Positions 1 to 64,000 of a DNA stretch of 64,000 nucleotides are shown here, in pieces (position 1 is the first letter of the stretch; every line of letters begins with the position of its first letter). The notes under the pieces are model-generated. The model was not told where the DNA came from. It saw only the letters and a program-made list of their open reading frames with translations, and ran no database searches. The DNA comes from Amycolatopsis pretoriensis (GTDB lineage Bacteria > Actinomycetota > Actinomycetes > Mycobacteriales > Pseudonocardiaceae): assembly GCF_900107925.1 (NCBI RefSeq), contig NZ_FNUJ01000012.1, positions 1 to 64,000 on the forward strand, written 5' to 3'. The position numbers were made by a program, and so were the translations under genes.

Positions 1-81
1 CGTGGTCGCCAGGGTGCGGGCGGCGGCCCGGCCGAGGCTCAGTGGTGCCTGGTCGGTGTCCACCGGGTCGGTGACGGTCAC
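1..81 (-). CDS. Family 2B encapsulin shell protein, N-terminal fragment (partial)
   Basis: Only the first 27 codons are inside the window, read from a GTG at 81 towards base 1. The peptide has a short acidic N-terminus followed by LSLGRAAARTLATT. From memory of the family, family 2B encapsulin nanocompartment shell proteins of actinomycetes start with this kind of MTVT...LSLG-AAAR-LATT segment, ahead of a cyclic-nucleotide-binding-like insertion and the HK97-fold shell domain. None of those later domains is visible. If correct, the product self-assembles into a protein shell, usually next to a cargo gene such as a cysteine desulfurase or polyprenyl transferase beyond the left edge. The Shine-Dalgarno signal is weak. 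The assignment rests on a short stretch and is tentative. Confidence 0.5.
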   Translation of the reverse strand, partial: MTVTDPVDTDQAPLSLGRAAARTLATT

Positions 82-484
82 AGCGAAAACCACCCCATCA
101 TTCGGAAGCCGAGATTGCCCGGGACTGGCAACGAAGAATCAACATAGCAACGGCGTCCACGCGCACAATGACACGATCGGGTCCCACGCGGGAATCACCT
201 GTTCGACACCCGACCATTTCGGACACGGCGTTCGGCCCGATCGTCACCCGCGGTTCGCAAGCGTCACCCGGTCGAGAAGACGCCCTGCTCGTAAGGGGAA
301 TCAGTGGTCGCTGCGGGGAGCGGCACGGGCCGTCGGGGCGCCGTCGAACTGGGCCGAACCGGCGACAATCACGCCGTGGGTGAGGCCACTCGGATGAATC
401 GAACAATACCCGGTTGTCCGGCCGGAAATGCGTGGACTAACTTGACCTTCCCGGCGTGAATGCGCCGGCGCGGAAAGGACGTGG
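82..484. other. Intergenic region, divergent promoter space
   Basis: About 400 bp separate the divergent encapsulin-like gene and the DUF4239 gene. No credible coding frame was found: frames that stay open are arginine- and proline-rich and lack ribosome binding sites. The region should hold the promoters of both genes. No strong palindrome or consensus promoter stood out. A GAAAGGA Shine-Dalgarno precedes the ATG at 485. Confidence 0.5.
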
Positions 485-1249
485 ATGAACATCTTCGTGG
501 CCGGCGGGCTCTGGGTGGCCGGCGCGGCCCTCGTCGGGGGCGTGATCGCGTACCTGGTCCGCCGGTTCGGCTGGGACGAGGGGCGGCCCGACAACAACGA
601 CGCGGCGGGCCAGGTGTTCACCATCGTCGGCGGGCTGCACGCGGTGCTGGTCGCCTTCATCCTGATCTCGCTGTTCGACTCGGTCGGCTCGGCTAGCCAG
701 GACGCGCAGACCGAAGCGGACAGCCTGGTCGCGGCGACGTGGGCGGCCGACGCGCTGCCGGCCGAGACGAAGGACCGCGTGCACCAGCTCGCCGTCGCCT
801 ACGCCCGGACCGTCGAGCAGCAGGAGTGGCCGCGGCTGGCCGACGGCGGCGAGATCGCCGCCACGGGCTGGACGCAGCTGGACCAGATGCGCCAGGCCGT
901 CGCGGCCGCCGACGTCGACGGCGACTGGGCGATCGACCGCAAGACCGAGGCGAGCAACCAGCTCTGGTCGGTGTACCAGGCCCGCACGCAGCGGCTGAAC
1001 AACGCGGGCGGCGGCGGGGTCGGCGCGGTCGTCTGGTTCGCGCTGATCCTCGGCAGCCTGATCACCGCGATCCTGCTGCCCAACCTGTTCGGCGGCACGC
1101 GGCTGGCGGCGCACGTCATCATCGTCTCGACGCTGGCCGGCACGATCACCTTGCTGCTCTTCGCGATCTACCAGCTGCAGAACCCGTTCAGCGGGGGCGC
1201 GAAGGTGTCGGCGGAGGCGTTCACCAACGCGCTGGACCGGCTGGCTTGA
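485..1249 (+). CDS. DUF4239-type (bestrophin-like) membrane protein
   Basis: A 254-residue membrane protein with two N-terminal hydrophobic segments (about residues 4-22 and 43-62), a soluble helical middle (about 70-170) and two C-terminal segments (about 177-200 and 208-228). This 2+2 arrangement around a cytoplasmic helical region, with the VGGLHAVLVAFILISLFDS segment, matches the DUF4239 family, which is common in actinomycetes and has no settled function. The ATG is preceded by GAAAGGA at good spacing. The stop overlaps a TTG start of the next gene (TTGA), so the two are probably translationally coupled. Function is not assigned. Confidence 0.75.
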   Translation: MNIFVAGGLWVAGAALVGGVIAYLVRRFGWDEGRPDNNDAAGQVFTIVGGLHAVLVAFILISLFDSVGSASQDAQTEADSLVAATWAADALPAETKDRVHQLAVAYARTVEQQEWPRLADGGEIAATGWTQLDQMRQAVAAADVDGDWAIDRKTEASNQLWSVYQARTQRLNNAGGGGVGAVVWFALILGSLITAILLPNLFGGTRLAAHVIIVSTLAGTITLLLFAIYQLQNPFSGGAKVSAEAFTNALDRLA

Positions 1250-2520
1250 CCGGCACGCGGGCCCGCTGGGCGGCGATGCTCGGCGTGGCGGCGGCGGTCT
1301 CGGCGGTGCTGGCGGCGACGGGCTGGCTCGCACCGGCGTCGTCCTCGAAGCGGCCGGCGGCCCAGGACCCGGGCACCTGCACGATCCTGCAGGCGGAGAA
1401 CGAACGCGACGGCGCGCCGACGACGTTGCGGCTGCTGTCCCTGCCCGACGGGACCACGAAACGCCTGACCCAGGCCGGGTACTGGATCAACGCGATGGGG
1501 TACTCGGCTTCGCAAGACGTCGTCTACGGCGTCGCGGACGGCACGCGCCGAGGCCGCTACGACCACGGCGCGCACGCGGTGCGGATCGACGCGTCGGGGG
1601 CGGTGACGGACCTCGGGGTGGTCGGCCGCGCGGGCGCGCAACGTCCGGTGTGGAGCCAGGTCACCGGCGCGACGGCAGGCGCGATCGCCGGGAACCGCTG
1701 GTACGTGAGGCAGGACAGCGATCTGTACACAGTGGACGTCGACCCGGCGTCGGCGGACTACGTGCGGGTGGTCCACCGGACGGCGCTGCGGCCGGTGTCG
1801 CTCGCGGTGGGCGTGGACGACTTCGCGTACGACTCGGCGTCCGGCCTGCTGTACGGGGTGTCGACGACTTCGCGCGGCGACAGTTCGGTGGTGACCTTGG
1901 ACCCGGCGACGGGGAAGGTCGTGGTGGTGCCGGGACTGCGTTTCCCGCGCGGGGGAGCGTACGGGTCGGTGGTGCTGGCACCGGACGCGATCTACGGGAC
2001 GGCCAACCGGGCCGGGCGCCGGAGCGTGACCTACCGACTGCCCCGGGACGGTTCGGGCCCGGCGGTCGAGGTGTCGACCGGGCCCGCGTTGGTGAGCGGG
2101 GACGCCGCGGGGTGCTTCGCCGAGGCTCCGCCGCCGCCACCGCCACCTCCGCCTCCGCCTCCCACGACCAGTTCGGAGTCACCGGCTCCGACCACTACGC
2201 CTTCTCCGCCGCCGTCTTCGTCGAGCACGCCGGAGCCGCCACCGCCGTCGCAGCCGCCGCCGGTGGAGCAACCGGCGGCCGTGGTGGCCCCGACGCCCAC
2301 CCCGACTCCGACCCCGGAGGCCACTCCGGAGCCGAAGGCGGTGGAGCCCCCTCCGGCCCCGCCACCGTCGAAGCGGCGCGTGCAGCCGACGGAGAAACCG
2401 CAGCCGGTGGTCGAGGACACGGGAGCGCGGACGCAGGAGAAACGCCGCTGGGGCCTGACGGCCCTGATCCTGGTCCTGGGCACCGGCGCGGCAGTGGGCC
2501 ACGTCCGCCGGCACCGCTGA
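1246..2520 (+). CDS. Exported proline-rich protein with propeller-like domain and C-terminal anchor
   Basis: About 424 residues if the overlapping TTG at 1246 is used, or 414 from the ATG at 1276. The N-terminus is a hydrophobic signal or anchor segment (LGVAAAVSAVLAATGWLA). Residues about 40-290 form repeated beta-strand blocks (LLSLPDGTTKRLTQ, VVYGVADGTRRG, LLYGVSTTSRGDS) like a DUF6923-type beta-propeller. From about residue 293 the protein becomes an extended polyproline/Thr/Ser spacer. It ends with a hydrophobic segment (ALILVLGTGAAVGHV) and a basic RRHR tail, so it is probably displayed on the outer membrane face. The role is unknown. A strong hairpin immediately downstream should end the transcript. 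Confidence 0.65.
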   Translation: MTGTRARWAAMLGVAAAVSAVLAATGWLAPASSSKRPAAQDPGTCTILQAENERDGAPTTLRLLSLPDGTTKRLTQAGYWINAMGYSASQDVVYGVADGTRRGRYDHGAHAVRIDASGAVTDLGVVGRAGAQRPVWSQVTGATAGAIAGNRWYVRQDSDLYTVDVDPASADYVRVVHRTALRPVSLAVGVDDFAYDSASGLLYGVSTTSRGDSSVVTLDPATGKVVVVPGLRFPRGGAYGSVVLAPDAIYGTANRAGRRSVTYRLPRDGSGPAVEVSTGPALVSGDAAGCFAEAPPPPPPPPPPPPTTSSESPAPTTTPSPPPSSSSTPEPPPPSQPPPVEQPAAVVAPTPTPTPTPEATPEPKAVEPPPAPPPSKRRVQPTEKPQPVVEDTGARTQEKRRWGLTALILVLGTGAAVGHVRRHR

Positions 2521-2529
2521 CCCAGACCC

Positions 2530-2575
2530 GTCGTGAGTGGCAATTCGGGTTAGAACCCTAATTGCCACTCACGAC
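2530..2575. terminator. Two-tier hairpin, CGTGA-GGCA family
   Basis: Perfect 16-bp arms (GTCGTGAGTGGCAATT at 2530-2545 and its complement at 2560-2575) enclose a second stem, GGGTT-AG-AACCC. It starts 10 bp after the stop at 2520 and so probably terminates that transcript. The outer stem resembles five other hairpins in this window. Confidence 0.75.
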
Positions 2576-2803
2576 GAGCCGCGGCAGACCGGCTTCCGGA
2601 GGGTGCGTCGCGGAGTTGTGCCGGCGTGGTGCCCGGCGCTCGCGGCCGCCGGGGCCGCCACGCCGCGGCCGGGCTGAGGTGACCACCACACCTTGCCGCG
2701 GGACCGTTAACGCCCCGGCCTCCTCGAAGCCGTCCACCGTCCACTTCGGGCACGGAGACTCCTCCTCCGGTGCGGGTCCACGCGCCGGAGGAGGAGAAAC
2801 GGG

Positions 2804-4366
2804 ATGAAGCGGGTAACGATCGCCCTGGTCGCCGGGGTGCTGGCGCTGCCACTGGCCGCCGGGCCGGCCGAAGCGCACGACCCCGGGCCGCGGGCGAAGG
2901 ACGACCACCTCCGGACCCACGCCGGGCGGGCCCTGACCGCGGACGTGCTCCGCAACGACCGCGGCACCGCCGTCGTCCGGCACACCGCCGCCGCGCACGG
3001 GACCGTCGACCTCGACGCCGCCGGCCACCTCCGCTACACCCCGGCCCCGGGCTTCACCGGCCGGGATTCCTTCACCTACACCGTTTCCGACGCGGTGAAG
3101 CTCTACCCGACGAACCTCAAGCCGCTCGCCACGATCGGCGGCGTGGCGATCAAGGGCGGCGCGTACGGCTCCGCGCTCACCCCGGTCCCCGGCGAGCGGG
3201 ACGAGTTCTACGGCCTCACCGACCGCGGTCCCAACGTCGACGCGCCCGACGGCGGCAAGATCGAACCGCTGCCCGCCTTCACCCCGGCCATCGGGAAGTT
3301 CCGGCTCCGCGACGGGAAAGCCGTGCTGGAGCGCGCCATCCCGCTGCGCGCCGCGGACGGCACCCCGTACAACGGCCAGGTCAGCCCGCTCGCCGACACC
3401 GGCGAGAAGATCGTCGACCTGAACGGGAACGTCCTGCCGAAGTCCGCGAACGGCTACGACTCCGAAGGCCTCGTCGCGCAGAAGGACGGCACCTTCTGGG
3501 TCTCCGACGAGTACGGCCCCTTCATCACCCACTTCGGCCGCGACGGCCGCGCGATCGAGCGGCTCTCACCGTACGACGGCTCGCTGCCGGCCGAACTGAA
3601 GTACCGCGTCCCCAACAAGGGCATGGAAGGCCTCGCGCTGACCCCGGACGGCCGGACGCTCGTCGGCGTCATGCAGTCCGCGCTGCAGCAGCCCGACCTG
3701 ACGAAGAAGCCGGGCAACGTCACCACGCTGCGGATCGTCACCGTCGACCTGCGCACGCGCGCCACCCACGAGTACCTCTACCTGCTCGACGACCCGGACA
3801 CCACGGGCACCGCGGTCAGCGAGATCACCGCGCTCTCGGCCACGCGCTTCCTCGTCGACGAGCGCGACGGCAAGCCGGAACCGGGCGCGTACAAGAAGCT
3901 GTACGAAATCGACCTGACCGGCGCCACCGACGTCGGCCCGCGCGCCGCGGGCTACGACGCCGTCAAGGGCGGCGTCCTGGTCAGCGGCAAGAGCATCGAC
4001 GCCTACGTCGGCAAGGACACCACCGTCCAGGCGACGAAGGACCTCGCCGCCGCCGGGATCACGCCGGTGAGCAAGAAGCTGTACCTCGACCTCGGCGCCC
4101 TGGTCACCGGCCTGGACCCGAGCGGCGGCTTCTTCGGGCACGACAAGGTCGAGGGCGTCGCGACTACCGACGGCGGCCGCACGCTCGTCATCAGCAACGA
4201 CAACGACTTCGGCATCGACGGCGTCACGAACGCGGCCCCGCCGTACGCGCTGCACCCGAAGACGCTGCCGGACGGCCGCCAGGACGACGGCGAGTACCTC
4301 GCGGTCGACACGACCAAGCTCCCCGCGGCGACGAGCACCGCGACGGTCACGATCGACGTGCGGTAG
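2804..4366 (+). CDS. Secreted phytase-like esterase with N-terminal Ig-like domain
   Basis: 520 residues with a cleavable signal peptide (VTIALVAGVLALPLAAGPAEA). Residues about 30-105 are an Ig/cadherin-like module of the Big_9 type (DVLRNDRG, then LRYTPAPGFTGRDSFTYTVSD). Residues about 115-500 match the esterase-like activity of phytase family, with blocks such as FYGLTDRGPNVDAP, YDSEGLVAQKDGTFWVSDEY and NKGMEGLALTPDGRTL. These proteins are calcium-dependent beta-propeller hydrolases proposed to act on phosphoesters. The ATG has a strong GGAGGAGGAG Shine-Dalgarno. The gene is monocistronic, with a hairpin upstream and a convergent neighbour whose stop directly abuts its own. Confidence 0.85.
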   Translation: MKRVTIALVAGVLALPLAAGPAEAHDPGPRAKDDHLRTHAGRALTADVLRNDRGTAVVRHTAAAHGTVDLDAAGHLRYTPAPGFTGRDSFTYTVSDAVKLYPTNLKPLATIGGVAIKGGAYGSALTPVPGERDEFYGLTDRGPNVDAPDGGKIEPLPAFTPAIGKFRLRDGKAVLERAIPLRAADGTPYNGQVSPLADTGEKIVDLNGNVLPKSANGYDSEGLVAQKDGTFWVSDEYGPFITHFGRDGRAIERLSPYDGSLPAELKYRVPNKGMEGLALTPDGRTLVGVMQSALQQPDLTKKPGNVTTLRIVTVDLRTRATHEYLYLLDDPDTTGTAVSEITALSATRFLVDERDGKPEPGAYKKLYEIDLTGATDVGPRAAGYDAVKGGVLVSGKSIDAYVGKDTTVQATKDLAAAGITPVSKKLYLDLGALVTGLDPSGGFFGHDKVEGVATTDGGRTLVISNDNDFGIDGVTNAAPPYALHPKTLPDGRQDDGEYLAVDTTKLPAATSTATVTIDVR

Positions 4367-5374
4367 CTAGTACTTGAACTGGTCGACGTTGTCGGCGGTG
4401 ATGAGCAGCGGATCGCCCAGCAGGACGGTCTTCGACGCGGAGTCGTACTTCACCGCCGGCAACTCCAGGCTCACCTTGTTGACCGGCTGGAGCGGCTTGC
4501 CGTCGGCGACCTGCTTCGCCGTCCACGCGGTCAGGTAGCCCAGCGACTCGACGTTCCACAGCACCGACTGCGAGCAGGAACCGTCGAGCAGGTAGGGCTT
4601 GATCGCCTGCGGCGTCCCGACGCCGACGGTGAACACCTGCCCGATCTTCTGCTCCTCGCGCACGGCCTTCGCGACGCCGGGTGCCGACGTCGTGCACTCG
4701 CCGACCAGGCCGGTGAGCGCCGGGTGGCGGGCCATCAGTTCCTTGGCGAGGTTCGTCGCGTTGTCCTGGTCCTCGCCCGCGTACAGCGTCTCGACGAGCC
4801 GGGCCGCCGGGTAGTGCTCGGCCGCGTACTCCTGCTGGACGGAGATCCAGGCGTTGAGGTTCGCCGCGGCCGGTCCACACGAGACGATCCCCCACTCGCC
4901 GGTGCCGCCGGTCCGCTTCATCAGCGCTTCGGTGAGCGCGGTGCCGATCCCCTGGGCGCTGGCCTGGTTGACGAACACCTCGCGCTGCGTGCCCGGCGCG
5001 TCGGTGTCCGAGGTGAGCACGTGGATGCCCTTGGTGCGGGCTTCGGCGATCACCGGCGCGAGCGCGGCCGGGTCGTTCGGCGCGACGACGATGACGTCGA
5101 CCTTCTTGGCGATCAGATCGCGCACGATGCTCACCTGGGCATCGGGATCGACGGTCTTCGGGCCGACGGTCGACCACTGCACGCCGAGTTGCTTCGCCGC
5201 CTCGAGGCCGCCGGTGTTCATGGCCTGGAAGTACGGGATGCCGTCGACCTTCGGCACGAACGCGATCCGCGTCGGCGCGGGCGCGTCCAGCTGTTCCGAG
5301 CAGCCCCCGAGCGCGAGCGCCGCACCCAGCAGCAGCGTCGCGACCAGCCGGAACGTCTTCGTCGGCCCTCGCAT
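4367..5374 (-). CDS. Sugar ABC transporter substrate-binding lipoprotein (RhaS/AI-2 type)
   Basis: 335 residues from the ATG at 5374; an upstream in-frame GTG would add 23 residues in front of the signal peptide and is unlikely. The signal peptide ends in the lipobox LGGC, so the protein should be lipid-anchored. The mature part is a type I periplasmic binding fold (RIAFVPKVDGIPYFQAMN, VDVIVVAPNDPAALAPVI, VLTSDTDAPGT), closest to rhamnose, ribose or autoinducer-2 binding proteins. Permease and ATPase genes are absent on both sides, so this is an orphan receptor whose partners lie elsewhere. Its stop abuts the convergent phytase-like gene with no gap. The ligand cannot be read from sequence. 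Confidence 0.85.
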   Translation of the reverse strand: MRGPTKTFRLVATLLLGAALALGGCSEQLDAPAPTRIAFVPKVDGIPYFQAMNTGGLEAAKQLGVQWSTVGPKTVDPDAQVSIVRDLIAKKVDVIVVAPNDPAALAPVIAEARTKGIHVLTSDTDAPGTQREVFVNQASAQGIGTALTEALMKRTGGTGEWGIVSCGPAAANLNAWISVQQEYAAEHYPAARLVETLYAGEDQDNATNLAKELMARHPALTGLVGECTTSAPGVAKAVREEQKIGQVFTVGVGTPQAIKPYLLDGSCSQSVLWNVESLGYLTAWTAKQVADGKPLQPVNKVSLELPAVKYDSASKTVLLGDPLLITADNVDQFKY

Positions 5375-5602
5375 CCCCACCCATTCCTCGGGACTTTCGA
5401 TCGGTCTGCGCACGGTGGAGACCAAGGGGGAAGGTAGGGCCATGTGTAACGGTGGTCAACGGGATGTGCGCAAAGGGTTACGGAAGTGAGTTCTACCTCG
5501 TGGGTTTCTGGCGGATATTCGCCGGTCCGGCGGTGTTGGTCACGGTCGGTGACGACGATCGGGCGATCCGTGTCCGTTGTGGCGCGCGAGACACACGCTT
5601 CA

Positions 5603-5619
5603 ATACCCCGCAGGGGTAT
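5603..5619 (+). promoter_or_regulatory. CsoR-type operator palindrome
   Basis: ATACCCCGCAGGGGTAT is a perfect 7-3-7 inverted repeat only 10 bp before the ATG at 5630. C-run/G-run dyads flanked by AT/TA are the usual binding sites of CsoR-family copper-sensing repressors in actinomycetes. No csoR gene lies in the window, so the regulator is inferred. Confidence 0.65.
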
Positions 5620-5629
5620 AGTCGCCCGC

Positions 5630-6085
5630 ATGAACGAACAGCACGGCGCTTCGTGGGCGACAGCGATCCAGGCGACCCTGCACTGCCTGACCGGCTGTGC
5701 GATCGGTGAGGTGCTCGGCATGGTCCTCGGCACGGCGTTCGGCCTGCACAACGCGACGACCGTCGTCCTGTCGATCGTGCTCGCGTTCGTCTTCGGCTAC
5801 GGCCTGACCATGTGCGGCGTGCTGAAGTCGGGGCTGCCGGCGGCGGCCGCGTTCAAGGTCGCGCTGGCCGCGGACACCGTCTCGATCGCCGTCATGGAAC
5901 TGATCGACAACACGGTCGTCGTGGCGATCCCCGGGGCGATGGACGCCGGCCTGGCCAGTTTCCTCTTCTGGCTGGCACTGGTGCTCTCGCTGGCGATCGC
6001 GTTCGTCGTCACCGTGCCGGTGAACAAGTGGATGATCGGGCGCGGCCTCGGCCACGCGAAGGTGCACGCGCACCACCAGCACTGA
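5630..6085 (+). CDS. DUF4396 membrane protein, probably metal-responsive
   Basis: 151 residues with about four hydrophobic segments (about 25-48, 55-68, 78-95 and 110-130), matching DUF4396. Candidate metal ligands are a cysteine pair in an HC-x2-GC motif in the first membrane segment (LHCLTGCAIGE), a further MCG, and a His-rich tail (HAKVHAHHQH). These ligands and the CsoR-type palindrome over the start region suggest a role in copper or another thiophilic metal; this is inference, since the family has no proven activity known to me. The ATG at 5630 is chosen because it lies just after the palindrome and starts a sensible soluble N-terminus. Terminated by the hairpin at 6090. Confidence 0.75.
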   Translation: MNEQHGASWATAIQATLHCLTGCAIGEVLGMVLGTAFGLHNATTVVLSIVLAFVFGYGLTMCGVLKSGLPAAAAFKVALAADTVSIAVMELIDNTVVVAIPGAMDAGLASFLFWLALVLSLAIAFVVTVPVNKWMIGRGLGHAKVHAHHQH

Positions 6086-6089
6086 CGGG

Positions 6090-6113
6090 CCGGGGAGGTG
6101 GCGGCCTCCCCGG
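6090..6113. terminator. Bidirectional hairpin terminator
   Basis: Arms CCGGGGAGG and CCTCCCCGG with a 6-nt loop lie between the convergent stops at 6085 and 6122 and could serve both genes. Confidence 0.7.
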
Positions 6114-6121
6114 TCGGCGGG

Positions 6122-7357
6122 TCAGACGCGCGACAGGTCGACGGCCCGGTCGACCTTCGCCCGGTCGAGCACCCGCAAGATGCCTTCCAACAGGTAGTAG
6201 TCGGCGTAGGGGAGTGACACCTCGATGCCGTCCTCGGCCGGCCGGTTGCGGGTGCAGCGCGCGACGCTCGCCTCGGCCCGCGCCGACTTCGTCGTCAGGC
6301 ACGTCTGCGAGATCGCCGAGAGGATCCGCAGCGCGGCGTCGCGGTACTGCGCGCGGTGCGTGATCTCGGCGAGGTCGAGCAGGCCGCAGGCCATGATGAC
6401 CCCGGCGGAGGCGTCTTTGATGTCGTTCGGTGCCTGGGGGGCGAGGTAGTCCCACACCGGCACGTGGTCCGACGTCAGGTGCGACAGCGCGAAGTCCGCC
6501 AGTCGCCGGGCAGTGGTCAGGAACTCCTTGTCACCGGTGCGGCGGTGGATGGTCGTGAACCCGTAGACCCCCCACGCCTGCCCGCGCGACCAGCACGACG
6601 CCGGGCTGTAGCCCTGCACGGTGTTCGGCCCGATCGGCGCGCCGGTGACCGGGTCGAAGTCGAAGACGTGCGGGGTCGACCCGTCCGGGCGGACGAAGTT
6701 GCGCTGCGCGGTCTTGGCGTGCGCGACGGCGATTTCGAGGTACTGCGGATCTCCGGTCTGCTTGCTCGCGAACGCCAGCAGATCGAGGTTCATCATCGTG
6801 TCCATGATGACGCGGCCCGCGTTGTTCGGGTCGTTCAGCGCACCCCAGGCGCGGATGAACTTCCCGGCCGGGTTGTACCGCTTGATCAGCGACGACGCGG
6901 CCTGCACCGCGCCCGTCTTCCACTTCTCGTCGCCGGTGAGCCGGTACGCGGTCACCCACGACGGGTAGAAGAGGAAACCGAGGTCGTGCGTACTGGTGTC
7001 GTTCTGGCGCGGCGCCAGTTTCTCCGCGGACGCCAGCGCGAGGGTCTTGAATTGTTCGTCACCGCTGTGCAGCCAGGCCAGCCACAACTGGCCAGGCCAG
7101 AATCCGCCGACCCAGTCGCCATTCTGCGAATAGGTCCATTTCTCGAACTTCGTGCCGACCGGAAACGCGGTGACGCCGGGCGCCACCGCGCGGAGCTTGG
7201 CCACCGCGTAATCGGCCGCTTGGCGGAGCGTCCGGGTGGCCGATGCCTGGTCGGAGGCATCGAGAGGGGCCGCCGAGGCGGCCGTCGAAGTGCTGGCGCT
7301 CGCCGCCACCGCGGCGCCGGCCGCGGTGGTCAGCAGGGTTCTCCGGGTAACGCTCAC
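6122..7357 (-). CDS. GH88 unsaturated glucuronyl hydrolase, Tat-exported
   Basis: About 411 residues from a GTG at 7357. The N-terminus SVTRRTLLTTAAGAA is a twin-arginine signal. Family GH88 hallmarks are all present: HDLGFLFYPSW, MDTMMNLDLLAFASKQTGD with the conserved aspartate, and WSRGQAWGVYGF. GH88 enzymes remove the unsaturated uronic acid left by polysaccharide lyases from the non-reducing end of oligosaccharides. Typical length is about 370-400 residues, so the gene is complete. No lyase is adjacent; the nearest related enzymes are GH28 and GH105 at 15-18 kb. A longer form starting at the GTG at 7432 would bury the Tat motif and is rejected. Confidence 0.88.
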   Translation of the reverse strand: MSVTRRTLLTTAAGAAVAASASTSTAASAAPLDASDQASATRTLRQAADYAVAKLRAVAPGVTAFPVGTKFEKWTYSQNGDWVGGFWPGQLWLAWLHSGDEQFKTLALASAEKLAPRQNDTSTHDLGFLFYPSWVTAYRLTGDEKWKTGAVQAASSLIKRYNPAGKFIRAWGALNDPNNAGRVIMDTMMNLDLLAFASKQTGDPQYLEIAVAHAKTAQRNFVRPDGSTPHVFDFDPVTGAPIGPNTVQGYSPASCWSRGQAWGVYGFTTIHRRTGDKEFLTTARRLADFALSHLTSDHVPVWDYLAPQAPNDIKDASAGVIMACGLLDLAEITHRAQYRDAALRILSAISQTCLTTKSARAEASVARCTRNRPAEDGIEVSLPYADYYLLEGILRVLDRAKVDRAVDLSRV

Positions 7358-7519
7358 AGGTGCCCGCCATTCCGTGTGGGGAAATGCTCCAGGTTCCCGG
7401 AAGTTTTCCACAACGGACTGGCGCTTGTACACCCGGCGGATAGTCGTTCAAGGTTGTGAATTGGTGTTCCGGTGGGCGGGATATTCGCAGTGCGAGAACG
7501 CGTCCCGCGCCAGAAAAGG

Positions 7520-7553
7520 GCGAAGGCCCGGCGGGGGAATGCCGGGCCTTCGC
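7520..7553 (-). terminator. Hairpin terminator of the SH3b gene
   Basis: Perfect 13-bp arms GCGAAGGCCCGGC and GCCGGGCCTTCGC with an 8-nt loop lie about 60 bp beyond the stop at 7613. Confidence 0.75.
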
Positions 7554-7612
7554 GTCATCGCGGGGTGAGGGCAGTCGACCACGCGACGCTCGGGGCTCGC
7601 TCGAGCCGTGGA

Positions 7613-8842
7613 TCAGCAGTGGGGCGCGACCGGGAGGTCGGAGCCCGTCTGCAGGTAGGTGTCCGACACGTAGTGGCCGGCGCCGATCCGGTCCCAGATG
7701 GTGCTGGTGCCGAAGGTGCCGGTGACGCTGTCACCCTCGACGTAGCACTCGATGTTGACCCGGGCGTAGTTCGCGGCGAGGCCCTTGATGGCGGCCGAGG
7801 TGCTGGCGCTCGCCCGGACGTTCATCGGGTCGCCGGCGGTCTTCACCAGGCCGGTCGGGCCGGAGCCGGTCCACAGGTAGCTGACGTTGACGTTCCCGTT
7901 GTCGGACATGCCGAGGCCGTCCCAGAAGACGCCGTCGGCGAGGTCGATGCCGGCCGGGTTGCCGACCTTGTAGCCGAGGTCGTCCTTACCGCCGTTGTAG
8001 CCGTTGTGGTAGGCCGCGTACGCCTCGGGCGTGCCCTGCGGGAGGTCCTTGTACTCGTAGCGCACCGAAGCCGGGTTCCAGTAGTCGTCCTTGGTGTTCC
8101 ACGGGCCGACGTCCCACACCGGGGCGTACTCGCAGCGGCTGTTGTCGGTCTTGCAGACGCGGACGCTGTAGTCGCCGGTGCCCTTGGGGGCCAGGCCCCG
8201 CCCGGACGGCAGCGCGACGAAGTGGTCGCGGCTGGTGATGATGTGGCCGTTGGCGGTCTTGCCGCCGATCAGGCCTTCGCGGGTGCCGTAGACCTTGTAG
8301 GTCAGCGCGGTGGCCGCGGCGAGCGCGTTGACTTGCGGGGCAGTGTCGGCGCTCAGGGCGAGACCCCGGACGGCCGGGCGGAGGCCGTCGGTGTCGCTGT
8401 GCAGGCTGATCCGCGCTTGAACGGAGCTGACGGCGGTCTTGAACGCGGTGCCGGCGGGCGTCCACTCGGTCCAGGCGTTCACGCCGGTGCGGCCGCGCAC
8501 CTCGACGTCGACGGTGGTGCCCTTGGGGGCGTCGGCGGAGAGCTGTGCGCTGACGCGGTTCGCCGCGGCGCCGAGGGTGTGTTCGGCGGTGACGAAGCTG
8601 CCTTCACTGCCGGCGAAGACCTGCGCGGTTCTGTGCCACGCGGCGTCGGCCAGGGTCAGGGTTCCGTTCGCGGCGCTCACGTTGACGTCGTCGTAGTCCA
8701 CAGTGGACACGTTTTCCTGCCAGGTGGCAGTGGCGGTGGTCGCGGTGGTGGCGGCCTGGGCGGGGGCTCCGGCCAGCGCCGTCACCGCCCCGGCGGCCAG
8801 GACCGCCGCGGTCACGCGGCCGGCCTTCATGATCCGGATCAT
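7613..8842 (-). CDS. Secreted protein with C-terminal SH3b domain
   Basis: 409 residues with a clear signal peptide (VTAAVLAAGAVTALAGAPAQA). The first ~150 mature residues are a beta-rich module (FVTAEHTLGAAANRVSAQL, VDVEVRGRTG). Residues about 175-320 contain VWDVGPWNTKDDYWNP and ITSRDHFVALPSG, resembling secreted hydrolase-like proteins of streptomycetes, but I cannot name a catalytic activity. The last ~70 residues are a bacterial SH3 domain (KTAGDPMNVRASAS to SDTYLQTGSDLPVAPHC), closely similar to the protein at 11980. SH3b domains usually bind cell-wall peptides. The ATG at 8842 follows GAGGAG. The promoter carries the same 11-bp heptamer pair as the other SH3b gene, with the SARP gene between them. 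Confidence 0.8.
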   Translation of the reverse strand: MIRIMKAGRVTAAVLAAGAVTALAGAPAQAATTATTATATWQENVSTVDYDDVNVSAANGTLTLADAAWHRTAQVFAGSEGSFVTAEHTLGAAANRVSAQLSADAPKGTTVDVEVRGRTGVNAWTEWTPAGTAFKTAVSSVQARISLHSDTDGLRPAVRGLALSADTAPQVNALAAATALTYKVYGTREGLIGGKTANGHIITSRDHFVALPSGRGLAPKGTGDYSVRVCKTDNSRCEYAPVWDVGPWNTKDDYWNPASVRYEYKDLPQGTPEAYAAYHNGYNGGKDDLGYKVGNPAGIDLADGVFWDGLGMSDNGNVNVSYLWTGSGPTGLVKTAGDPMNVRASASTSAAIKGLAANYARVNIECYVEGDSVTGTFGTSTIWDRIGAGHYVSDTYLQTGSDLPVAPHC

Positions 8843-8898
8843 CCCCGGTTCTCCTCTCGCACTCGTTCACTCGAACGTGGCGAAAGGTTGGCCGGGCG

Positions 8899-8916
8899 GC
8901 GTACATGATCCGTACA
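8899..8916 (-). promoter_or_regulatory. SARP-type direct repeat
   Basis: On the minus strand the heptamers TGTACGG and TGTACGC repeat at 11 bp. An 8-bp gap then leads to CAACCT (8890-8885) in the -10 position. SARP activators bind heptamer direct repeats with 11-bp spacing, 8 bp before the -10. A near copy stands before the SH3b gene at 11980. Confidence 0.65.
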
Positions 8917-8929
8917 AGCGGGAGGTGCG

Positions 8930-11869
8930 TCAGGCCGAAACGATGTGCGGCGACTCCGCCACCGAGCCCGACCCCACGGCCTCCGGCGGCCGAGACGACA
9001 GCTCCCGCCAAATCGCCAAAGCCCGCTCCGAATAGTCCCGAGATCGCTCGGGCTGCGAAAGCGCCCGGTGCAACTCACCGAGCAACTGCGAAACCTCGGC
9101 CTCCGACCGCCGGTCCCCGTTGCGCCGGTGCACGGACAACGAGTTCACCAGCAGCAGCTGCGCGTGCGCGAAGTCCCCGCTGTGGAGGCACAGCTCGCCG
9201 AGGTTCTGGTTGGCGTACCCCACGCAATGGTCGTCACCCAGGTCGGTGAAGATCGCGATCGCCTGGTCGACGTGCTCGCGGGCGGCCGCCAGGTTGCCCT
9301 GGTGCTGGAACAGCAGCCCCAGCCTCTTGTACGCGTGGGCTTCGCGGTGGCGGTCGCCGATCGCCGCCGACAGCTCCAGGGCGTCCGTGAACCAGCGCTT
9401 CGCCGCCGCGTAGCAGCCTCGCGACATCCAGACCGCGCCCGCGCCCAGTCTCGCCACCGCTTCGCCGTTCGGGTCGCCTTCCTCCGCGAACAGCTTCAGT
9501 GCCTCGTGGCAGTGGTCCAGCGCCAAGCCGTCTTCGCCGTCGATGCGCAGGATCGTCGCGAGTCCCGTCAACGCGATCGCCACGCCCTGGGCGTCGCCGA
9601 TCCGCTCGAACAGTGCCTTCGACTCCGCGAACGCCACCCGCGAACCGGCGTACTCGTCCTGGTAGAGCAAGTACTGCCCGAGGTTGCGCTGCACGATCGC
9701 CTCCGCGCGCAGTGAACCCGTCCGGCGGGCCGCCTCCAGCGCGATCGTGTGCGTGCTGTGCCAGTCGTCCTGGTGGCCGCGCAGGTCGAAGTACGGCGTC
9801 AACGCCGACGCCAGTTGCCACGCGAGGTCGTCGAAACCGTGCGAAGCGGCCAGCGAAACCGCCGCGACACTCGTGTGCCGCTCCGCCGCGAACCACTCCG
9901 CCGCGTCGTCCGGCAGCACGTCCGCCGGCACCTCCGGCCGCGGCAGCTCGTCGTCGCAGTACATGCCGAAGAAGTGCAACGGCATCCGCCGCGCGGCCTC
10001 CAAAGCCAGCGCCAAGTACTTGGTCAGTACCCGCCGAAGTGCCGCACGCGTCTTCGCCGCGTCACTCTGCTCAGCCAGCTCCACGGCGTACACGCGCAGC
10101 AAGTCGTGCAGCCGGTACCGCGGCTGCCCGGCCGAATCCGAGCCGACGAGCTCGACGAGGTGGCCGTCGACCAGCACGTCCAGAACGTCGTCGGCCTCCC
10201 GGCGGCCCAGCACCGCCGCGACCGCCCACGCCGGGAACTGGACCGGCCCCAGCAGGCCCAGCCCGCGGAACGCCGTCGCCGCCGACATCGGCAGCAGGTC
10301 GTACGACAGTGTCACGCTCGCGCGGACGGCCAGGTCGCCGACGCGCAGCTCGTCGAGCCGCCGGTGCTCGTCGCGCAGGCGGTCGGCCAGCAGCCGCAGC
10401 GTCCAGCCCGGCCGGTGCGTCAGCTTGGCGCCGGCCACCCGGATCGCCAGCGGCAGGTGCCCGCACTGGCGCAGGATCGCCGCCGCGCTCTCGGGTTCGG
10501 CGGCCACGCGCTCGGCGCCGACGATGCCCTCCAGCAGCCGGGCACCCTCGTCCTCGGGCAGCAGGTCGACGTCGACCGGCTTCGCCCCGGCGAGCCCGGG
10601 CAGCCGGATCCGGCTGGTCACCAGCACCGCGCACGCCCCGGCGCCCGGCAGCAGCGGACGCACCTGGGCGGCGCTGCCGGCGTCGTCGAGCACGATGCAC
10701 ATCCGCCGCCCGGCCAGCCGCGACCGCAGCAGCGCCGAGCGTTCCGCCGGTTCGCGCGGCAGGCCCGCGTCCGGGATGCCCAGCGCGCGCAGCAGTTCGG
10801 CGAGCACGCCCATCGGCGCCCGCGGCGACGACGACGTGCCGGCCAGGTCGACGTGCAGCTGCCCGTCGGGGAAGTCGTCGCGGACCGCGTGCGCGACCCG
10901 GACCGCGACCGCCGACTTCCCGACGCCGGGGGCGCCGGAGAGCACGACGACGGCGGGCGTGCCCGAGTCCGCGCGCTCGCGCAGCAGGCCGACGACCTCG
11001 CGGAGCACGTCGTCGCGGCCGGTGAAGTCGGGCAGGTCCAGCGGCAGCTGGCAGACCGGGACGAACTCCGCCGCGCGCACGGCGGGTGCGGTTTCGGAGA
11101 CCAGGGTCGCGCGCAGTTCGCGCAGCCGCGCGCCGGGTTCGGCGGCGAGCTCGTCGCGCAGGACGCGCTCGGCGGATTCGTAGGCCTCGACGGCGTCCGC
11201 GGTCCGCCCGGCCGCGCGCAACGCGACGATCAGTTGCGCCCACAGTTCTTCGCGCAGCGGGTGTTCGGTGACCAGTCCGCGCAGCTCGGCGACGGCCTCG
11301 CCGCTGCGGCCGAGGTCGATCCGCGCGCGCAGGCGTTGTTCCTGGACGGACAGGCGGAGTTCGGTGAGCCGGGCGACGGTCGCGCCCCAGCTGTGGTCGT
11401 GCGGCAGTCCTTCGAGGACTTCGCCGCGCCACAGCGCGTCGGCCCGGTCGAGGAATCCGAGAGCGCTCTCGGTGTCGGCGCGGTCGAGCGCTTCCCGGGC
11501 TTCGCCCGCCAAGGCCGTGAAGGCGAGGTGGTCCAGTTCCTCCGGCGACGCGGTCAGCAGGTAGCCGGAGGCCCGGCTGCTGATCCGTTCGCCCAGGTCG
11601 GGGTCGATCTCGGCGAACCGTCTTCGCAGGGAGTGGACGTACGTGCGGATGTTCGCCGCGGCCGACCGCGGCGCCGATTCCGGCCACAGCACCTCGACCA
11701 GCACGTCGGCGGACACGACGACGTTCGGCTGCAGCGCCAGCGCGGCCAGCAGCAGCCGGGGCTTCGGCCCGCCGAGCGGGATCACCCGCCCGGAAGCGGT
11801 GACCTCCAGCGGTCCGAGGACGCGGATGGTAAACGAGGTGGCCTCAACCTGCCCGATGAGTTCCCCCAT
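8930..11869 (-). CDS. AfsR-like SARP regulator with NB-ARC and TPR domains
   Basis: 979 residues. Residues about 13-90 form the OmpR-type winged-helix domain (VLGPLEVTASGRVIPLGG, then ANIRTYVHSLRRRF). Residues about 98-245 form the bacterial transcriptional activation domain (LRARIDLGRSGEAVAELRGL). Residues about 275-600 form the NB-ARC ATPase with P-loop GAPGVGKS near residue 312 and a Walker B-like MCIVLDDAGS. Residues about 700-960 carry tetratricopeptide repeats. This is the full AfsR architecture; the TPR/NTPase part is thought to gate DNA binding. The small secreted-protein genes on both sides, each with a TGTACG direct repeat of SARP geometry, suggest this protein controls them rather than an antibiotic cluster; no biosynthetic genes are present. 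ATG start, divergent from 11980. Confidence 0.92.
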   Translation of the reverse strand: MGELIGQVEATSFTIRVLGPLEVTASGRVIPLGGPKPRLLLAALALQPNVVVSADVLVEVLWPESAPRSAAANIRTYVHSLRRRFAEIDPDLGERISSRASGYLLTASPEELDHLAFTALAGEAREALDRADTESALGFLDRADALWRGEVLEGLPHDHSWGATVARLTELRLSVQEQRLRARIDLGRSGEAVAELRGLVTEHPLREELWAQLIVALRAAGRTADAVEAYESAERVLRDELAAEPGARLRELRATLVSETAPAVRAAEFVPVCQLPLDLPDFTGRDDVLREVVGLLRERADSGTPAVVVLSGAPGVGKSAVAVRVAHAVRDDFPDGQLHVDLAGTSSSPRAPMGVLAELLRALGIPDAGLPREPAERSALLRSRLAGRRMCIVLDDAGSAAQVRPLLPGAGACAVLVTSRIRLPGLAGAKPVDVDLLPEDEGARLLEGIVGAERVAAEPESAAAILRQCGHLPLAIRVAGAKLTHRPGWTLRLLADRLRDEHRRLDELRVGDLAVRASVTLSYDLLPMSAATAFRGLGLLGPVQFPAWAVAAVLGRREADDVLDVLVDGHLVELVGSDSAGQPRYRLHDLLRVYAVELAEQSDAAKTRAALRRVLTKYLALALEAARRMPLHFFGMYCDDELPRPEVPADVLPDDAAEWFAAERHTSVAAVSLAASHGFDDLAWQLASALTPYFDLRGHQDDWHSTHTIALEAARRTGSLRAEAIVQRNLGQYLLYQDEYAGSRVAFAESKALFERIGDAQGVAIALTGLATILRIDGEDGLALDHCHEALKLFAEEGDPNGEAVARLGAGAVWMSRGCYAAAKRWFTDALELSAAIGDRHREAHAYKRLGLLFQHQGNLAAAREHVDQAIAIFTDLGDDHCVGYANQNLGELCLHSGDFAHAQLLLVNSLSVHRRNGDRRSEAEVSQLLGELHRALSQPERSRDYSERALAIWRELSSRPPEAVGSGSVAESPHIVSA

Positions 11870-11941
11870 AACCGGATGCTATGGCCCGATCGCCGGCCGG
11901 GCTAGATCCATTCGGAGTGTCTGCGCACGCCGCGGGCGCTT

Positions 11942-11959
11942 TGTACGAGTCGTGTACGA
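11942..11959 (+). promoter_or_regulatory. SARP-type direct repeat
   Basis: TGTACGA repeats at exactly 11 bp (11942-11948 and 11953-11959). An 8-bp gap leads to CACGCT (11968-11973), a -10-like hexamer 6 nt before the ATG at 11980. This would imply a leaderless or nearly leaderless mRNA. The site lies in the divergent space shared with the SARP gene and could also serve autoregulation. Confidence 0.65.
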
Positions 11960-11979
11960 GCCCCGGTCACGCTCCCGCC

Positions 11980-12636
11980 ATGAAGCGTTCGAACCTCCGG
12001 CGTTTGGCCGGCTCAGTGGTCGTGCTCGCGACGGTCGGCGCGCTCGCGGTGGGCGGCGCGCTCGAAGCGTCGGCGGCCGCGACCGGCACCGTCAAGACCG
12101 CGGGCGACCCCCTCAACGTCCGCCGGGCGCCCACCGCGAGCGCCACGGCCGTCAAGACCGTCGCCAATGGCGCGTCAGTGACCATCGACTGTCAGATCAG
12201 TGGTTCTTCAGTGACCGGGACCTACGGCACGAGCACGTTGTGGGACTACGTGCCGGCACTCGGCGGGTACATCTCGGACACCTACGTCTACACCGGTTCC
12301 GACCTGCGGATCGCGCCCGACTGCGGGGTCGGCTCGGGTAGCGGTCAGTGCGCCGGCAGTTGCGCGGGGGAGGGGCAGTACCGCTCGTCCGACTCGCACT
12401 TCCTGGTCTACGACACGAACGCGGACGGCTATTCGGCCGTCGTCGCGTACTGGCTCAAGGGCGGCGCCGGGCCGTTCTACGTCTGGAACTCCGGTGGCGA
12501 GGGCACGAAGGTCGACAAGGCCGTGAGCGTCCCGCACGGCGGCTGGGTCTTCTACAAGGTCTGCGTCGCCAACTACACGACGGGCAAGCCCGACCTCAAG
12601 TCCTGCAGCGACGGGCTCACCGACTTCGCGGCCTGA
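11980..12636 (+). CDS. Small secreted SH3b-domain protein
   Basis: 218 residues with a signal peptide (LAGSVVVLATVGALAVGGALEASA). Residues about 40-115 are a bacterial SH3 domain (VKTAGDPLNVRRAPTASATA to YVYTGSDLRIAPDC) with two cysteines that could form a disulfide. Residues about 115-218 are a second beta-rich domain with cysteine pairs (GQCAGSCAGEGQYRSSDSHF, KVCVANYTTGKPDLKSCSD) that I do not recognise. The protein probably acts at the cell wall. It is a paralogue, over the SH3 domain, of the protein at 7613-8842. The ATG at 11980 lies immediately before the signal peptide. PhoD follows after 32 bp and may be co-transcribed. Confidence 0.8.
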   Translation: MKRSNLRRLAGSVVVLATVGALAVGGALEASAAATGTVKTAGDPLNVRRAPTASATAVKTVANGASVTIDCQISGSSVTGTYGTSTLWDYVPALGGYISDTYVYTGSDLRIAPDCGVGSGSGQCAGSCAGEGQYRSSDSHFLVYDTNADGYSAVVAYWLKGGAGPFYVWNSGGEGTKVDKAVSVPHGGWVFYKVCVANYTTGKPDLKSCSDGLTDFAA

Positions 12637-12668
12637 CCGCGTCTCCCCTCCCCGAAAGGCTTTCCGAC

Positions 12669-14240
12669 ATGGTTGACCTCACCCGGCGCAAGGTGCTGCT
12701 CGGCGGGCTCGCCGCGGTCACCGCCACCGCGGCGTCGGCCGCGCTGCCGTCCTGGGCGAACGCCCGCACCGCCGCGGCCGCCCCCACGATCCACGACCCC
12801 TTCCAGCTCGGCGTCGCCTCCGGCGATCCGCTCCCCGACAGCGTGGTGCTGTGGACGAGACTCGCCCCGGCGCCGCTCAACCCGGACGGCTTCGGCGGCA
12901 TGCCGGACGCCACGTACGCGGTCGACTGGGAGATCGCGAACGACGAGGCGTTCACCTCGATCGTGCAGAGTGGCCAGGCGAGCGCGGTCCGCGCGGCCGC
13001 GCACAGTGTCCACATCGAACCCGCGGGCTTGCAGCCCGCGCGGGAGTACTTCTACCGCTTCAAGACCGGCGGCTACATCTCGCCGGTCGGCCGGACGCGC
13101 ACCGCGCCCGCCGCCGGGGCCGCGGTCAACCAGCTCAAGTACTGCTTCAGTTCCTGCCAGCACTGGGAGGAGGGCTACTACCACGCGTACAAGGGCATCG
13201 TGGCCGACGACCCGGACCTGGTGCTGTTCCTCGGCGACTACATCTACGAGAAGAAGTCGGGCCGTGCCGCCGCGGAACGCAACCCGCGCAGCCTCGCGTT
13301 CACCGAGGACGTGACGACGCTCGCGCAGTACCGCGCCCGCCACGCCCAGCACAAGACCGACGCCGACCTGCAGGCCGCGCACGCGATCGCGCCGTGGATC
13401 GTGGTGTTCGACGACCACGAAGTGATGAACAACTGGAACGGCACCACTTCGCCGGCCACGGCCGCGCGCAAGGCGGCCGGGTTCCAGGCCTTCTACGAGA
13501 ACACCCCGATCCGCTCGACGGCCAAGCCGAACGGCTCGTCGATCCAGCTGTACCGCCAGTTCGTCTGGGGCAACCTGGCCCGCTTCCACATGCTCGACAC
13601 GCGCCAGTACCGCAGCGCCCAGGTCGCCGACCCGTCCGGTTCGGCCGGTCCCGCCTGCACGGACATGCGCAGCACCTCGCGCAGCATCCTCGGCAGCACC
13701 GAAGAAGCCTGGCTGCTCAAGCAGTTCGAATCGCACCCGACGACGTGGGACTTCCTCGGCCAGCAGGTCTTCTTCGCCACGCGGGACGGCGACGGCAACA
13801 AGGCCACCTGCGAAAGCCCTGACTCCTGGCAGGGCTACGAGGCTTCCCGGAACCGGATCCAGCAGGGCTGGGTCGACCGCAAGGTCGCCAACCCGGTCGT
13901 GCTCACCGGCGACGTCCACCGGCACTGGGCGGCCGACCTGCGGCTGGACTACTTCGACCACAGCGACCCCGTCATCGGCTCCGAGCTGGTCACGACGTCG
14001 GTGACGAGCAACAGCGACACCGCGACCGCGCCGAGCTCGACCTGGTACGCGAACAACCCGCACGTCAAGTACTGCAAGGGCGAGCGCGGCTACGTCCGCG
14101 TCACGACGACGCCGGCGCAGACGCGGGCGGACTTCATGACGACGTCGGACACCAGCGTCTACGACCCGGCGTCGGTGGTGATCAAGAACGACCGCAGCTA
14201 CGTAGTGCAAGCGGGCAAGCCCGGACTCCAGCAGGTCTGA
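12669..14240 (+). CDS. phoD: PhoD-family alkaline phosphatase/phosphodiesterase
   Basis: 523 residues with a twin-arginine signal (LTRRKVLLGGLAA) ending near ALPSWANA. Residues about 45-140 form the Ig-like PhoD N-terminal domain (FQLGVASGDPLPDSVVLWTR). The metallophosphatase core follows with its metal-binding motifs: FSSCQHWEEGYYHAY, LFLGDYIYE, FDDHEVMNNW and LTGDVHRHW. PhoD enzymes are Ca/Fe-dependent, secreted through Tat, and release phosphate from phosphodiesters such as teichoic acids. It follows the SH3b gene by 32 bp, so it probably shares the SARP-type promoter; no canonical PHO box was seen in front of it. A TetR gene starts 24 bp downstream. Confidence 0.93.
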   Translation: MVDLTRRKVLLGGLAAVTATAASAALPSWANARTAAAAPTIHDPFQLGVASGDPLPDSVVLWTRLAPAPLNPDGFGGMPDATYAVDWEIANDEAFTSIVQSGQASAVRAAAHSVHIEPAGLQPAREYFYRFKTGGYISPVGRTRTAPAAGAAVNQLKYCFSSCQHWEEGYYHAYKGIVADDPDLVLFLGDYIYEKKSGRAAAERNPRSLAFTEDVTTLAQYRARHAQHKTDADLQAAHAIAPWIVVFDDHEVMNNWNGTTSPATAARKAAGFQAFYENTPIRSTAKPNGSSIQLYRQFVWGNLARFHMLDTRQYRSAQVADPSGSAGPACTDMRSTSRSILGSTEEAWLLKQFESHPTTWDFLGQQVFFATRDGDGNKATCESPDSWQGYEASRNRIQQGWVDRKVANPVVLTGDVHRHWAADLRLDYFDHSDPVIGSELVTTSVTSNSDTATAPSSTWYANNPHVKYCKGERGYVRVTTTPAQTRADFMTTSDTSVYDPASVVIKNDRSYVVQAGKPGLQQV

Positions 14241-14264
14241 GGCGGGGACGCTACGCTGCGTGAC

Positions 14265-14891
14265 GTGACCGAAGAACTGGGCCTGCGGGAGCGCAAGAAG
14301 CTCCGCACACGGGCGGCGATCTCGGCGGCGGCGATCGGGCTCTTCCTCGAGCGCGGGTTCGACGCCGTCGGGGTCGCCGAGGTGGCGCGGGTGGCCGAGG
14401 TGTCCAAGCGGACCCTCTTCGCCTACTTCCCGTCCAAGGAGGACCTGGTGCTGCACCGGTTCGCCGACCACGAGACCGACGCGGCGGACGTCGTCCGCGC
14501 GCGCCGGCCGGGGCAGGGCGCGCTGTCGGCCCTGCGGGAGGCGTTCCTGCGAGGGCTCGAAGAGCGTTCGCCGGTCACGGGCCTCTGCGACGAGCCCGCG
14601 GTGCTCGCGGTGTTCCGGCTGGTCACCGGCACGCCGGCGCTGGTGGCGCGGCTGGCGGCGTTCACCTCCGCGGGGGAGGCGGCGCTGGCCGCCGCGCTCG
14701 CCGGCGCCGACGTCCCGCCGCTCGATTCCACGCTCGCCGCGGCGCAGATCGCGGCGGTCCGCCGGACCCTCGCGACGGCCAACATGGACGCGGTCGCCGC
14801 CGGGGTCCCCGCGGCCCGGCGGCACCCGGAGGCCGTCGAGGCGGCCGAACGGGCGTTCCACCTGCTGACGTCCGGGCTAGGGTTCGCCTGA
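14265..14891 (+). CDS. TetR-family transcriptional regulator
   Basis: 208 residues from a GTG 24 bp after phoD. The N-terminal helix-turn-helix (AIGLFLERGFDAVGVAEVAR, VSKRTLFAYFPSKEDLVL) is typical TetR/AcrR. The C-terminal helical domain would bind a ligand and dimerise. The tight spacing suggests co-transcription with phoD. A perfect 18-bp palindrome lies 21 bp after its stop and could be an operator for it or for another regulator. The ligand and targets are unknown. Confidence 0.88.
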   Translation: MTEELGLRERKKLRTRAAISAAAIGLFLERGFDAVGVAEVARVAEVSKRTLFAYFPSKEDLVLHRFADHETDAADVVRARRPGQGALSALREAFLRGLEERSPVTGLCDEPAVLAVFRLVTGTPALVARLAAFTSAGEAALAAALAGADVPPLDSTLAAAQIAAVRRTLATANMDAVAAGVPAARRHPEAVEAAERAFHLLTSGLGFA

Positions 14892-14912
14892 GCCGCCCGG
14901 ATCATGCCGGAT

Positions 14913-14930
14913 TCATGGTCCGGACCATGA
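14913..14930. promoter_or_regulatory. Perfect 18-bp palindrome, operator candidate
   Basis: TCATGGTCCGGACCATGA is perfectly symmetric and has no loop, so it reads as a protein-binding site rather than a terminator. Its core TGGTCCGGACCA differs from the DasR/HutC-type GntR core TGGTCTAGACCA only in the central two bases. ATTC and GAAT add outer symmetry with a 3-nt asymmetry. Confidence 0.55.
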
Positions 14931-15131
14931 CGAATGCACGGTATCGGCGGGCCCGGCGAAGGTAGACTGCGGGAATCCTGAAAGGACGCCGGCGCCGGCC
15001 CGGTGTCCCCGCCGCGGCGGTACCGCGGTTTCCGGCCTCACGAACACCGGGGGGACCCGCGTCCGACTGGGGGTGGCGCGGGTCTCTCCGGACCGCAAGA
15101 GGAATGGTGCTCCGCCGCTTTCCCGGCGATC

Positions 15132-15161
15132 TTGACACCCCGCTCGCGGCGCTCGTAGGCT
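15132..15161 (+). promoter_or_regulatory. Sigma-70-type promoter for GH28
   Basis: TTGACA at 15132-15137 and TAGGCT at 15156-15161 are separated by 18 bp. They would start transcription about 48 nt before the GTG at 15216. Confidence 0.55.
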
Positions 15162-15215
15162 GAGTGCTCCGCCGTCATGCCGAGCTTTTTCGCATCCATG
15201 ACAAGGCGGTTCCCC

Positions 15216-16697
15216 GTGAAAAGATTCCTGCTGATTTCGTGCGCGGTGGCGGGACTGGTGGTGGCCGGTGCCGGCGTCACCACCGCCGCGCCCGGCGGCG
15301 TTTACGACGTCAAGGACTACGGCGCCAAGGGAAACGGGTCGACGAACGATTCCGGTGCCATCGACAAGGCGATCACGGCCGCGAACACCGCGGGCGGCGG
15401 CACGGTCCGGTTCACCTCCGGCACCTACAAGTCGGCCAACACCGTGCACCTGAAGAGCAACGTGACGATCCAGCTCGACGCCGGCGCGACGATCACCGGG
15501 TCGAGCGCGGACAGTTACGACAAGCCCGAGTCCAACCCGAACGACGACTACCAGGACTACGGCCACAGCCACTTCCACAACGCCATGTTCTTCGGCGACA
15601 AGCTGACGAACATCGGGTTCACCGGCGCCGGCACGATCGACGGCGGCGGCAACCTCATCACCGGCAACCCGAAGTCCGGCGAGGCCGACAAGATCCTGTC
15701 GCTCACCCGCTGTGACGGGCTCACACTGTCCGGGATCAAACTGCGTCGCGGCGGGCACTTCGCGGCGCTGATCAACGGCTGCACGAACGTCGTCTCCGAC
15801 CACCTGACGATCGACACGGCGAGCGACCGCGACGGCTGGAACATCATCAGCACGACGAACGTCACGATCACCAACGCGACCATCGCGGCGAACGACGACG
15901 CCCTCGTGTTCAAGAGCGATTACGCGCTCGGCGCGAAACTGCCGAACGGCAACGTGACGGTGAACAACGCGAAACTTTCGGCCGTGTGCTGCAACGCGCT
16001 GATGTTCGGGTCCGAGACGTGCGGTGACTTCACCGGCTACCAGTTCTCGGACATCACGATCACCGGCGCGCACAAATCGGGTCTCGGCATCGTTTCGATG
16101 GACGGCGCGAAGATTTCCGACGTGCACTACCGCAACATCACGATGTCCGGCACGTATTCGCCGATCATGATGAAGATCGGCACGCGCAAGCGGTGCGGGA
16201 ACAAGCCCGGCGTCGGCTCGATCAGCGGCATCACCTTCGACAATGTCACCGGCACGCACACGGGCACGAACTTCAGCCCGACGATCTGGGGCGCGGACAG
16301 TGGTCACCGCGTCTCCGACGTGACGTTCACCGGCGTCCACCTGACCGTCCCGGGCGGCAACGGCACGGCGGGCACGGGAGTGCCGAGCAACGACGCGACC
16401 GACTACAACCCGAAGTCGATCGGGACGCGGCCGTCGTACGGCTGGTACCTGCACTACGCGGCCGGCGTCAGGTTCGTGGACAGCTCGGTCGGGTTCGGCA
16501 AGGACGACGGCCGCCCGGCGAGCATCGTGAACAACAGTTCCGACGTGACGTTCGACCACTTCACGGCGGAGAAGGGGAGCAAGAGCCCGTTCGACGTCGG
16601 TTTCCAGACAGTGGCGGGTTACTGCGTCAAGGACTCGGCGACCACGTCGGGTTCGGCCCTTCGGGTGAACACCTCGGGGTCCAGTTCGAACTGCTGA
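15216..16697 (+). CDS. Secreted GH28 polygalacturonase-type pectinase
   Basis: 493 residues from the GTG at 15216, chosen because AAGGCGG lies in front and the signal peptide KRFLLISCAVAGLVVAGAGV follows at once; upstream ATGs at 15177 and 15198 are possible. The mature protein is a right-handed parallel beta-helix starting with YDVKDYGAKGNGSTNDSGAI, the standard GH28 opening. Candidate catalytic acids lie in SDRDGWNIIS and IAANDDALVFKSD, and the basic pair in MMKIGTRKRC corresponds to the RIK-type motif. GH28 enzymes hydrolyse homogalacturonan or rhamnogalacturonan backbones; which one cannot be decided here. It faces a GH105 gene across a shared terminator, which favours rhamnogalacturonan or pectin. 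Confidence 0.88.
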   Translation: MKRFLLISCAVAGLVVAGAGVTTAAPGGVYDVKDYGAKGNGSTNDSGAIDKAITAANTAGGGTVRFTSGTYKSANTVHLKSNVTIQLDAGATITGSSADSYDKPESNPNDDYQDYGHSHFHNAMFFGDKLTNIGFTGAGTIDGGGNLITGNPKSGEADKILSLTRCDGLTLSGIKLRRGGHFAALINGCTNVVSDHLTIDTASDRDGWNIISTTNVTITNATIAANDDALVFKSDYALGAKLPNGNVTVNNAKLSAVCCNALMFGSETCGDFTGYQFSDITITGAHKSGLGIVSMDGAKISDVHYRNITMSGTYSPIMMKIGTRKRCGNKPGVGSISGITFDNVTGTHTGTNFSPTIWGADSGHRVSDVTFTGVHLTVPGGNGTAGTGVPSNDATDYNPKSIGTRPSYGWYLHYAAGVRFVDSSVGFGKDDGRPASIVNNSSDVTFDHFTAEKGSKSPFDVGFQTVAGYCVKDSATTSGSALRVNTSGSSSNC

Positions 16698-16702
16698 CAC
16701 GA

Positions 16703-16732
16703 AGGGGCCCCGGCTCGTGAGCCGGGGCCCCT
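16703..16732. terminator. Bidirectional hairpin terminator
   Basis: Perfect 14-bp arms (AGGGGCCCCGGCTC and its complement) with a 2-nt loop lie between the convergent stops at 16697 and 16753. Confidence 0.8.
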
Positions 16733-16752
16733 CCTGCGGCGCGCCTGCGTGG

Positions 16753-17940
16753 TCAGTGCGAGTACTGCTCGTTCATGATCAGGAACGCGCCCAGGCCGTG
16801 GAAGTCGTTCGTCTTGCGAGCCCGGGCGTAGTAGTAGGACAGGTCGCCGACGTTGGTGCCTTCGCAGATGTCGGTGATGTTCGTCAGCCCGTCCGAGCCG
16901 ACGGACACCTTCTTCAGCACGCCGGCGTACCCCCTGTCCGCCACCGCCTGGTACGACGCCGGCAGGTAGCCGCGCTGGACGCCGCGGGCCATCGTGAACG
17001 TGTACATCGACGACGCCGAGGTTTCCAGCCAGTTCTTCGAGTCGCCACCGCGGTCGACGACCTGGTACCAGCGGCCGGTCGACGCGTCCTGGTAACGCTG
17101 GTAGCCCGCGGCCAGGAACTGGACGATCTCGATGAGCGCGGGCCGCCGCGGGTGGTTCGCCGGGAGCACCTCGAGGATGTCGATCGCCGCCATCCCGAAC
17201 CAGCCGATCGCGCGCGCCCAGTGGTACTTCGAGTGGTGGCCGGCACCCGACGCCCACGACTCGGAGCCGTCCTCGTCGTAGGCGTGGTACAGCAGGCCCT
17301 TCGCCGGCTCGCGCAGGTGGCCGAAGTAGACGACGAGGTTCTTCGCCGACTCCTCGAAGCAGTAGCCGCCGTCGCCGAACGCCGCACCGTACAGCGCGAG
17401 GAACGGCTGGGCCATGTAGACGCCGTCGCCCCACAGCTGGCCGACCTTGCTGGTGGCGTGGAACATGCCGCCGTCGGACGTGCGCGGGTAGGCCGGGAAA
17501 CGTTTGCGCAACTGGTCGGCCGCCGTCTTGTACTTCTTGCGGCCGGTTTCGGCGAACAGCAGCGGCAGCATCTGGCACGAGCGCATCGAGTCGAGGTTGG
17601 TGAAGCTGTTCGAGATCCCGCTGTCGGTGATGAAGCGGTCGTACCACGCCACGATGTAGTCGAGGTACTTCTTCTCGCCGGTGCGCTTGTAGAAGAGGTA
17701 CTGGCCGTAGAGGTACAACCCGAGGGTGTAGCCCCAGCCGCCGATCTTGTCCGGCGTGTAGCGCTTCATCGTCGAATCGATGACGGCGCGGGACCAGTCC
17801 GGCGGCGGTGCCGCCCCGCCGATGGGGGGAAGCCGGTCCGCCGCCCGCGCGACGGGTCCCGCCGCGGCGAGGGCGCCCAGCGCGCCCAGGGTGCCGGCCA
17901 GGACCGCGCGCCGGGTCGGGCGAAGGGGGTGCTCGGACAT
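16753..17940 (-). CDS. GH105 unsaturated rhamnogalacturonyl hydrolase (YteR-like)
   Basis: 395 residues from the ATG at 17940, preceded by GAAAGGA. A twin-arginine-like signal (RPTRRAVLAGTLGALGALAA) directs export. The alpha/alpha-barrel shows the GH105 landmarks WGDGVYMAQPFLALYG with the catalytic aspartate and YHWARAIGWFGMAAID. These enzymes remove the unsaturated galacturonosyl residue from lyase-generated rhamnogalacturonan disaccharides. Unlike most Bacillus homologues, which are cytoplasmic, this copy is predicted to be exported. It is convergent with GH28 and divergent from the fucosidase-like gene, sharing about 400 bp of regulatory DNA with the latter. Confidence 0.9.
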   Translation of the reverse strand: MSEHPLRPTRRAVLAGTLGALGALAAAGPVARAADRLPPIGGAAPPPDWSRAVIDSTMKRYTPDKIGGWGYTLGLYLYGQYLFYKRTGEKKYLDYIVAWYDRFITDSGISNSFTNLDSMRSCQMLPLLFAETGRKKYKTAADQLRKRFPAYPRTSDGGMFHATSKVGQLWGDGVYMAQPFLALYGAAFGDGGYCFEESAKNLVVYFGHLREPAKGLLYHAYDEDGSESWASGAGHHSKYHWARAIGWFGMAAIDILEVLPANHPRRPALIEIVQFLAAGYQRYQDASTGRWYQVVDRGGDSKNWLETSASSMYTFTMARGVQRGYLPASYQAVADRGYAGVLKKVSVGSDGLTNITDICEGTNVGDLSYYYARARKTNDFHGLGAFLIMNEQYSH

Positions 17941-17980
17941 TCGACGTCCTTTCGTGCACGGGCCCCGGTGGAACGGGCAA

Positions 17981-18031
17981 CCCGTGAGGGGCACCCCGTG
18001 GCGGTGAAGCCGTGGAGGTGCCCCTCACGGG
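17981..18031. repeat. Inverted repeat of the CGTGA-GGCA family
   Basis: CCCGTGAGGGGCAC at 17981-17994 and its perfect complement at 18018-18031 are separated by 23 nt. Unlike the other family members, it lies in a divergent promoter region, about 40 bp upstream of the GH105 start. Confidence 0.65.
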
Positions 18032-18122
18032 AAAAGGTGGCCGGGATGCCGATCCGCCGTCCGTCGGCATCCCGACCAGCTCTGGGGGCGCGGCGTGCTG
18101 CCCTGGTCGCCGGAGCGGTGGG

Positions 18123-18142
18123 GGAGAGCGAAAGCGCTCTCC
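18123..18142. promoter_or_regulatory. LacI-like operator candidate
   Basis: GGAGAGC and GCTCTCC flank GAAAGC. The embedded GAAAGCGCTCTC resembles the AGCGCT-centred operators of LacI-family sugar repressors in actinomycetes. No LacI gene is present in the window. Confidence 0.45.
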
Positions 18143-18178
18143 GGGAAATATCTACTCGCCTCCGGGACGCGGAGTCAA

Positions 18179-18213
18179 GAGAGATCAGATCTCTCGTGTC
18201 ATATATCAGATAT
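18179..18213. promoter_or_regulatory. Paired palindromes sharing an ATCAGAT core
   Basis: GAGAGATCAGATCTCTC (18179-18195) and ATATCAGATAT (18203-18213) are perfect palindromes around a central A, with centres exactly 21 bp apart, or two helical turns. The shared ATCAGAT core suggests two dimers of one regulator. GntR/FCD proteins often bind such sites, but the family is not proven. Confidence 0.6.
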
Positions 18214-18281
18214 TTAACCCGATCGGCCGTAGTCACGGTGTACCGGCCGCTGGGACGTCGCCAAAAGGTCGGATCTCAGTC

Positions 18282-18311
18282 TTGACCGCCCGTCGAAAAC
18301 AGGAGTACACC
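18282..18311 (+). promoter_or_regulatory. Promoter of the GH29-like gene
   Basis: TTGACC (18282-18287) and TACACC (18306-18311) have an 18-bp spacer. The predicted start is about 25 nt before the ATG at 18344, downstream of the paired palindromes. Confidence 0.45.
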
Positions 18312-18343
18312 ACCGGGTGGACCAGACCACTGGGAGGTCGTTC

Positions 18344-20116
18344 ATGTCAGCCAAGTTCCTGCGCCGGCTCCTCGCCGCGTGCGCTTCGATGCTGGTGGTG
18401 GCCGGGCTCGTCGCGGCACCCGCGTCGGCCGACCTGCAGAAGCCGTCCCAGCAGTGGCTGCGCGACAGCCAGGCGGGCCTCTTCCTGCACTGGGGCATGC
18501 GCACGTCACCCGGCTACACCAGTTGCAGCGCCTGGGAAAAGGCGATCACCGACGGCGGGTGGAGTCCCGGCTACTGGGTCACCGAAGCCAAGAAACTGCA
18601 CGCCTCCTACCTCGTGCTGGCGTCGTTCCACAGCCGGCTCGGCTACTCGCGGGCGTGGCCGTCGAAGATCCCGGGCAGCTGCACCACCAAGCGGGACTTC
18701 CTCGGCGAGCTGATCGCGGCGGCGAAACCCCAGGGGCTCAAGGTCATCCTGTACATGACCAACGACGCCCAGTGGCACGACGAGGGCGGCCACGAGTGGC
18801 TCGACTCGGCCGGCTACTCGAAGTACAAGGGCAAGACCGTGAACCTCGACAGCCAGGACGGTTTCGGTCAGTTCAGTTATGACAACTTCTTCGAGGTCAT
18901 GAAGAACTACCCGGACCTCGGCGGGTTCTGGATCGACAACGACAACGCCTACTGGGAGTCGCACGACTTGTACCGGCAGATCTACCAGCAGCGACCGGAC
19001 TACCTGCTGAGCAACAACAACGAAGACACGCCGATCATGGACACGATCAGCAACGAGCAGAAGACCGGCATGACCCCGGCGTACGACTACCCGCAGGCGA
19101 CGTACACGGCGATGCCGCGGCTCACCGAGGCGTGCTTCAAGCTGCCCGACACCGGTTCGTGGTGGTACGGCGGCTCCAACTCGGCGGTGAACAAGGCGTT
19201 GAACATCGGACGTCTGGTGACGAACTCGGGGTCGTCGATCAAGTCCCTGATGGCCGAGACGGCGATGGTGAACGGGAAGTTCCCGTCGAACCAGGAGGCG
19301 TTCAACAACTTCGCGGCCGGCTACCTCGACGGGATCTGGGAGTCGCTCGGCGGAACCGAAGGCGCCGGATACATGTACGGCGGCATGCAACCCGGCTTCT
19401 GGAACGACGGCGCGCACGGCGTCATCACCATCAAGGGCGCGACGCAGTACGTGCACGTCCTGACCAAGCCGTCGGGCAGCACGCTGAAGATCCGCGACAA
19501 CGGTTACCGCGTCTCGAAGGTGACGAACCTGCGCACCGGCGCCGCGATCTCCTTCGGTCAGGGCGGGGGCAGCCTGACGTTGACGGGACTGTCCGGATGG
19601 GACACCTACGACACGGTCTTCAAGGTCGAGACGGCCGGCCGCACCGGCACGTACGACCCGAAGACCGTCACGCTCAAGGCGAGTGCGTCGGCAAGTGGAC
19701 ACAGTGGACAGTCCGCGAGCGACGGCGACTACCTGACGTACTTCGACAACAACAAGACCCTGCCGGTCAACTTGGACTACGACCTCGGATCGGCGAAGAA
19801 GATCCAGTACCTGGGCCTCAACCAGCGCGAAGACTCGGTCAGTTACGCCCGGTCCGACACTGAACAGTCGGCGCGGATCAAGGCGTACAAGGTCTACGTG
19901 TCGGACGACGGCAAGAACTGGGGCAGCGCGGTGAAGTCCGGAACGCTCCCGAGCCACCGCGGCGTCCAGTTCGTCGACCTGACCGCGGTGACGGCGCGGT
20001 ACGTCCGCCTGCAGGTGACGAGCACGTACGCGGCGTCGAGCGACAGCACGCGCTACAAGCGCCTGCGGATCGACGAGACGTGGGTGGGTTCGGACTACGC
20101 GACCGCGGCGGGCTGA
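18344..20116 (+). CDS. Secreted GH29 alpha-L-fucosidase-like enzyme with F5/8 C domain
   Basis: 590 residues from the ATG at 18344, preceded by GGGAGG. A signal peptide (ASMLVVAGLVAAPASA) precedes the catalytic domain. The opening AGLFLHWGM, the GWSPGYWVTEAKKLHASYLV block and GGFWIDNDN, whose aspartate fits the GH29 nucleophile position, support GH29. A beta-sandwich follows (about 370-445). Residues about 450-590 form a discoidin/CBM32-type carbohydrate-binding module (KTLPVNLDYDLGSAKKIQYL, ARYVRLQVTSTY). The likely substrate is terminal fucose on plant or host glycans. It is divergent from GH105. Its last 22 bp overlap the convergent MGH1-like gene. Confidence 0.83.
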   Translation: MSAKFLRRLLAACASMLVVAGLVAAPASADLQKPSQQWLRDSQAGLFLHWGMRTSPGYTSCSAWEKAITDGGWSPGYWVTEAKKLHASYLVLASFHSRLGYSRAWPSKIPGSCTTKRDFLGELIAAAKPQGLKVILYMTNDAQWHDEGGHEWLDSAGYSKYKGKTVNLDSQDGFGQFSYDNFFEVMKNYPDLGGFWIDNDNAYWESHDLYRQIYQQRPDYLLSNNNEDTPIMDTISNEQKTGMTPAYDYPQATYTAMPRLTEACFKLPDTGSWWYGGSNSAVNKALNIGRLVTNSGSSIKSLMAETAMVNGKFPSNQEAFNNFAAGYLDGIWESLGGTEGAGYMYGGMQPGFWNDGAHGVITIKGATQYVHVLTKPSGSTLKIRDNGYRVSKVTNLRTGAAISFGQGGGSLTLTGLSGWDTYDTVFKVETAGRTGTYDPKTVTLKASASASGHSGQSASDGDYLTYFDNNKTLPVNLDYDLGSAKKIQYLGLNQREDSVSYARSDTEQSARIKAYKVYVSDDGKNWGSAVKSGTLPSHRGVQFVDLTAVTARYVRLQVTSTYAASSDSTRYKRLRIDETWVGSDYATAAG

Positions 20117-21327
20117 GCCAGCAGGTCCAGGGTCAGCGCGGCGGTCCAGCCGAACGACCGGGCCCCGTGCCCGGCGCCGGTCAGCGGGTCGACGTACTCG
20201 GCGAAGTCCGTCCGCAGCGCGGTTTCGACGAGGTCGGCCCGCAGGTGTTCGGCCAGGGTGTGCTCGCCGTGGTGCAGCAGGCCCTGGCGGACCAGCCAGC
20301 CGACGTTCGCCCACGACGGGCCGCGCCAGTAGCGGCCCGGGTCGAACGCCGGCGCGGTCAGGTCGTGGCTCGGGACGCCGTGGACGTGCCCGAGCCGGAA
20401 CCGCGGGCCGGTGGCCGTCGCCAGCAGCGCCGGGGCGACGGCCAGGTCCGGCAGCAGCAGCGGCAGCAGGCCCGCACACGTGTACTCCGGCACCCGCCTG
20501 CCGGTGCGGACGTCGCGGGCGAAGAAGAAGCCGTCGTCCCACAGCGTTTCCTGCATCGCCTTCGCGACGCGGGCGGCGGATTCGCGGTGCGTGGCGGCGG
20601 CCGCGGGCAGGCCCAGCTCGTCGGCGATGCCGGCCAGCGCCAGCTCGGCGTCGGCCAGCAGCGCGTTGAACCCCGGGTCCTCGACGACGAACTCGCCGAA
20701 GCCGGTGTAACCGCGGTCGCGGTAGTCGGACGCGAGCCGGACGTACCGGCCGTAGTCGTCGTCGCTCGGCCGGTCGGCGGCGGCGCCGTGGTCGAGGTCG
20801 CGGCGGACGAACCCGGTCGACGGCGTGACGCGCGCGAGCGGGCCGTCCCAGGCCGGGCTGTTGTCCATCCCGGATTCCCACGGGTGCACGATCGCCACCA
20901 GCCCGCGCCCGCCGGCGTCCCGGTGCGTCCGCAGGTACTCGTGCCAGGCCCGCAGCTTCGGGTACAGCGTGGCGAGGAAGGTGCGGTCGGGTTCGGTCCG
21001 GTGCACCGCCAGCACGGCCCGCGCGTGCACCGGCGGCTGGACGAGCCCCGACGTGCGCCCGGCCCGCCAGAACGACGGGCCGGGGAAGTACGCGTCGGCG
21101 GGGGTGCCGGGGTCGAAGAGGATGTGCGGGACGCGGCCGTCGCGCCACTGCGCGGAGAACAAAGTCAGCAGTTCGCGCCGGGCCCGCGCGGGTGCGCGGT
21201 GGCGCAGGCCGATCGCGATGAACGCCGAGTCCCAGCTCCACTGGTGCGGGTAGAGCGAGCGCGACGGCACGGTCGACGAGCCGAGCCAGTTGCCGTCGAG
21301 GACTGCGGTGGCTCGTGTTACGTCCAT
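20095..21327 (-). CDS. MGH1-like glycoside hydrolase (GH63-related, glucosylglycerate-hydrolase type)
   Basis: 410 residues with no signal peptide, so it acts in the cytoplasm. Conserved blocks of the MGH1-like/GH63 (alpha/alpha)6 barrel are present: YPHQWSWDSAFIAIGL, HPWESGMDNSPAWD, RYWRGPSWANVGWLV and DPLTGAGHGARSFGWTAAL. Relatives hydrolyse glucosylglycerate, mannosylglycerate or short alpha-glucosides; the substrate here is unknown. It is divergent from the ROK regulator at 21388, with TGGACA-type repeats between them, so that protein probably controls it. The 3' end overlaps the GH29-like gene by 22 bp. Confidence 0.8.
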   Translation of the reverse strand: MDVTRATAVLDGNWLGSSTVPSRSLYPHQWSWDSAFIAIGLRHRAPARARRELLTLFSAQWRDGRVPHILFDPGTPADAYFPGPSFWRAGRTSGLVQPPVHARAVLAVHRTEPDRTFLATLYPKLRAWHEYLRTHRDAGGRGLVAIVHPWESGMDNSPAWDGPLARVTPSTGFVRRDLDHGAAADRPSDDDYGRYVRLASDYRDRGYTGFGEFVVEDPGFNALLADAELALAGIADELGLPAAAATHRESAARVAKAMQETLWDDGFFFARDVRTGRRVPEYTCAGLLPLLLPDLAVAPALLATATGPRFRLGHVHGVPSHDLTAPAFDPGRYWRGPSWANVGWLVRQGLLHHGEHTLAEHLRADLVETALRTDFAEYVDPLTGAGHGARSFGWTAALTLDLLAQPAAVA

Positions 21328-21354
21328 ATGTCCAATCTATCTCCGACTTGTGTA

Positions 21355-21368
21355 TTGTCAATGGACAA
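21355..21368. promoter_or_regulatory. ROK-regulator operator candidate
   Basis: TTGTCAATGGACAA is a 5-4-5 inverted repeat. Two further GTCCA words (21322-21326 and 21330-21334) lie in the same 60-bp divergent gap. ROK repressors usually bind such sites to control themselves and the divergent sugar gene. Confidence 0.5.
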
Positions 21369-21387
21369 AAGTGGCGGGAGGACTGGG

Positions 21388-22518
21388 ATGCCGGCGAGCG
21401 CGGGGGAGTTGCTGCAACTGGTCCGGAACGGTCGGGCAACAACCCGGAAAGCGCTCCTGACCAGCACGGGGTTGTCGCGCACGACGCTCACCGCCCGGCT
21501 GGACCGGCTCCTCGGCGCGGGATTGTTGACGGAAGGTGGCCACGAGGACTCGACGGGCGGTCGGCCGGCTCGGCAGTTGCGGTTCGACGACCGGCACGCG
21601 GTGGTTCTGGTCGCGAGCATCGACACGATGCACGCAGAGGCGGCGGTGACGGATCTGGCCGGCCGGCGGTTGGCCCATCGCGCGGGTGAGCTGCGCGTCG
21701 CCGATGGGCCGGAGGTGGTGCTCGGGCGGATCGCGGAGTGGTTCGAAGCGATGCTGCCCGAGGCCGGACGACCGGTTTGCGGCATCGGCATTTCCGTCCC
21801 CGGCCCGGTCGAACCCGGCCGTGCCTACGTCACCCAGCCGCCGATCATGCCCGGCTGGGACGCCTTCCCCATCGACACCCACCTCGGCCCGCGCTTCAAC
21901 GCCCCGGTACTGGTCGACAACGACGCCAACCTCATGGCCCTCGGCGAACACCGCGCCCGCTACCCGGACTCCAAAGCCCTGGTGGTCGTCAAAGCCTCCA
22001 CCGGCATCGGCGCGGGCCTGGTGATCGGCGGCGACGTCTACCGCGGCAGCGACGGCGGCGCCGGCGACATCGGGCACGTCCGCCTGCCGGACCACCCGGA
22101 CGCGCGCTGCCTGTGCGGCTCGACCGGCTGCCTGGCCGCGGTCGCCGGCGGGGGTGCGCTCGCCGCGAAACTGACCGGAATGGGCCTGCCCACGACGTCC
22201 GGGTCCGGCGTTCGCCGGCGGACCGACGCCGGCGAACCCGCCGCGGTCCGCCTGGCCGAAGAAGCCGGCCGGCAGGTGGGCGAAGTGCTGGCGACACTGG
22301 TCTGCGTGGTCAACCCGGGCGTACTGGTGGTCGCCGGGGACCTGGCCGAACCGCATTTCGTCGCCGGGGTGCGGGAGGTGCTCTACCGGCGGGCGCTGCC
22401 GCGGTCGACGCGGAACCTGCGCGTCGAGATCGGGGGACGCGGTCAGGCGATCGACGGCGCCGTGGCGATGGTCGTGGAGGCGGAGTTCTCCGCGGCGGCC
22501 GTGGACAAGCGCCTCTGA
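21388..22518 (+). CDS. ROK-family transcriptional regulator
   Basis: 376 residues from the ATG at 21388, preceded by GGGAGGAC; an ATG at 21361 would overlap the operator-like repeat. Residues about 1-65 form a MarR-like winged helix (TRKALLTSTGLSRTTLTARL). The ROK sugar-kinase-like fold follows, with ISVPGPVEPGR, DNDANLMALGEHR, GDIGHVRL and the zinc motif ARCLCGSTGCL. In this group the kinase-like domain senses a sugar while the N-terminus binds DNA. The divergent MGH1-like hydrolase is the natural target. Loss of several catalytic kinase features was not checked residue by residue. Confidence 0.9.
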   Translation: MPASAGELLQLVRNGRATTRKALLTSTGLSRTTLTARLDRLLGAGLLTEGGHEDSTGGRPARQLRFDDRHAVVLVASIDTMHAEAAVTDLAGRRLAHRAGELRVADGPEVVLGRIAEWFEAMLPEAGRPVCGIGISVPGPVEPGRAYVTQPPIMPGWDAFPIDTHLGPRFNAPVLVDNDANLMALGEHRARYPDSKALVVVKASTGIGAGLVIGGDVYRGSDGGAGDIGHVRLPDHPDARCLCGSTGCLAAVAGGGALAAKLTGMGLPTTSGSGVRRRTDAGEPAAVRLAEEAGRQVGEVLATLVCVVNPGVLVVAGDLAEPHFVAGVREVLYRRALPRSTRNLRVEIGGRGQAIDGAVAMVVEAEFSAAAVDKRL

Positions 22519-22821
22519 CGGCCGAACTACCGCCACCCCCGGACTGTCCGGTGTGGACGGAGCACCCTACTTTGGTAGGTGGCAGGACCCCCGGCCGCGT
22601 GTTCCGCGGTACGAACACAAACCGGACCAACTTCGCATACAAACTCATTCCTCGCGTTTTTCGTGCGACAAATCGGATTTCCGTACCACGCGTCAATACG
22701 TGTGAATTCGCGACCAGATAACGGTTCCGCAAGCACTTCCCCACGAGCGGAACACCGATCTAGTCTCGTCCGGTGTTCCAGGCCCATTTCCTGGGGGCCG
22801 CTTTCGAAGAGGGAGATTTCT
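22519..22821. other. Intergenic region before the sedolisin gene
   Basis: No credible gene. Short hairpins follow the ROK stop (CCGGAC-T-GTCCGG at 22539-22551; CCTAC-TTTG-GTAGG at 22566-22579) and may end that transcript. The stretch around 22600-22720 is lower in GC than its surroundings. GTTCCGC and GCGGAAC (22724-22730 and 22747-22753) form a dyad about 70 bp upstream of the protease start. Confidence 0.45.
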
Positions 22822-24753
22822 GTGCGAAGAAGCTCCACCCTGCTCCTTTCGCTCGCGGTGGTGGGTGGCCTGACCGGCGCCCTGCCGGCGACGGCGTCCG
22901 CGCAGGGGCGTCAGGACATTCCGCAGTCGCACCCGTTGTGGGCGAACGCGCAGGCGAAGGTCGCCGACACGGCGCCCGCGTCCAAGCTGAGTTTCCGGGT
23001 CTACCTGAACCAGCGCGACAACGCCGGTGCCGAAGCGCTGGCCCAGGCCGTGTCCGATCCGGACAGCAAGACCTACCGCCAGTACCTCAGCCCCGACCAG
23101 GTGCGTGACCGCTTCGCCGCCAGCGACGCGACCGTGAACGCCGTCAAGGCGTGGCTGACCGGCAGCGGGTTCAGCATCGGCGACGTCCCGTCGAACCGCG
23201 CCTACGTCGAGGCCACCGGCACCGCCGACCAGACGCAGAAGGCGTTCGACGTCAAGCTGGCCAAGTACAAGGTCAAGGGCCAGACCCTCCGCGCCACCGA
23301 CAAGAACCTGTCGGTGCCCGCGAACCTGGCCAACGACGTCCTCGGCGTCGTCGGTGTCGACCAGGCGACCAACCTGTTCAAGCCCGACCACGCGACCGGC
23401 TCCGCGACGCCGGCCGACGTCCCGCCCGGCCCCGGTTTCCGCAACGCGCGGCCGTGCAGTGCCTACTACGGCGAGAAGATCGACACCACCGATCCCGCCT
23501 ACAACGGCAAGCACCTGCCCTACGCCCCCTGCGGCTACACCCCGGCGCAGCTGCGGTCGGCCTACGGCGTCGACAAGGTCGGCGCGGACGGCAAGGGCAC
23601 CACGATCGCCATCGTGGACGCGTTCGCCTCGCCGACGATCTACTCCGACGCGAGCACCTACGCGAAGAAGAACGACCCGCAGCACCCGCTGAAGCAGAGC
23701 CAGTTCAAGCAGCACGTGTTCCCGGCGAACCCGGTTCTCGAGCCGCCGGACCAGTGCGACGCGGCGGGCTGGTACGGCGAGGAGACCCTCGACGTCGAGG
23801 CCGCCCACGGTCTCGCGCCGGGCGCCGACATCCTGTACGTCGGCGGCGAGTCCTGCGAGGACAACGCTCTCGACGTGGCGCTGAACTACGTGATCGCCGG
23901 CCACAAGGCCGACATCGTGTCGAACTCCTACGGCGACACCGGCGAAGACATCCCGGCCGACGAGGTCAAGGTCTTCAACCAGATCTCGCTGCAGGCGGTG
24001 CTCGAGGGCATCGGCGTCTACTTCTCCTCGGGCGACAACGGTGACGAGGTCGCGCGCCTCGGCACGCCGTCGCCGGACTTCTCCGCCTCGGCGCCGTGGA
24101 TCACCGCGGTCGGCGGCACGTCCATCGCGATCGGCAAGGACGGCAAGCGGATCTTCGAGACCGGCTGGGAGACCAGCAAGTCGACGCTGACCAACGGCGT
24201 CTACGGCCCGGCGGCCTACACCAGCGGTTCCGGTGGCGGCACGAGCCGGCTGTTCGCGCAGCCCTTCTACCAGAAGGGTGTCGTGCCGGACGCGCTGGCG
24301 AAGAAGAACCAGACCGGCAACAACAAGGGCCGGGTCGTCCCCGACATCTCCGCGGTCGGTGACCCCAACACCGGCTTCCTGGTCGGCCAGACGCAGACCT
24401 TCCCGGACGGCGCCTACTACGACCAGTACCGGATCGGCGGCACGAGCCTCGCGTCGCCGGTGTTCGCCGGCATCATGGCGGTGGCCGACAGCTTCGACCA
24501 CTTCCACCACGGCTTCATCAACCCCGTGATCTACAAGCTGACCTCCCGGACCCCGGCGATCAGCGACGTGAAGCACGTGGACGCCGCGGTGGAGCGGGTC
24601 GACTACGCGAACTCGGTCGACGCTTCGGACGGTCTGCTCACCTCGGTGCGCACCCTCGACTACCAGGGCCTGACCATCCACACCACCCCCGGTTACGACG
24701 ACGTGACGGGTCTCGGCACGCCCAACGGGCTGCTGTTCCTGCTGCTCGTCTAG
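22822..24753 (+). CDS. Sedolisin (S53) serine-carboxyl protease, secreted zymogen
   Basis: 643 residues from a GTG at 22822 with GAGGGAG in front. A signal peptide (TLLLSLAVVGGLTGALPATASA) is followed by a pro-kumamolisin propeptide of about 170 residues (SDPDSKTYRQYLSPDQVRDR). The catalytic domain shows the S53 residues: glutamate and aspartate in WYGEETLDVEAAHGLAPGAD, an oxyanion aspartate in SNSYGDTGED, and the nucleophile serine in GGTSLASPVFAGI. A C-terminal calcium site is expected near YDDVTGLGTPNG. Such enzymes are acid-active extracellular endopeptidases that mature by self-cleavage. A strong hairpin follows directly after the stop. Confidence 0.93.
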   Translation: MRRSSTLLLSLAVVGGLTGALPATASAQGRQDIPQSHPLWANAQAKVADTAPASKLSFRVYLNQRDNAGAEALAQAVSDPDSKTYRQYLSPDQVRDRFAASDATVNAVKAWLTGSGFSIGDVPSNRAYVEATGTADQTQKAFDVKLAKYKVKGQTLRATDKNLSVPANLANDVLGVVGVDQATNLFKPDHATGSATPADVPPGPGFRNARPCSAYYGEKIDTTDPAYNGKHLPYAPCGYTPAQLRSAYGVDKVGADGKGTTIAIVDAFASPTIYSDASTYAKKNDPQHPLKQSQFKQHVFPANPVLEPPDQCDAAGWYGEETLDVEAAHGLAPGADILYVGGESCEDNALDVALNYVIAGHKADIVSNSYGDTGEDIPADEVKVFNQISLQAVLEGIGVYFSSGDNGDEVARLGTPSPDFSASAPWITAVGGTSIAIGKDGKRIFETGWETSKSTLTNGVYGPAAYTSGSGGGTSRLFAQPFYQKGVVPDALAKKNQTGNNKGRVVPDISAVGDPNTGFLVGQTQTFPDGAYYDQYRIGGTSLASPVFAGIMAVADSFDHFHHGFINPVIYKLTSRTPAISDVKHVDAAVERVDYANSVDASDGLLTSVRTLDYQGLTIHTTPGYDDVTGLGTPNGLLFLLLV

Positions 24754-24760
24754 GCCAAGT

Positions 24761-24802
24761 CCGTGAAGGGCACCCCCAGAGCCTTGGGGGTGCCCTTCAC
24801 GG
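24761..24802. terminator. Bidirectional hairpin, CGTGA-GGCA family
   Basis: Perfect 18-bp arms (CCGTGAAGGGCACCCCCA and its complement) with a 6-nt loop lie between the convergent stops at 24753 and 24806. Confidence 0.85.
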
Positions 24803-24805
24803 CGT

Positions 24806-26350
24806 TCAGGCCCCGAGCGGGATGACCGCGCTGACCGCGGTGCCGCCGTCGCCGCTGACCACGGCGAGTTCGCCGCCGAGCGCCTGGACGCGGTCGCGCA
24901 GGCCCGCCAGGCCCGTGCCGCCCTCGATGTCGGCGCCGCCGACGCCGGTGTCGGTGACCGCGACCCGCAGCTCGGTGCCCTCGACCGCGATCCGGACGTT
25001 CACGTGGTCGGTCTGCGCGTGCTTCAACGCGTTGGTCAGTGCCTCCGACGTCACGAAGTACGCCGTCGCCTCGACCGCCGAGTCGAGCCGGGGCACTGTA
25101 CCGACAGTCAGGGCCACTTCCATCGGGATCCGGTCGGCCAGCGACCGGACCGCCGCGACGAGCCCCGCCTCCGTCAGGATCGCCGGGCGGATGCCGCGGG
25201 CGAGCTCGCGCAGCTCGGTGATCGCCGTCTGCAGCTCGTCGACCGTGCCGGACAGCAGCGCCCGGACCTCGGTGGGCAGCGCCGGGCCGTACCGGCGGCC
25301 GGCCATCCGCAGCAGCAGCACGACACTGACCAGCCGCTGCTGGGCGCCGTCGTGCAGGTCGCGTTCCAGGCGGCGGCGCTCCTCGTCGCCGGCGGCGACG
25401 AGCCGGGCGCGCGACGCGCGGACCTCGGCCAGCCGCTGCTCCAGCTCCGCGGTGAGCCGCTGGTTGTCGAGCACCAGCCCGGCGGCCGCGTTGAGCGCGT
25501 CGATCGAGCGGCTGTCCTTCCACACCTCGTCGTCCTGCACCAGCGCCGCCAGGCCGGTGCCGTCGCGCTCCAGCAGCAGCCGGATCATCTCGGCGTTGCC
25601 GACGCGGGCGCGCAGTACGCCGGCCAGGAACGCCAGCGGCCACAGGCAGAACAGGACGCGGTAGACCTGCAGCAGCGGCTCCGCCAGCGGGTGGCCGTCG
25701 CCGAGCGCGGTGCCGGCGCCGGACGCGAGCGCGCCGAACAACGCGATCGCGATCACCGGGGACAACAGCCGCCGCTGCGGCAGCTGCCCGGTCAGCCACC
25801 GGTAGAGGAGCACGACGATCACGCCGGCGCTGATCGCCGTGGCCGCGAGCTCCAGCACGCGGTCGGCGAACACGCCGCTCGCCGGGTTCGTCGAGATCGC
25901 CAGGAGGTCGCGCGGGTCGTCGCTGACCAGCAGCCCGAGCACGCCCAGCGCGAACACGACCAGGTAGGCCCCGGTGACGAGCAGCCGTTCCCACCGCGAC
26001 CGCAGCCGGCCGTGCGGGAACGCGAGCACGAGGTGCGCGATCACCGGGCTGGACGCGGCGCGCAGCGGCACGGCGATCGTGTACAGCACCGGGCTGCGCG
26101 TGAACTGCAGGTCTTCGAGGAACACGGCGATCCCGGCGAGCGCGATGAGCACGCCGATCGGGTTGGCCGGGCGTCGCACGTGCGCGACCGCGCCGGCCAG
26201 CAGGAACAGGAACCCGGTCGCGGTGCTGAGCGCCGTGTCGAGCGCGGAGTGGCTGCCTTCGCCCGCCTTCAGGGTCAACGCGGTGACGCCGAGCGCGAAA
26301 CCGGCGGCCAGCAGGCCGGTCATCGCGAGCGTCCGCGGGTGCTGCACCAC
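24806..26350 (-). CDS. NarL-class sensor histidine kinase, multi-span membrane sensor
   Basis: 514 residues from a GTG at 26350 behind GGGAGGC. The N-terminal half has about seven hydrophobic segments (within residues 8-245). Then come a coiled linker (TAELEQRLAEVRASRARLVA), a HisKA_3 phosphoacceptor region (EERRRLERDLHDGAQQRLV, histidine in RDLHDGAQQ), and an ATPase domain (SEALTNALKHAQ, VAVTDTGVGGADI, GTGLAGLRDRVQALGG). It should phosphorylate a LuxR-type response regulator. None is adjacent, so it is an orphan kinase here. The signal is unknown; the divergent NCS1 permease could be functionally linked. Confidence 0.9.
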   Translation of the reverse strand: MVQHPRTLAMTGLLAAGFALGVTALTLKAGEGSHSALDTALSTATGFLFLLAGAVAHVRRPANPIGVLIALAGIAVFLEDLQFTRSPVLYTIAVPLRAASSPVIAHLVLAFPHGRLRSRWERLLVTGAYLVVFALGVLGLLVSDDPRDLLAISTNPASGVFADRVLELAATAISAGVIVVLLYRWLTGQLPQRRLLSPVIAIALFGALASGAGTALGDGHPLAEPLLQVYRVLFCLWPLAFLAGVLRARVGNAEMIRLLLERDGTGLAALVQDDEVWKDSRSIDALNAAAGLVLDNQRLTAELEQRLAEVRASRARLVAAGDEERRRLERDLHDGAQQRLVSVVLLLRMAGRRYGPALPTEVRALLSGTVDELQTAITELRELARGIRPAILTEAGLVAAVRSLADRIPMEVALTVGTVPRLDSAVEATAYFVTSEALTNALKHAQTDHVNVRIAVEGTELRVAVTDTGVGGADIEGGTGLAGLRDRVQALGGELAVVSGDGGTAVSAVIPLGA

Positions 26351-26497
26351 GCAAGCCTCCCGGTGTCCGCTCGCCGGGCAATTCTGGCGGGTGTGTGGAG
26401 CGGTCCGGCAGCGGCTAACCGTGATTCGCCCGTTCGGGCCGTCGCGTTACACCACGCGGGCGCGCTTTAGGGTGATCTGCGGACAGGAGGTGCGCAC

Positions 26498-27859
26498 ATG
26501 AGCGGACTGGGTGCCGAGGTCTTCGGCGGGCGGATGCCCACCGGCGGACGTGACCTGGCGATCGAGACCCACGGCATCAAGCCGGTTCCGGAGGGCAACC
26601 GGTTCGGGCGCCCGTGGCGGCTGTTCAGCGTCTGGTTCGCGCCGAACCTGACCATGACGGCGGTGTTCACCGGCACGCTCGCGGCGTCGCTCGGCCTCGG
26701 GTTCTGGACGGGTCTGGCCGCGATGCTCGCCGGGACCGTGCTGGGGTCGCTGCCGGTGGCCTACCTCTCGACGTGGGGGCCGCGCACGGGCACCGGCCAG
26801 CTGCCCCTGGCCCGCCTGCCCTTCGGCGGCGGGGTGGTGCTGCCCGGGCTCGTCCAGTGGCTCGGCTCGATCGCCTGGGACGCGCTGGTCGGCCTGTTCG
26901 GCGGCGAGGCACTGGCCGAGCTGACCGGGCTGCCGTTCTGGGCCGCCGTGCTGATCGTGCTGGTGCTGCAGTGCGCGCTCGGTGTGTTCGGCTACGCGCT
27001 GATCCACCGCGTGCAGGCGGTGATGAGCGTGCTGCTGGTGCTCGCGTTCGCCGCGCTGGCCGTGAAGGTCCTTTCCGGACACCCGATCGCCGCCGCGAAC
27101 ACGGCTTCGGATGCCGACCTCGCCGGCGGGATCGTGCTGTTCACGACGATCACCCTGTCGCTGGCGATCTCCTGGGCGCCGTACGCGTCGGACTTCAGCC
27201 GCTACCTGCCCGTTTCGACGTCGTCGAGGTCGGTGTTCTGGGCGACGTTGCTCGGCCTCGTCGCTTCCTACGCCATCGGCGAGGGCCTCGGGCTCGCGCT
27301 GGGGTCGTCGCTGGGCGACCAGACGGCGGCGGGTGTCGCGCACCTGCTCGGCGGCGGTTTCCTGGGCGCGCTCGCGCTGGCGGTGATCGCGCTCGCGGCG
27401 GTGTCGTCGAACGCGATGAACGACTACAGCGGCTCGCTCGCCCTGCAGACCGTCGGTGTCCGCCTGCGGCGCCCGGTGTCGGCGGTGGTCGTCACGGTGC
27501 TGGCGTTCGCGCTGATCCTCTGGATGCACAGCGGCGACCTGTCGGCGAAGTTCGAGAACGTCCTGCTGTTCGTGAGCTACTGGATCCCGCCATTCCTCGG
27601 CGTGGTCGTCCCGGACTGGCTCGCGCGCACCCGCGGCGGGCGGCGCGTGGACGTCCTGGCGTCGACGTCCGTGCGGCCGTGGGCGGCGCTCGTGGCGTTC
27701 GTGGTGGGATTCGGTGCGGCGGTGCCGTTCATGAACACGTCCCTCTACACTGGACCGGTCGCGGCGGCGCTGCACGGCGCGGACCTCGCGTACTACGTCG
27801 GGCTCGTCGTTTCGCTGGCAGCGTATTTCCTGCTCCGGCGCCGAGTTGACCTCAAGTAA
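26498..27859 (+). CDS. NCS1-family purine/cytosine-type permease
   Basis: 453 residues and about 12 transmembrane segments. The start has AGGAGGTG at ideal spacing. The N-terminal GIKPVPEGNRFGRPWRLFSV, the WFAPNLTM block in the first membrane helix, and WAPYASDFSRYLP are typical of nucleobase-cation symporter-1 proteins for cytosine, purines, hydantoins or thiamine precursors. The exact substrate cannot be read. It is divergent from the histidine kinase. The last codons overlap a MerR-type promoter for the next gene. Confidence 0.85.
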   Translation: MSGLGAEVFGGRMPTGGRDLAIETHGIKPVPEGNRFGRPWRLFSVWFAPNLTMTAVFTGTLAASLGLGFWTGLAAMLAGTVLGSLPVAYLSTWGPRTGTGQLPLARLPFGGGVVLPGLVQWLGSIAWDALVGLFGGEALAELTGLPFWAAVLIVLVLQCALGVFGYALIHRVQAVMSVLLVLAFAALAVKVLSGHPIAAANTASDADLAGGIVLFTTITLSLAISWAPYASDFSRYLPVSTSSRSVFWATLLGLVASYAIGEGLGLALGSSLGDQTAAGVAHLLGGGFLGALALAVIALAAVSSNAMNDYSGSLALQTVGVRLRRPVSAVVVTVLAFALILWMHSGDLSAKFENVLLFVSYWIPPFLGVVVPDWLARTRGGRRVDVLASTSVRPWAALVAFVVGFGAAVPFMNTSLYTGPVAAALHGADLAYYVGLVVSLAAYFLLRRRVDLK

Positions 27860-27875
27860 CGTAGAGGTTTAACGA
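27846..27875 (+). promoter_or_regulatory. MerR/SoxR-type promoter-operator
   Basis: A TTGACC -35 overlaps the dyad ACCTCAAGTAACGTAGAGGT (27849-27868), which matches 16 of 20 positions of the SoxR-type box ACCTCAAGTTAACTTGAGGT. A -10-like TAACGA follows with an 18-19 bp spacing, the long spacer typical of MerR-family control. It lies across the permease stop codon and drives the SDR gene. Confidence 0.55.
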
Positions 27876-27903
27876 TGGTGTGGTACCCCTCGAAGGAGGA
27901 ACC

Positions 27904-28575
27904 ATGCCAACCGCACTCGTCACCGGAGCTTCCGCGGGCCTGGGCCGCGCCCTGGCCGCCGCCCTGGTGAGTCGCAAGTGGACGGTCGTCGGCGACGGCC
28001 GGGACGCGGCCGCGCTTTCGGCCGCCGCCGCGGAAATCGGCTTCACGGCGATTCCCGGCGACGTCGCCGACCCCGGCCACCGCGCGTCACTGGCCGAAGC
28101 GTGTCCATCGCTGGAACTGCTCGTCAACAACGCCAGTTCCCTGGGCGTGAGCCCGCTGCCGCCGCTGGGTGGCTATCCGCCGGCGGAACTGGAAAACGTC
28201 TACCGCGTCAACGTTTTCGCGCCGCTCGCGTTGACGCAGCTGCTGCTGCCCGCGTTGACGTCCGCGCGGGGCACGATCATCGACATCAGCTCGGACGCGG
28301 CGGTCGAACCGTACGAGGGCTGGGGCGGCTACGGCTCGTCGAAGGCCGCGCTCGACCAGGTCACGGCGGTGCTGGGCGCGGAGAACCCGGAGCTGGCGGT
28401 GTACGCGGTCGACCCGGGCGACCTGCGCACGGCGATGCACCAGCGCGCGTTCCCGGGCGAGGACATCTCGGACCGGCCGCTGCCGTCGTCGGCGGTCCCG
28501 GCGTTCCTGCGGCTGCTGGACGAACGCCCGCCGAGCGGCCGCTACCGCGCAGCGGACCTCCTGGTGGCGGCATGA
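27904..28575 (+). CDS. Short-chain dehydrogenase/reductase
   Basis: 223 residues from the ATG at 27904, preceded by GAAGGAGGAA. The Rossmann motif TGASAGLG, the NNAS motif (LLVNNASS), the catalytic serine region (IIDISSDAAV) and the Y-x3-K pair (GGYGSSKAAL) are all present, so it is a catalytically intact classical SDR, slightly shorter than the usual 250 residues. The substrate is unknown. The next gene starts inside its stop (ATGA), so the two are translationally coupled. A MerR-type box upstream suggests induction by redox-active or electrophilic compounds. Confidence 0.9.
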   Translation: MPTALVTGASAGLGRALAAALVSRKWTVVGDGRDAAALSAAAAEIGFTAIPGDVADPGHRASLAEACPSLELLVNNASSLGVSPLPPLGGYPPAELENVYRVNVFAPLALTQLLLPALTSARGTIIDISSDAAVEPYEGWGGYGSSKAALDQVTAVLGAENPELAVYAVDPGDLRTAMHQRAFPGEDISDRPLPSSAVPAFLRLLDERPPSGRYRAADLLVAA

Positions 28576-29570
28576 ACATCCGCTTCGACCTGCCCGCGGA
28601 GCTGTCGGCGTCGGCCCCACCGGAGGCCCGGGGGGTGGCGCGCGACGGGGTCCGCCTGCTGGTCGCGTCGCCCGCGGGAGTCCACCATTCGGTGTTCTCG
28701 TCACTGGGCTCGTTCCTGTCCGCCGGTGACCTACTGGTGGTCAACACATCGGGAACATTGCCGGCAGCGGTGGACGCGGTCCGCGACGGGCGCCCGATCG
28801 CGGTCCACTTTTCGACCGCGCTCGACGACGGTTCGTGGATCGTGGAACTGCGCGCTCCCGGAGGTCCGTTGCTCGACGGCCGCGCGGGAGAACTGGTGTC
28901 ATTGCCCGGCGGAGCGTCACTGACGCTGCAGGCGCCGTTCGCCCCGGGGTCCCGGCGGTTGTGGCGGGCGACGGTGTCGGTGCCGGTCCAGGGCTTCCTG
29001 GCCTCGGCCGGCCGGCCGATCCGCTATGGGTACGTGCCGGGCGAGTGGCCGCTTTCGGACTACCAGACGGTGTTCGCGCGCGAGCCGGGAAGCGCGGAGA
29101 TGCCCTCGGCGGCGCGGCCGTTCACCGCGTCACTGGTGACGCGGCTGGTCTCGGACGGGGTGCTGTTCGCGCCGCTGGTGCTGCACACGGGGGTGTCGTC
29201 ACCGGAGGCGGGCGAGCCACCGCAGGCGGAGCGCTACCGGGTCCCACCGACGACGGCGGCGCTGGTGTCGTGGGTCCGTTCGCAAGGAGGCCGCGTGATC
29301 GCGGTGGGCACGACGGCGGCCCGGGCCCTGGAGTCGGCGGCTCAGCTCGGCACGGCGTCCGGCTGGACGAACTTGGTGCTGGGGCCGGAGAGGCCGGCCC
29401 GGGTGGTGGACGGAATCGTGACGGGCCTGCACGCCCCGGACGCATCCCACTTGCTGCTGCTGGAGGCGGTGGCCGGCCGCGAGCTGGTCCAGCGCGCGTA
29501 CGACGCGGCGGTGGAGCGGAAGTACCTGTGGCACGAGTTCGGCGACGTGTCACTGCTGCTGCGCCGCTGA
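28572..29570 (+). CDS. queA: QueA-like S-adenosylmethionine:tRNA ribosyltransferase-isomerase
   Basis: 332 residues beginning at the ATG that overlaps the SDR stop. The QueA family is recognised by FDLPAELSASAPPEARG at the start, GDLLVVNTSGTLPA, GRPIRYGYVPGEWPLSDYQT, FAPLVLHTGVSS and IVTGLHAPDASHLLLL. QueA transfers and isomerises the ribosyl group of SAM onto 7-aminomethyl-7-deazaguanine in tRNA during queuosine synthesis. The typical length is 340-356 residues. No tgt, queG or preQ1 genes are nearby and many actinomycetes lack the pathway, so this may be a divergent paralogue acting on another substrate. The pairing with an SDR is unusual. Confidence 0.8.
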   Translation: MNIRFDLPAELSASAPPEARGVARDGVRLLVASPAGVHHSVFSSLGSFLSAGDLLVVNTSGTLPAAVDAVRDGRPIAVHFSTALDDGSWIVELRAPGGPLLDGRAGELVSLPGGASLTLQAPFAPGSRRLWRATVSVPVQGFLASAGRPIRYGYVPGEWPLSDYQTVFAREPGSAEMPSAARPFTASLVTRLVSDGVLFAPLVLHTGVSSPEAGEPPQAERYRVPPTTAALVSWVRSQGGRVIAVGTTAARALESAAQLGTASGWTNLVLGPERPARVVDGIVTGLHAPDASHLLLLEAVAGRELVQRAYDAAVERKYLWHEFGDVSLLLRR

Positions 29571-30097
29571 CCACGTCGCTGGCCGCCGCTGACCGCCGCC
29601 GCCCCGACACCAAGACCCCGCCCTCCCTGGGGGCCTGCCCGCTTCCAGCGTATCGGGCGGGTCCGACGAAAAGCCGGCTGAAGCCACTGCCCGGGCGTAC
29701 TTGTCCACATCACGCCCGGGCTGTGGACAGCCGCTGGAGGCCGCCCCCGGTTCCCCGAAGGGCTGCTGGAGCCGCTCCCGGTTGCGCGAATGGCCGCTGG
29801 AAGCCGCCCCGGTTCCGGGAACGGCTGCCGGAGGCCGCCCCCGGGTTCCGCGAAGGGCCGCTGGAGGCCGCCGCCGGTTTCGGGAACGGCTGCTGGAGGC
29901 CGCCCCGGGTTGCGCGAACGGCTGCTGGAGGCCGCCGCCGGTTCCGTGAACGGCTGCTGGAAGCCGCTTCCGGTTGCGCGAAGGGCTGCTGGAGGCCGCC
30001 CCGGGTTCCGCGAAGGGCCGCTGGAGGCCGCCCCGGGTTCCGCGAACGGCTGCTGGAGGCCGCCTCCGAGTTCCGCGAACGGCCGCCGGAAGCCGCC
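29571..30097. other. Non-coding region with DnaA-box pair and tandem repeats
   Basis: The 527 bp between the QueA-like stop and the convergent membrane gene hold a pair of opposed DnaA-box-like nonamers (29701-29730) and twelve 31-33 bp tandem repeats (29731-30098). Long frames on both strands cross it, but the repeat period is not a multiple of three, so peptide repeats would change frame. I regard it as non-coding. Confidence 0.7.
29701..29730. promoter_or_regulatory. Opposed DnaA-box-like nonamers
   Basis: TTGTCCACA (29701-29709) equals the preferred actinomycete DnaA box. TGTGGACAG (29722-29730) is a one-mismatch copy in the opposite orientation. Together they also form a TGTCCAC/GTGGACA inverted repeat around a GC-rich loop. 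Two boxes alone do not make an origin; the site could titrate DnaA or be chance. Confidence 0.4.
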
Positions 30098-30098
30098 C
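29731..30098. repeat. Tandem array of twelve ~32-bp repeats
   Basis: Units begin at 29731, 29763, 29794, 29825, 29858, 29890, 29922, 29954, 29986, 30018, 30050 and 30083 (the last partial), a period of 31-33 bp. Each reads close to CTGCTGGAGGCCGCC, then CCGGGTTCCGCGAACGG. Every unit contains a GTT-N(3-4)-GAAC type dyad. Sequence varies throughout the unit and there are no conserved repeats with unique spacers, so it is a degenerate minisatellite and not CRISPR. It ends at the stop codon of the convergent membrane gene. Confidence 0.9.
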
Positions 30099-30481
30099 TA
30101 GTTCCGCGCCTCTTCCCGTCGCCGCGAGCGCAGCAGCCCGAACCCGGCCACCACCGCGATCCCGAACCCGACCCCGGTCACCACCGAAGCCACCAAACTC
30201 GCGGTAGCCGTGGCCAACCCGAAAGCCCCACCCAGGTAAACCGGGATGCTCACCGCCACCGGCAGCCAGTTCCGCAGTGCGAAGGCGCGGTCCGACGCCA
30301 GCCACAGCACCAGCGTCACCGCCGCCCCGGTCAGCACCGGGATCGCCCACACCACCAGGCTCGTCACCGCGTCCATGCCGAGTGACCTGAACCACTCGAA
30401 CGTCGCCTGGCCCATCCCGATGAACAGCACGACCAGCGCCACGCGGACGCCGGTGGCTCCCTGGCCCCGTCGGCTCGTCAT
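30098..30481 (-). CDS. Small membrane protein, four predicted spans
   Basis: 127 residues from an ATG at 30481 with GGGAGGGGAA in front. Four hydrophobic segments (about residues 12-28, 40-60, 70-88 and 95-115) are joined by short loops, and the C-terminus is basic (LLRSRRREEARN). I do not recognise the family. It lies 27 bp after a gene for another small four-span protein of similar size, and the two probably form one operon driven by the promoter at 30976-31004. The tandem repeat array begins at its stop codon and would make up the 3' end of the transcript. Confidence 0.7.
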   Translation of the reverse strand: MTSRRGQGATGVRVALVVLFIGMGQATFEWFRSLGMDAVTSLVVWAIPVLTGAAVTLVLWLASDRAFALRNWLPVAVSIPVYLGGAFGLATATASLVASVVTGVGFGIAVVAGFGLLRSRRREEARN

Positions 30482-30508
30482 GTTCCCCTCCCGGATTCGT
30501 CGTCACTC

Positions 30509-30919
30509 CTACCACGTTCGGGTGACAGGGGAGGTTGCCTCCGTGCGCCGGACGGTTCGCCACCGCGCCGCCGCGAGCAGCAGGAAGATCACCAGCGGGA
30601 CGGCCGTGAAGACGAGCACGAAAGTGTGACCCCTGGAGGCCGACCCGGTGACCAGGCCGCACAGCCCGAGGACGGTGGCCGGGGCCGCCAGGCCGAGCAG
30701 CGGGACCGCCAGGCGGGCCGGGCGCTTCCCCGTCCGCCACCAATGCAGGAATCCGCCTGCCAGGCCGAGCAAGGTCAGGCCGGTGACCAGCACCACAGCC
30801 GGCCACTCGCCCACACCGAGCGTGCTCAGCCAGTCGGCTCCGATCGGCCCGAGCGCGCAGCCCGCCCACACCGCGAACGACACCAGGACCACGAGCCGGA
30901 TCTCGGCGACCGTCTTCAT
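30509..30919 (-). CDS. Small membrane protein, four predicted spans
   Basis: 136 residues from an ATG at 30919 behind GAGGGGG. Hydrophobic segments lie at about 8-25, 40-58, 70-90 and 98-118, with a cytoplasmic-looking basic tail (ARWRTVRRTEATS). No family is recognised. It is the first gene of a two-gene operon with the next small membrane protein. A near-consensus promoter stands about 57-85 bp upstream. Confidence 0.7.
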   Translation of the reverse strand: MKTVAEIRLVVLVSFAVWAGCALGPIGADWLSTLGVGEWPAVVLVTGLTLLGLAGGFLHWWRTGKRPARLAVPLLGLAAPATVLGLCGLVTGSASRGHTFVLVFTAVPLVIFLLLAAARWRTVRRTEATSPVTRTW

Positions 30920-30975
30920 CCGTTCCCCCTCTTGAAGTCGTCGAGAGCACCACGCGCGAGCGGGCCGGATGGTTG

Positions 30976-31004
30976 CTTTAAGCGCACCCCGAGACCGATG
31001 TCAA
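30976..31004 (-). promoter_or_regulatory. Near-consensus sigma-70 promoter
   Basis: On the minus strand TTGACA (31004-30999) and TTAAAG (30981-30976) are separated by exactly 17 bp. This is one of the best housekeeping-type promoters in the window and would give a leader of about 50 nt for the gene at 30919. Confidence 0.7.
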
Positions 31005-31102
31005 GGAATCTCAGCCGATTTCCCGGGATGCGGATGGCTATGCGCCTGAGTGGGTGACCGTGCGAACCTCGCCCCGACACCGACCCGAAAGGCGACGCCG
31101 AC

Positions 31103-32161
31103 GTGCGCACCCACCGCAGAACCCGCTTCCTGGCCTCGGCGCTGGCCGCCCTGACCGTCGTGGGCGTCCTCGCGGGCTGTTCGCGGGCCGACAGCACCAC
31201 CGCCCCCGCCGCGAACCAGGGGACCGCCGCCGAGGTGCGGCTCGGCTTCTTCCCGAACGTCACGCACGCGCCCGCGCTGATCGGCGTCAAGAAGGACTTC
31301 TTCAAGCAAGAGCTCGGCTCGACCAAGCTCACCACCCAGACCTTCAACGCGGGCCCCGAAGAGGTCAACGCGCTGCTCGGCGGCTCGCTCGACATCGCCT
31401 TCATCGGCTCCGGCCCGGCGATCAACGCCTTCACCAAGTCCAAGGGCGCCATCCAGCTGGTCTCCGGCGCCGTCTCGGGCGGCGCGCAGCTCGTCGTCAA
31501 GCCGGACATCACGAGCCTCGACCAGCTCAAGGGCAAGACCATCGCCACCCCGCAGCTGGCCAACACCCAGGACGTCGCGCTCAAGAAGTTCCTGGCCGGC
31601 AAGCAGCTGACGGACCAGGTCAAGATCACCAACCTGGACAACTCCAAGACGCTCGACGCCTTCAAGAAGGGCGAGCTCGACGGCGGCTGGCTGCCGGAGC
31701 CGTGGTCGTCGCGGCTGGTGCTCGACGCCGGCGCGAAGGTCCTGGTCGACGAGAAGACACTGTGGCCGGACGGCAGGTTCCCGACCACTGTCGTAATAGT
31801 GCGCAGTGAGTTCCTGCAGCAGCACCCGGACACCGTCAAGGCGGTCCTGCAGGGCCAGCTGGCCGCGATCGACTGGGCGAAGGCCAACCCGGCGGACGCG
31901 AAGACCGTGGTCAACGGCGCTCTGAAGGAGCTCGCCGGCAGTACGCTCAGCCAGGCGGTCCTCGACCGCGCGTTCTCCGGCATCGAGCTGACCACGGACC
32001 CCGTCGCCAAGGAGTTTCCGCAGCTCGCGCAGGACTCGGTGACCGCCGGAGTGGTGAAGTCGGCCGTCGCGCTGAAGGGCTTCGCCGACTTCGGCCCGCT
32101 CAACGAGGTGCTCAAGGCCAAGAACCTGCCGGCCGTCGAGGCCCCCGAACTGACCAAGTGA
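31103..32161 (+). CDS. SsuA/TauA-type ABC transporter substrate-binding lipoprotein
   Basis: 352 residues from a GTG at 31103. The signal peptide ends in the lipobox LAGC. The mature protein has the NMT1/SsuA-like fold: RLGFFPNVTHAPALIGVKKD, FNAGPEEVNALLGGSLDIAF, IGSGPAINAFTKS and GGWLPEPWSSRLV. Family members bind aliphatic sulfonates, taurine, nitrate or thiamine-precursor pyrimidines. With the following ATPase and permease this is a complete importer. No sulfonate monooxygenase (ssuD) is nearby, so the ligand is open. The ATPase gene follows immediately. Confidence 0.88.
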   Translation: MRTHRRTRFLASALAALTVVGVLAGCSRADSTTAPAANQGTAAEVRLGFFPNVTHAPALIGVKKDFFKQELGSTKLTTQTFNAGPEEVNALLGGSLDIAFIGSGPAINAFTKSKGAIQLVSGAVSGGAQLVVKPDITSLDQLKGKTIATPQLANTQDVALKKFLAGKQLTDQVKITNLDNSKTLDAFKKGELDGGWLPEPWSSRLVLDAGAKVLVDEKTLWPDGRFPTTVVIVRSEFLQQHPDTVKAVLQGQLAAIDWAKANPADAKTVVNGALKELAGSTLSQAVLDRAFSGIELTTDPVAKEFPQLAQDSVTAGVVKSAVALKGFADFGPLNEVLKAKNLPAVEAPELTK

Positions 32162-32181
32162 ACTCCGAGAGGCAGCCAGCG

Positions 32182-32973
32182 ATGACCACGACCCTCCCGA
32201 CCGGCCGGAGCAGCTTCACCGGCGCGACCGCGGTCCGGCTCGACGGCGTCCGCAAGACGTTCGGCCCGGCCGGCCGGGCGGTCGTCGCGCTCGACGGCGT
32301 CGACCTCACGGTCGCGCCCGGCGAGTTCGTCTGCCTCCTCGGCGCGTCCGGCTGCGGCAAGAGCACGCTGCTGAACCTGGTCGCGGGGCTCGACGCGCCG
32401 TCGGCGGGGGAGATCACGCTGAACACGTCGCGGCCCGCGGTCATGTTCCAGGAAGCCGCGCTGATGCCGTGGCTGACCGCGGCCCGCAACGTGGAACTGC
32501 CGCTGAGGCTGGCCGGTTTCGGGCGCGCCGAGCGCCGCGAAAAGGCCGCCGAGCTGCTGGAACTGGTCCGGCTGACCGACGCGGGCGGCAAGCGACCGCA
32601 CGAGCTGTCCGGCGGGATGCGCCAGCGCGTCGCGCTGGCCCGCGCGCTGGCCGCGACCCTGCGCGTCGGTGGCGATCCGGAGCAGGCGCTGCTGCTGATG
32701 GACGAGCCGTTCGCCGCGCTCGACGCCATCACGCGCGACGTCCTGCAGGGCGAACTGCTGCGCGTCTACCGCAGCACCGGCACGTCGGTGCTGTTCGTGA
32801 CCCACGACGTGCGTGAGGCCGTCCGGCTCGGGCAGCGCGTCGTGCTGCTGTCGTCTCGCCCGGGCAAGGTCGTGCGCGAGTGGACGGACGTGCCGCTGGC
32901 CGACGCCGAGGAGCTCACCGAGGAGATCACCGGGCACCTGCGAGAGGTGATCAGCACCCATGCCGCAGCTTGA
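32182..32973 (+). CDS. ABC transporter ATP-binding protein (SsuB-type)
   Basis: 263 residues from the ATG at 32182, chosen for the GAGAGG in front; a GTG overlapping the previous stop at 32158 is the alternative. Walker A is GASGCGKST, the Q-loop lies in VMFQEAALMPWL, the signature is LSGGMRQRVALARAL, Walker B is LLLMDEPFAALD, and the switch histidine is in FVTHDVREAVRL. It energises sulfonate- or nitrate-type import with its flanking partners. Its end overlaps the permease start by 14 bp. Confidence 0.92.
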   Translation: MTTTLPTGRSSFTGATAVRLDGVRKTFGPAGRAVVALDGVDLTVAPGEFVCLLGASGCGKSTLLNLVAGLDAPSAGEITLNTSRPAVMFQEAALMPWLTAARNVELPLRLAGFGRAERREKAAELLELVRLTDAGGKRPHELSGGMRQRVALARALAATLRVGGDPEQALLLMDEPFAALDAITRDVLQGELLRVYRSTGTSVLFVTHDVREAVRLGQRVVLLSSRPGKVVREWTDVPLADAEELTEEITGHLREVISTHAAA

Positions 32974-33853
32974 CCAGTCCGAAGTGGACGCAGCAGACGA
33001 CCTGGACGCGGTCGGCGCCGGACTGGACTCGCTCGACGCCCCGGTCGGCGAGCGCCGTCCGAGCTTCTGGAAGCGCTTCGCCTGGGGGTTCCTGCCCCCG
33101 GTGGGCGCGCTCGTCCTGCTGATCGTCGTCTGGCAGGTGCTGTGGGCCGCCGCGTTCTGGTCGGAAGCCCAGCTGCCCGCGCCCCTCGCGGTGTGGGACG
33201 AGTTCTGGAGCCGGGTCGTCGACGGCCAGGTGTTCGGCTTCGTCTGGACGTCGGTCCACCGCGCCGCGCTCGGCTTCGTCGCCGGAGTGCTGATCGGCAC
33301 CCCGCTCGGCCTGGTCGTGGCGAAGGTCCGCGTGGTCCGGGCGGCGATCGGGCCGCTGCTGACCGGGCTGCAGAGCCTGCCGTCGGTGGCGTGGGTGCCG
33401 GCGGCGATCCTGTGGTTCGGCATCAACGACGGCGCGATCTACTTCGTCGTGCTGCTCGGCTCGGTGCCGTCGATCGCGAACGGCCTGGTGTCCGGCATCG
33501 ACCAGATCCCGCCGATCCTGCCGAGGGTGGGCCAGGTGATGGGCGCGAACCGCCTGTCCTCGGCGCGCCACATCCTCCTCCCGGCGGCACTGCCGGGGTT
33601 CTTGGCGGGGTTGAAGCAGGGCTGGGCGTTCTCGTGGCGCTCGCTGATGGCCGCGGAGCTGATCGCGTTGTCGCCGCAGCTGGGGGTGGGGCTCGGGGCG
33701 TACCTGAACCAGGGGTCCTCGCTGAACAGCATCGAGACGGTGATCGCGGCGATCTTCCTGATCCTGCTGGTGGGGATCGGGATCGAGCTGCTGGTGTTCC
33801 GTCCGCTGGAGCGGGCGGTGCTCCGGGCGCGCGGGCTGACTTCGTCGCTGTAG
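32960..33853 (+). CDS. ABC transporter permease (SsuC-type)
   Basis: 297 residues. An acidic N-terminal extension of about 30 residues precedes six membrane segments (within about 45-285). The BPD_transp_1 coupling motif, where permease meets ATPase, is seen around VMGANRLSSARHILLPAALPGF. AWGFLPPVGALVLLIVVWQV opens the first helix. The gene is translationally coupled to the ATPase by a 14-bp overlap and closes the three-gene operon. No obvious terminator follows; the SMP-30 gene begins 78 bp on. Confidence 0.9.
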   Translation: MPQLDQSEVDAADDLDAVGAGLDSLDAPVGERRPSFWKRFAWGFLPPVGALVLLIVVWQVLWAAAFWSEAQLPAPLAVWDEFWSRVVDGQVFGFVWTSVHRAALGFVAGVLIGTPLGLVVAKVRVVRAAIGPLLTGLQSLPSVAWVPAAILWFGINDGAIYFVVLLGSVPSIANGLVSGIDQIPPILPRVGQVMGANRLSSARHILLPAALPGFLAGLKQGWAFSWRSLMAAELIALSPQLGVGLGAYLNQGSSLNSIETVIAAIFLILLVGIGIELLVFRPLERAVLRARGLTSSL

Positions 33854-33931
33854 AAATTCTTCGCCGCCGGATGTCGAAGCCGGGCTCGCGGCGCCGATGT
33901 CCCTTCGAAAGCCGACGAAGGGAGATTGGCG

Positions 33932-34747
33932 ATGACGTCCGTTCTGCTCGAGGGCATTGCCTTCGGTGAGTCCCCGCGCTGGCACGGCGGCCGGCTGTGG
34001 TTCGCCGACTGGCTCGCGCACGAAATCGTGGCCGTCACGCCGGCCGGACAGCGCGAGGTCGTCTTCCGCGCGGACTTCCCGACGATGCCGATGTGCTTCG
34101 ACTTCCTCGACGGCGAGCCGCTCGTCGTCTCCTCCGAAGACGGCTTGCTGCTGCGGCTCACGGAGTCCGGTGTGAAAACGCACGCCGACCTGGGCGGACG
34201 TGGGTTCAACGAGATCGTGGTCGCGCCCGACGGCGGCTGCTACGTCAACGGCGGCGGCTTCGACCTGATGGCCGGCGAGGAGTACCGGCCGGGTTCGATC
34301 CTGCACGTCACGCCGTCCGGGGAAACGCGTCGCGTGGCCGGCGGCATCGCCTTCGGCAACGGCATGGCCCTGACCCCGGACGGCGCGACGCTGATCGTGG
34401 CCGAGTCCTACGCGCACCGGCTCACGGCGTTCACCGTGCTCCCGGACGGCGGCCTCGCGGACCGCCGCGTGTGGGCCGACCTCGGCGACGGCGCCCCCGA
34501 CGGCATCGCGCTCGACGCCTCGGGTGCGGTCTGGGTGTCGGACGTGCCCCACCGGTCGTGCACGCGCGTCCGCGCCGGGGGAGAGGTCCTCGACCGGCTC
34601 GAATTCGACCACGGCTGCTTCGCCTGCGCCCTGAGCGACGACACGTTGTACCTGGTCACGCAGGAGTGGCGCGGCCTCGACGGCGTCGGCGGAGAGCGGA
34701 CCGGACGCGTCCTGGCGCACCCGGTCGAGGTCGGCCGGGCCCGGTGA
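33932..34747 (+). CDS. SMP-30/gluconolactonase family lactonase
   Basis: 271 residues from the ATG at 33932 behind AAGGGAG. The six-bladed propeller family is recognised by GESPRWHGGRLWFAD with the metal-binding glutamate, GFNEIVVAPDGGCYV, FGNGMALTPDG with the conserved asparagine, and APDGIALDASGAVWVSD with the catalytic aspartate. The product is a cytoplasmic divalent-cation lactone hydrolase. The substrate could be a sugar lactone or another cyclic ester. It may be read through from the upstream transporter operon. Confidence 0.88.
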   Translation: MTSVLLEGIAFGESPRWHGGRLWFADWLAHEIVAVTPAGQREVVFRADFPTMPMCFDFLDGEPLVVSSEDGLLLRLTESGVKTHADLGGRGFNEIVVAPDGGCYVNGGGFDLMAGEEYRPGSILHVTPSGETRRVAGGIAFGNGMALTPDGATLIVAESYAHRLTAFTVLPDGGLADRRVWADLGDGAPDGIALDASGAVWVSDVPHRSCTRVRAGGEVLDRLEFDHGCFACALSDDTLYLVTQEWRGLDGVGGERTGRVLAHPVEVGRAR

Positions 34748-34792
34748 CCTCGCTCACGGAACGATGCCCCGCCGGTGTTCGTTGACGGTACC

Positions 34793-34804
34793 TACGGCAC
34801 CGTA
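34793..34804. promoter_or_regulatory. Palindromic operator candidate before the desaturase
   Basis: TACGGCACCGTA is a 5-2-5 palindrome with related half-sites on both sides (ACGGTACC upstream, TTACGGTCGCGTA downstream), just after a TTGACG -35-like hexamer (34782-34787). It is suitable for a TetR-type regulator of lipid desaturation. The regulator is not in the window. Confidence 0.45.
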
Positions 34805-34845
34805 ACTTACGGTCGCGTAGCCCCGATCCCCGGAAGGACGTGCGC

Positions 34846-35787
34846 ATGACCGTCTCCGAGAGCACCGCGCTCATGTACGAGCTCGAGGGGACGGTCGAGG
34901 AGAACCTCAACCGCCACCTCGCCGCCGCGCAGGAGTGGATGCCGCACGAGTTCGTGCCGTGGAGCGAAGGCCGGAACTTCGCCGACCTCGGCGGCGAGGC
35001 GTGGGACCCGGAGCAGTCGCGGGTGACACCGATCGCGCGCACGGCGCTCGAGGTCAACCTGCTGACCGAGGACAACCTGCCGAGCTACCACCGCGAGATC
35101 GAGCGCGCCTTCGGCCGCGACGGCGCCTGGGGCACGTGGGTGCACCGCTGGACGGCCGAGGAGGGCCGGCACGGCATCTGCATCCGCGACTACCTGCTCG
35201 TGACGCGGGCGGTCGACCCGGTCGAGCTCGAGCGGATGCGGATGGCGACCATGCAGGCCGGCTACGAGACCGAGGACAAGCCGCTGCTGCGGGTCTGCGC
35301 GTACGTCTCGTTCCAGGAGCTCGCGACGAGGCTTTCGCACCGCAACACCGGCCGCTACACGCAGGACCCGCTGGCGGAGAAGCTGCTGACCCGCGTGTCC
35401 ACGGACGAGAACCTGCACATGGTGTTCTACCGCAACCTGGTGAAGGCGGCGTTCGAGATCGCCCCGGACGCGACGATGCGCGCGATCACGGACGAGGTAC
35501 TGGACTTCGCGATGCCGGGCGCGGTGATCCCGAGCTTCGCCCGAAAGGCGGCGCTGATCGCCAAGGCCGGCATCTACGACCTGCGCATCCACCACGACGA
35601 CGTCGTGCAGCCGCTGCTGCGGTACTGGAAGGTGTTCGACCGGACGGGCTTCGGCGAGGTCGGCGAGACGGCCCGCGAGGAGCTGGCGGCGTTCCTCAAG
35701 GGGCTGAACACCCAGGCGGCGCGGTTCGAGGAGCGCCGGGACGCCGCAGCCGCACGGGCTGCCGCGCGGGGGCTCCCGGCAGTCTGA
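34846..35787 (+). CDS. Acyl-ACP desaturase (ferritin-like di-iron)
   Basis: 313 residues from the ATG at 34846 with GGAAGGA in front. Two di-iron motifs of the stearoyl-ACP desaturase family are visible: WTAEEGRHGICIRDYL and VSTDENLHMVFYRN, each an E/D-E-x2-H type. The N-terminal ENLNRHLAAAQEWMPHEFVP and FADLGGEAWDPEQ are family-typical. The enzyme uses O2 and ferredoxin to place a cis double bond in an acyl-ACP chain in the cytoplasm, adjusting membrane or mycolate-precursor fluidity. Monocistronic: a palindromic operator lies upstream and a long hairpin downstream. Confidence 0.9.
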   Translation: MTVSESTALMYELEGTVEENLNRHLAAAQEWMPHEFVPWSEGRNFADLGGEAWDPEQSRVTPIARTALEVNLLTEDNLPSYHREIERAFGRDGAWGTWVHRWTAEEGRHGICIRDYLLVTRAVDPVELERMRMATMQAGYETEDKPLLRVCAYVSFQELATRLSHRNTGRYTQDPLAEKLLTRVSTDENLHMVFYRNLVKAAFEIAPDATMRAITDEVLDFAMPGAVIPSFARKAALIAKAGIYDLRIHHDDVVQPLLRYWKVFDRTGFGEVGETAREELAAFLKGLNTQAARFEERRDAAAARAAARGLPAV

Positions 35788-35795
35788 CCACGAAT

Positions 35796-35854
35796 AAGGC
35801 CGTGAATGGCACATTGAGGGACTTGGCGTCCCTGAATGTGCCATTCACGGCCTT
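35796..35854. terminator. Two-tier bidirectional hairpin, CGTGA-GGCA family
   Basis: Perfect 20-bp arms (AAGGCCGTGAATGGCACATT at 35796-35815, complement at 35835-35854) enclose an inner stem GGGAC-TTGGC-GTCCC. It lies between the convergent stops at 35787 and 35881. Confidence 0.85.
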
Positions 35855-35880
35855 GGTCGGCTGTCTGGCGGAAGTGAGTT

Positions 35881-37455
35881 TCAGCGGCCGGTGCGTCGGG
35901 AGCCCGCCCGGGTGCCTGACGAGAACGCCGCCGCGCCGCCCGAGCGGTTGCCCGTCGCCGGGGCACCCGAGCGCCGCGAAGCGCCGCCTGCGGCACCACC
36001 CGACCGCCGGGACCCACCCGAAGCCGGAGCGTCGGACCGGCGAGATCCACCCGAAGCCGGGGCACCCGAGCGTCGCGAGCCACCCGAAGCGGCCGCACCG
36101 TCCGACCGCCGCGGGCCACCCGAAGCGCCGCCGGAACGGCCGGAGCGCGGCTGCTCCTCGCGCCGCGTCCGGGCCTGCTGGCCGCCGCGGTTCTCCTTCG
36201 GCGCGCCACCCCGGCGGCCACGACCCGCACCCGGGGCCGCGCCCGAAGCCGTCACCTTCTTCGGCCGGTTGTCCACCGCCGGCGCCTTCGAGAACGTGCG
36301 CTCGCCCGGAGCCAGCTCCGCGAGAAGCGGGTGACCCGGGCCGAGCTGGGTCGTCGTCGGCTTGATGCCCGCCTTGCGCGTCAGGTCCCGCACGTCGCGG
36401 ACCTGCGCGTCCGTCATCAGTGTCACCACAGTGCCCGACGCCCCCGCGCGCGCCGTGCGGCCCGAGCGGTGCAGGTACGCCTTGTGCTCCACCGGCGGGT
36501 CCGCGTGGATGACCAGCCGGACGTCGTCGACGTGGATGCCCCGCGCCGCGATGTCCGTGGCCACGAGAGTGCGAGCCGTCCCCGAAGAGAACGCCTCGAG
36601 GTTGCGCGTGCGCGCGTTCTGGCCCAGGTTGCCGTGCAGTTCCACCGCCGGCACGCCCGACGCCACCAATTTGCGCGTCAGTGCCTTCGCGCGGCTCTTC
36701 GTCCGCGTGAACACGAGCGTGCGGCCCGGCGCCGCCGTCAGGTCGACCAGCACCGGCAGCCGGTGGGTCTCCTCCAGGTGCAGGACGTGGTGCTCCATCG
36801 TCGACACCGGCGACTGCGCCGAGTCGACGCTGTGCGTGACCGGGTCGCTCATGAAGCGCTTGACCAGCACGTCCACGCCGTTGTCCAGCGTCGCCGAGAA
36901 CAGCAGCCGCTGCCCGCGCGAGGGCGTCGCGTCCATGATCCGCCGCACCTCGGGCAGGAAGCCCAGGTCGGCCATGTGGTCGGCCTCGTCCAGCACGGTG
37001 ATCTCGACGGCGTCGAGCTTCACGTGCCCGGAGCGCATGTGGTCGGCGAGCCGGCCGGGGCAGGCGACGACGATGTCGACGCCGTCACGCAGCTTCGTGA
37101 TCTGCGGGTTCGCGCTGACGCCGCCGAAGATCGTCGTGGTCTTGAGACCCAGCGGCTTGGCCAGCGGCAGGATCGACGCCTCGATCTGCGTCGCGAGCTC
37201 GCGGGTCGGCGCCAGGATCAGCGCGCGGGGGCGCCCGGGCCTGCGCCGCGTCGGGCCCGCGGCGAGGCGGGCCAGCACGGGCAGCACGAAGCCGTAGGTC
37301 TTGCCGGAGCCGGTCCGGCCGCGGCCGAGCACGTCACGCCCGGCGAGGGTGTGCGGCAGGGTCGCCGCCTGGATCGGGAAGGGCGCGGTGACGCCCTGGG
37401 CGGCCAGCGCGTCCACCAGGGTGGCGGGCAGGCCGAGTTCAGCAAAAGTGCTCAT
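35881..37455 (-). CDS. DEAD-box RNA helicase with basic repeat tail (RhlE-like)
   Basis: 524 residues. Motif I is GRGRTGSGKT, motif Ia APTRELA, motif II VLDEADHM, motif III SAT, and motif VI HRSGRTARAG, so both RecA domains (about 1-375) are intact. The tail (about 390-524) is disordered and basic, with an imperfect repeat of the type ASGGSRRSGAP repeated four or more times; it should bind RNA. Bacterial RhlE/CsdA-type helicases assist ribosome assembly and mRNA decay, often in the cold. The ATG at 37455 has no clear Shine-Dalgarno close by, and a GGGCG/CGCCC hairpin lies just upstream of it, hinting at leader-level control. Confidence 0.9.
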   Translation of the reverse strand: MSTFAELGLPATLVDALAAQGVTAPFPIQAATLPHTLAGRDVLGRGRTGSGKTYGFVLPVLARLAAGPTRRRPGRPRALILAPTRELATQIEASILPLAKPLGLKTTTIFGGVSANPQITKLRDGVDIVVACPGRLADHMRSGHVKLDAVEITVLDEADHMADLGFLPEVRRIMDATPSRGQRLLFSATLDNGVDVLVKRFMSDPVTHSVDSAQSPVSTMEHHVLHLEETHRLPVLVDLTAAPGRTLVFTRTKSRAKALTRKLVASGVPAVELHGNLGQNARTRNLEAFSSGTARTLVATDIAARGIHVDDVRLVIHADPPVEHKAYLHRSGRTARAGASGTVVTLMTDAQVRDVRDLTRKAGIKPTTTQLGPGHPLLAELAPGERTFSKAPAVDNRPKKVTASGAAPGAGRGRRGGAPKENRGGQQARTRREEQPRSGRSGGASGGPRRSDGAAASGGSRRSGAPASGGSRRSDAPASGGSRRSGGAAGGASRRSGAPATGNRSGGAAAFSSGTRAGSRRTGR

Positions 37456-37659
37456 AAGCTTGTGGGCGCGCTAAACGCCCTGGTCTCCATAACCTGAGAA
37501 GGGTTGTCCTGCCCGGCGCAGACCGGTCAACGGCCGCGGCGCGTGGTAGTCGACAACAGCAGCGGGCCGAGGCAGAACTGAGCGGCCCGCATGATCAGTG
37601 TACCGAACGAAGGTGACATACCCCCAGTGAGATTGCCCGCACCTAGGGGTCTTGCTAAG

Positions 37660-37673
37660 TTACCGGTCAGTAA
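37660..37673 (+). promoter_or_regulatory. TetR-type operator candidate before the acyl-CoA dehydrogenase
   Basis: TTACCGGTCAGTAA is an imperfect palindrome (5 of 7 pairs) 15 bp before the ATG at 37689. Its position over the start region suggests repression of the catabolic operon. The cognate regulator is not identified. Confidence 0.4.
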
Positions 37674-37688
37674 TCGAGGAGGACGACC

Positions 37689-39395
37689 ATGCTGCTGAAC
37701 CCGCGCGAGTACGACCCGGCGCACTTCGACGCCGAGACGCGGCGCCTGCTGCGCGCCACCATCGACTGGTTCGAGCAGCGCGGCAAAGCGAAGCTGACCG
37801 AGGACTACCACGCCCGCACCTTCTACGCGGACTTCCTGGAGTTCGCGGGCAAGGAAGGCCTGTTCTCGACGTTCCTGACGCCGTCCGCGAACGCAGGTGG
37901 CAACCCGGACAAGCGCTGGGACACCAGCCGCGTCGCCGCGCTGTCGGAAATCCTCGGCTTCTACGGCCTGAATTACTGGTACCCCTGGCAGGTCACGATC
38001 CTCGGCCTCGGCCCGGTGTGGCAGAGCGCCAACGCGGAAGCACGGGAGCGCGCGGCGGCCGCCCTCGACGCCGGCGGCGTCGGCGCGTTCGGACTGTCCG
38101 AAAAGGACCACGGCGCCGACATCTACTCGTCCGACCTGGTGCTCACGAAGGACGGCGACGGCTACCGCGCCACCGGCTCGAAGTACTACATCGGCAACGG
38201 CAACTGTGCGCGCACTGTGTCCGTCTTCGGCCGCATCGACGGCGTCGAGGGCCCGGACCAGTACGTCTTCTTCTACGCCGACTCCGAGCACCCGAACTAC
38301 CACGTCGTGAAGAACGTGGTGCCGTCGCAGATGTACGTCGCCGAGTTCCGGCTCGAGGACTACCCGGTGCAAGCCGGCGACATCCTGCACGTCGGCGCGG
38401 AAGCCTTCAGCGCCGCGCTGAACACCGTCAACATCGGCAAGTTCAACCTCTGCTTCGGCGGCATCGGCATGGCGACGCACTCGCTGTACGAAGCCATCAC
38501 CCACGCGCACAACCGCGTCCTCTACGGCAACCCGGTCACCGACTTCCCGCACGTGCGCCGCGAGTTCGTCGAGGCCTACGCGCGGCTGACGGCGATGAAG
38601 CTGTTCTCCGACCGGGCCGTCGACTACTTCCGCAGCGCGAACCCGGACGACCGCCGCTACCTGCTGTTCAACCCGATCACCAAGATGAAGGTGACGACCG
38701 AGGCGCAGAAGGTGATCGGCCTGGTCGCCGACGTCGTCGCGGCGAAGGGCTTCGAAGCCGACACCTACCTGGCGATGTCGAAGAACGACATCGACGGCCT
38801 GCCGAAGCTCGAAGGCACGGTGGCGGTGAACCTCGCGCTGATCGCGAAGTTCATGCCCGCGTACCTGTTCGCGCCGCAGGAGTACGCCCCGGTCGGCACG
38901 CGCACCGACGCCGCGGACGACGAGTTCCTCTTCCGCCAGGGCCCCGCGCGCGGGCTGTCGAAGATCCGGTTCCACGACTGGAAGACGGCCTACGCCGAAG
39001 CCGCGCACATCCCGAACGTCGCGCTGTTCACCGAGCAGGCGGGCTACCTGGTCAAGCTGCTCACCGAGGCGGCGCCGGACGAGGCGCAGCAGAAGGACCT
39101 CGACTTCGGGCTCGCGCTGACCGAGCTGTTCACGCTGATCGTGTACGGCCAGCTGGTGCTGGAGCAGGCGCGGATCACCGGCCTGGACGACGAGGTCGTC
39201 GACCAGATCTTCGCGGTGCTGGTCCAGGACTTCAGCGCGGCGGCGGTGGACCTCAACGGCAAGGCGAGCTCCACCGACGCGCAGCAGGCGATCGCGCTGG
39301 CCGCGCTGCGCAAGCCGGTGGTGGACGCCGAGCGCTTCGAGAACGTCTGGGCGCGCGTGCGGGCGCTTTCCGGGGTCTACGCCATGCAGCCGTGA
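37689..39395 (+). CDS. Acyl-CoA dehydrogenase, long form (568 aa)
   Basis: 568 residues, longer than the usual 380-400, as in the AidB/ACAD-C type with an extra C-terminal helical domain. The ATG follows GAGGAGGA. FAD-binding and catalytic-core blocks are visible: GAFGLSEKDHGADIYSSD, RATGSKYYIGNGNCAR, GGIGMATHSLYEA and AQKVIGLVADVVAAKGF. The reaction is alpha,beta-dehydrogenation of an acyl-CoA with electron transfer to ETF; chain type is unknown. It is the first gene of a five-gene, tightly overlapping run to 41667. The next start lies inside its stop (TGATG). Confidence 0.88.
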   Translation: MLLNPREYDPAHFDAETRRLLRATIDWFEQRGKAKLTEDYHARTFYADFLEFAGKEGLFSTFLTPSANAGGNPDKRWDTSRVAALSEILGFYGLNYWYPWQVTILGLGPVWQSANAEARERAAAALDAGGVGAFGLSEKDHGADIYSSDLVLTKDGDGYRATGSKYYIGNGNCARTVSVFGRIDGVEGPDQYVFFYADSEHPNYHVVKNVVPSQMYVAEFRLEDYPVQAGDILHVGAEAFSAALNTVNIGKFNLCFGGIGMATHSLYEAITHAHNRVLYGNPVTDFPHVRREFVEAYARLTAMKLFSDRAVDYFRSANPDDRRYLLFNPITKMKVTTEAQKVIGLVADVVAAKGFEADTYLAMSKNDIDGLPKLEGTVAVNLALIAKFMPAYLFAPQEYAPVGTRTDAADDEFLFRQGPARGLSKIRFHDWKTAYAEAAHIPNVALFTEQAGYLVKLLTEAAPDEAQQKDLDFGLALTELFTLIVYGQLVLEQARITGLDDEVVDQIFAVLVQDFSAAAVDLNGKASSTDAQQAIALAALRKPVVDAERFENVWARVRALSGVYAMQP

Positions 39396-39841
39396 TGGCC
39401 AGGGACTACCGGCTCGGCGTGACGCGGAAGGCCGCGAACGTCGTCGTGAAGGCGTTGCTGGCGCGCGGGCTGCCGGTCACCGGGGGCACCGGGTTCCTGC
39501 TGACCACGCGCGGGCGCCGCAGCGGCGCCGACCGGACCACACCGGTCAACGTCCTCGAGGCCGGCGGCGACCGGTGGCTCGTCTCGCCGTACGGGCAGGT
39601 CGGCTGGGTGCACAACCTGCGCGCCGACCCGACCGCCCGGCTGTGGCGCGGCCGCCGTCGCGAGACGTGGACGGTCGAGGAGGCCGACGCCGCGACGGCC
39701 GGTCCGGTGCTGCGCGCGTACGTCCGCAAGATCCCCGTCACAGCGCCGTTCTTCGACGCGAAGCTCACCGCCTCCGTCGATGCTTTCGTGGCGGAAGCCG
39801 ATCGACACCCGGTCTTCCGGTTGGCAAGATCACGGACGTGA
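39395..39841 (+). CDS. Deazaflavin (F420)-dependent nitroreductase-family protein
   Basis: 148 residues from the ATG that shares its A with the previous stop. The split-barrel DDN/PF04075 family is indicated by GGTGFLLTTRGRRSGADRTT, LVSPYGQVGWVHNLRADP and AYVRKIPVTAPFF. Such proteins bind F420H2 and reduce nitro, enone or quinone substrates. Coupling to an acyl-CoA dehydrogenase gene suggests reduction of an unsaturated catabolic intermediate. The following gene overlaps its stop (GTGA). Confidence 0.87.
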   Translation: MARDYRLGVTRKAANVVVKALLARGLPVTGGTGFLLTTRGRRSGADRTTPVNVLEAGGDRWLVSPYGQVGWVHNLRADPTARLWRGRRRETWTVEEADAATAGPVLRAYVRKIPVTAPFFDAKLTASVDAFVAEADRHPVFRLARSRT

Positions 39842-40608
39842 ACCGAGAGCGGGCGGCGGAGCTGATCTGGGACGCGTGGCAGACCGGCAAGCGCCTCGAC
39901 GGACTGCCCGGGGATGCCCGTCCGCGCGACGCGGCCGAGGGCATGGCCGCGCAGGCCGCGCTCGCCGAGCTGGCCGGGCCGGTGTCCGGCTGGAAGATCG
40001 CCGCGACCACCGCGTACGCGCGACAGTACCTCGACGTCCCGGGCCCGCTGCCCGGGGTGATGTTCGAGCGCTTCCGGCACGCCGAGGGCTCGCTCGTGCC
40101 GGCCGACACGATGACCATGGGCGTCGCCGAACCCGAGTTCGCTTTCCGGCTCAAGGCCGACCCGGGGTTGTCGCCGTCGCTGACCGCGGTGCTCGACGCC
40201 GTCGACACGATGTTCCTGGCGCTCGAAATGCCGGACAGCCGCTACACCGACCACCAGCACGCGGGCGGGCCGCAGCTGCTGGCCGACGTCGCGTGCGCGG
40301 GCCGGTTCGTCGAGGGCCGGCCGGTGCCGGGCTGGCGCGACCTCGACCTGCCGCGCCGGCAGGTCGTCCTGCACGCCGACGGCGAAGAGTTCTCGCGCGG
40401 CAGCGGCAGCCTGGTGCTGGGCGACCCGAGGCTGGCGCTGCACTGGCTGGCGATGGAACTGAGCCGCCACGGCCGGTCCCTGCGCCCGGGCGACGTCGTG
40501 ACGACCGGGACGGCGACCCCGCCGTGCCCGATCCACGCGGGCGGCCACGTCGTCGCCGACTTCGGCGAGCTGGGCAGCGTGGAGGTGCGGTTCGCCGGGG
40601 GAGGGTAA
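39838..40608 (+). CDS. 2-keto-4-pentenoate hydratase (MhpD-like)
   Basis: 256 residues from a GTG overlapping the previous stop. The fumarylacetoacetase-like fold of the hydratase/decarboxylase group is shown by GPVSGWKIAATT, VAEPEFAFRL with the metal-binding ExE, ALEMPDSRY, and LVLGDPRLALHWLAMEL. It should be a divalent-metal enzyme acting on 2-hydroxypenta-2,4-dienoate or a related meta-cleavage product; relatives decarboxylate 4-oxalocrotonate. A link to aromatic degradation in this operon is inferred. No ring-cleavage dioxygenase is present. Confidence 0.83.
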   Translation: MNRERAAELIWDAWQTGKRLDGLPGDARPRDAAEGMAAQAALAELAGPVSGWKIAATTAYARQYLDVPGPLPGVMFERFRHAEGSLVPADTMTMGVAEPEFAFRLKADPGLSPSLTAVLDAVDTMFLALEMPDSRYTDHQHAGGPQLLADVACAGRFVEGRPVPGWRDLDLPRRQVVLHADGEEFSRGSGSLVLGDPRLALHWLAMELSRHGRSLRPGDVVTTGTATPPCPIHAGGHVVADFGELGSVEVRFAGGG

Positions 40609-40637
40609 TCCGGCGGTCGCGGAGCTATCGTCGGCGC

Positions 40638-41249
40638 GTGGGCGAGCGCGGCAGGCCACGGCACCCCGACCGGCTGACCCCCGCCGAGTGGCGGGTGGTC
40701 GACGCGGTCCGCCACGGCCTGAGCAATGGTGAGATCGCCCGGCGGCGCGGCACCAGCCGGGACGCGGTCAAGTTTCACGTCGGCAACGCGGTCCGCAAGC
40801 TCGGCCTGGCCGGGCGGGCCGAGCTGCGCGCGTGGCGCGGCGCCCCGGCGGACAGCGCGCTCGGCCGGGCCGGCGAGGAGGAACCGATGCTGGGACCGAT
40901 CGGGCAGGTTTCGCGGACCGTCTCCGACCTCGAGCGCGCGAAGGAGTTCTACGGCGACGTCCTCGGCCTCCCGCACCTGTACACGTTCGGCGACTTGGCG
41001 TTCTTCGACTGCGACGGCGTCCGGTTGTTCCTGACCGCCGGCGAGCCGAAGGGCGCCGAATCGGTGCTCTACTTCCGCGTCCCGGACATCGAAGGGGCTT
41101 ATGACGCGTTGCGGGCCCGCGGTGTCGAGTTCCTGGGCGCGCCGCACCTGATCTTCCGGCACGAGTCCGGGGTGGAGGAGTGGATGGCCTTCTTCACCGA
41201 CCCTGACGGCCACGCCACCGCGCTCATGAGCCAGGTCTCGCTAGGGTGA
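40638..41249 (+). CDS. Fusion of LuxR-type HTH with VOC (glyoxalase-fold) domain
   Basis: 203 residues from a GTG at 40638. Residues about 10-60 are a GerE-type helix-turn-helix (LTPAEWRVVDAVRHGLSNGE, then TSRDAVKFHVGNAVRKLGL). Residues about 80-203 are a complete vicinal-oxygen-chelate domain (GQVSRTVSDLERAKEFYGDV, LYFRVPDIEGAYDAL, FFTDPDGHATALMS). It is plausibly a one-component regulator whose VOC domain senses a small molecule, or an enzyme with a DNA-binding module. The context predicts a ligand from the catabolic operon. No receiver or PAS domain is present. Confidence 0.82.
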   Translation: MGERGRPRHPDRLTPAEWRVVDAVRHGLSNGEIARRRGTSRDAVKFHVGNAVRKLGLAGRAELRAWRGAPADSALGRAGEEEPMLGPIGQVSRTVSDLERAKEFYGDVLGLPHLYTFGDLAFFDCDGVRLFLTAGEPKGAESVLYFRVPDIEGAYDALRARGVEFLGAPHLIFRHESGVEEWMAFFTDPDGHATALMSQVSLG

Positions 41250-41253
41250 TCGG

Positions 41254-41667
41254 GTGCTGACGTTCCGTGCCGGGTTCCTCGTGCTCGCCGCGGTCGTCCT
41301 GCTGCTCGACGGGGGTTTCTGGTGGTTCGCGCACACCCAGCACCGGACGACCGCGCGGATCGGCTTCCTGGTGGCGTTCGTGCTGCTGCTGGCGCTGCTC
41401 GCGGCGGCCGCGGGGCTGGTGCGGTGGGAAGTCGCCGCCCCGCGGGCCGCGGCGTCGACGTCGGGCCTGTTCTTCGTCGGCGCGGCGGCGATCTTCTCCG
41501 TCGGCATCGGGTTCCTGCTGGCCGCGGTGGTCGGCGCGGCCCTCGTGCGACGGCTGGTGCTGGACTCGTCACCCCGCGGGTGGCGCGGCGGGACGTGGCT
41601 GATCAGCGCGTCGGCGGCGGTGGTGCCGGCGTTCCTGTTCGCGGCGGGGCTGGCGTTCCTGCGTTGA
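41254..41667 (+). CDS. Small membrane protein
   Basis: 137 residues from a GTG 4 bp after the previous stop. Four hydrophobic segments (about 5-24, 36-54, 68-92 and 112-135) with an interrupting RRLVLDSSPRGWRGG loop. No family recognised. Its position closes the operon that starts with the acyl-CoA dehydrogenase. The convergent methyltransferase gene ends only 3 bp away and no terminator fits between them. Confidence 0.65.
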   Translation: MLTFRAGFLVLAAVVLLLDGGFWWFAHTQHRTTARIGFLVAFVLLLALLAAAAGLVRWEVAAPRAAASTSGLFFVGAAAIFSVGIGFLLAAVVGAALVRRLVLDSSPRGWRGGTWLISASAAVVPAFLFAAGLAFLR

Positions 41668-41670
41668 AGT

Positions 41671-42549
41671 TCACTCCTTCACGGCCGCGCCGGCCAAGGC
41701 GATGGACTGGTTGGCCTCCTCGAGCTGCGTCGTCTCGTCCGTGATCATCGCTTCTTCGGGGTGCCATTGCGGCGTCCACACCAGGCCCGGCTCGATCATC
41801 CGGAAGTCGCCGAATAAGTCCTGGATCTCCCGCTTCGGCCGCCAGAGGACGGGGCTGCCGGCGGTGTCGTACATCGCCTTGATCCGGCCCAGCATTTCGG
41901 CGGTCCCGTCCGGGACGCCTTCGCCGGTGACGTGGGAGATGCCGAGGTAGGAGCCGCGGGCGAGCAGCTCGCGGTAGGTGCGGACGACCTGCGGCCCGAG
42001 GTCGTCGGCCGCGGGGCTGTCCGGCGCCGGCAGTTGCCGGATGTGGAGGACGGCGATCATCAGGAGGCCGACCGGCTGCTCCAGGTCGATCACGCCGGTC
42101 GCCGCGATCTGTTCCCACAGGGCCGTCGGGTCGCGGAGGTCGGCGTGGATGACGGTGTGCCGGTCTTCGTCGCCGTACTGGCGCAGGAGGCTTCGCGAGT
42201 GGGCGACGGCGACGGCGTCGTGGTCGACGTAGGCGACCCGGACTTCGCCGGGGGCGACCTGGTCGGCGACTTCGTGGGCGTGGCCCATCGTCGGGACGCC
42301 GGACCCGAGGTCGACGAACTGCCGGATCCCCTGCTTCGTCAGGTGCCGGACGAGCCGGTGCAGGAACAGCCGGTTCGACCGGGCGATCATCCGCATGATC
42401 GGGAACTCGTCGAGCAGTTTGCCGGCGACTTGGCGATCTATTTCCCAGTTGGCGTCGCCCCCGAGGAAGTAGTCGTACATGCGGGCGACACTGGGGTGGC
42501 TGAGATCCACCCCGTCCGGCGGAAACGGCTCTTCTCCGGTTTTTTCCAC
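41671..42549 (-). CDS. DUF574 (Methyltransf_19) SAM-dependent methyltransferase
   Basis: 292 residues from a GTG at 42549 behind GGGGAG. The family is recognised by VDLSHPSVARMYDYFLGGDA near the N-terminus, QFVDLGSGVPTMGHAHEVAD (SAM-binding motif I), VAYVDHDAVAVAHS and GLLMIAVLHIRQL. DUF574 proteins are abundant in actinomycetes, often beside XRE/DUF397 pairs as here, and their substrate is unknown. It lies 67 bp after the XRE gene on the same strand, possibly as one transcript. Confidence 0.88.
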   Translation of the reverse strand: MEKTGEEPFPPDGVDLSHPSVARMYDYFLGGDANWEIDRQVAGKLLDEFPIMRMIARSNRLFLHRLVRHLTKQGIRQFVDLGSGVPTMGHAHEVADQVAPGEVRVAYVDHDAVAVAHSRSLLRQYGDEDRHTVIHADLRDPTALWEQIAATGVIDLEQPVGLLMIAVLHIRQLPAPDSPAADDLGPQVVRTYRELLARGSYLGISHVTGEGVPDGTAEMLGRIKAMYDTAGSPVLWRPKREIQDLFGDFRMIEPGLVWTPQWHPEEAMITDETTQLEEANQSIALAGAAVKE

Positions 42550-42616
42550 TGACTGCTCCCCGTTGCGGCAACTGTCGGATCAGCGTATTGGGCGGTGTGC
42601 TCCGTCGCAGGCGGCA

Positions 42617-43495
42617 TCAGGGTGACGACGGGTGCCGGTCGAGGGCTTTTTCGAAAACGGCGCGTGTCTGTTCGGTATCGAGGGCGGACTCGGACAACTC
42701 GTCCCAGCTTTTGTAGAGGTGGCCGAGATCGAGCCCGCCCGGGTCCGTTGTCACCAAAGTGCGCAGCAGATCGCTGTAACCGAGAGTGGGTCGCGGATCG
42801 GCGAACTCCATGATCGTGAAGTCGGGGTTGACGTGCAGCCGGTTCGAGAAGGGAACGACCCGGATGTCGATGTTCGCGTTCCGGTCGATGAGGTCGATGA
42901 GGTGTTTCAACTGGTCGACCGCGACGTACTCGTTCACGGTCGCGCACCGGACGACTCGTTCCACCGCGCTTTCACTGATGAGGAACTCATAGCGGCAACC
43001 GGGGTTCTCCGTGAAGGCCCGGACCGTGCGTGCCGCCCGGCTGCTCACCGCGTCGGCGATGTCGTCGACGTCGTGTTCGCGAAATTGCGCGATCATGTAG
43101 CTTTCGGCCTGCAGGAGACCCTTGAGGCGCTCGCCGGTCCAGCTCAGGATCCGGCTCGCGGACGGTTCGCTTTCCAGGATCCGGCGGAACCACGACGCGC
43201 CGGTTTCGAGCAGGTCGTGGTCACGCTTCTGCCGGCCGAGCTCGTTGGCGCTGTTCAACCGCCGGAGTTCGGACCTCTCCTCGGTCGTCGCCCCGAGGGC
43301 CGTCAGGACCTTTTCGAGGACGCCCGGGCTGAGCTTGTACCCCTTCTCCAAGCGGCTGATCACGGTCTGGTGGTAGTTGACCAGCTTGGCGAGGTTTCCC
43401 TGGGTCAGGCCGGCCCGGTCGCGGAGGTCGCGCACCATCAGCCCGAGCTGCCGTCGCAACTGGCTGTCGTCTGGTGTGGAGGGCGGCCGCGCCAC
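42617..43495 (-). CDS. XRE-family regulator with DUF5753 domain
   Basis: About 292 residues if the GTG at 43495 is used; a GTG at 43555 would add 20 and no good ribosome site marks either. Residues about 10-75 are an HTH_31/XRE domain (MVRDLRDRAGLTQGNLAKLV, then YHQTVISRLEKGYKLSP). The rest is DUF5753 (LQAESYMIAQFREHDVDDIA, CRYEFLISESAVERVV, VPFSNRLHVNPDFTIMEF). Proteins of this type (WhiJ/Scr1-like) work with a partner DUF397 protein in developmental or antibiotic regulation. The DUF397 gene lies just upstream on the same strand. Confidence 0.88.
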   Translation of the reverse strand: MARPPSTPDDSQLRRQLGLMVRDLRDRAGLTQGNLAKLVNYHQTVISRLEKGYKLSPGVLEKVLTALGATTEERSELRRLNSANELGRQKRDHDLLETGASWFRRILESEPSASRILSWTGERLKGLLQAESYMIAQFREHDVDDIADAVSSRAARTVRAFTENPGCRYEFLISESAVERVVRCATVNEYVAVDQLKHLIDLIDRNANIDIRVVPFSNRLHVNPDFTIMEFADPRPTLGYSDLLRTLVTTDPGGLDLGHLYKSWDELSESALDTEQTRAVFEKALDRHPSSP

Positions 43496-43596
43496 GTGGG
43501 TCGTCCAATCGGGAGGCTTGGTGCCCCGATGATAGTAGGCGCGGCAGCCGCACACGTACGCTCAGTCGGCCCGGTGGCGGTTCCCGGGCGCACCGG

Positions 43597-43836
43597 TCAT
43601 CCCCGGTGGAAGGTGCCGCCCGCCAGGGCGCGGGCGAACGTCTCCCATTCGGCCGTCGAGAACACGAGGACGGGGCTGTCCGCGAGCTTCGAGTCCCTGA
43701 TCGCGACCAGGCCCGGCCGGTCGACGTTGATCTCCACGCAGTCGCCCTTGTCGGGGCCGCACAGCGGGGTCCGCTGCCAGCGGTCCGGGGCGAACGACTT
43801 TTCGGCTTCCATCGGGTCGTATTTCGTGCAGTCCAT
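43597..43836 (-). CDS. DUF397 partner protein
   Basis: 79 residues from the ATG at 43836 with GGGGGAG in front. The DUF397 core is visible: WQRTPLCGPDKGDCVEINVD, LVAIRDSKLADSPVLVFSTAEWETFARAL is typical of the second half (RDSK and WETF signatures). Such small proteins are thought to antagonise or tune the adjacent XRE-DUF5753 regulator. Here DUF397 comes first and the XRE gene second, the reverse of the commonest order. Confidence 0.88.
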   Translation of the reverse strand: MDCTKYDPMEAEKSFAPDRWQRTPLCGPDKGDCVEINVDRPGLVAIRDSKLADSPVLVFSTAEWETFARALAGGTFHRG

Positions 43837-44424
43837 GGCTCCCCCTGTGTCAAGCGTTTGTCGCAAGTTGGAATATCTGGCTTATTCAGGCTTAGATCTT
43901 GAATATTCCGATGGCAAGGGTGGCGGACGAGAGGGCGCCACCCGGGTGAAACATTCACCCGATCGGTGGGGCTCCGGGGCTGCGGTGGCCGTCGCCGCTT
44001 TGCTTGGGATATCGCGATTCCGTTCTTGTTGACGGACGACCAATGCTGCTTCGAGCGCCGTCGGCGGAGTTCGCTGAGGGCCTCCACGTATTCCAGCACC
44101 GATTTTGAATACGTCGCCTCCGCTTCCATGCGACGCCCGAGGAGCAACTTCGATTAGGCCGTTGGGTTGAGTGCGGCCGTCCGGCGGTGGTACGCACGGT
44201 GAAACACGTCGCCGAGGCTTGCCGTCAAGTGTCGCCAAAGTGTGACACCTTGCGGCATTGGGGTGATTTCGACGGTCGGGAAAGGTGGCCGGCCGCTTCC
44301 GCGCAACTGTGCGCACCGTCGTGTTGGGACAACTAGGTTGGGATTCCCGTGGAGGCGCCGCCCGCGCCTTCGTTCTTCCGGACAGATCCGGGTGGACCGA
44401 CCACCAGAGCAAAGGTGAACCGCT
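43837..44424. other. Divergent intergenic region
   Basis: No convincing gene in about 590 bp. On the DUF397 side an AT-rich stretch (43870-43909) contains GGAATAT and ATATTCC as an inverted pair and probably the promoter. The perfect dyad at 43943-43961 follows. The right half leads to the gene at 44425, which has AAAGG in front. Open frames here lack ribosome sites and are taken as chance. Confidence 0.5.
43943..43961. promoter_or_regulatory. Perfect 8-3-8 inverted repeat
   Basis: CGGGTGAA-ACA-TTCACCCG lies about 107 bp upstream of the DUF397 start. The short spacer and perfect symmetry suggest a protein-binding site, possibly for the XRE regulator, though a small hairpin is possible. Confidence 0.45.
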
Positions 44425-45384
44425 ATGCGCTCTACGACGCCCGGCGTCGGCGCGTCCGACGCCCCGGCCGACGGGGTGAGCGCCGCCCGGCGAAGAGGAC
44501 CGCGCACCCGCGGGCGGACGGCCTTGGGCCGGCTGCCCTCGACGGCGGCGTTCGACAAGCCCGGGAAGCCGTCTCCGCTGAACCCGGACGAGCGCAAACT
44601 GGTGCTCTTCTTGCTGGTCACCCTGGCCGACGACCGGGGAAGCCTCGCGCTGACGCGCCGGCGGCTCATCGACGCCTACGGGAGCCGGGAGGGCCACTGG
44701 TGCGCGGGCAAGACGACGGACTCGCTGCTGCACCTGCTCGCCAAGTCGATCGGCCAGGGGGCGACGAGCCCGCCGCCGTGGGAGCGGATCGTCGACATCG
44801 TCAACGCCGCGGTCCCGCGTGCGCGCCGGAGTGCGGTGCTGGGCCAGGCCGCGGCACTGTTCGCGCGGAGCGTCGGGTGGGACCGCCCGGCCCGCGGCTA
44901 CGACGGCCCGTTTTCGCCACCCGCCTGGATCGACGAGCCGTGTGTCACGGTCGAGATGATCGTCGGGGAAGGGGTCGAGCCGGAGGAGCCGGTTGAGGCA
45001 CCGTTGCGGGCCGGCCCCGGACCCTCGGTCCCGGCCCCGCGCGTGCCGGGTGCGAAGGCCAGGGGAGAGCGGCCGCTGTCGGTCGCCACGGCAGCGCACC
45101 CGATTGATGACCCGGGCGCCCTGCGGCAGGTGATGCTGGCGATGGCCGAGACGACTCGGTTGCTCGACCAGCAGGTCGAGGCGTTGCGGGAGTCGCTCAA
45201 GTCGCACCAGGTCGCGAACTGGAAGCTGCGGTCGGAGAACCAGCGGCAGCGGAGCCTGCTCGAGCAGTTGCTGCGCGAGAAGTGCCCGGGAGTGTCCACA
45301 GACACTATTCGACAACTGATCACCGAGCAGTTGCGTTCGATCATCACGCCGGACCCGCCGAGTCCCCGGCCACTACACGGCTGA
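44425..45384 (+). CDS. Unrecognised protein with helical N-terminal and coiled-coil C-terminal domains
   Basis: 319 residues from an ATG with AAAGGTG in front. The first ~45 residues are basic and disordered (ARRRGPRTRGRTALGR). Residues about 50-155 look alpha-helical, with a possible helix-turn-helix-like stretch (LTRRRLIDAYGSREGHWCAG, IVDIVNAAVPRARRSAVL). A Pro/Ala/Glu linker (about 165-225) follows. Residues about 230-300 form a probable coiled coil (MAETTRLLDQQVEALRESLK, LRSENQRQRSLLEQLLREK). I do not recognise the family. Its neighbours are the XRE/DUF397 pair and, downstream, a phased repeat array, so a DNA-binding or regulatory role is possible but unproven. Confidence 0.65.
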   Translation: MRSTTPGVGASDAPADGVSAARRRGPRTRGRTALGRLPSTAAFDKPGKPSPLNPDERKLVLFLLVTLADDRGSLALTRRRLIDAYGSREGHWCAGKTTDSLLHLLAKSIGQGATSPPPWERIVDIVNAAVPRARRSAVLGQAAALFARSVGWDRPARGYDGPFSPPAWIDEPCVTVEMIVGEGVEPEEPVEAPLRAGPGPSVPAPRVPGAKARGERPLSVATAAHPIDDPGALRQVMLAMAETTRLLDQQVEALRESLKSHQVANWKLRSENQRQRSLLEQLLREKCPGVSTDTIRQLITEQLRSIITPDPPSPRPLHG

Positions 45385-45440
45385 CTGGTCCGCGCGGCAG
45401 TTCTGCGCGCCGGCACCCCGCTACGACGAGGCTCTCCCGG

Positions 45441-45512
45441 GCGCTGCGCTGCTGACCCGGCGGAGCGGCCACCTCTCTCAAGCGCTGCGCTGCTCGCCCC
45501 GGCGGCGCGGCC
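45441..45512. repeat. Imperfect 30-bp direct repeat
   Basis: GCGCTGCGCTGCT followed by CCCGGCGG and GCGGCC occurs at 45441-45470 and again at 45482-45512, with few changes and a 41-bp period. Function unknown. Confidence 0.6.
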
Positions 45513-45630
45513 CCGCCTCTCGACTTTGTCCGCCAATCTGACACAGCACCGCCCCGGGGCTCTTCTCGTCCGGTTGCATCGACCCCCGGCTGTGGCAAGT
45601 CGGCCGAGTAGGCCCCTGGCCTGCCGGGCA

Positions 45631-45781
45631 ACTGATGGGCCACTGATGAGCGTGCGATGACGCGTTCAGTGCCCGTTCAGTGCCGCTCGGTTCCCGATTA
45701 GTTGCCGTTCAGTTTTCGCGACGCCAGAAGAACAGTGTCCTTTCAGTTGTGATTCAGTTGAAGTTCAGCTTCCGGGTTGGT
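45631..45781 (+). repeat. Array of heptamers phased at 11 bp
   Basis: ACTGATG occurs at 45631 and 45642, a weaker copy at 45653, GTTCAGT at 45664 and 45675, and degenerate copies at 45686 and 45697. TTCAGTT follows at 45708, GAACAGT at 45730, TTTCAGT at 45741, ATTCAGT at 45752, GTTCAGC at 45763, and a weak copy at 45774. First to last strong unit spans 132 bp, exactly twelve 11-bp steps. Such same-face direct repeats are the signature of winged-helix activators (SARP or PhoP type) binding cooperatively. An inverted AACTGAA lies at 45825. Confidence 0.7.
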
Positions 45782-45982
45782 TGGCGAATACTGTCCGATT
45801 ACTTGGCAATTCTGTTCCCGTGGAAACTGAACAGGGACATACGTTCCACTGGTCGACGCGTTGACCGGTTGGCGCGCACGTCCAACCGTTGGTCGAAATC
45901 GCTTCCATGGTCAACCGCCCCCTGACTAACCTCGAAAGCGACGCTGAGCTTCGCCGCAAATAACGAACGCCGGAGGTGTGCC

Positions 45983-46153
45983 TTGCGCGAAAATCCAGGA
46001 AGAGCAGCCGAGTGCAGCCTCGGGTCTCGTGTGGCCGCTGAGCCCGAAAGCCTTCTGTGCAGCCACATCCCGAAGACCTCGGCGCACCCCGCGTCGAGGC
46101 TCCTGCCGTTGGGAGGAGCCGCAGTGCGGCCTACGCCGCCGCAACAAAATTAG
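45983..46153 (+). CDS. Possible small ORF of 56 aa with strong ribosome site
   Basis: A TTG at 45983 is preceded by CGGAGGTG at good spacing and opens a 56-residue frame ending at the TAG at 46151-46153. The peptide has a soluble acidic/polar N-terminal half with two cysteines (AAECSLGS, SLLCSHIP) and a C-terminal LLPLGGAAVRPTPPQQN. Its stop lies inside the ribosome site of the next small gene, which suggests coupling. No family is recognised. It may be a leader peptide, a small precursor or chance. Confidence 0.35.
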   Translation: MRENPGRAAECSLGSRVAAEPESLLCSHIPKTSAHPASRLLPLGGAAVRPTPPQQN

Positions 46154-46161
46154 GAGATCGT

Positions 46162-46287
46162 GTGTCCGGAAAACACCGGAAAAGGGAGGCCAGCAGGGCC
46201 GGTTGCGTGGTCATCGTCGTTTTCACGATGCCCCTGCTGATCCTGCTGACCACCCTCGCTGACCAGGCTCCACACCTGATCGGCTGA
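46162..46287 (+). CDS. 41-aa single-span membrane peptide
   Basis: A GTG at 46162 has AGGAG five nucleotides ahead. The peptide has a basic N-terminus (SGKHRKREASRAG) and one hydrophobic span (VVIVVFTMPLLILLTTLA), ending in DQAPHLIG. The basic-inside/hydrophobic pattern is typical of small regulatory membrane peptides. It could be co-transcribed with the 56-aa ORF under the promoter after the heptamer array. Function unknown. Confidence 0.5.
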   Translation: MSGKHRKREASRAGCVVIVVFTMPLLILLTTLADQAPHLIG

Positions 46288-46440
46288 CCCGGTCCCTCTC
46301 CCGAAGAACCGCGGCGCGGGGCCGGAGCAACCGGTCGGCACCAGGCCGGTCCCGCGCCGCCAAGTATCGCATCTTCGTCGCCACCTGGGAACCGTCGCAC
46401 TCCCACTTGGGGTAGCCCACCTCGATGAATGGAACAGTTC

Positions 46441-46713
46441 ATGACTGACGAACGCCGCACCTCGAACCGCCGCGTCGTCGCCGCCCGGATCCGGCTCGGC
46501 GTTCCTCGTGCCGATGGGCGCCGGGCGGGGGAGCGCGACCGGCAGGTTCATTTCGTTGCCCTGCGCTCGGACCAGCCGACCCCGCTCGTGCTGAGAACCC
46601 TCTGCGGTGATCCATTGGCCCGGGAACAAACGGAGTTGCTCGACCACATCGCGGGGATGCCCTGCGTCCGCTGCCTGGCGCACGTCCCCCAGCACAGCCG
46701 GCGTTCGGCGTAG
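46441..46713 (+). CDS. Small hypothetical protein with CxxC motif
   Basis: About 90 residues from the ATG at 46441, or 94 from an ATG at 46429; no strong ribosome site decides. The N-terminus is basic (ERRTSNRRVVAARIRLG). A VHFVALRSDQPTPLVLRTLC segment and a C-terminal MPCVRCLAHVPQHS follow. The CVRC pair with nearby cysteine and histidines could bind zinc, as in many small actinomycete proteins of unknown role. GC pattern and length support a real gene. The hairpin at 46726 terminates it. Confidence 0.5.
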   Translation: MTDERRTSNRRVVAARIRLGVPRADGRRAGERDRQVHFVALRSDQPTPLVLRTLCGDPLAREQTELLDHIAGMPCVRCLAHVPQHSRRSA

Positions 46714-46725
46714 CGGTCCGAAAAG

Positions 46726-46774
46726 CCGTGAAGGCCTCCTCGCCGGGCAAAACCCGGTAAGGAGGCCTTCACGG
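46726..46774. terminator. Two-tier bidirectional hairpin, CGTGA-GGCA family
   Basis: Perfect 15-bp arms (CCGTGAAGGCCTCCT and complement) enclose an inner stem CCGGG-CAAAA-CCCGG. It lies between the convergent stops at 46713 and 46782. Confidence 0.85.
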
Positions 46775-46781
46775 AAACGTC

Positions 46782-49163
46782 CTACTTGCCGAACCCGGCC
46801 CGCCGCAAGGCATCCGCCATCGACCCACTGGCAGCGGAGTTGCCCCCGCGGTCCCGGCCACCGCCGCCACGCTGACCGCCGCCACCGGAACCGCCGCGAC
46901 GCTGACCGCCACCGCCGCCACCCTGCTGACCGCGATCACGACCGCCGCCGCCACCACCGCCGCCACGCGACGAGGAGGCGCCCGGCTCGTCGTCCAACCG
47001 CAGCGTCAGCGAAATCCGCTTCCGCGGCACATCGACGTCGAGAACCTTGACCTTCACGATGTCCCCGGGCTTCACGACCTCCCGCGGATCCTTCACGAAG
47101 TTCTTCGACAGTGCCGAAACGTGCGCCAGCCCGTCCTGGTGCACCCCGACGTCGATGAACGCCCCGAACGCGGCCACGTTCGTCACGACACCCTCGAGCC
47201 GCATCCCCGGCTTCAGGTCGCCGATCTTGTCGACGCCCTCGGCGAACGTCGCCGTCTTGAAGGCGGGACGCGGGTCGCGGCCCGGCTTGTCCAGCTCGGC
47301 CAGGATGTCCGTCACCGTCGGGAGACCGAACGTCTCGTCCACGAAGTCACCGGGCCGAAGCGACGACAGCGTGCGCGTGTTGCCGATCAGTGACCGCAGG
47401 TCCGAGCCCGTCGACGACAGGATCCGCCGGACCACCGGGTACGCCTCCGGGTGCACCGACGACGAGTCCAGCGGGTCGTCGCCGTCCGGGATGCGCAAGA
47501 AGCCCGCGCACTGCTCGAACGCCTTCGGGCCCAGCCGCGCGACCTCCTTCAGCGCCGTCCGGGACCGGAACGGCCCGTTCGTGTCGCGGTGGGACACGAT
47601 GTTCTCCGCCAGCCCCGTCGTGATGCCCGAGACGCGGGTCAGCAGCGGCGCCGAAGCCGTATTCACGTCCACGCCGACCGCGTTCACGCAGTCCTCGACC
47701 ACCGCGTCCAGCGAGCGCGACAGCGACACCTCGGACAGGTCGTGCTGGTACTGCCCGACGCCGATCGACTTCGGGTCGATCTTCACCAGCTCCGCCAGCG
47801 GGTCCTGCAGCCGCCGCGCGATCGAGACCGCGCCGCGCAGCGAGACGTCCATGCCGGGCAGCTCGGCCGAAGCGAACGCCGACGCCGAGTACACCGACGC
47901 ACCCGCTTCCGATACGACGGCCTTCGTCAGGTTCAACGCCGGGTGCTTCTTGATCAGCTCCTGCGCGAGCTTGTCCGTCTCGCGCGACGCCGTCCCGTTG
48001 CCGATCGAGATCAGGTCCACCTTGTGCCGCGCGCACAGCGCCGCGAGCTCGGCGATCGACTGGTCCCACTTGTTCGCCGGCTGGTGCGGGTAGATGACGT
48101 GGGTGTCGACGACCTTGCCGGTCGCGTCCACGACGGCCACCTTGACCCCGGTGCGGAAGCCCGGGTCGAGGCCCATCGTCGCGCGGGTGCCGGCCGGCGC
48201 GGCGAGCAGCAGGTCGCGCAGGTTGGACGCGAACACGCGCACGGCGTCGTCCTCGGCCGCCTGGCGCAGCCGCATCCGCAGGTCGATGCCCAGGTGCAGG
48301 AGGATCTTGGTGCGCCACGCCCAGCGCACGGTGTCGCCGAGCCACTTGTCGCCCGGGCGCCCCTGCTGGGTGATGCCGAACTTCGCGGCGATGCGCGCCT
48401 CGTACTCGGTCGGCCCGACCTGCGGCTCGTCGGTGGGCTCGTCGGGCGACATCGTGAGGTCGAGGACCTCCTCCTTCTCGCCGCGCAGCATCGCGAGGAT
48501 CCGGTGGGAGGGGAGCTTGGTGTACGGCTCGGAGAAGTCGAAGTAGTCGGAGAACTTGGCGCCCTCGTCCTCCTTGCCCGAGCGGACCTTGGCGACCAGG
48601 TGCCCCTGGCCCCACATCTTCTCCCGCAGGTCGCCGATCAGGTCGGCGTCCTCGGCGAAGCGCTCGACGAGGATCGCGCGGGCGCCGTCGAGGGCCGCCT
48701 GCGCGTCCGCGACGCCCTTGTCCGCGTCGACGAACACCGCGGCCGCCGCCTGCGGGTCCGTGGTCGGGTCGTTCAGGAGGCCGTCGGCCAGCGGCTCGAG
48801 ACCCGCTTCGCGCGCGATCATGGCCTTCGTGCGGCGCTTCGGCTTGTAGGGGAGGTAGATGTCCTCCAGTCGCGACTTGGTGTCCGCGGCGAGGATCGAC
48901 GCCTCGAGGGCGTCGTCGAGCTTGCCCTGGCTCCGGATCGACTCGAGGACGGCGAGCCGGCGCTCGTCGAGTTCCCGCAGGTAGCGCAGCCGCTCCTCGA
49001 GCGTGCGCAGCTGCGCGTCGTCGAGCATGCCGGTGACTTCCTTGCGGTAGCGCGCGATGAACGGCACGGTCGACCCGCCGTCGAGCAGGTCGACGGCGGC
49101 CTTGACCTGCCCTTCGCGCACGCCCAGTTCTTCGGCGATCTTCTGCTCGACCGACACGCTCAC
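46782..49163 (-). CDS. tex: Tex-family RNA-binding transcription accessory protein
   Basis: 793 residues from a GTG at 49163 behind AGGAG. Tex architecture is complete. An N-terminal helical domain comes first ([20 protein letters not shown]). Next is the YqgF/RNase H-like domain ([19 protein letters not shown]). The helix-hairpin-helix region follows ([20 protein letters not shown]). The S1 RNA-binding domain comes last ([20 protein letters not shown]). Residues about 735-793 are an unusual glycine/arginine-rich tail with runs of G and QRGG blocks, ending in the conserved-looking [13 protein letters not shown]. Tex associates with transcription complexes and nucleic acids. It is monocistronic. 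Confidence 0.95.
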
Positions 49164-49242
49164 TGCAACACGCTCCTGCTTCGCCTGGTTCCGATCGTCT
49201 CATTCTGCCGTTTCCGCCACCCCGACTTTCGGATGGGGCTCC

Positions 49243-49271
49243 TTGACAATCAGATTGGTCTAGTCCATTTT
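49243..49271 (+). promoter_or_regulatory. Chitinase promoter with DasR (dre) site
   Basis: A TTGACA -35 (49243-49248) is followed by ATTGGTCTAGTCCATT (49254-49269), a one-mismatch match to the palindromic DasR core TGGTCTAGACCA. The site overlaps the spacer and the likely -10 region (CATTTT). GlcNAc-6-phosphate or related ligands release DasR in streptomycetes, so chitin breakdown products should induce this gene. Confidence 0.75.
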
Positions 49272-49308
49272 GTGGTGACCTGCCTCACCACCGTCGTGGA
49301 GGTCGCCC

Positions 49309-50793
49309 GTGGTCCCCAAGGTCCGGCTAGCCCTGCTTTCCCTACTTTCCGTGGTCGCGCTCAGTCTCGGCGTGACGTTCGTCCTCGCCGGCAACGCCGC
49401 CGCGGCGAACATCCTGGCCAACCCGGGCTTCGAGTCCGGCACCTCGGGCTGGACGTGCACCGCCACCCCGACCGCGGTGAGCACGCCGGTGCACAGCGGC
49501 AGCCGCGCGCTGAGCGCGACGCCGACGTCGTCGGACAACGCGCAGTGCTCGCAGACGCTCACCGTCTCGGCGAACACGGCGTACAAGCTGTCGGCGTGGG
49601 TCCAGGGCAGCTACGTCTACCTGGGCGTTTCCGGCTCGGCGACGACCAGCACGTGGACGCCGGGCGCGAGCGGCTACCAGCAGCTGTCGCTGAGCTTCAC
49701 GACCGGCTCGAGCACGTCGCTGACGGTGTACCTGCACGGCTGGTACGGCCAGCCGACGTACTACGCCGACGACGTCAGCCTCGACGGCCCGGGCACCCCG
49801 CCGCCGACGACGCCGACGACGCCGACCACGCCGACCACCCCGACGACGCCCCCGACCACCACCACTCCGCCGACGACGACCACGCCGCCGCCCACCCAGG
49901 GTGACCTGCCGAAGCACGTGCTGACCGGTTACTGGCAGAACTTCTACAACGGCGCCAAGGCACTGAAGCTGGCCGACGTGCCGACGAAGTACAACATCAT
50001 CGCGGTGTCGTTCGCCGACGCCACGGGCACGCCGGGCGCGGTGAGCTTCACGCTCGACTCCGGCCTGTCCTCGCAGCTCGGTGGCTACACGGACGCGCAG
50101 TTCAAGGCGGACGTCCGGACGGTCCAGGCGCGCGGCCAGAAGGTCATCATCTCGGTCGGCGGCCAGAACGGCACGATCAGTGTCAGCGACTCGAACTCGG
50201 CGAACAACTTCGCGAACAGTGTCAAGTCACTGATCTCCAACTACGGGTTCGACGGCGTCGACATCGACCTCGAGAACGGCATCAACGCCACGTACATGGG
50301 CCAGGCGCTGCGCAGCATCTACAACGGCGGCGGCAAGGTCATCACGATGGCGCCGCAGACGATCGACATGCAGTCGACGCAGGGTGGCTACTTCCAGCTG
50401 GCGCTGGGCATCAAGGACATCCTGACGGTCGTCAACATGCAGTACTACAACTCCGGCTCGATGCTGGGCTGCAACGGCAACGTCTACTCCCAGGGCACGG
50501 TCGACTTCCTGACCGCGCTGGCGTGCATCCAGCTCCAGGGCGGCCTGCGCGCGGACCAGGTGGGCCTGGGCCTCCCGGCGTCCTCGCAGGCGGCGGGCGG
50601 CGGCTACCAGGCGCCGTCGAACACGGTGTCGGCGCTGAACTGCCTGGCGAAGGGGACGTCGTGCGGCAGCTTCAAGCCGTCGGCGACGTACCCGTCGATC
50701 CGCGGCGCGATGACGTGGTCGATCAACTGGGACGCGTCGAACGGGTACGCGTTCGCCAATACGGTTTCGGCGGGTCTCGCGGGCCTGCCGTGA
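49309..50793 (+). CDS. Secreted GH18 chitinase with N-terminal carbohydrate-binding module
   Basis: 494 residues from a GTG at 49309 with GGAGG in front. Signal peptide LALLSLLSVVALSLGVTFVL. Residues about 30-160 are a jelly-roll binding module (NPGFESGTSGWTCTATP, YADDVSLDGPG). A PTTPTT-type linker spans about 163-198. The GH18 barrel (about 200-494) carries the catalytic DGVDIDLEN (DxxDxDxE) and VIISVGGQNGT, typical of ChiC-like streptomycete chitinases. It hydrolyses chitin outside the cell. A DasR site in the promoter and a hairpin terminator downstream make it a single-gene regulon member. Confidence 0.95.
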   Translation: MVPKVRLALLSLLSVVALSLGVTFVLAGNAAAANILANPGFESGTSGWTCTATPTAVSTPVHSGSRALSATPTSSDNAQCSQTLTVSANTAYKLSAWVQGSYVYLGVSGSATTSTWTPGASGYQQLSLSFTTGSSTSLTVYLHGWYGQPTYYADDVSLDGPGTPPPTTPTTPTTPTTPTTPPTTTTPPTTTTPPPTQGDLPKHVLTGYWQNFYNGAKALKLADVPTKYNIIAVSFADATGTPGAVSFTLDSGLSSQLGGYTDAQFKADVRTVQARGQKVIISVGGQNGTISVSDSNSANNFANSVKSLISNYGFDGVDIDLENGINATYMGQALRSIYNGGGKVITMAPQTIDMQSTQGGYFQLALGIKDILTVVNMQYYNSGSMLGCNGNVYSQGTVDFLTALACIQLQGGLRADQVGLGLPASSQAAGGGYQAPSNTVSALNCLAKGTSCGSFKPSATYPSIRGAMTWSINWDASNGYAFANTVSAGLAGLP

Positions 50794-50807
50794 CCGTGCG
50801 CTGAAGT

Positions 50808-50839
50808 AGGCCCTCCCGGAGGCGCGGCCGGGAGGGCCT
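50808..50839. terminator. Bidirectional hairpin, CGTGA-GGCA-like
   Basis: AGGCCCTCCCGG and CCGGGAGGGCCT (12-bp arms) are extended outward by imperfect CTGAAGT / TCTTCACG pairing. It lies between the convergent stops at 50793 and 50848. Confidence 0.75.
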
Positions 50840-50847
50840 CTTCACGT

Positions 50848-51990
50848 TCAGCGGTAAGGGCGGAAGAACTCGCGCAGCTCCGCCGCGTACAGCTCGGGCT
50901 CCTCGAACGGCGCGAAGTGCCCACCCCGCTCGGGTTCGGTGACCCGCGCGACGTTCGCCGCCCGCTCGAGCCAGGCCCGCGGCGGCGGCAGGATGTCGCC
51001 GGGGAACAGCGAAAAGCCGGACGGCACCTCGACGCGCTCGGCTCTGCGCGCCGGTGGGATCCCGGCGTTCGCGTGGTACATCCGCATCGACGAGCCGATC
51101 GTCCCGGTGAGCCAGTAGAGCGTCACATTGGTGAGGATCTCGTCCTTCGTGAAGCTCCGCTCGACGTCACCGCCGCAGTCGCTCCACGCCCGCATCTTCT
51201 CGACGATCCACGCGGCCAGCCCGACCGGCGAGTCGGTCAGCCCGAAGGCGGCGGTCTGCGGCTTCGTGCTGTGCATCGCCGCATAGGCCCCTTCGGTCGC
51301 GCGCCAGGCCGGCCACGCGGCCAGCCAGTCGCGTTCTTCCGGCGTGAGGTCCGCCGGGTCGCCGGTGAACACCGGTGCGACCGCGTCCGTCCGGTGCAGC
51401 GCCACCACCCGCTCGGGGTGGTCGAGCGCGAGGAAGCGGCCGACGTGGCTGCCGATGTCCCCGCCCGCCGCGCCGAACCGCTCGTAGCCGAGCGTGCTCA
51501 TCAGCTCGGCCCACAGCCCGGCGACGGCGACCGAGTCGACGGCCGCGTGGCCGGAGTACCCGAAGCCCGGCATGTCCGGCACGACGATGTCGAACGCGTC
51601 GGCGGGGTCGGCGCCGTGCGCGCCGGGGTCGGTCAAGAGCGGGATCACCTTCGAATAGCGCCAGAACGAGTCCGGCCAGCCGTGCGCGAGGACCAGCGGC
51701 AGCGCGATCCCGGACGGCGCCTTCGCGTGCACGTAATGGATCCCGTGCCCTCCCACCGAAGTGCGGAAGCGGGGGAGCCGGTTCAGCGCGGCCTCCTGCG
51801 CCGCCCAGTCGAACTCCTCGGCCCAGTAGGTGACCAGCTCGCGGAGGTAGGCGACGTCGGTGCCGAGCGACCAGCCGGCGTCCTCGGGGGACTCCGGCCA
51901 GCGCGTGGCCCGCAGTCGTGCTCGCAGGTCTTCGATCGTCGCCGGAGGGGTCTGCGGGCTGAACCGCTCGGCGGTGGGGTGCTCAGTCAT
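50848..51990 (-). CDS. Epoxide hydrolase (alpha/beta hydrolase with EHN domain)
   Basis: 380 residues from the ATG at 51990. An N-terminal epoxide-hydrolase domain (about 15-120: IEDLRARLRATRWPESPEDA, EFDWAAQEAALNRLPRFRTS) precedes the alpha/beta hydrolase core with oxyanion motif HGWPDSFWRY, nucleophile aspartate in GAAGGDIGSHVGR, and the catalytic histidine in RGGHFAPFEEPE. It converts epoxides to diols in the cytoplasm. It is divergent from a CGNR regulator across a 66-bp dyad that reaches both start codons, so the two form a likely regulator-target pair. Confidence 0.9.
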   Translation of the reverse strand: MTEHPTAERFSPQTPPATIEDLRARLRATRWPESPEDAGWSLGTDVAYLRELVTYWAEEFDWAAQEAALNRLPRFRTSVGGHGIHYVHAKAPSGIALPLVLAHGWPDSFWRYSKVIPLLTDPGAHGADPADAFDIVVPDMPGFGYSGHAAVDSVAVAGLWAELMSTLGYERFGAAGGDIGSHVGRFLALDHPERVVALHRTDAVAPVFTGDPADLTPEERDWLAAWPAWRATEGAYAAMHSTKPQTAAFGLTDSPVGLAAWIVEKMRAWSDCGGDVERSFTKDEILTNVTLYWLTGTIGSSMRMYHANAGIPPARRAERVEVPSGFSLFPGDILPPPRAWLERAANVARVTEPERGGHFAPFEEPELYAAELREFFRPYR

Positions 51991-51991
51991 C

Positions 51992-52057
51992 GACACCACT
52001 GAAACGTATAGCCGGTGTCGCAATTCGTCAACACCGGTATCGAGTTACAGTGGTGTC
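51992..52057. promoter_or_regulatory. 66-bp nested dyad between divergent genes
   Basis: Outer arms GACACCACTGAAAC (51992-52005) and GTTACAGTGGTGTC (52044-52057) match at 13 of 14 positions. Inner arms CCGGTGT (52012-52018) and ACACCGG (52031-52037) share the same centre at 52024.5. A TACAGT -10-like hexamer (52046-52051) sits inside the right arm, 6 nt before the ATG at 52058, suggesting a leaderless mRNA. Occupancy would block both promoters. Confidence 0.75.
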
Positions 52058-52570
52058 ATGGTGGGCGATCTGACCTTGGTCGAGCAGTTCCTCAACACGC
52101 TCGACGAGCGGAGCTTCCGCAAGCACGGCAAGCAGCACGTGCCCGCCGACCACCTGACTTCGGTCGACGAGCTGGCGAGCTGGCTCGCGGACCACGGTTT
52201 TCCCGGGCATGGGGGCGAGGCCGGCTTGGCCGCCGCGCGCGCCCTGCGCGCCGCGCTGCGGGAGACGCTCGGCGGCGGGGGCGGCGAAGCTCTCGGCGAT
52301 TTCCCGCTGCGGCTGGCGCCGGACCCGGACGGCCGCTTGCGCGTCGCCGCGGACAGCGGCGTGCCGGGCCTCGACGCGATCGTCGAGGCGGTGGCGGTGA
52401 GCGTGGCCGGCGGCGGCTTCCACCGGCTGAAGCTGTGCGCGGCGGAGGACTGCCGGTGGGCCTTCCACGACACGTCCCGCAACGGCGGCGGCCGCTGGTG
52501 CGGGATGGAGACGTGCGGCAACCGGGCGAAGACGCGCGCCTACCGCCGCCGTCCGGCTACACCGGCGTGA
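52058..52570 (+). CDS. CGNR zinc-finger (ABATE-domain) regulator
   Basis: 170 residues. The N-terminal ABATE-type helical domain (LVEQFLNTLDERSFRKHG, SVDELASWLADHGF) precedes a C-terminal CGNR zinc finger (LKLCAAEDCRWAFHDTSRNG, RWCGMETCGNRAKTRAYRRR) with four cysteines and the eponymous CGNR. These proteins are thought to be stress-related transcription regulators. The ATG lies directly after the dyad's right arm with no Shine-Dalgarno, fitting a leaderless transcript. Its 3' end overlaps the convergent GMC oxidoreductase gene by 14 bp. Confidence 0.9.
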   Translation: MVGDLTLVEQFLNTLDERSFRKHGKQHVPADHLTSVDELASWLADHGFPGHGGEAGLAAARALRAALRETLGGGGGEALGDFPLRLAPDPDGRLRVAADSGVPGLDAIVEAVAVSVAGGGFHRLKLCAAEDCRWAFHDTSRNGGGRWCGMETCGNRAKTRAYRRRPATPA

Positions 52571-54215
52571 TCGGAAGCCGCAGCGCGCCCGGCGCCTCCG
52601 AAGGCACGGCCGGGTTCTTCGGCGCCACCGCCGCCACCCGCCGGTAAGCGGAGCCCAGGTCGGGGCGCGGATCCGGCTCACCGTGATTCGGCCAGAACGC
52701 CATCGCCCGCTCGGCCTGCGCGGTGATCGTCAGCGACGGGTTCACGCCCAGGTTCGCCGAGATCGCCGAGCCGTCGACGACGTGCAGGCCCGGGTACCCG
52801 TACAGCCGCTGGTAGGGATCGACGACGCCGGTGTCGGGGGAGTCGCCGATCGCGCAGCCGCCGATGAAGTGGCCGGTGATGGGGATGTTCGCCATGTCCG
52901 TCCAGGCCCCCTGCGGGAGCCCGCCGATCTTCTCGGCCACCCGGCGGGTCACCTCGTGGCCCGGTGGGATCCACGATGGTGACGGCTGTCCCGCTCCCTG
53001 GCGGGTCGTCATCCGGCGGCCGAACAGCCCGCGTTTCGTGTACGTCGTCACGGAGTTGTCGAGCGTTTGCATCACCAGCAGCCCGATCATCCGCTCCGAC
53101 CACCGGCGCGGGTTGTGGATCCGCAGCAGGTTCTTGCGGGAACGCCACAGCTCGCGCAACCCCAGTACCCACCGGCGGCGGCCCGGTTCGCCGTCCACCA
53201 GCACCGTCGCCATCAAGCCCATCACGTTGCTGCCGCGCCCGTACCGCACCGGCTCCACGTGCGTGACGTCGTCCGGGTGGATCGATGACGTGATCGCGAC
53301 CCCGCGCGAGTAGTCCGTATCCGACCGCAGCGACCGCGCCGCCAGCACGGCTTCGGAGTTCGTCCGGGCCAGGAGCCCCAGCCGAGGCGACAACGCGGGC
53401 AACGTCCCCGTGTCGCGCATCCGGTGCAGCAACCGCTGCGTCCCCAGAGCCGCCGCCGAGAAGACGACCTGCGACGCGGTGAACGTCCGGCGGGAAACAC
53501 CGCCGGTTCGCCGCGTGCCGACCGCGTACCCGCCGTCGATCGGCCGGACGGAAACGGCGGTGGTCAAGGGATGAACCACCGCGCCCGCCTGCTCGGCCAG
53601 GTACAGGTAGTTCTTGACGGTCGTGTTCTTCGCCCCGACCCGGCACCCGGTCATGCACTCGCCGCACAGCGTGCAGGAGGAGCGCAGGGGACCGGCGCCG
53701 CCGAAGAACGGGTCCACCCCGGACTGTCCGAAGTAGACGCCGACCGGCGTGCGGCGGTAGGTGTGCCCGATGCCCATGTCCGCGGCGACGTCCCGGAGCA
53801 CCCGGTCGGCGGCCGTCGTCGCCGGGTTCTCGACCACGCCCAGCATCCGCTTCGCCTGGTCGTAGTACGGCGCCAGCTCGTCCTTCCAGTCCGTGATGTG
53901 CGCCCACTGCGGGTCTTCGTAGAACTTGTCCGGCGGCTCGTACAACGTGTTCGCGTACACCAGCGAACCGCCGCCGACGCCGGAGCCGCTCATCACGAAC
54001 GTGTTCTTCAGCAGCGTGAGCCGCTGGATGCCGAAGCAGCGCAGCGCCGGCGCCCACAGGTACTTCCGCAGCCGCCACGACGTCTTGGCGAACTCGTCGT
54101 CGGCGAACCGGCGGCCGGTCTCCAGCACGCCGACGCGGTAGCCCTTCTCGGTCAGCCGCAACGCCGTGACGCTGCCGCCGAACCCGGACCCGATCACCAG
54201 GACGTCGTAGTCCAT
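52557..54215 (-). CDS. GMC/cholesterol-oxidase-like FAD oxidoreductase
   Basis: 552 residues from the ATG that shares its A with the upstream stop. The FAD-binding motif VIGSGFGGSVTALRL is at the N-terminus. GSGVGGGSLVYANTLYEPP and the cysteine-rich SCTLCGECMTGCRVGAKNTT match the ChoD-like branch of GMC oxidoreductases. ITGHFIGGCAIG and VDGSAISANLGVNPSLTI form the C-terminal FAD/active-site region. It should oxidise a secondary or sterol-type alcohol to a ketone. Coupled to a Baeyer-Villiger monooxygenase, the pair could turn a cyclic alcohol into a lactone. Confidence 0.88.
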   Translation of the reverse strand: MDYDVLVIGSGFGGSVTALRLTEKGYRVGVLETGRRFADDEFAKTSWRLRKYLWAPALRCFGIQRLTLLKNTFVMSGSGVGGGSLVYANTLYEPPDKFYEDPQWAHITDWKDELAPYYDQAKRMLGVVENPATTAADRVLRDVAADMGIGHTYRRTPVGVYFGQSGVDPFFGGAGPLRSSCTLCGECMTGCRVGAKNTTVKNYLYLAEQAGAVVHPLTTAVSVRPIDGGYAVGTRRTGGVSRRTFTASQVVFSAAALGTQRLLHRMRDTGTLPALSPRLGLLARTNSEAVLAARSLRSDTDYSRGVAITSSIHPDDVTHVEPVRYGRGSNVMGLMATVLVDGEPGRRRWVLGLRELWRSRKNLLRIHNPRRWSERMIGLLVMQTLDNSVTTYTKRGLFGRRMTTRQGAGQPSPSWIPPGHEVTRRVAEKIGGLPQGAWTDMANIPITGHFIGGCAIGDSPDTGVVDPYQRLYGYPGLHVVDGSAISANLGVNPSLTITAQAERAMAFWPNHGEPDPRPDLGSAYRRVAAVAPKNPAVPSEAPGALRLPITPV

Positions 54216-55675
54216 CACGCCACCACCCGGTAATCGGCCACCTCGAGCCGCCGGGTCCGGCGGTCGTACTCGGTGACCAGGCCCGGCCAGTTGGTCGTCA
54301 CCCGGCCGTCGGCCTGGCGGTACCAGCTGGTGCACGCGCTCCAGACGCTGTGGCCCAGCCGCTTCTGAACCTCGCGGTCGTAGCGTTCTTCGACGTCCGC
54401 TCGGACGTCCACATAGGACACACCCGGCCGGGAAAGCTGCTCCACCGCCTGGCGGATGTAGCGCGCCTGGCGCTCGATCATGTAGATGATGGACCCGGCG
54501 CCGAGGTTGGTGTTGGGCCCGTAGACGCAGAACATGTTCGGGAAGCCGGGCACGGCCATGCCCAGGTACGCCCGCGCGCCGCCGGCCCACTCGTCCCGCA
54601 GCGACCGGCCGTCGAGCCCGGTCACCTTCATCCGGCCGAGGAACTCCGTCGCGGCGAACCCGGTGCCGTACACCACGACGTCCGCCTCGAGCTCAGTCCC
54701 GTCCTCGACGAGCACGCCGCGCGGGGTGATCGACGAGATCCGCCGCGTCTCGACGTCGACGTTCGGCTGCGCCAGCGCGGGCAGGTACTCGTTGGTGAAC
54801 AGGATCCGCTTGCAGCCCAGGGGATAGGCCGGCTTCAGCTTCGCCCGCAGCTCGGGGTCCTTGATGTGGCGGCGCCGCAGCTGCGCGGTCCGCAGCTCGA
54901 ACATCTTCGCCAGCATGGGGTGCTTGGTCATCGCGTACGTCGCGTACTCGGCGAGCAGGAAGATCCGCAGCCGGCCGAGCAGCTGCGTGGGCGGCAGGTG
55001 CTCGAACAGCCAGTGCTGCCAGCGCCGGTAGCTCGGGTCGGACTTCGCCATGACGTACGGCGGCGTGCGTTGGAAGACGGTGACGTGCTTCGCGTGCTTG
55101 CGCAGCTCGGGCACGAACTGGACGGCGCTGGCGCCGGTCCCGATCACCGCCACGCGCTTGCCGGTCAGCTCGACGCCGTGGTCCCAGCGCGCGGAGTGGA
55201 AGGCGTCGCCGGCGAAGCTCTCGCGGTTCGGGAGGTCCGGCAGCACCGGCCGGGACAGCTGGCCGACGGCCGGGACGAAAACGTTTGCTTCGTACGTTTC
55301 GCCCGTGGTTTCGACGCGCCAGACGCCGCGTCCGGCGTCGAACGCGGCCCCGGTGACCTCGGTGCGGTACCGGATGTGCGGCTCGAGGCCGTACTTGGCG
55401 ATGACGCGGCGCAGGTAGGCCAGGATGTCGGGCTGGTAGGAGAACCGCTTCGGCCAGCGCGGGTTCGGTTCGAAGGAGTACGAGTACAGCGGCGACGGGA
55501 TGTCGCACGCGGCGCCGGGGTAGGTGTTGTCCCGCCAGACGCCGCCGGGCTCGGCCGCGCTCTCCAGGATCGTGAAGTCGGTGAACCCGGCGCGCTTGAG
55601 CTCGACCGCCGTCCCGATGCCGCCGAACCCGGTGCCCACGATCAGCACCGACGGCCCCTTCGCCGAACTACTCAT
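54215..55675 (-). CDS. Baeyer-Villiger-type flavin monooxygenase
   Basis: 486 residues from the ATG at 55675. N-terminal FAD motif VLIVGTGFGGIGTA, NADPH motif VAVIGTGASAVQFVPEL, and between them the type I BVMO fingerprint F-x-G-x3-H-x3-W-D (FAGDAFHSARWD). VYGTGFAATEF is a further conserved block. It uses NADPH and O2 to insert oxygen next to a ketone or to oxidise heteroatoms. The stop overlaps the start of the GMC oxidoreductase, implying sequential chemistry on one substrate class. The epoxide hydrolase nearby fits general xenobiotic or terpenoid/steroid use. Confidence 0.92.
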   Translation of the reverse strand: MSSSAKGPSVLIVGTGFGGIGTAVELKRAGFTDFTILESAAEPGGVWRDNTYPGAACDIPSPLYSYSFEPNPRWPKRFSYQPDILAYLRRVIAKYGLEPHIRYRTEVTGAAFDAGRGVWRVETTGETYEANVFVPAVGQLSRPVLPDLPNRESFAGDAFHSARWDHGVELTGKRVAVIGTGASAVQFVPELRKHAKHVTVFQRTPPYVMAKSDPSYRRWQHWLFEHLPPTQLLGRLRIFLLAEYATYAMTKHPMLAKMFELRTAQLRRRHIKDPELRAKLKPAYPLGCKRILFTNEYLPALAQPNVDVETRRISSITPRGVLVEDGTELEADVVVYGTGFAATEFLGRMKVTGLDGRSLRDEWAGGARAYLGMAVPGFPNMFCVYGPNTNLGAGSIIYMIERQARYIRQAVEQLSRPGVSYVDVRADVEERYDREVQKRLGHSVWSACTSWYRQADGRVTTNWPGLVTEYDRRTRRLEVADYRVVA

Positions 55676-55750
55676 GGAGAAAAAGCTACGCAGCGGGAGC
55701 CTGTGACAACAGGCCACGAACGGTCACCCGATCGAGAATTCCGGCCAGCC

Positions 55751-56839
55751 TCACGTAACGGCCAGGATCCGCACCTCCCGTGTCTCGGCGGCGGGCTCCG
55801 CCCAGGCCACGAGCTGTCCGGCCGCGCTCTCCAACGCCCCCAGGTCCCGCTTCGGCAGCTTCTCGAACGGCGACAGCTCCAGCACCGCGGCCTTGCGCTC
55901 CCAGAAGCCGCGGACGTACCCGCCGACCAGGAGCAAGCCCTTCACCAGGCCGTTCTGCGTGATCACCCGCTTGCGGTACGCGTCGGAGATCACCCGGGTG
56001 CGGTTCGCGTACGACAGGATCGTCTGGTCGAACGGGCCCAGGAGCCGCGGCGGTGCCGGGACGTCCTCGTCCGGCACGGAAAGCTCCGGCAGGTCCAGCA
56101 GCTCGCGGCCGTCGTCGTCGCGATACCGCCGGAGGTCCATTTCCGCCGCGATCTCGCCCAGCCGGGTGATACCCGCCCACGCCTGCACGTCCGCGACGGT
56201 CGCCGGCCCGAACGCACGCAGGTACCGCGCGATCAGCGAAGCGGGCGAAGGCGGCGGAAGCGGCTCACCGACCCACTCGTCGAGGCACGCGTACGTCGTC
56301 TGTCCTGCCTTGCCCCAGATCGCGCGCGGCGGCGTCTGGACCAGCGGCAGCCGGCCCCTGGCCAGGTGGGTGAGCGACGCCGTGGGGACCTCCGGCCAGT
56401 GCCGCGCCAGCTCGGCGCCCAGTGCGGTCCCGGCCAGCGGGGCCCCGGCCAGGAGGTCCCGCGCCGCGCCGGCGACGACATCGTGGTCCAGGCCGGCCAG
56501 CGCCTTCGCGTGCAAGGTGTTCGTCCTGAGGTCGCGGTCGTACAGCACCTGCACCACCGGCCGCCACGCCAGGGCGTCCGCCGCCGTCACCAGGTGGACC
56601 GTGCCACGCATCAGCGCGATCCGGACCACCCGCCGGCTCTCCAGCAGCTCCGCCAGTTCCTGGGGGCGGAAGCCGTGCAGCCGCGCCCACAGCGCGTAGT
56701 ACGGCGGGAACGGCGCTTGCGCCTGCAGGCCCGCGAGGTGTTCGACGGCGTCGAACGCGGACATCTTCGCGCGGCGCAGCAGCAGCTGACGCTCCAGCGT
56801 CGCCCGGTTGAGGGCCCGTCGGCTCACCGTCGTGGTCAC
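55751..56839 (-). CDS. AlkZ/HTH_42-type winged-helix DNA glycosylase-like protein
   Basis: 362 residues. The family (DUF1006/HTH_42) is recognised by LERQLLLRRAKMSAFDAVEH, the QxQ pair in AGLQAQAPFPPYYALW, RRVVRIALMRGTVHLVTA, FGPATVADVQAWAGI and LLLVGGYVRGFWERK. In AlkZ of Streptomyces the QxQ residues are catalytic and remove alkylated bases or unhook interstrand crosslinks; here the motif is conserved, so activity is plausible. Homologues also exist as housekeeping paralogues (AlkX) with crosslink activity. No antibiotic cluster is adjacent. GTG/ATG choice: ATG at 56839. Confidence 0.85.
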   Translation of the reverse strand: MTTTVSRRALNRATLERQLLLRRAKMSAFDAVEHLAGLQAQAPFPPYYALWARLHGFRPQELAELLESRRVVRIALMRGTVHLVTAADALAWRPVVQVLYDRDLRTNTLHAKALAGLDHDVVAGAARDLLAGAPLAGTALGAELARHWPEVPTASLTHLARGRLPLVQTPPRAIWGKAGQTTYACLDEWVGEPLPPPSPASLIARYLRAFGPATVADVQAWAGITRLGEIAAEMDLRRYRDDDGRELLDLPELSVPDEDVPAPPRLLGPFDQTILSYANRTRVISDAYRKRVITQNGLVKGLLLVGGYVRGFWERKAAVLELSPFEKLPKRDLGALESAAGQLVAWAEPAAETREVRILAVT

Positions 56840-56889
56840 CGCGCCACCCTAGCGAGCGGCACCGACAGTTCCGGGTCCATAATCCCGCC

Positions 56890-57945
56890 ATGGCCGAGCT
56901 CGCCGCGCCCGCTGTGGGGGACTGGGACTTCCCGCGCGGCACCGCCAGCATCGAGCTGATGACCCGGTTCGCCGCCGACCGCGGCCTGCCCGCGGAGAAG
57001 CTCCTGGCCGCGACGACGCTCTCCGCGGAACTGCTCGCCGACCCGTCGGTGCAGGTGGACGCACGTCAGGAGCTGGCCGTCGTCCGCGCGCTGGCCGAAC
57101 TGGACGGCTCCGACGCGACGGCGCTGGAGCTCGGGCGCCGCTACCGCGTCAGCACGTTCGGCATCTTCGGGTTCGCCTGCATCAGCAGCCCGACGCTGCG
57201 CGACGCGATGCTGTTCTCCCTGCGCTACTTCGACCTCAGCTTCGCGTTCTGCATCCCGCACGTCGAGCTGGAGAGCGACCGCCTGACGCTGGAGCTCGAC
57301 GACAGCCGCGTGCCCGCCGACGTCGCCCGGTTCCTCGTGCTGCGCGACCTGGCCGCGATCTTCTCGGTCATGCACGACCTGCTGCCGGAGATCACCCTGG
57401 AGGACCTGAGCTTCCGGCACGAGCCGTCCACAGTGGACGGCTACGAGCGGGCGTTCGGCCTGCTGCCGCGGTTCGGCGCCGACGCCTGCCGCGCGACGCT
57501 CGACCCGGCGCTGCTGGCCCTCCCGCTGCCGCAGGCCAACGACCAGACCGTCGCCCTGTGCGCCGCGCAGTGCGAAGCGCTCGTCGCGCGCAAACGCCGG
57601 CGGTCGGGCATCTCGCAGCAGGTCCGGGAGCGCCTGGTCCGGCTCGGCGGCGTCGACGCGGGCATGGACGAGATCGCCCGCCAGTTGACGCTCAGTACCC
57701 GCACACTGCGGCGCCGGCTGACCGAAGCGGGCACGAGTTACCGCGCACTGGTCGACGAGGTCCGCCAGACGCTGGCCGAGGAGCTGCTCGACACCGGCGT
57801 CCTGTCCGTCGAGGACGTCGCGTACCGGCTCGGGTACGCGGAGGCGTCGAGCTTCATCTACGCGTTCAAGCGCTGGACCGGGATGACCCCGGCGGCGTTC
57901 GCCCGGCGGTTCCGGGCCGCTCGGCAAGCACCGCCGGGTAGGTGA
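56890..57945 (+). CDS. AraC-family regulator with arabinose-binding-type N-terminal domain
   Basis: 351 residues. Residues about 20-205 match the AraC-binding-like domain used by OruR/ArgR-type regulators (ALELGRRYRVSTFGIFGFAC). Residues about 235-340 form the double helix-turn-helix (MDEIARQLTLSTRTLRRRLT, VEDVAYRLGYAEASSFIYAF). A CATAAT -10-like hexamer ends 6 nt before the ATG at 56890 and no Shine-Dalgarno is present, so translation may be leaderless. Candidate targets are the neighbouring oxidoreductase genes. The last 80 bp overlap the convergent TetR gene. Confidence 0.92.
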   Translation: MAELAAPAVGDWDFPRGTASIELMTRFAADRGLPAEKLLAATTLSAELLADPSVQVDARQELAVVRALAELDGSDATALELGRRYRVSTFGIFGFACISSPTLRDAMLFSLRYFDLSFAFCIPHVELESDRLTLELDDSRVPADVARFLVLRDLAAIFSVMHDLLPEITLEDLSFRHEPSTVDGYERAFGLLPRFGADACRATLDPALLALPLPQANDQTVALCAAQCEALVARKRRRSGISQQVRERLVRLGGVDAGMDEIARQLTLSTRTLRRRLTEAGTSYRALVDEVRQTLAEELLDTGVLSVEDVAYRLGYAEASSFIYAFKRWTGMTPAAFARRFRAARQAPPGR

Positions 57946-58537
57946 GCTTCAGCAGGTTGAGGATCGAATCGGTGAGAAAGGTGCGCAGCGCCGCGCGGTC
58001 GAGCGTGCCGCGGATCAGCCACTCGCGCGACGCGGCCCGCAACATGCCGCCGAACGAGCGGATCATCGCGCGCAGCTCGTCGCGGCCTTCGGTGACGTCG
58101 GTCATCAGCGCGGCTTCCAGGACGCGGTCGGCGGCGACCTCGTCGGCCTCCAGCATGATCCGCTCGATCTCGGGGTCGCGGCCCGCCGACTCCGGGCCGA
58201 TGACGGTCAGCCAGGCGTCGCGGTTGCGGTCCACGACGTCGATCCAGCGTTCGACGCCGATCGTCAGCCGGTCCTCCATCGTGGTGTCCGGCAGCGCTTC
58301 GGTGACCGGTGCCGGCACGATCATCAGCTGCCGCACCACTTCCAGGTACAGCTCGCGCTTGCCGCCGAAGTAGTGGTTGATGAGCGGGCGCGCGACCCCG
58401 GCAGCCTCGGCGATGTCCGAAGTGGACACCGACGCGTAGCTGCCGGCGCCGAACAGGTGCCGCGCGGCGGCGAGGATCTCCGCCCGCCGTTCGGCCGGTT
58501 CGAGGCGGCGGCGCCGCGGCCGGGTCCCACTGGTCAT
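57866..58537 (-). CDS. TetR-family transcriptional regulator
   Basis: 223 residues from the ATG at 58537. The helix-turn-helix is clear (EILAAARHLFGAGSYASVST, VARPLINHYFGGKRELYLEV), followed by a helical ligand domain. The final ~25 codons, rich in Gly/Pro/Ser (RPGTAGRTPPGSSRSSA), overlap the 3' end of the AraC gene by 80 bp on the other strand and look like recruited sequence. A perfect 6-5-6 palindrome 31-47 bp upstream of the start is the likely autoregulatory operator. Confidence 0.88.
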   Translation of the reverse strand: MTSGTRPRRRRLEPAERRAEILAAARHLFGAGSYASVSTSDIAEAAGVARPLINHYFGGKRELYLEVVRQLMIVPAPVTEALPDTTMEDRLTIGVERWIDVVDRNRDAWLTVIGPESAGRDPEIERIMLEADEVAADRVLEAALMTDVTEGRDELRAMIRSFGGMLRAASREWLIRGTLDRAALRTFLTDSILNLLKLTYPAVLAERPGTAGRTPPGSSRSSA

Positions 58538-58567
58538 CCGCTCAGCCTCGCCGGGGATCGGCACGCT

Positions 58568-58584
58568 GTCAACAAGTAGTTGAC
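58568..58584. promoter_or_regulatory. TetR operator candidate
   Basis: GTCAACAAGTAGTTGAC is a perfect 6-5-6 inverted repeat 31 bp upstream of the TetR start at 58537, with TTGACA-type hexamers on the same strand close by. Confidence 0.6.
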
Positions 58585-58707
58585 CCTTTGTCAAAAGGTC
58601 TGTTTCGCGTGCGGCGCCGTCGTTACGCAACCGGAACAACCCGCCGGTAACTCCCCGGCGTCCGGATGCGACGAGACGGCAGGGACCCGCGACCGGGGCA
58701 GGAGCAG

Positions 58708-59019
58708 ATGACCGAAGAAGACGCGCCGATCCGGCCGGCCGGACGCTGGGTGAGCGTCCGCCTGCAGCATCGCCACGTCAGCTTCGACGAGGGCTTCGAG
58801 CCGGACGAGCCCCTCCCGGACGGCGACTGCGCGGACGAGGGATCGCTGTCGTACTCCGGAATCGTGATCACGGGTTACGACGAAGGGTCGAAGGTTTCCG
58901 AGCGCTGGATCCCGCTGGGCGTGGACCCGTCCGAAGCGGACGACGAGCGGTTGATCGGACAGTTGCGCGACGCCTTGCTTTGGCAAGCGGGGCGACCGCC
59001 CCAGGTGGCCGACGACTGA
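58708..59019 (+). CDS. Small acidic hypothetical protein
   Basis: 103 residues from the ATG at 58708 with GGAGC in front; an upstream ATG at 58666 lacks a ribosome site. The protein is strongly acidic (DEGFEPDEPLPDGDCADEG) with beta-like stretches (GRWVSVRLQHRHVSF, LSYSGIVITGYDEGSKV). No family recognised. It ends 8 bp before the convergent paaR stop. Cytoplasmic by composition. Confidence 0.55.
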   Translation: MTEEDAPIRPAGRWVSVRLQHRHVSFDEGFEPDEPLPDGDCADEGSLSYSGIVITGYDEGSKVSERWIPLGVDPSEADDERLIGQLRDALLWQAGRPPQVADD

Positions 59020-59027
59020 CCGGTCAC

Positions 59028-59621
59028 TCACGAGGTCGTGCGCAGCCCCTCGAAGGCCACTTTGCACACCGCGTCCGCCACCTCGGTCGCCGCCGAACCG
59101 CGCCTGGGCTTGTACCACTCGATCAGCGAGTTCACCATGCCGAAGATCAGCCGCGCGGTCACCGACGGGTCGACGTCCGGCCGGATGTCGCCCTCCGCCT
59201 CCGCCTGCTTCACCAGGTCCGTCACCAGCCGGTCGAACTCACGCCGGCGGGCCAGCGCCGCCCGTTCCACCTTCGTGTTGCCGCGCACGCGCAGCAGCAG
59301 CGTCACGAACGGCAACCGGTCGGCCAGTACCAGCACACTGCCGCGCACCAGGTGCTCGAGCCGGTCGATCGCGCGCCCGTCCAGCTGGTCGGTCGACGCG
59401 GCGACCTCGAACAACCCGTCCAGTGCCCGGTCCACCGACAGCCGCAGCAGTTCTTCCTTGCTGGGCACGTGGTGGTAGATCGCGGACTTCGTGATGCCGA
59501 GCTTGCGGGAGAGGTCCTCCATGCTCGTGCCGTCGTAGCCGCGCTCGTTGAACAGCTTCACCGCCACCTGCAGCAGCGATTCCAGGTCGTAGCCCGGGCG
59601 GCCGCGGCGCGGGGCCGTCAC
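59028..59621 (-). CDS. paaR: TetR-family repressor of the phenylacetate genes
   Basis: 197 residues from a GTG that overlaps the paaK stop (GTGA). The helix-turn-helix reads AVKLFNERGYDGTSMEDLSR, then ITKSAIYHHVPSKEELL. TetR proteins of this type (PaaR in corynebacteria and other actinobacteria) repress the paa genes and respond to phenylacetyl-CoA. Its place as last gene of paaI-paaK-paaR, facing paaZABC, supports the name. The palindrome at 61435-61452 is the probable target. Confidence 0.85.
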   Translation of the reverse strand: MTAPRRGRPGYDLESLLQVAVKLFNERGYDGTSMEDLSRKLGITKSAIYHHVPSKEELLRLSVDRALDGLFEVAASTDQLDGRAIDRLEHLVRGSVLVLADRLPFVTLLLRVRGNTKVERAALARRREFDRLVTDLVKQAEAEGDIRPDVDPSVTARLIFGMVNSLIEWYKPRRGSAATEVADAVCKVAFEGLRTTS

Positions 59622-60895
59622 GGCCGCTCCCGCTGGTCGATGATCCGGCGCATCTTGCCCATGGACCGCTCCAGCGTGTCCGGCTCGACGACCTCCACCG
59701 ACACCGTCACGCCGACACCGTCCTTGACGCCGCTGACCAGCGTGGCGATGGCCTCCTCACGAGCGGCGGAAGAAGCGTCGTGACGCGCCTCCACCCGCAC
59801 GGTCAGGTGGTCGAGCCGCCCGCGCGTCGACCGGACGAGCTGGAAGTGCGGGCTCAACGCCGGCGTCCGCAGCACGATCTCCTCGATCTGCGTCGGGAAG
59901 ACGTTGACCCCGCGCAGGATGATCAGGTCGTCGGTGCGGCCGGTGACCTTGTCCATCCGCCGGAACGCCGGCCGCGCGGTGCCCGGGCGCAACGCCGTCA
60001 GGTCGCGGGTGCGGTAGCGGATGATCGGCAGCGCCTCCTTCGTCAGCGACGTGAACAGCAGCTCACCGGTCTCGCCGGACCCCAGCACCTCCTCGGAGTA
60101 CGGGTCGATCACCTCGGGGTAGAAGTGGTCCTCCCAGATGTGCAGGCCGTCCTTCGTCTCGACGCACTCCTGCGCGACGCCCGGCCCCATCACCTCCGAC
60201 AGCCCGTAGATGTCGACGGCGTCGAGCGCGAACCGCTCCTCGATCTCGGCGCGCATTTGCTCGGTCCACGGCTCGGCGCCGAAGATGCCGACCTTGAGCG
60301 AACTGGCCTTCGGGTCGACGCCCTGGCGCTCGAACTCGTCGAGCAGCGTCAGCATGTACGACGGCGTGACCATGATGATCTCGGGCTTGAAGTCCGTGAT
60401 CAGCTGGACCTGCCGCGCGGTCATGCCGCCGGACGCGGGGATGACCGTGCAGCCCAGCTTCTCGGCGCCGTAGTGCGCGCCGAGCCCGCCGGTGAACAGG
60501 CCGTACCCGTAGGCGACGTGCACCTTGTGCCCCGGCCGCCCGCCCGCCGCGTGGATCGACCGGGCCATCACCGTCGCCCACGTGTCGATGTCCCGCTCGG
60601 TGTACCCGACGACGGTGGCCTTGCCGGTCGTGCCGCTGGAGGCGTGGATGCGGCGCACCTGGTCCTGCGGCACGGCGAACATCCCGAACGGGTAGTTCTC
60701 GCGCAGGTCCTGCTTGGTCGTGAAGGGGAACTTCGCCAGGTCGGCGAGCTCCTTGCAGTCGTCCGGGTGGACGCCGGCGTCGTCGAACTTGCGCGTGTAG
60801 GCGGGCACGTTCGCGTACGCGTGCCGGAGCGTCCACTGCAGACGTTCCAGCTGGCGGGCGGCCAGCTCGTCCGCGCCGATGTTCGCCTCGATCAT
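59618..60895 (-). CDS. paaK: Phenylacetate-CoA ligase
   Basis: 425 residues from an ATG 2 bp after the paaI stop. The adenylate-forming fold shows the AMP motif ASSGTTGKATVVGYT, YGYGLFTGGLGAHYGAEKLG, YGLSEVMGPG and RTDDLIILRGVNVFPTQIEE, diagnostic for PaaK. It activates phenylacetate with ATP and CoA in the cytoplasm as the first step of the aerobic hybrid pathway. The C-terminal lysine region SMGKMRRIIDQRE is intact. The gene is coupled on both sides, with paaI before and paaR after. Confidence 0.96.
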   Translation of the reverse strand: MIEANIGADELAARQLERLQWTLRHAYANVPAYTRKFDDAGVHPDDCKELADLAKFPFTTKQDLRENYPFGMFAVPQDQVRRIHASSGTTGKATVVGYTERDIDTWATVMARSIHAAGGRPGHKVHVAYGYGLFTGGLGAHYGAEKLGCTVIPASGGMTARQVQLITDFKPEIIMVTPSYMLTLLDEFERQGVDPKASSLKVGIFGAEPWTEQMRAEIEERFALDAVDIYGLSEVMGPGVAQECVETKDGLHIWEDHFYPEVIDPYSEEVLGSGETGELLFTSLTKEALPIIRYRTRDLTALRPGTARPAFRRMDKVTGRTDDLIILRGVNVFPTQIEEIVLRTPALSPHFQLVRSTRGRLDHLTVRVEARHDASSAAREEAIATLVSGVKDGVGVTVSVEVVEPDTLERSMGKMRRIIDQRERP

Positions 60896-60897
60896 GG

Positions 60898-61308
60898 TCA
60901 GTCCCGTTTCGCGGAGATGGCGCGGCTGCGGCCGCGGAATTCGGCGACGACCTCGGGGCCGCCGGGGGTCTCCCGGTGCACGGTGACGTCGTAGATGCCG
61001 TTGCGGCCGTAGCGGGTGCGCTCGGTGGCCGTGGCGACCAGGTGGTCGCCGAGCCGGCCGGCCGCGACGAAGGAGATTTCGGCGCCCGCGGCGACCGTCA
61101 CCGGCCCGTGGGTGTTGCAGGCGCAGGCGAACGCGGTGTCGGCGAGCAGGAAGACGTACCCGCCGTGCGCGATGTCGTGGCCGTTGACCATCGCGCTGGT
61201 GATCGTCATGGTCGCGACGGCCCGGCCGTCGCTCGCCTCCGCCAGCTCGATGCCCAGCGCGCGCGACGCCTCGTCGGCGGCGAACATGGTGTGCGCGGCG
61301 TTGGTCAT
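60898..61308 (-). CDS. paaI: Phenylacetyl-CoA pathway thioesterase
   Basis: 136 residues from the ATG at 61308 behind GGAGG. The hotdog fold is shown by AMVNGHDIAHGGYVFLLADT and FACACNTHG with the catalytic-loop region, plus GAEISFVAAGRLGDHL. PaaI hydrolyses dead-end ring-hydroxylated phenylacetyl-CoA esters and frees trapped CoA. First gene of the leftward operon. The start lies 164 bp from the divergent paaZ, with the PaaR-type palindrome between. Confidence 0.93.
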   Translation of the reverse strand: MTNAAHTMFAADEASRALGIELAEASDGRAVATMTITSAMVNGHDIAHGGYVFLLADTAFACACNTHGPVTVAAGAEISFVAAGRLGDHLVATATERTRYGRNGIYDVTVHRETPGGPEVVAEFRGRSRAISAKRD

Positions 61309-61434
61309 CGAGCCTCCGAACGGACTGACCGAATGGACGGTCACCTGGCGGTGTCGCTCAGTAAAGGCAGCGCTCGGGGCCGTGTCAAGCGTCGCCCCTT
61401 CCGATCTTCGGGTCCGGCGGCTACCATGCGATTA

Positions 61435-61452
61435 ACTGAACGTCCGGTAGGT
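61435..61452. promoter_or_regulatory. PaaR-type operator
   Basis: ACTGAACG-TC-CGGTAGGT fits the corynebacterial PaaR-like pattern of ACYNAMCG half-sites around a 2-bp centre. It lies 20 bp before the paaZ start in the divergent paaI/paaZ region, where it could repress both operons. Confidence 0.6.
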
Positions 61453-61472
61453 AATTCGGCGAGAGGGACCTG

Positions 61473-63503
61473 ATGGCACTGCTGCGCAGCTACGTCTCCG
61501 GGAGCTGGCACACGGCGGCGGACGAGGGCGTCCCGCTGCACGACGCGGCCACCGGTGAGGAGGTCGCCCGCATCTCGTCGAAGGGCGTCGACTTCGCGGG
61601 AGCGCTGGAGTACGGCCGCCGGGTCGGCGGCCCGGCGCTGCGCGAGCTGACGTTCCACCAGCGCGCGGCGCTGCTGAAGGCCCTGGCCTCGCACCTGCGC
61701 GAACACCGTGAGGAGCTGTACGCACTCTCCGCGCGCACCGGTGCGACGCTGGGTGACTCGAAGTTCGACATCGACGGCGGCATCGGCGTCCTGTTCAGCT
61801 ACGCCTCGAAGGGCAAGCGCGAGCTGCCGAACGACACCGTCTACGTCGAAGGCAACGTCGAGCCGCTGTCGCGCGGGGGCACGTTCGTCGCCCAGCACAT
61901 CGCTACCCCGCTGCGCGGTGTCGCCGTCCAGATCAACGCGTTCAACTTCCCGGTGTGGGGTCCGCTGGAGAAGTTCGCGCCGGCGTTCCTGGCCGGGGTC
62001 CCGAGCCTGGTCAAGCCGGCCAGCTCGACGGCCTACCTGACCGCGCGGCTGGTCGAGCTGATCGTCGAGTCCGGGATCCTGCCCGAGGGCTCGCTGCAGT
62101 TCGTCGCCGGCAGCGTCGGCGACCTCCTCGACCACGTGACCGCGCAGGACCTGGTGTCCTTCACCGGCTCGGCGTCGACGGCGCAGAAGCTGCGCGCGCA
62201 CCCGGCGATCATCCGCAACGCCGTCCGCTTCAACGCCGAGGCCGACTCGCTGAACTGCTCGATCCTCGGCCCGGACGCGGTGCCGGGGACCACCGAGTTC
62301 GACCTGTTCGTCAAGCAGCTGACCACTGAAATGACAGTGAAGGCGGGCCAGAAGTGCACCGCCATCCGCCGCGCGTTCGTCCCGGCCGCGCTGCTGGACG
62401 ACGTCGCCGCGGCCGCTTCCGCGCGGCTCGCGAAGGTGACGGTCGGCAACCCGGCGGCCGAAGGCGTCCGGATGGGCGCGCTGGCCAGCCTGGAGCAGCG
62501 CGAGGAGGTCCGGCGGTCGCTCAAGGCGCTGCTGGACGCCGGCAGTGTCGTCTTCGGCGACCCCGAGCAGGTCGACGTGGTCGACGCCGACGCCGAGCGC
62601 GGCGCGTTCATCTCCCCGGTGCTGCTCAAGGCCGACCCCGAGCGCACCGAGCCGCACGAGGTCGAGGCGTTCGGCCCGGTCTCGACGCTGATGCCCTACA
62701 CGTCCACCGAACAGGTCGTCGACTTCGCCGCGCGCGGCGGCGGCAGCCTCGCCGGGTCCGTGGTCAGTGCCGATAAGGAGTTCGTCCGCGACGTCGTCCT
62801 GGGCGCGGCGCCGTTCCACGGCCGTCTGCTCGTCCTGGACGCCGAGGACGCGAAGGAGTCCACCGGCCACGGCTCGCCGATGCCGCAGCTGGTCCACGGC
62901 GGCCCCGGGCGCGCCGGCGGCGGCGAGGAGATGGGCGGCGTCCGCGGCGTGCTGCACCACCTGCAGCGCACGGCGGTCCAGGGTTCGCCCGCTGTTTTGA
63001 GTGCGGTCACCGGCCGGTGGGTGACCGGCGCGCCGCGTGCCGAAGGCGACGTCCACCCGTTCCGGAAGTCCCTGGCCGAGCTGCGCATCGGCGACTCGGT
63101 GACCGCCGGGCCGCGCACGGTTTCGCAGTCCGACGTCGACCACTTCGCCGAGTTCACCGGCGACACGTTCTACGCCCACACCGACCCCGAGGCCGCGGCC
63201 GCGAACCCGCTGTTCGGCGGGATCGTCGCGCACGGCTACCTGGTCGTCTCGTTCGCGGCGGGCCTGTTCGTCTCGCCCGAGCCGGGTCCGGTGCTGGCCA
63301 ACTACGGCCTGGAGAACCTGCGGTTCCTGACCCCGGTCAAGGTCGGTGACTCGCTGACGGTGACGTTGACCGCCAAGCAGATCACCCCGCGGATCGACCA
63401 GGAGTACGGCGAGGTCCGCTGGGACGCCGACGTCACCAACGCCGAGGGCGAGTCCGTCGCCAAGTACGACGTCCTGACCCTGGTTTCGAAGGAGCAGCCG
63501 TGA
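61473..63503 (+). CDS. paaZ: Bifunctional oxepin-CoA hydrolase / semialdehyde dehydrogenase
   Basis: 676 residues, the full PaaZ length. Residues about 1-520 form the aldehyde dehydrogenase with glutamate 256 (NAEADSLNC) and cysteine 295 (GQKCTAIR), the same positions as in the E. coli enzyme. Residues about 535-676 form the MaoC-type hydratase with aspartate 564 in GDTFYAHTD. It opens the oxepin-CoA ring and oxidises the resulting aldehyde to 3-oxo-5,6-dehydrosuberyl-CoA. GAGAGGGA precedes the ATG. paaA overlaps its stop (GTGA). Confidence 0.96.
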
Positions 63504-64000
63504 CGTTGGATGAGACACAGCGTCAGGAACACTTCGAGCACACTATCGAGCGCGACCAGCGCATCGAGCCGCGCGACTGGGTGCCCGAGGGTTACCGCAA
63601 GACGATGATCCGGCAGATCGCGCAGCACGCGCACTCGGAGATCATCGGCATGCAACCGGAGGGCAACTGGATCACACGTGCGCCGTCACTGCGGCGCAAG
63701 GCGATCCTGCTGGCGAAGGTCCAGGACGAAGCCGGCCACGGCCTCTACCTGTACTCGGCGGCGGCGACACTGGGCGCGGACCGCGCGGACCTGACCGACA
63801 AGCTGATCACGGGCAAGCAGAAGTACTCGTCGATCTTCAACTACCCGACACTGACCTTCGCCGACGTCGGCGTGATCGGCTGGCTGGTCGACGGCGCGGC
63901 GATCTGCAACCAGGTGCCGCTGTGCCGGTCGTCGTACGGGCCGTACGCGCGGGCGATGATCCGGATCTGCAAGGAAGAGTCGTTCCACCAGCGGCAGGGC
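63500..64000 (+). CDS. paaA: Phenylacetyl-CoA 1,2-epoxidase catalytic subunit (partial)
   Basis: A GTG at 63500 overlapping the paaZ stop opens a frame that continues to the window edge, giving 167 of an expected ~310-330 residues. The ferritin-like di-iron ligands are visible in [19 protein letters not shown] and [29 protein letters not shown] and [20 protein letters not shown] are typical PaaA blocks. With PaaB, PaaC and PaaE, expected just beyond the edge, it epoxidises the ring of phenylacetyl-CoA with O2. Confidence 0.96.

Follow-up and report, generated by a model that had tools for sequence, protein, structure and literature searches.

The window analysed here, a stretch of 64,000 nt from a 10.3 Mb Amycolatopsis genome, contains on its minus strand (8930..11869) a gene encoding a 979-residue SARP, the proposed regulator of the system described below. 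A Pfam search identified Trans_reg_C, BTAD, NB-ARC and TPR domains in this protein. The OmpR-type winged helix (PF00486) followed by BTAD (PF03704), both over their cut-offs, assigns it to the SARP family, and matches over cut-off to NB-ARC/NOD (PF00931) and TPR (PF13424) assign it to the large AfsR-like type.

The SARP gene is flanked by genes for two proteins with putative signals for secretion. SH3b-A (7613..8842, minus strand; 409 aa) presents a C-terminal SH3-like cell-wall-binding domain, while SH3b-B (11980..12636, plus strand; 218 aa) has an SH3b-like domain and an N-terminus that is signal-like under a crude signal-peptide rule; genes for a PhoD-type alkaline phosphatase and a TetR-type regulator follow SH3b-B. 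The SH3b labels of the original prediction are weak by Pfam, where neither protein matched any family at E 0.001 and SH3b-B gave a sub-threshold match to SH3_3. They are nevertheless reasonable, with better support from the SH3b part of the sporangiospore maturation cell-wall hydrolase GsmA, which resembles both proteins, and from solved SH3-like cell-wall-binding domains (8b2f, E 4e-7; 8b2g and 8b2s), which match SH3b-A. The likeness to GsmA is confined to its SH3b part, and both proteins fall under the GsmA cut-off. Structures predicted from shallow alignments (mean pLDDT 44 for SH3b-A and 34 for SH3b-B) were left unused.

Heptamer repeats with the promoter geometry of SARP activators had been noted ahead of both SH3b genes, and proved correct to the base. 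The SH3b-A operator (8899..8916, minus strand), located between the SARP stop codon and SH3b-A, comprises TGTACGG (8916-8910), ATCA and TGTACGC (8905-8899), with an 11-bp period. After an 8-bp gap (8898-8891) comes the predicted -10 element CAACCT (8890-8885), 42 nt from an ATG at 8842 preceded by a Shine-Dalgarno-like AGGAG. The SH3b-B operator (11942..11959, plus strand) consists of two TGTACGA heptamers (11942-11948 and 11953-11959) separated by GTCG, again with an 11-bp period, and an 8-bp gap (11960-11967) leads to the predicted -10 CACGCT (11968-11973). The start codon at 11980 lies 6 nt past this element, and the SH3b-B mRNA is predicted to be leaderless. SARP activators are described, in the excerpted text of PMC10936776, as using 11-bp repeats of which the last lies 8 bp from a suboptimal -10. 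The two TGTACG-N5-TGTACG instances in the window were not reached in any of 100 shuffles (mean 0.01), a comparison that understates chance because TGTACG alone is 2.6-fold over-represented in the window (36 versus 14 expected).

The two operators adjoining the SARP gene are conserved along with it. The original prediction implied that relatives retaining the SARP would also retain the repeats at their SH3b promoters. This held throughout for SH3b-B, whose operator was present with 0-2 mismatches in 24/24 relatives' loci with SH3b-B beside the SARP and in 0/17 loci lacking SH3b-B, and in part for SH3b-A. The SH3b-A operator is exact in all 13 close-clade loci and degenerate (TGTATC-N5-TGTACA, with the -10 at the same distance) in all nine orientalis-clade loci and in L073. 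Of the 31 loci in which the SARP is followed by an SH3b-A relative, 7 lack it even with up to three mismatches allowed: L070 and six loci from a single clade, where the relative is shorter. In G018 and G021, two genomes belonging to that part of the genus, a relaxed operator accompanies another SH3b-A homologue located elsewhere.

Distribution of the operator and of SARP homologues

A strict pattern, consisting of TGTACG-N5-TGTACG plus the A and T of a -10 element at the SARP position, was searched for with the reversed pattern as a control. The own genome presented five strict and seven relaxed sites and no reversed match, indicating a larger putative regulon than first proposed. Across 80 Amycolatopsis genomes, 289 strict sites and no reversed match were detected; the reversed pattern matched once in 297 genomes of the family. 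The SARP promoter geometry, with repeats at 11 bp that end 8 bp before the -10, is exact in the window, as it is in 69 of the 80 genus genomes. Eleven Amycolatopsis genomes encode the SARP without a strict site, and each of them carries relaxed sites. An altered recognition helix was rejected as the cause, the helix being kept in all 11. Most SARP orthologues share the recognition helix RTYVHxLRR, and this helix does not distinguish genomes rich in strict sites from genomes devoid of them.

Outside the genus, 16 of the 29 genomes encoding the SARP homologue (E<=1e-220) presented strict sites, versus 2 of 160 without it, an association with P 1.4e-13 by genome, a level at which P values include shared ancestry, and 3.5e-4 by genus, which reduces this component. 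One of the two site-bearing genomes scored as lacking the SARP (G188) carries the orthologue in two pieces. G312, an assembly of about 900 contigs, presents a site before an amidase gene without a detected orthologue, and G046 a single strict site (L184) without a close gene.

Relaxed sites extended this pattern to strict-negative genomes, being present in 15 of 24 with the SARP versus 1 of 23 without (P 2.8e-5). A first round, covering 6 of the 13 non-genus strict-negative SARP genomes and 11 genomes without SARP, yielded 14/17 versus 0/11 (P 3.4e-5); a second round added the remaining seven SARP genomes, at 48-53% identity, and 12 more without SARP. The nine strict-negative SARP genomes in which relaxed sites were absent are G096, G102, G133 and, among the seven genomes outside g18 and g24 tested with a homologue of 48-53% identity, six; the more distant SARP homologues may not use this operator. 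Within a single genus, G131 has the SARP and two flanking relaxed sites, and G093 has neither. Relaxed sites of SARP genomes lie upstream of secreted-protein genes in 24 of 28 cases, and so do both sites in G107. The four failing the signal-peptide rule comprise one before an IclR-like gene (L256), one before no gene (L276) and two before a small cysteine-rich protein (L254 and L262). The sole relaxed site in a genome without SARP (G084) precedes no gene.

The original prediction assigned to the AfsR-like protein a cell-wall and secreted-protein regulon rather than an antibiotic cluster. The comparative evidence lends it strong support: the operators are conserved with the SARP, and the presence of sites tracks that of the SARP across the family. 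With the operator, its spacing, the -10 position, the target class, the conservation and the SARP co-occurrence all read from sequence, we consider it very likely that the AfsR-like protein directly activates a regulon of secreted envelope enzymes through an operator placed 8 bp from the -10.

It is unlikely that, operator and regulon being real, a different SARP or OmpR-type protein binds, with the neighbouring SARP as a bystander or a mere target. Genus genomes do encode further SARP-like proteins (37-51% identity) beside the orthologue, and the upstream operator, situated in the gap that separates the SARP gene from SH3b-B, could control the two genes alike. Against a different binder, sites co-occur with this SARP both across genera and within a genus, as in the contrast between G131 and G093. 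Furthermore, the best paralogue in this genome (47%) has a different recognition helix (LQTYVWRLRR), and in some site-rich genomes, such as G006 and G008, no second homologue was found at E<=1e-150 among ten candidates scored per genome, in a survey that covered SARP-like proteins.

Genes downstream of the sites

In the own genome, six of the seven relaxed sites stand immediately upstream of secreted-protein genes, which encode SH3b-A, SH3b-B, a peptidoglycan amidase, a sialidase-like protein and two more SH3b/NlpC-like proteins. The remaining site (L003) is followed by a GH6 gene without its start region. A random match inside the GH6 gene was considered and rejected, as the operator recurs in relatives, where the GH6 start codon comes 6 nt after it; G000 is thus missing the start and the signal-peptide part of the gene behind an intact operator.

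Over the 115 sites examined, 112 lie before a gene for a secreted protein and the other three (L003, L081 and L099) before remnants of one, decayed behind a kept operator. Our crude signal-peptide rule passed 109 of the 115, and three more were recognised as Tat proteins by reading; the rule missed these three and an amidase (L173), and its pass for L157 was discounted. Under the same rule, 2 of 20 control TGTACG pairs at other spacings presented a secreted target. The same families (SH3b-B, GH6, amidase, small NlpC/CHAP-like and propeller proteins) recur behind unlinked sites of other genera. No biosynthetic enzymes were found among the target clusters read or the cluster representatives scanned, and, judged from the genes behind its sites, the protein falls outside the pathway-specific antibiotic SARPs. 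About half of the examined promoters are predicted to give leaderless mRNAs, because the ATG lies 6-8 nt past the -10 in 60 of the 115.

The SARP could instead bind and repress, or act on its two neighbours only, with the distant sites as relics. The direction of regulation is not legible in a sequence, and the three decayed targets with their operators left in place are what relics would resemble. Placement 8 bp from a poor -10 is, however, the position of SARP activators (excerpted text of PMC10936776), intact genes lie behind the distant sites in nearly all cases read, and operators kept ahead of a decayed target are rare (3 of 115), which makes this reading very improbable.

The spacing of the repeats was analysed in the own genome and three others chosen for their richness in sites. 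These four contain 102 TGTACG pairs at gaps of 0-16, distributed as 30 at gap 5, 4 over the ten other out-of-codon-phase gaps and 68 over the six codon-phase gaps. All but one of the 30 pairs at gap 5 have the A and T of a -10 at the SARP position; these 29 correspond to 5, 7, 7 and 10 strict matches. The notion that the repeats are chance or artefacts of coding sequence, where TGTACG is frequent and to which the codon-phase pairs and the over-representation in the window would conform, can be ruled out with near certainty: pairs at gap 5, a spacing not in codon phase, far outnumber those at the other spacings of this kind, the -10 and secreted-target controls disagree with it, and the sites are kept between genes across species.

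The putative regulon and its relation to known SARPs

SARPs are usually filed under antibiotic control. A 2024 review of the family is, in its excerpted text, devoted to secondary metabolism (PMC10972967), and a literature search over titles and abstract openings returned neither a SARP regulon of secreted enzymes nor a TGTACG operator. The closest characterised relative is AfsR of Streptomyces coelicolor (8hvr, 8jke and 8k60), which has the same domain order and can be aligned with it almost from end to end (E 2e-111). Among families, NCBIfam AfsR matches the SARP best, and the repeats at 11 bp, 8 bp from a suboptimal -10, are shared (PMC10936776, excerpted text). The SARP nevertheless scores 541.9 bits against the 1430-bit cut-off of NF053617, which sets it apart from AfsR orthologues. 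Only T88 of the AfsR base-contacting residues compared is kept, S91 and R92 being replaced by H and S, and the operator reads TTGTACG instead of the CGTT(T/C)ATCG given for AfsR in the excerpted PMC10972967. Its putative targets are neither afsS nor antibiotic regulation but dispersed secreted proteins.

Pathway-specific SARPs and SARP-LALs such as PimR, SanG and PolR likewise use heptameric direct repeats with short spacers, several of them overlapping the -35 (PMC10972967, excerpted text), but activate biosynthetic clusters, whereas the sites here are dispersed before secreted-protein genes. A non-antibiotic precedent is EmbR of mycobacteria (2fez and 2ff4), with related DNA-binding and BTAD domains (E 3e-31) and ties to operons for cell-wall structure and secretion (PMC9239209, in part). 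EmbR carries an FHA domain instead of NB-ARC/TPR, and the excerpted text of PMC9239209 describes no operator-defined set of secreted enzymes for it.

We infer binding, activation, RNA polymerase contacts and leaderless translation along the following lines. The AfsR-like protein would act as a transcriptional activator. Bound side by side as a dimer on T-TGTACG-N5-TGTACG, which stands 8 bp before a weak -10 of mostly SANNNT form, it would recruit the housekeeping RNA polymerase, as AfsR does. Its dispersed targets would include the peptidoglycan amidase, SH3b and SH3b/NlpC-like wall proteins, sialidase-like, GH6, PLD-like and GDPD-like enzymes, and others. The NB-ARC/TPR half presumably gates SARP activity by nucleotide and a signal, and the regulon probably breaks down or remodels envelope material of the own cell, dead cells or competitors. 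More tentatively, the protein could be a STAND-type sensor (NB-ARC/TPR) that has been maintained vertically and whose output is a SARP, coupling an external or envelope-derived cue to dispersed secreted envelope-attacking enzymes through largely leaderless promoters. This further reading is possible but rather doubtful; if true, an antibiotic-type activator would be the trigger of a lytic secretome in several Pseudonocardiaceae genera.

If the proposed SARP regulon holds, a conserved large SARP marking secreted envelope enzymes genome-wide would broaden the functions ascribed to the family, place many unnamed secreted proteins in a common context and turn the operator into a means to predict further targets. 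The promoters named here could serve as reporters with which inducers can be screened, making testable what NB-ARC/TPR SARPs sense.

At the locus itself, the regulon may extend beyond SH3b-B. The PhoD-type alkaline phosphatase gene (12669..14240, plus strand) starts 32 nt past SH3b-B, lacks an operator of its own and is a possible read-through member, and the TetR-type regulator gene (14265..14891, plus strand) follows 24 nt past phoD. Because these gaps are short and no terminator-like site was found in them, the proposed read-through from SH3b-B into both genes is plausible. The phoD gene adjoins SH3b-B in 24 of 41 loci, and tetR occupies the same place in 9 of 13 close-clade loci.

Paired TGTACG operators beside the SARP gene

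The SARP gene (8930..11869, minus strand) is flanked downstream by SH3b-A (7613..8842, minus strand) and divergently by SH3b-B (11980..12636, plus strand). Base-by-base inspection located their TGTACG-N5-TGTACG operators at 8899..8916 (minus strand) and 11942..11959 (plus strand), exactly where the original prediction had placed them. Each comprises two TGTACG-containing heptamers with an 11-bp period and, after an 8-bp gap, a C-A-x-x-C-T hexamer (CAACCT and CACGCT, respectively); PMC10936776 describes SARP geometry as direct repeats 11 bp apart, with 8 bp from the last repeat to the -10. Pairs at this spacing occur at only two places in the window, and none of 100 shuffles reached two. Since TGTACG on its own is over-represented in the window, stronger controls than shuffles were relied upon. 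Four genomes (that of A. pretoriensis and three picked among site-rich ones) contained 102 TGTACG pairs at gaps of 0-16, with 30 at gap 5, 68 over the six codon-phase gaps and 4 over the ten remaining gaps. With the -10 placed by SARP geometry, A and T occupied its second and last positions in 29 of the 30 gap-5 pairs.

Read-through from SH3b-B into phoD (12669..14240, plus strand) and tetR (14265..14891, plus strand) is plausible, given intergenic gaps of 32 and 24 nt devoid of terminator-like sites. A strong terminator-type hairpin (13 pairs) lies directly 3' of SH3b-A (7520-7553, minus strand); in the overall scan, terminator-like sites were no more numerous than in shuffles.

Targets of the operator in Amycolatopsis

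The genome-wide search at SARP geometry proposed in the original prediction returned five strict matches (TGTACG-N5-TGTACG with A and T in the -10) in the 10.3-Mb A. pretoriensis genome, and a relaxed pattern (TGTAY-N6-TGTAC with S-A-N3-T) returned seven; the reversed controls gave none. The seven sites precede SH3b-A, SH3b-B, two SH3b/NlpC-like proteins (316 and 252 aa, both with NlpC/P60 matches under the Pfam cut-off), a sialidase-like protein, a Tat-exported N-acetylmuramoyl-L-alanine amidase and a GH6 cellulase gene that, compared with its relatives, lacks the start and signal-peptide region. At this last locus (L003 1501-1700; G000:C23:1129154 onwards) operator and -10 are intact, and the gene is either decayed or misassembled.

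Across 80 Amycolatopsis genomes, 289 strict matches were identified, with at least one in 69 genomes and none for the reversed control. We read 115 of these (the five in A. pretoriensis, the first site listed for each of 30 genomes and a further 80 listed rows chosen before seeing the genes). A secreted-protein gene starts within 80 nt of the site in 109 by our crude signal-peptide rule, as against 2 of 20 TGTACG pairs at other spacing; three further targets begin with a twin-arginine motif and are Tat proteins, and behind the last three sites (L003, L081 and L099) lie remnants or displaced pieces of a secreted target. The target families include SH3b/NlpC-like, SH3b-A, sialidase-like, Amidase_2, GH6, five-bladed-propeller, right-handed beta-helix and PLD-like proteins, a GDPD-like family recognised by reading (no Pfam match) and some unnamed ones. 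We infer that the amidase, SH3b/NlpC-like, sialidase-like, GH6, PLD-like and GDPD-like products, together with that of the adjacent phoD, act on envelopes, phosphodiester parts included, and that the regulon might serve own-wall remodelling in development, dead-cell use or attack on competitors. A literature search, which reached few subscription papers, found no description of it.

In L081 (G006:C6:8584619, minus strand) the SH3b-B operator and start codon persist, but the remainder of the gene, and apparently phoD too, is lost, and a TetR-like gene now lies 133 nt downstream of the -10. L022, L118, L123, L172 and their relatives encode a family of ~330 aa with a Tat signal, and L118 matches Pfam Phage_RBD_prop (the five-bladed propeller of phage receptor-binding platforms).

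Association of sites with the SARP

Among 41 named SARP loci of Amycolatopsis, 24 carry a divergent SH3b-B followed by phoD. An operator with at most two mismatches lies between SARP and SH3b-B in all 24, and at that place in none of the other 17, with just 541, 317 and 218 upstream bases examined in L047, L054 and L070. An SH3b-A relative lies downstream of the SARP in 31 loci. The expectation that repeats persist at SH3b promoters wherever the SARP is kept held for 24 of these (exact in 13, two mismatches in L074, three in all nine orientalis-clade loci and L073) and failed for seven, which lack the operator. In G018 and G021, another SH3b-A homologue elsewhere in the genome has a relaxed operator.

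Mean site number per Amycolatopsis genome declines with SARP divergence, from 5.9 (88-100% identity, n=28) through 3.3 (>70 and <80%, n=35) to 0.6 (59-70%, n=16), a trend uncorrected for shared ancestry. For the comparison beyond the genus, the SARP was scored in 200 genomes, apparently the first of 297 Pseudonocardiaceae genomes scanned for sites, in the same order. Among the 189 non-Amycolatopsis genomes, strict sites were present in 16 of 29 SARP-bearing genomes (E<=1e-220) versus 2 of 160 lacking it; counted by genus, in 6 of 11 versus 1 of 34. In G188, one of the two exceptions, the SARP orthologue is split into two pieces; G249, the second, has no orthologue, and a glycosyltransferase-like frame follows its site. 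Outside the genus there are 21 strict sites, of which 19 were read (all but those of G204 and G234): 17 precede secreted proteins by rule and one a Tat amidase by reading. Many of these targets belong to the Amycolatopsis families, and the site adjoins the SARP gene only in G254 and G337. In genera g31 and g24 (L158, L159, L177-L179) the gene behind the operator encodes a Tat-type exported protein of ~280 aa, with a sub-threshold peptidoglycan-binding match in L158; no such protein appeared among the targets that we read in Amycolatopsis.

The 11 Amycolatopsis genomes that have no strict site all encode the SARP and carry one to four relaxed sites each. Relaxed sites were also found in 4 of 13 strict-negative non-genus genomes with a SARP homologue (G088, G104 and G131 at 62-66% identity, G107 at 49%); the remaining nine have none. 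Altogether, 15 of 24 strict-negative genomes with the SARP have relaxed sites, versus 1 of 23 without it (P 2.8e-5), this one (G084) having no gene close behind. Secreted-protein genes follow 24 of 28 relaxed sites in the first relaxed scan (same rule), and both G107 sites precede SH3b proteins by reading. Relaxed operators located downstream of the SARP also precede, in two genera (L254, G028:C24:309687; L262, G088:C4:640869), the gene for a small cysteine-rich protein (SWFCCGP...CGNCRS) that lacks a classical signal peptide.

The putative activator and its promoters

The 979-aa SARP encoded between both sites contains winged-helix, BTAD, NB-ARC and TPR parts, as in AfsR, with which it aligns across nearly its full length, yet its score falls well short of the AfsR cut-off. 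Both flanking proteins contain SH3b-like domains; that of SH3b-A is supported by solved SH3-like cell-wall-binding domains, and that of SH3b-B by a partial GsmA match and a sub-threshold SH3_3 match. According to PMC10936776, the AfsR recognition helix contacts bases via T88 and R92; in the alignment, the SARP shares R87 and T88 with AfsR, whereas positions 91 and 92 are occupied by H and S. RTYVHxLRR is retained in most orthologues, within the genus and beyond, and a paralogue in the same genome (47%) reads LQTYVWRLRR. The AfsR operator, given as CGTT(T/C)ATCG in PMC10972967, differs from the TTGTACG found here, and the helix differences would fit a changed operator. The helix string does not tell many-site from few-site genomes.

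Of 115 promoters, 106 have C or G as the first -10 base, which suggests weak promoters needing an activator. In 60 of 115 the start codon, always ATG, follows the -10 at a distance of 6-8 nt; Shine-Dalgarno-like stretches accompany 4 of these 60, versus 43 of 52 sites with a leader, and these 60 promoters are therefore predicted to yield leaderless mRNAs. In AfsR, NOD and TPR inhibit and ATP relieves (PMC10936776); by analogy, the SARP would be controlled by its nucleotide state and by a signal acting at the TPR part.

Upstream of the SARP (11870-11925, minus strand), reading revealed a stretch like GAATGGATCTAGC and, ~20-25 bp on, TAGCAT/TACGAT near the start codon. Judging from these sequences, the two elements could possibly constitute the SARP promoter and an entry point for upstream control. 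This arrangement recurs upstream of the SARP in several of the loci L063-L076, also where no SH3b gene adjoins.
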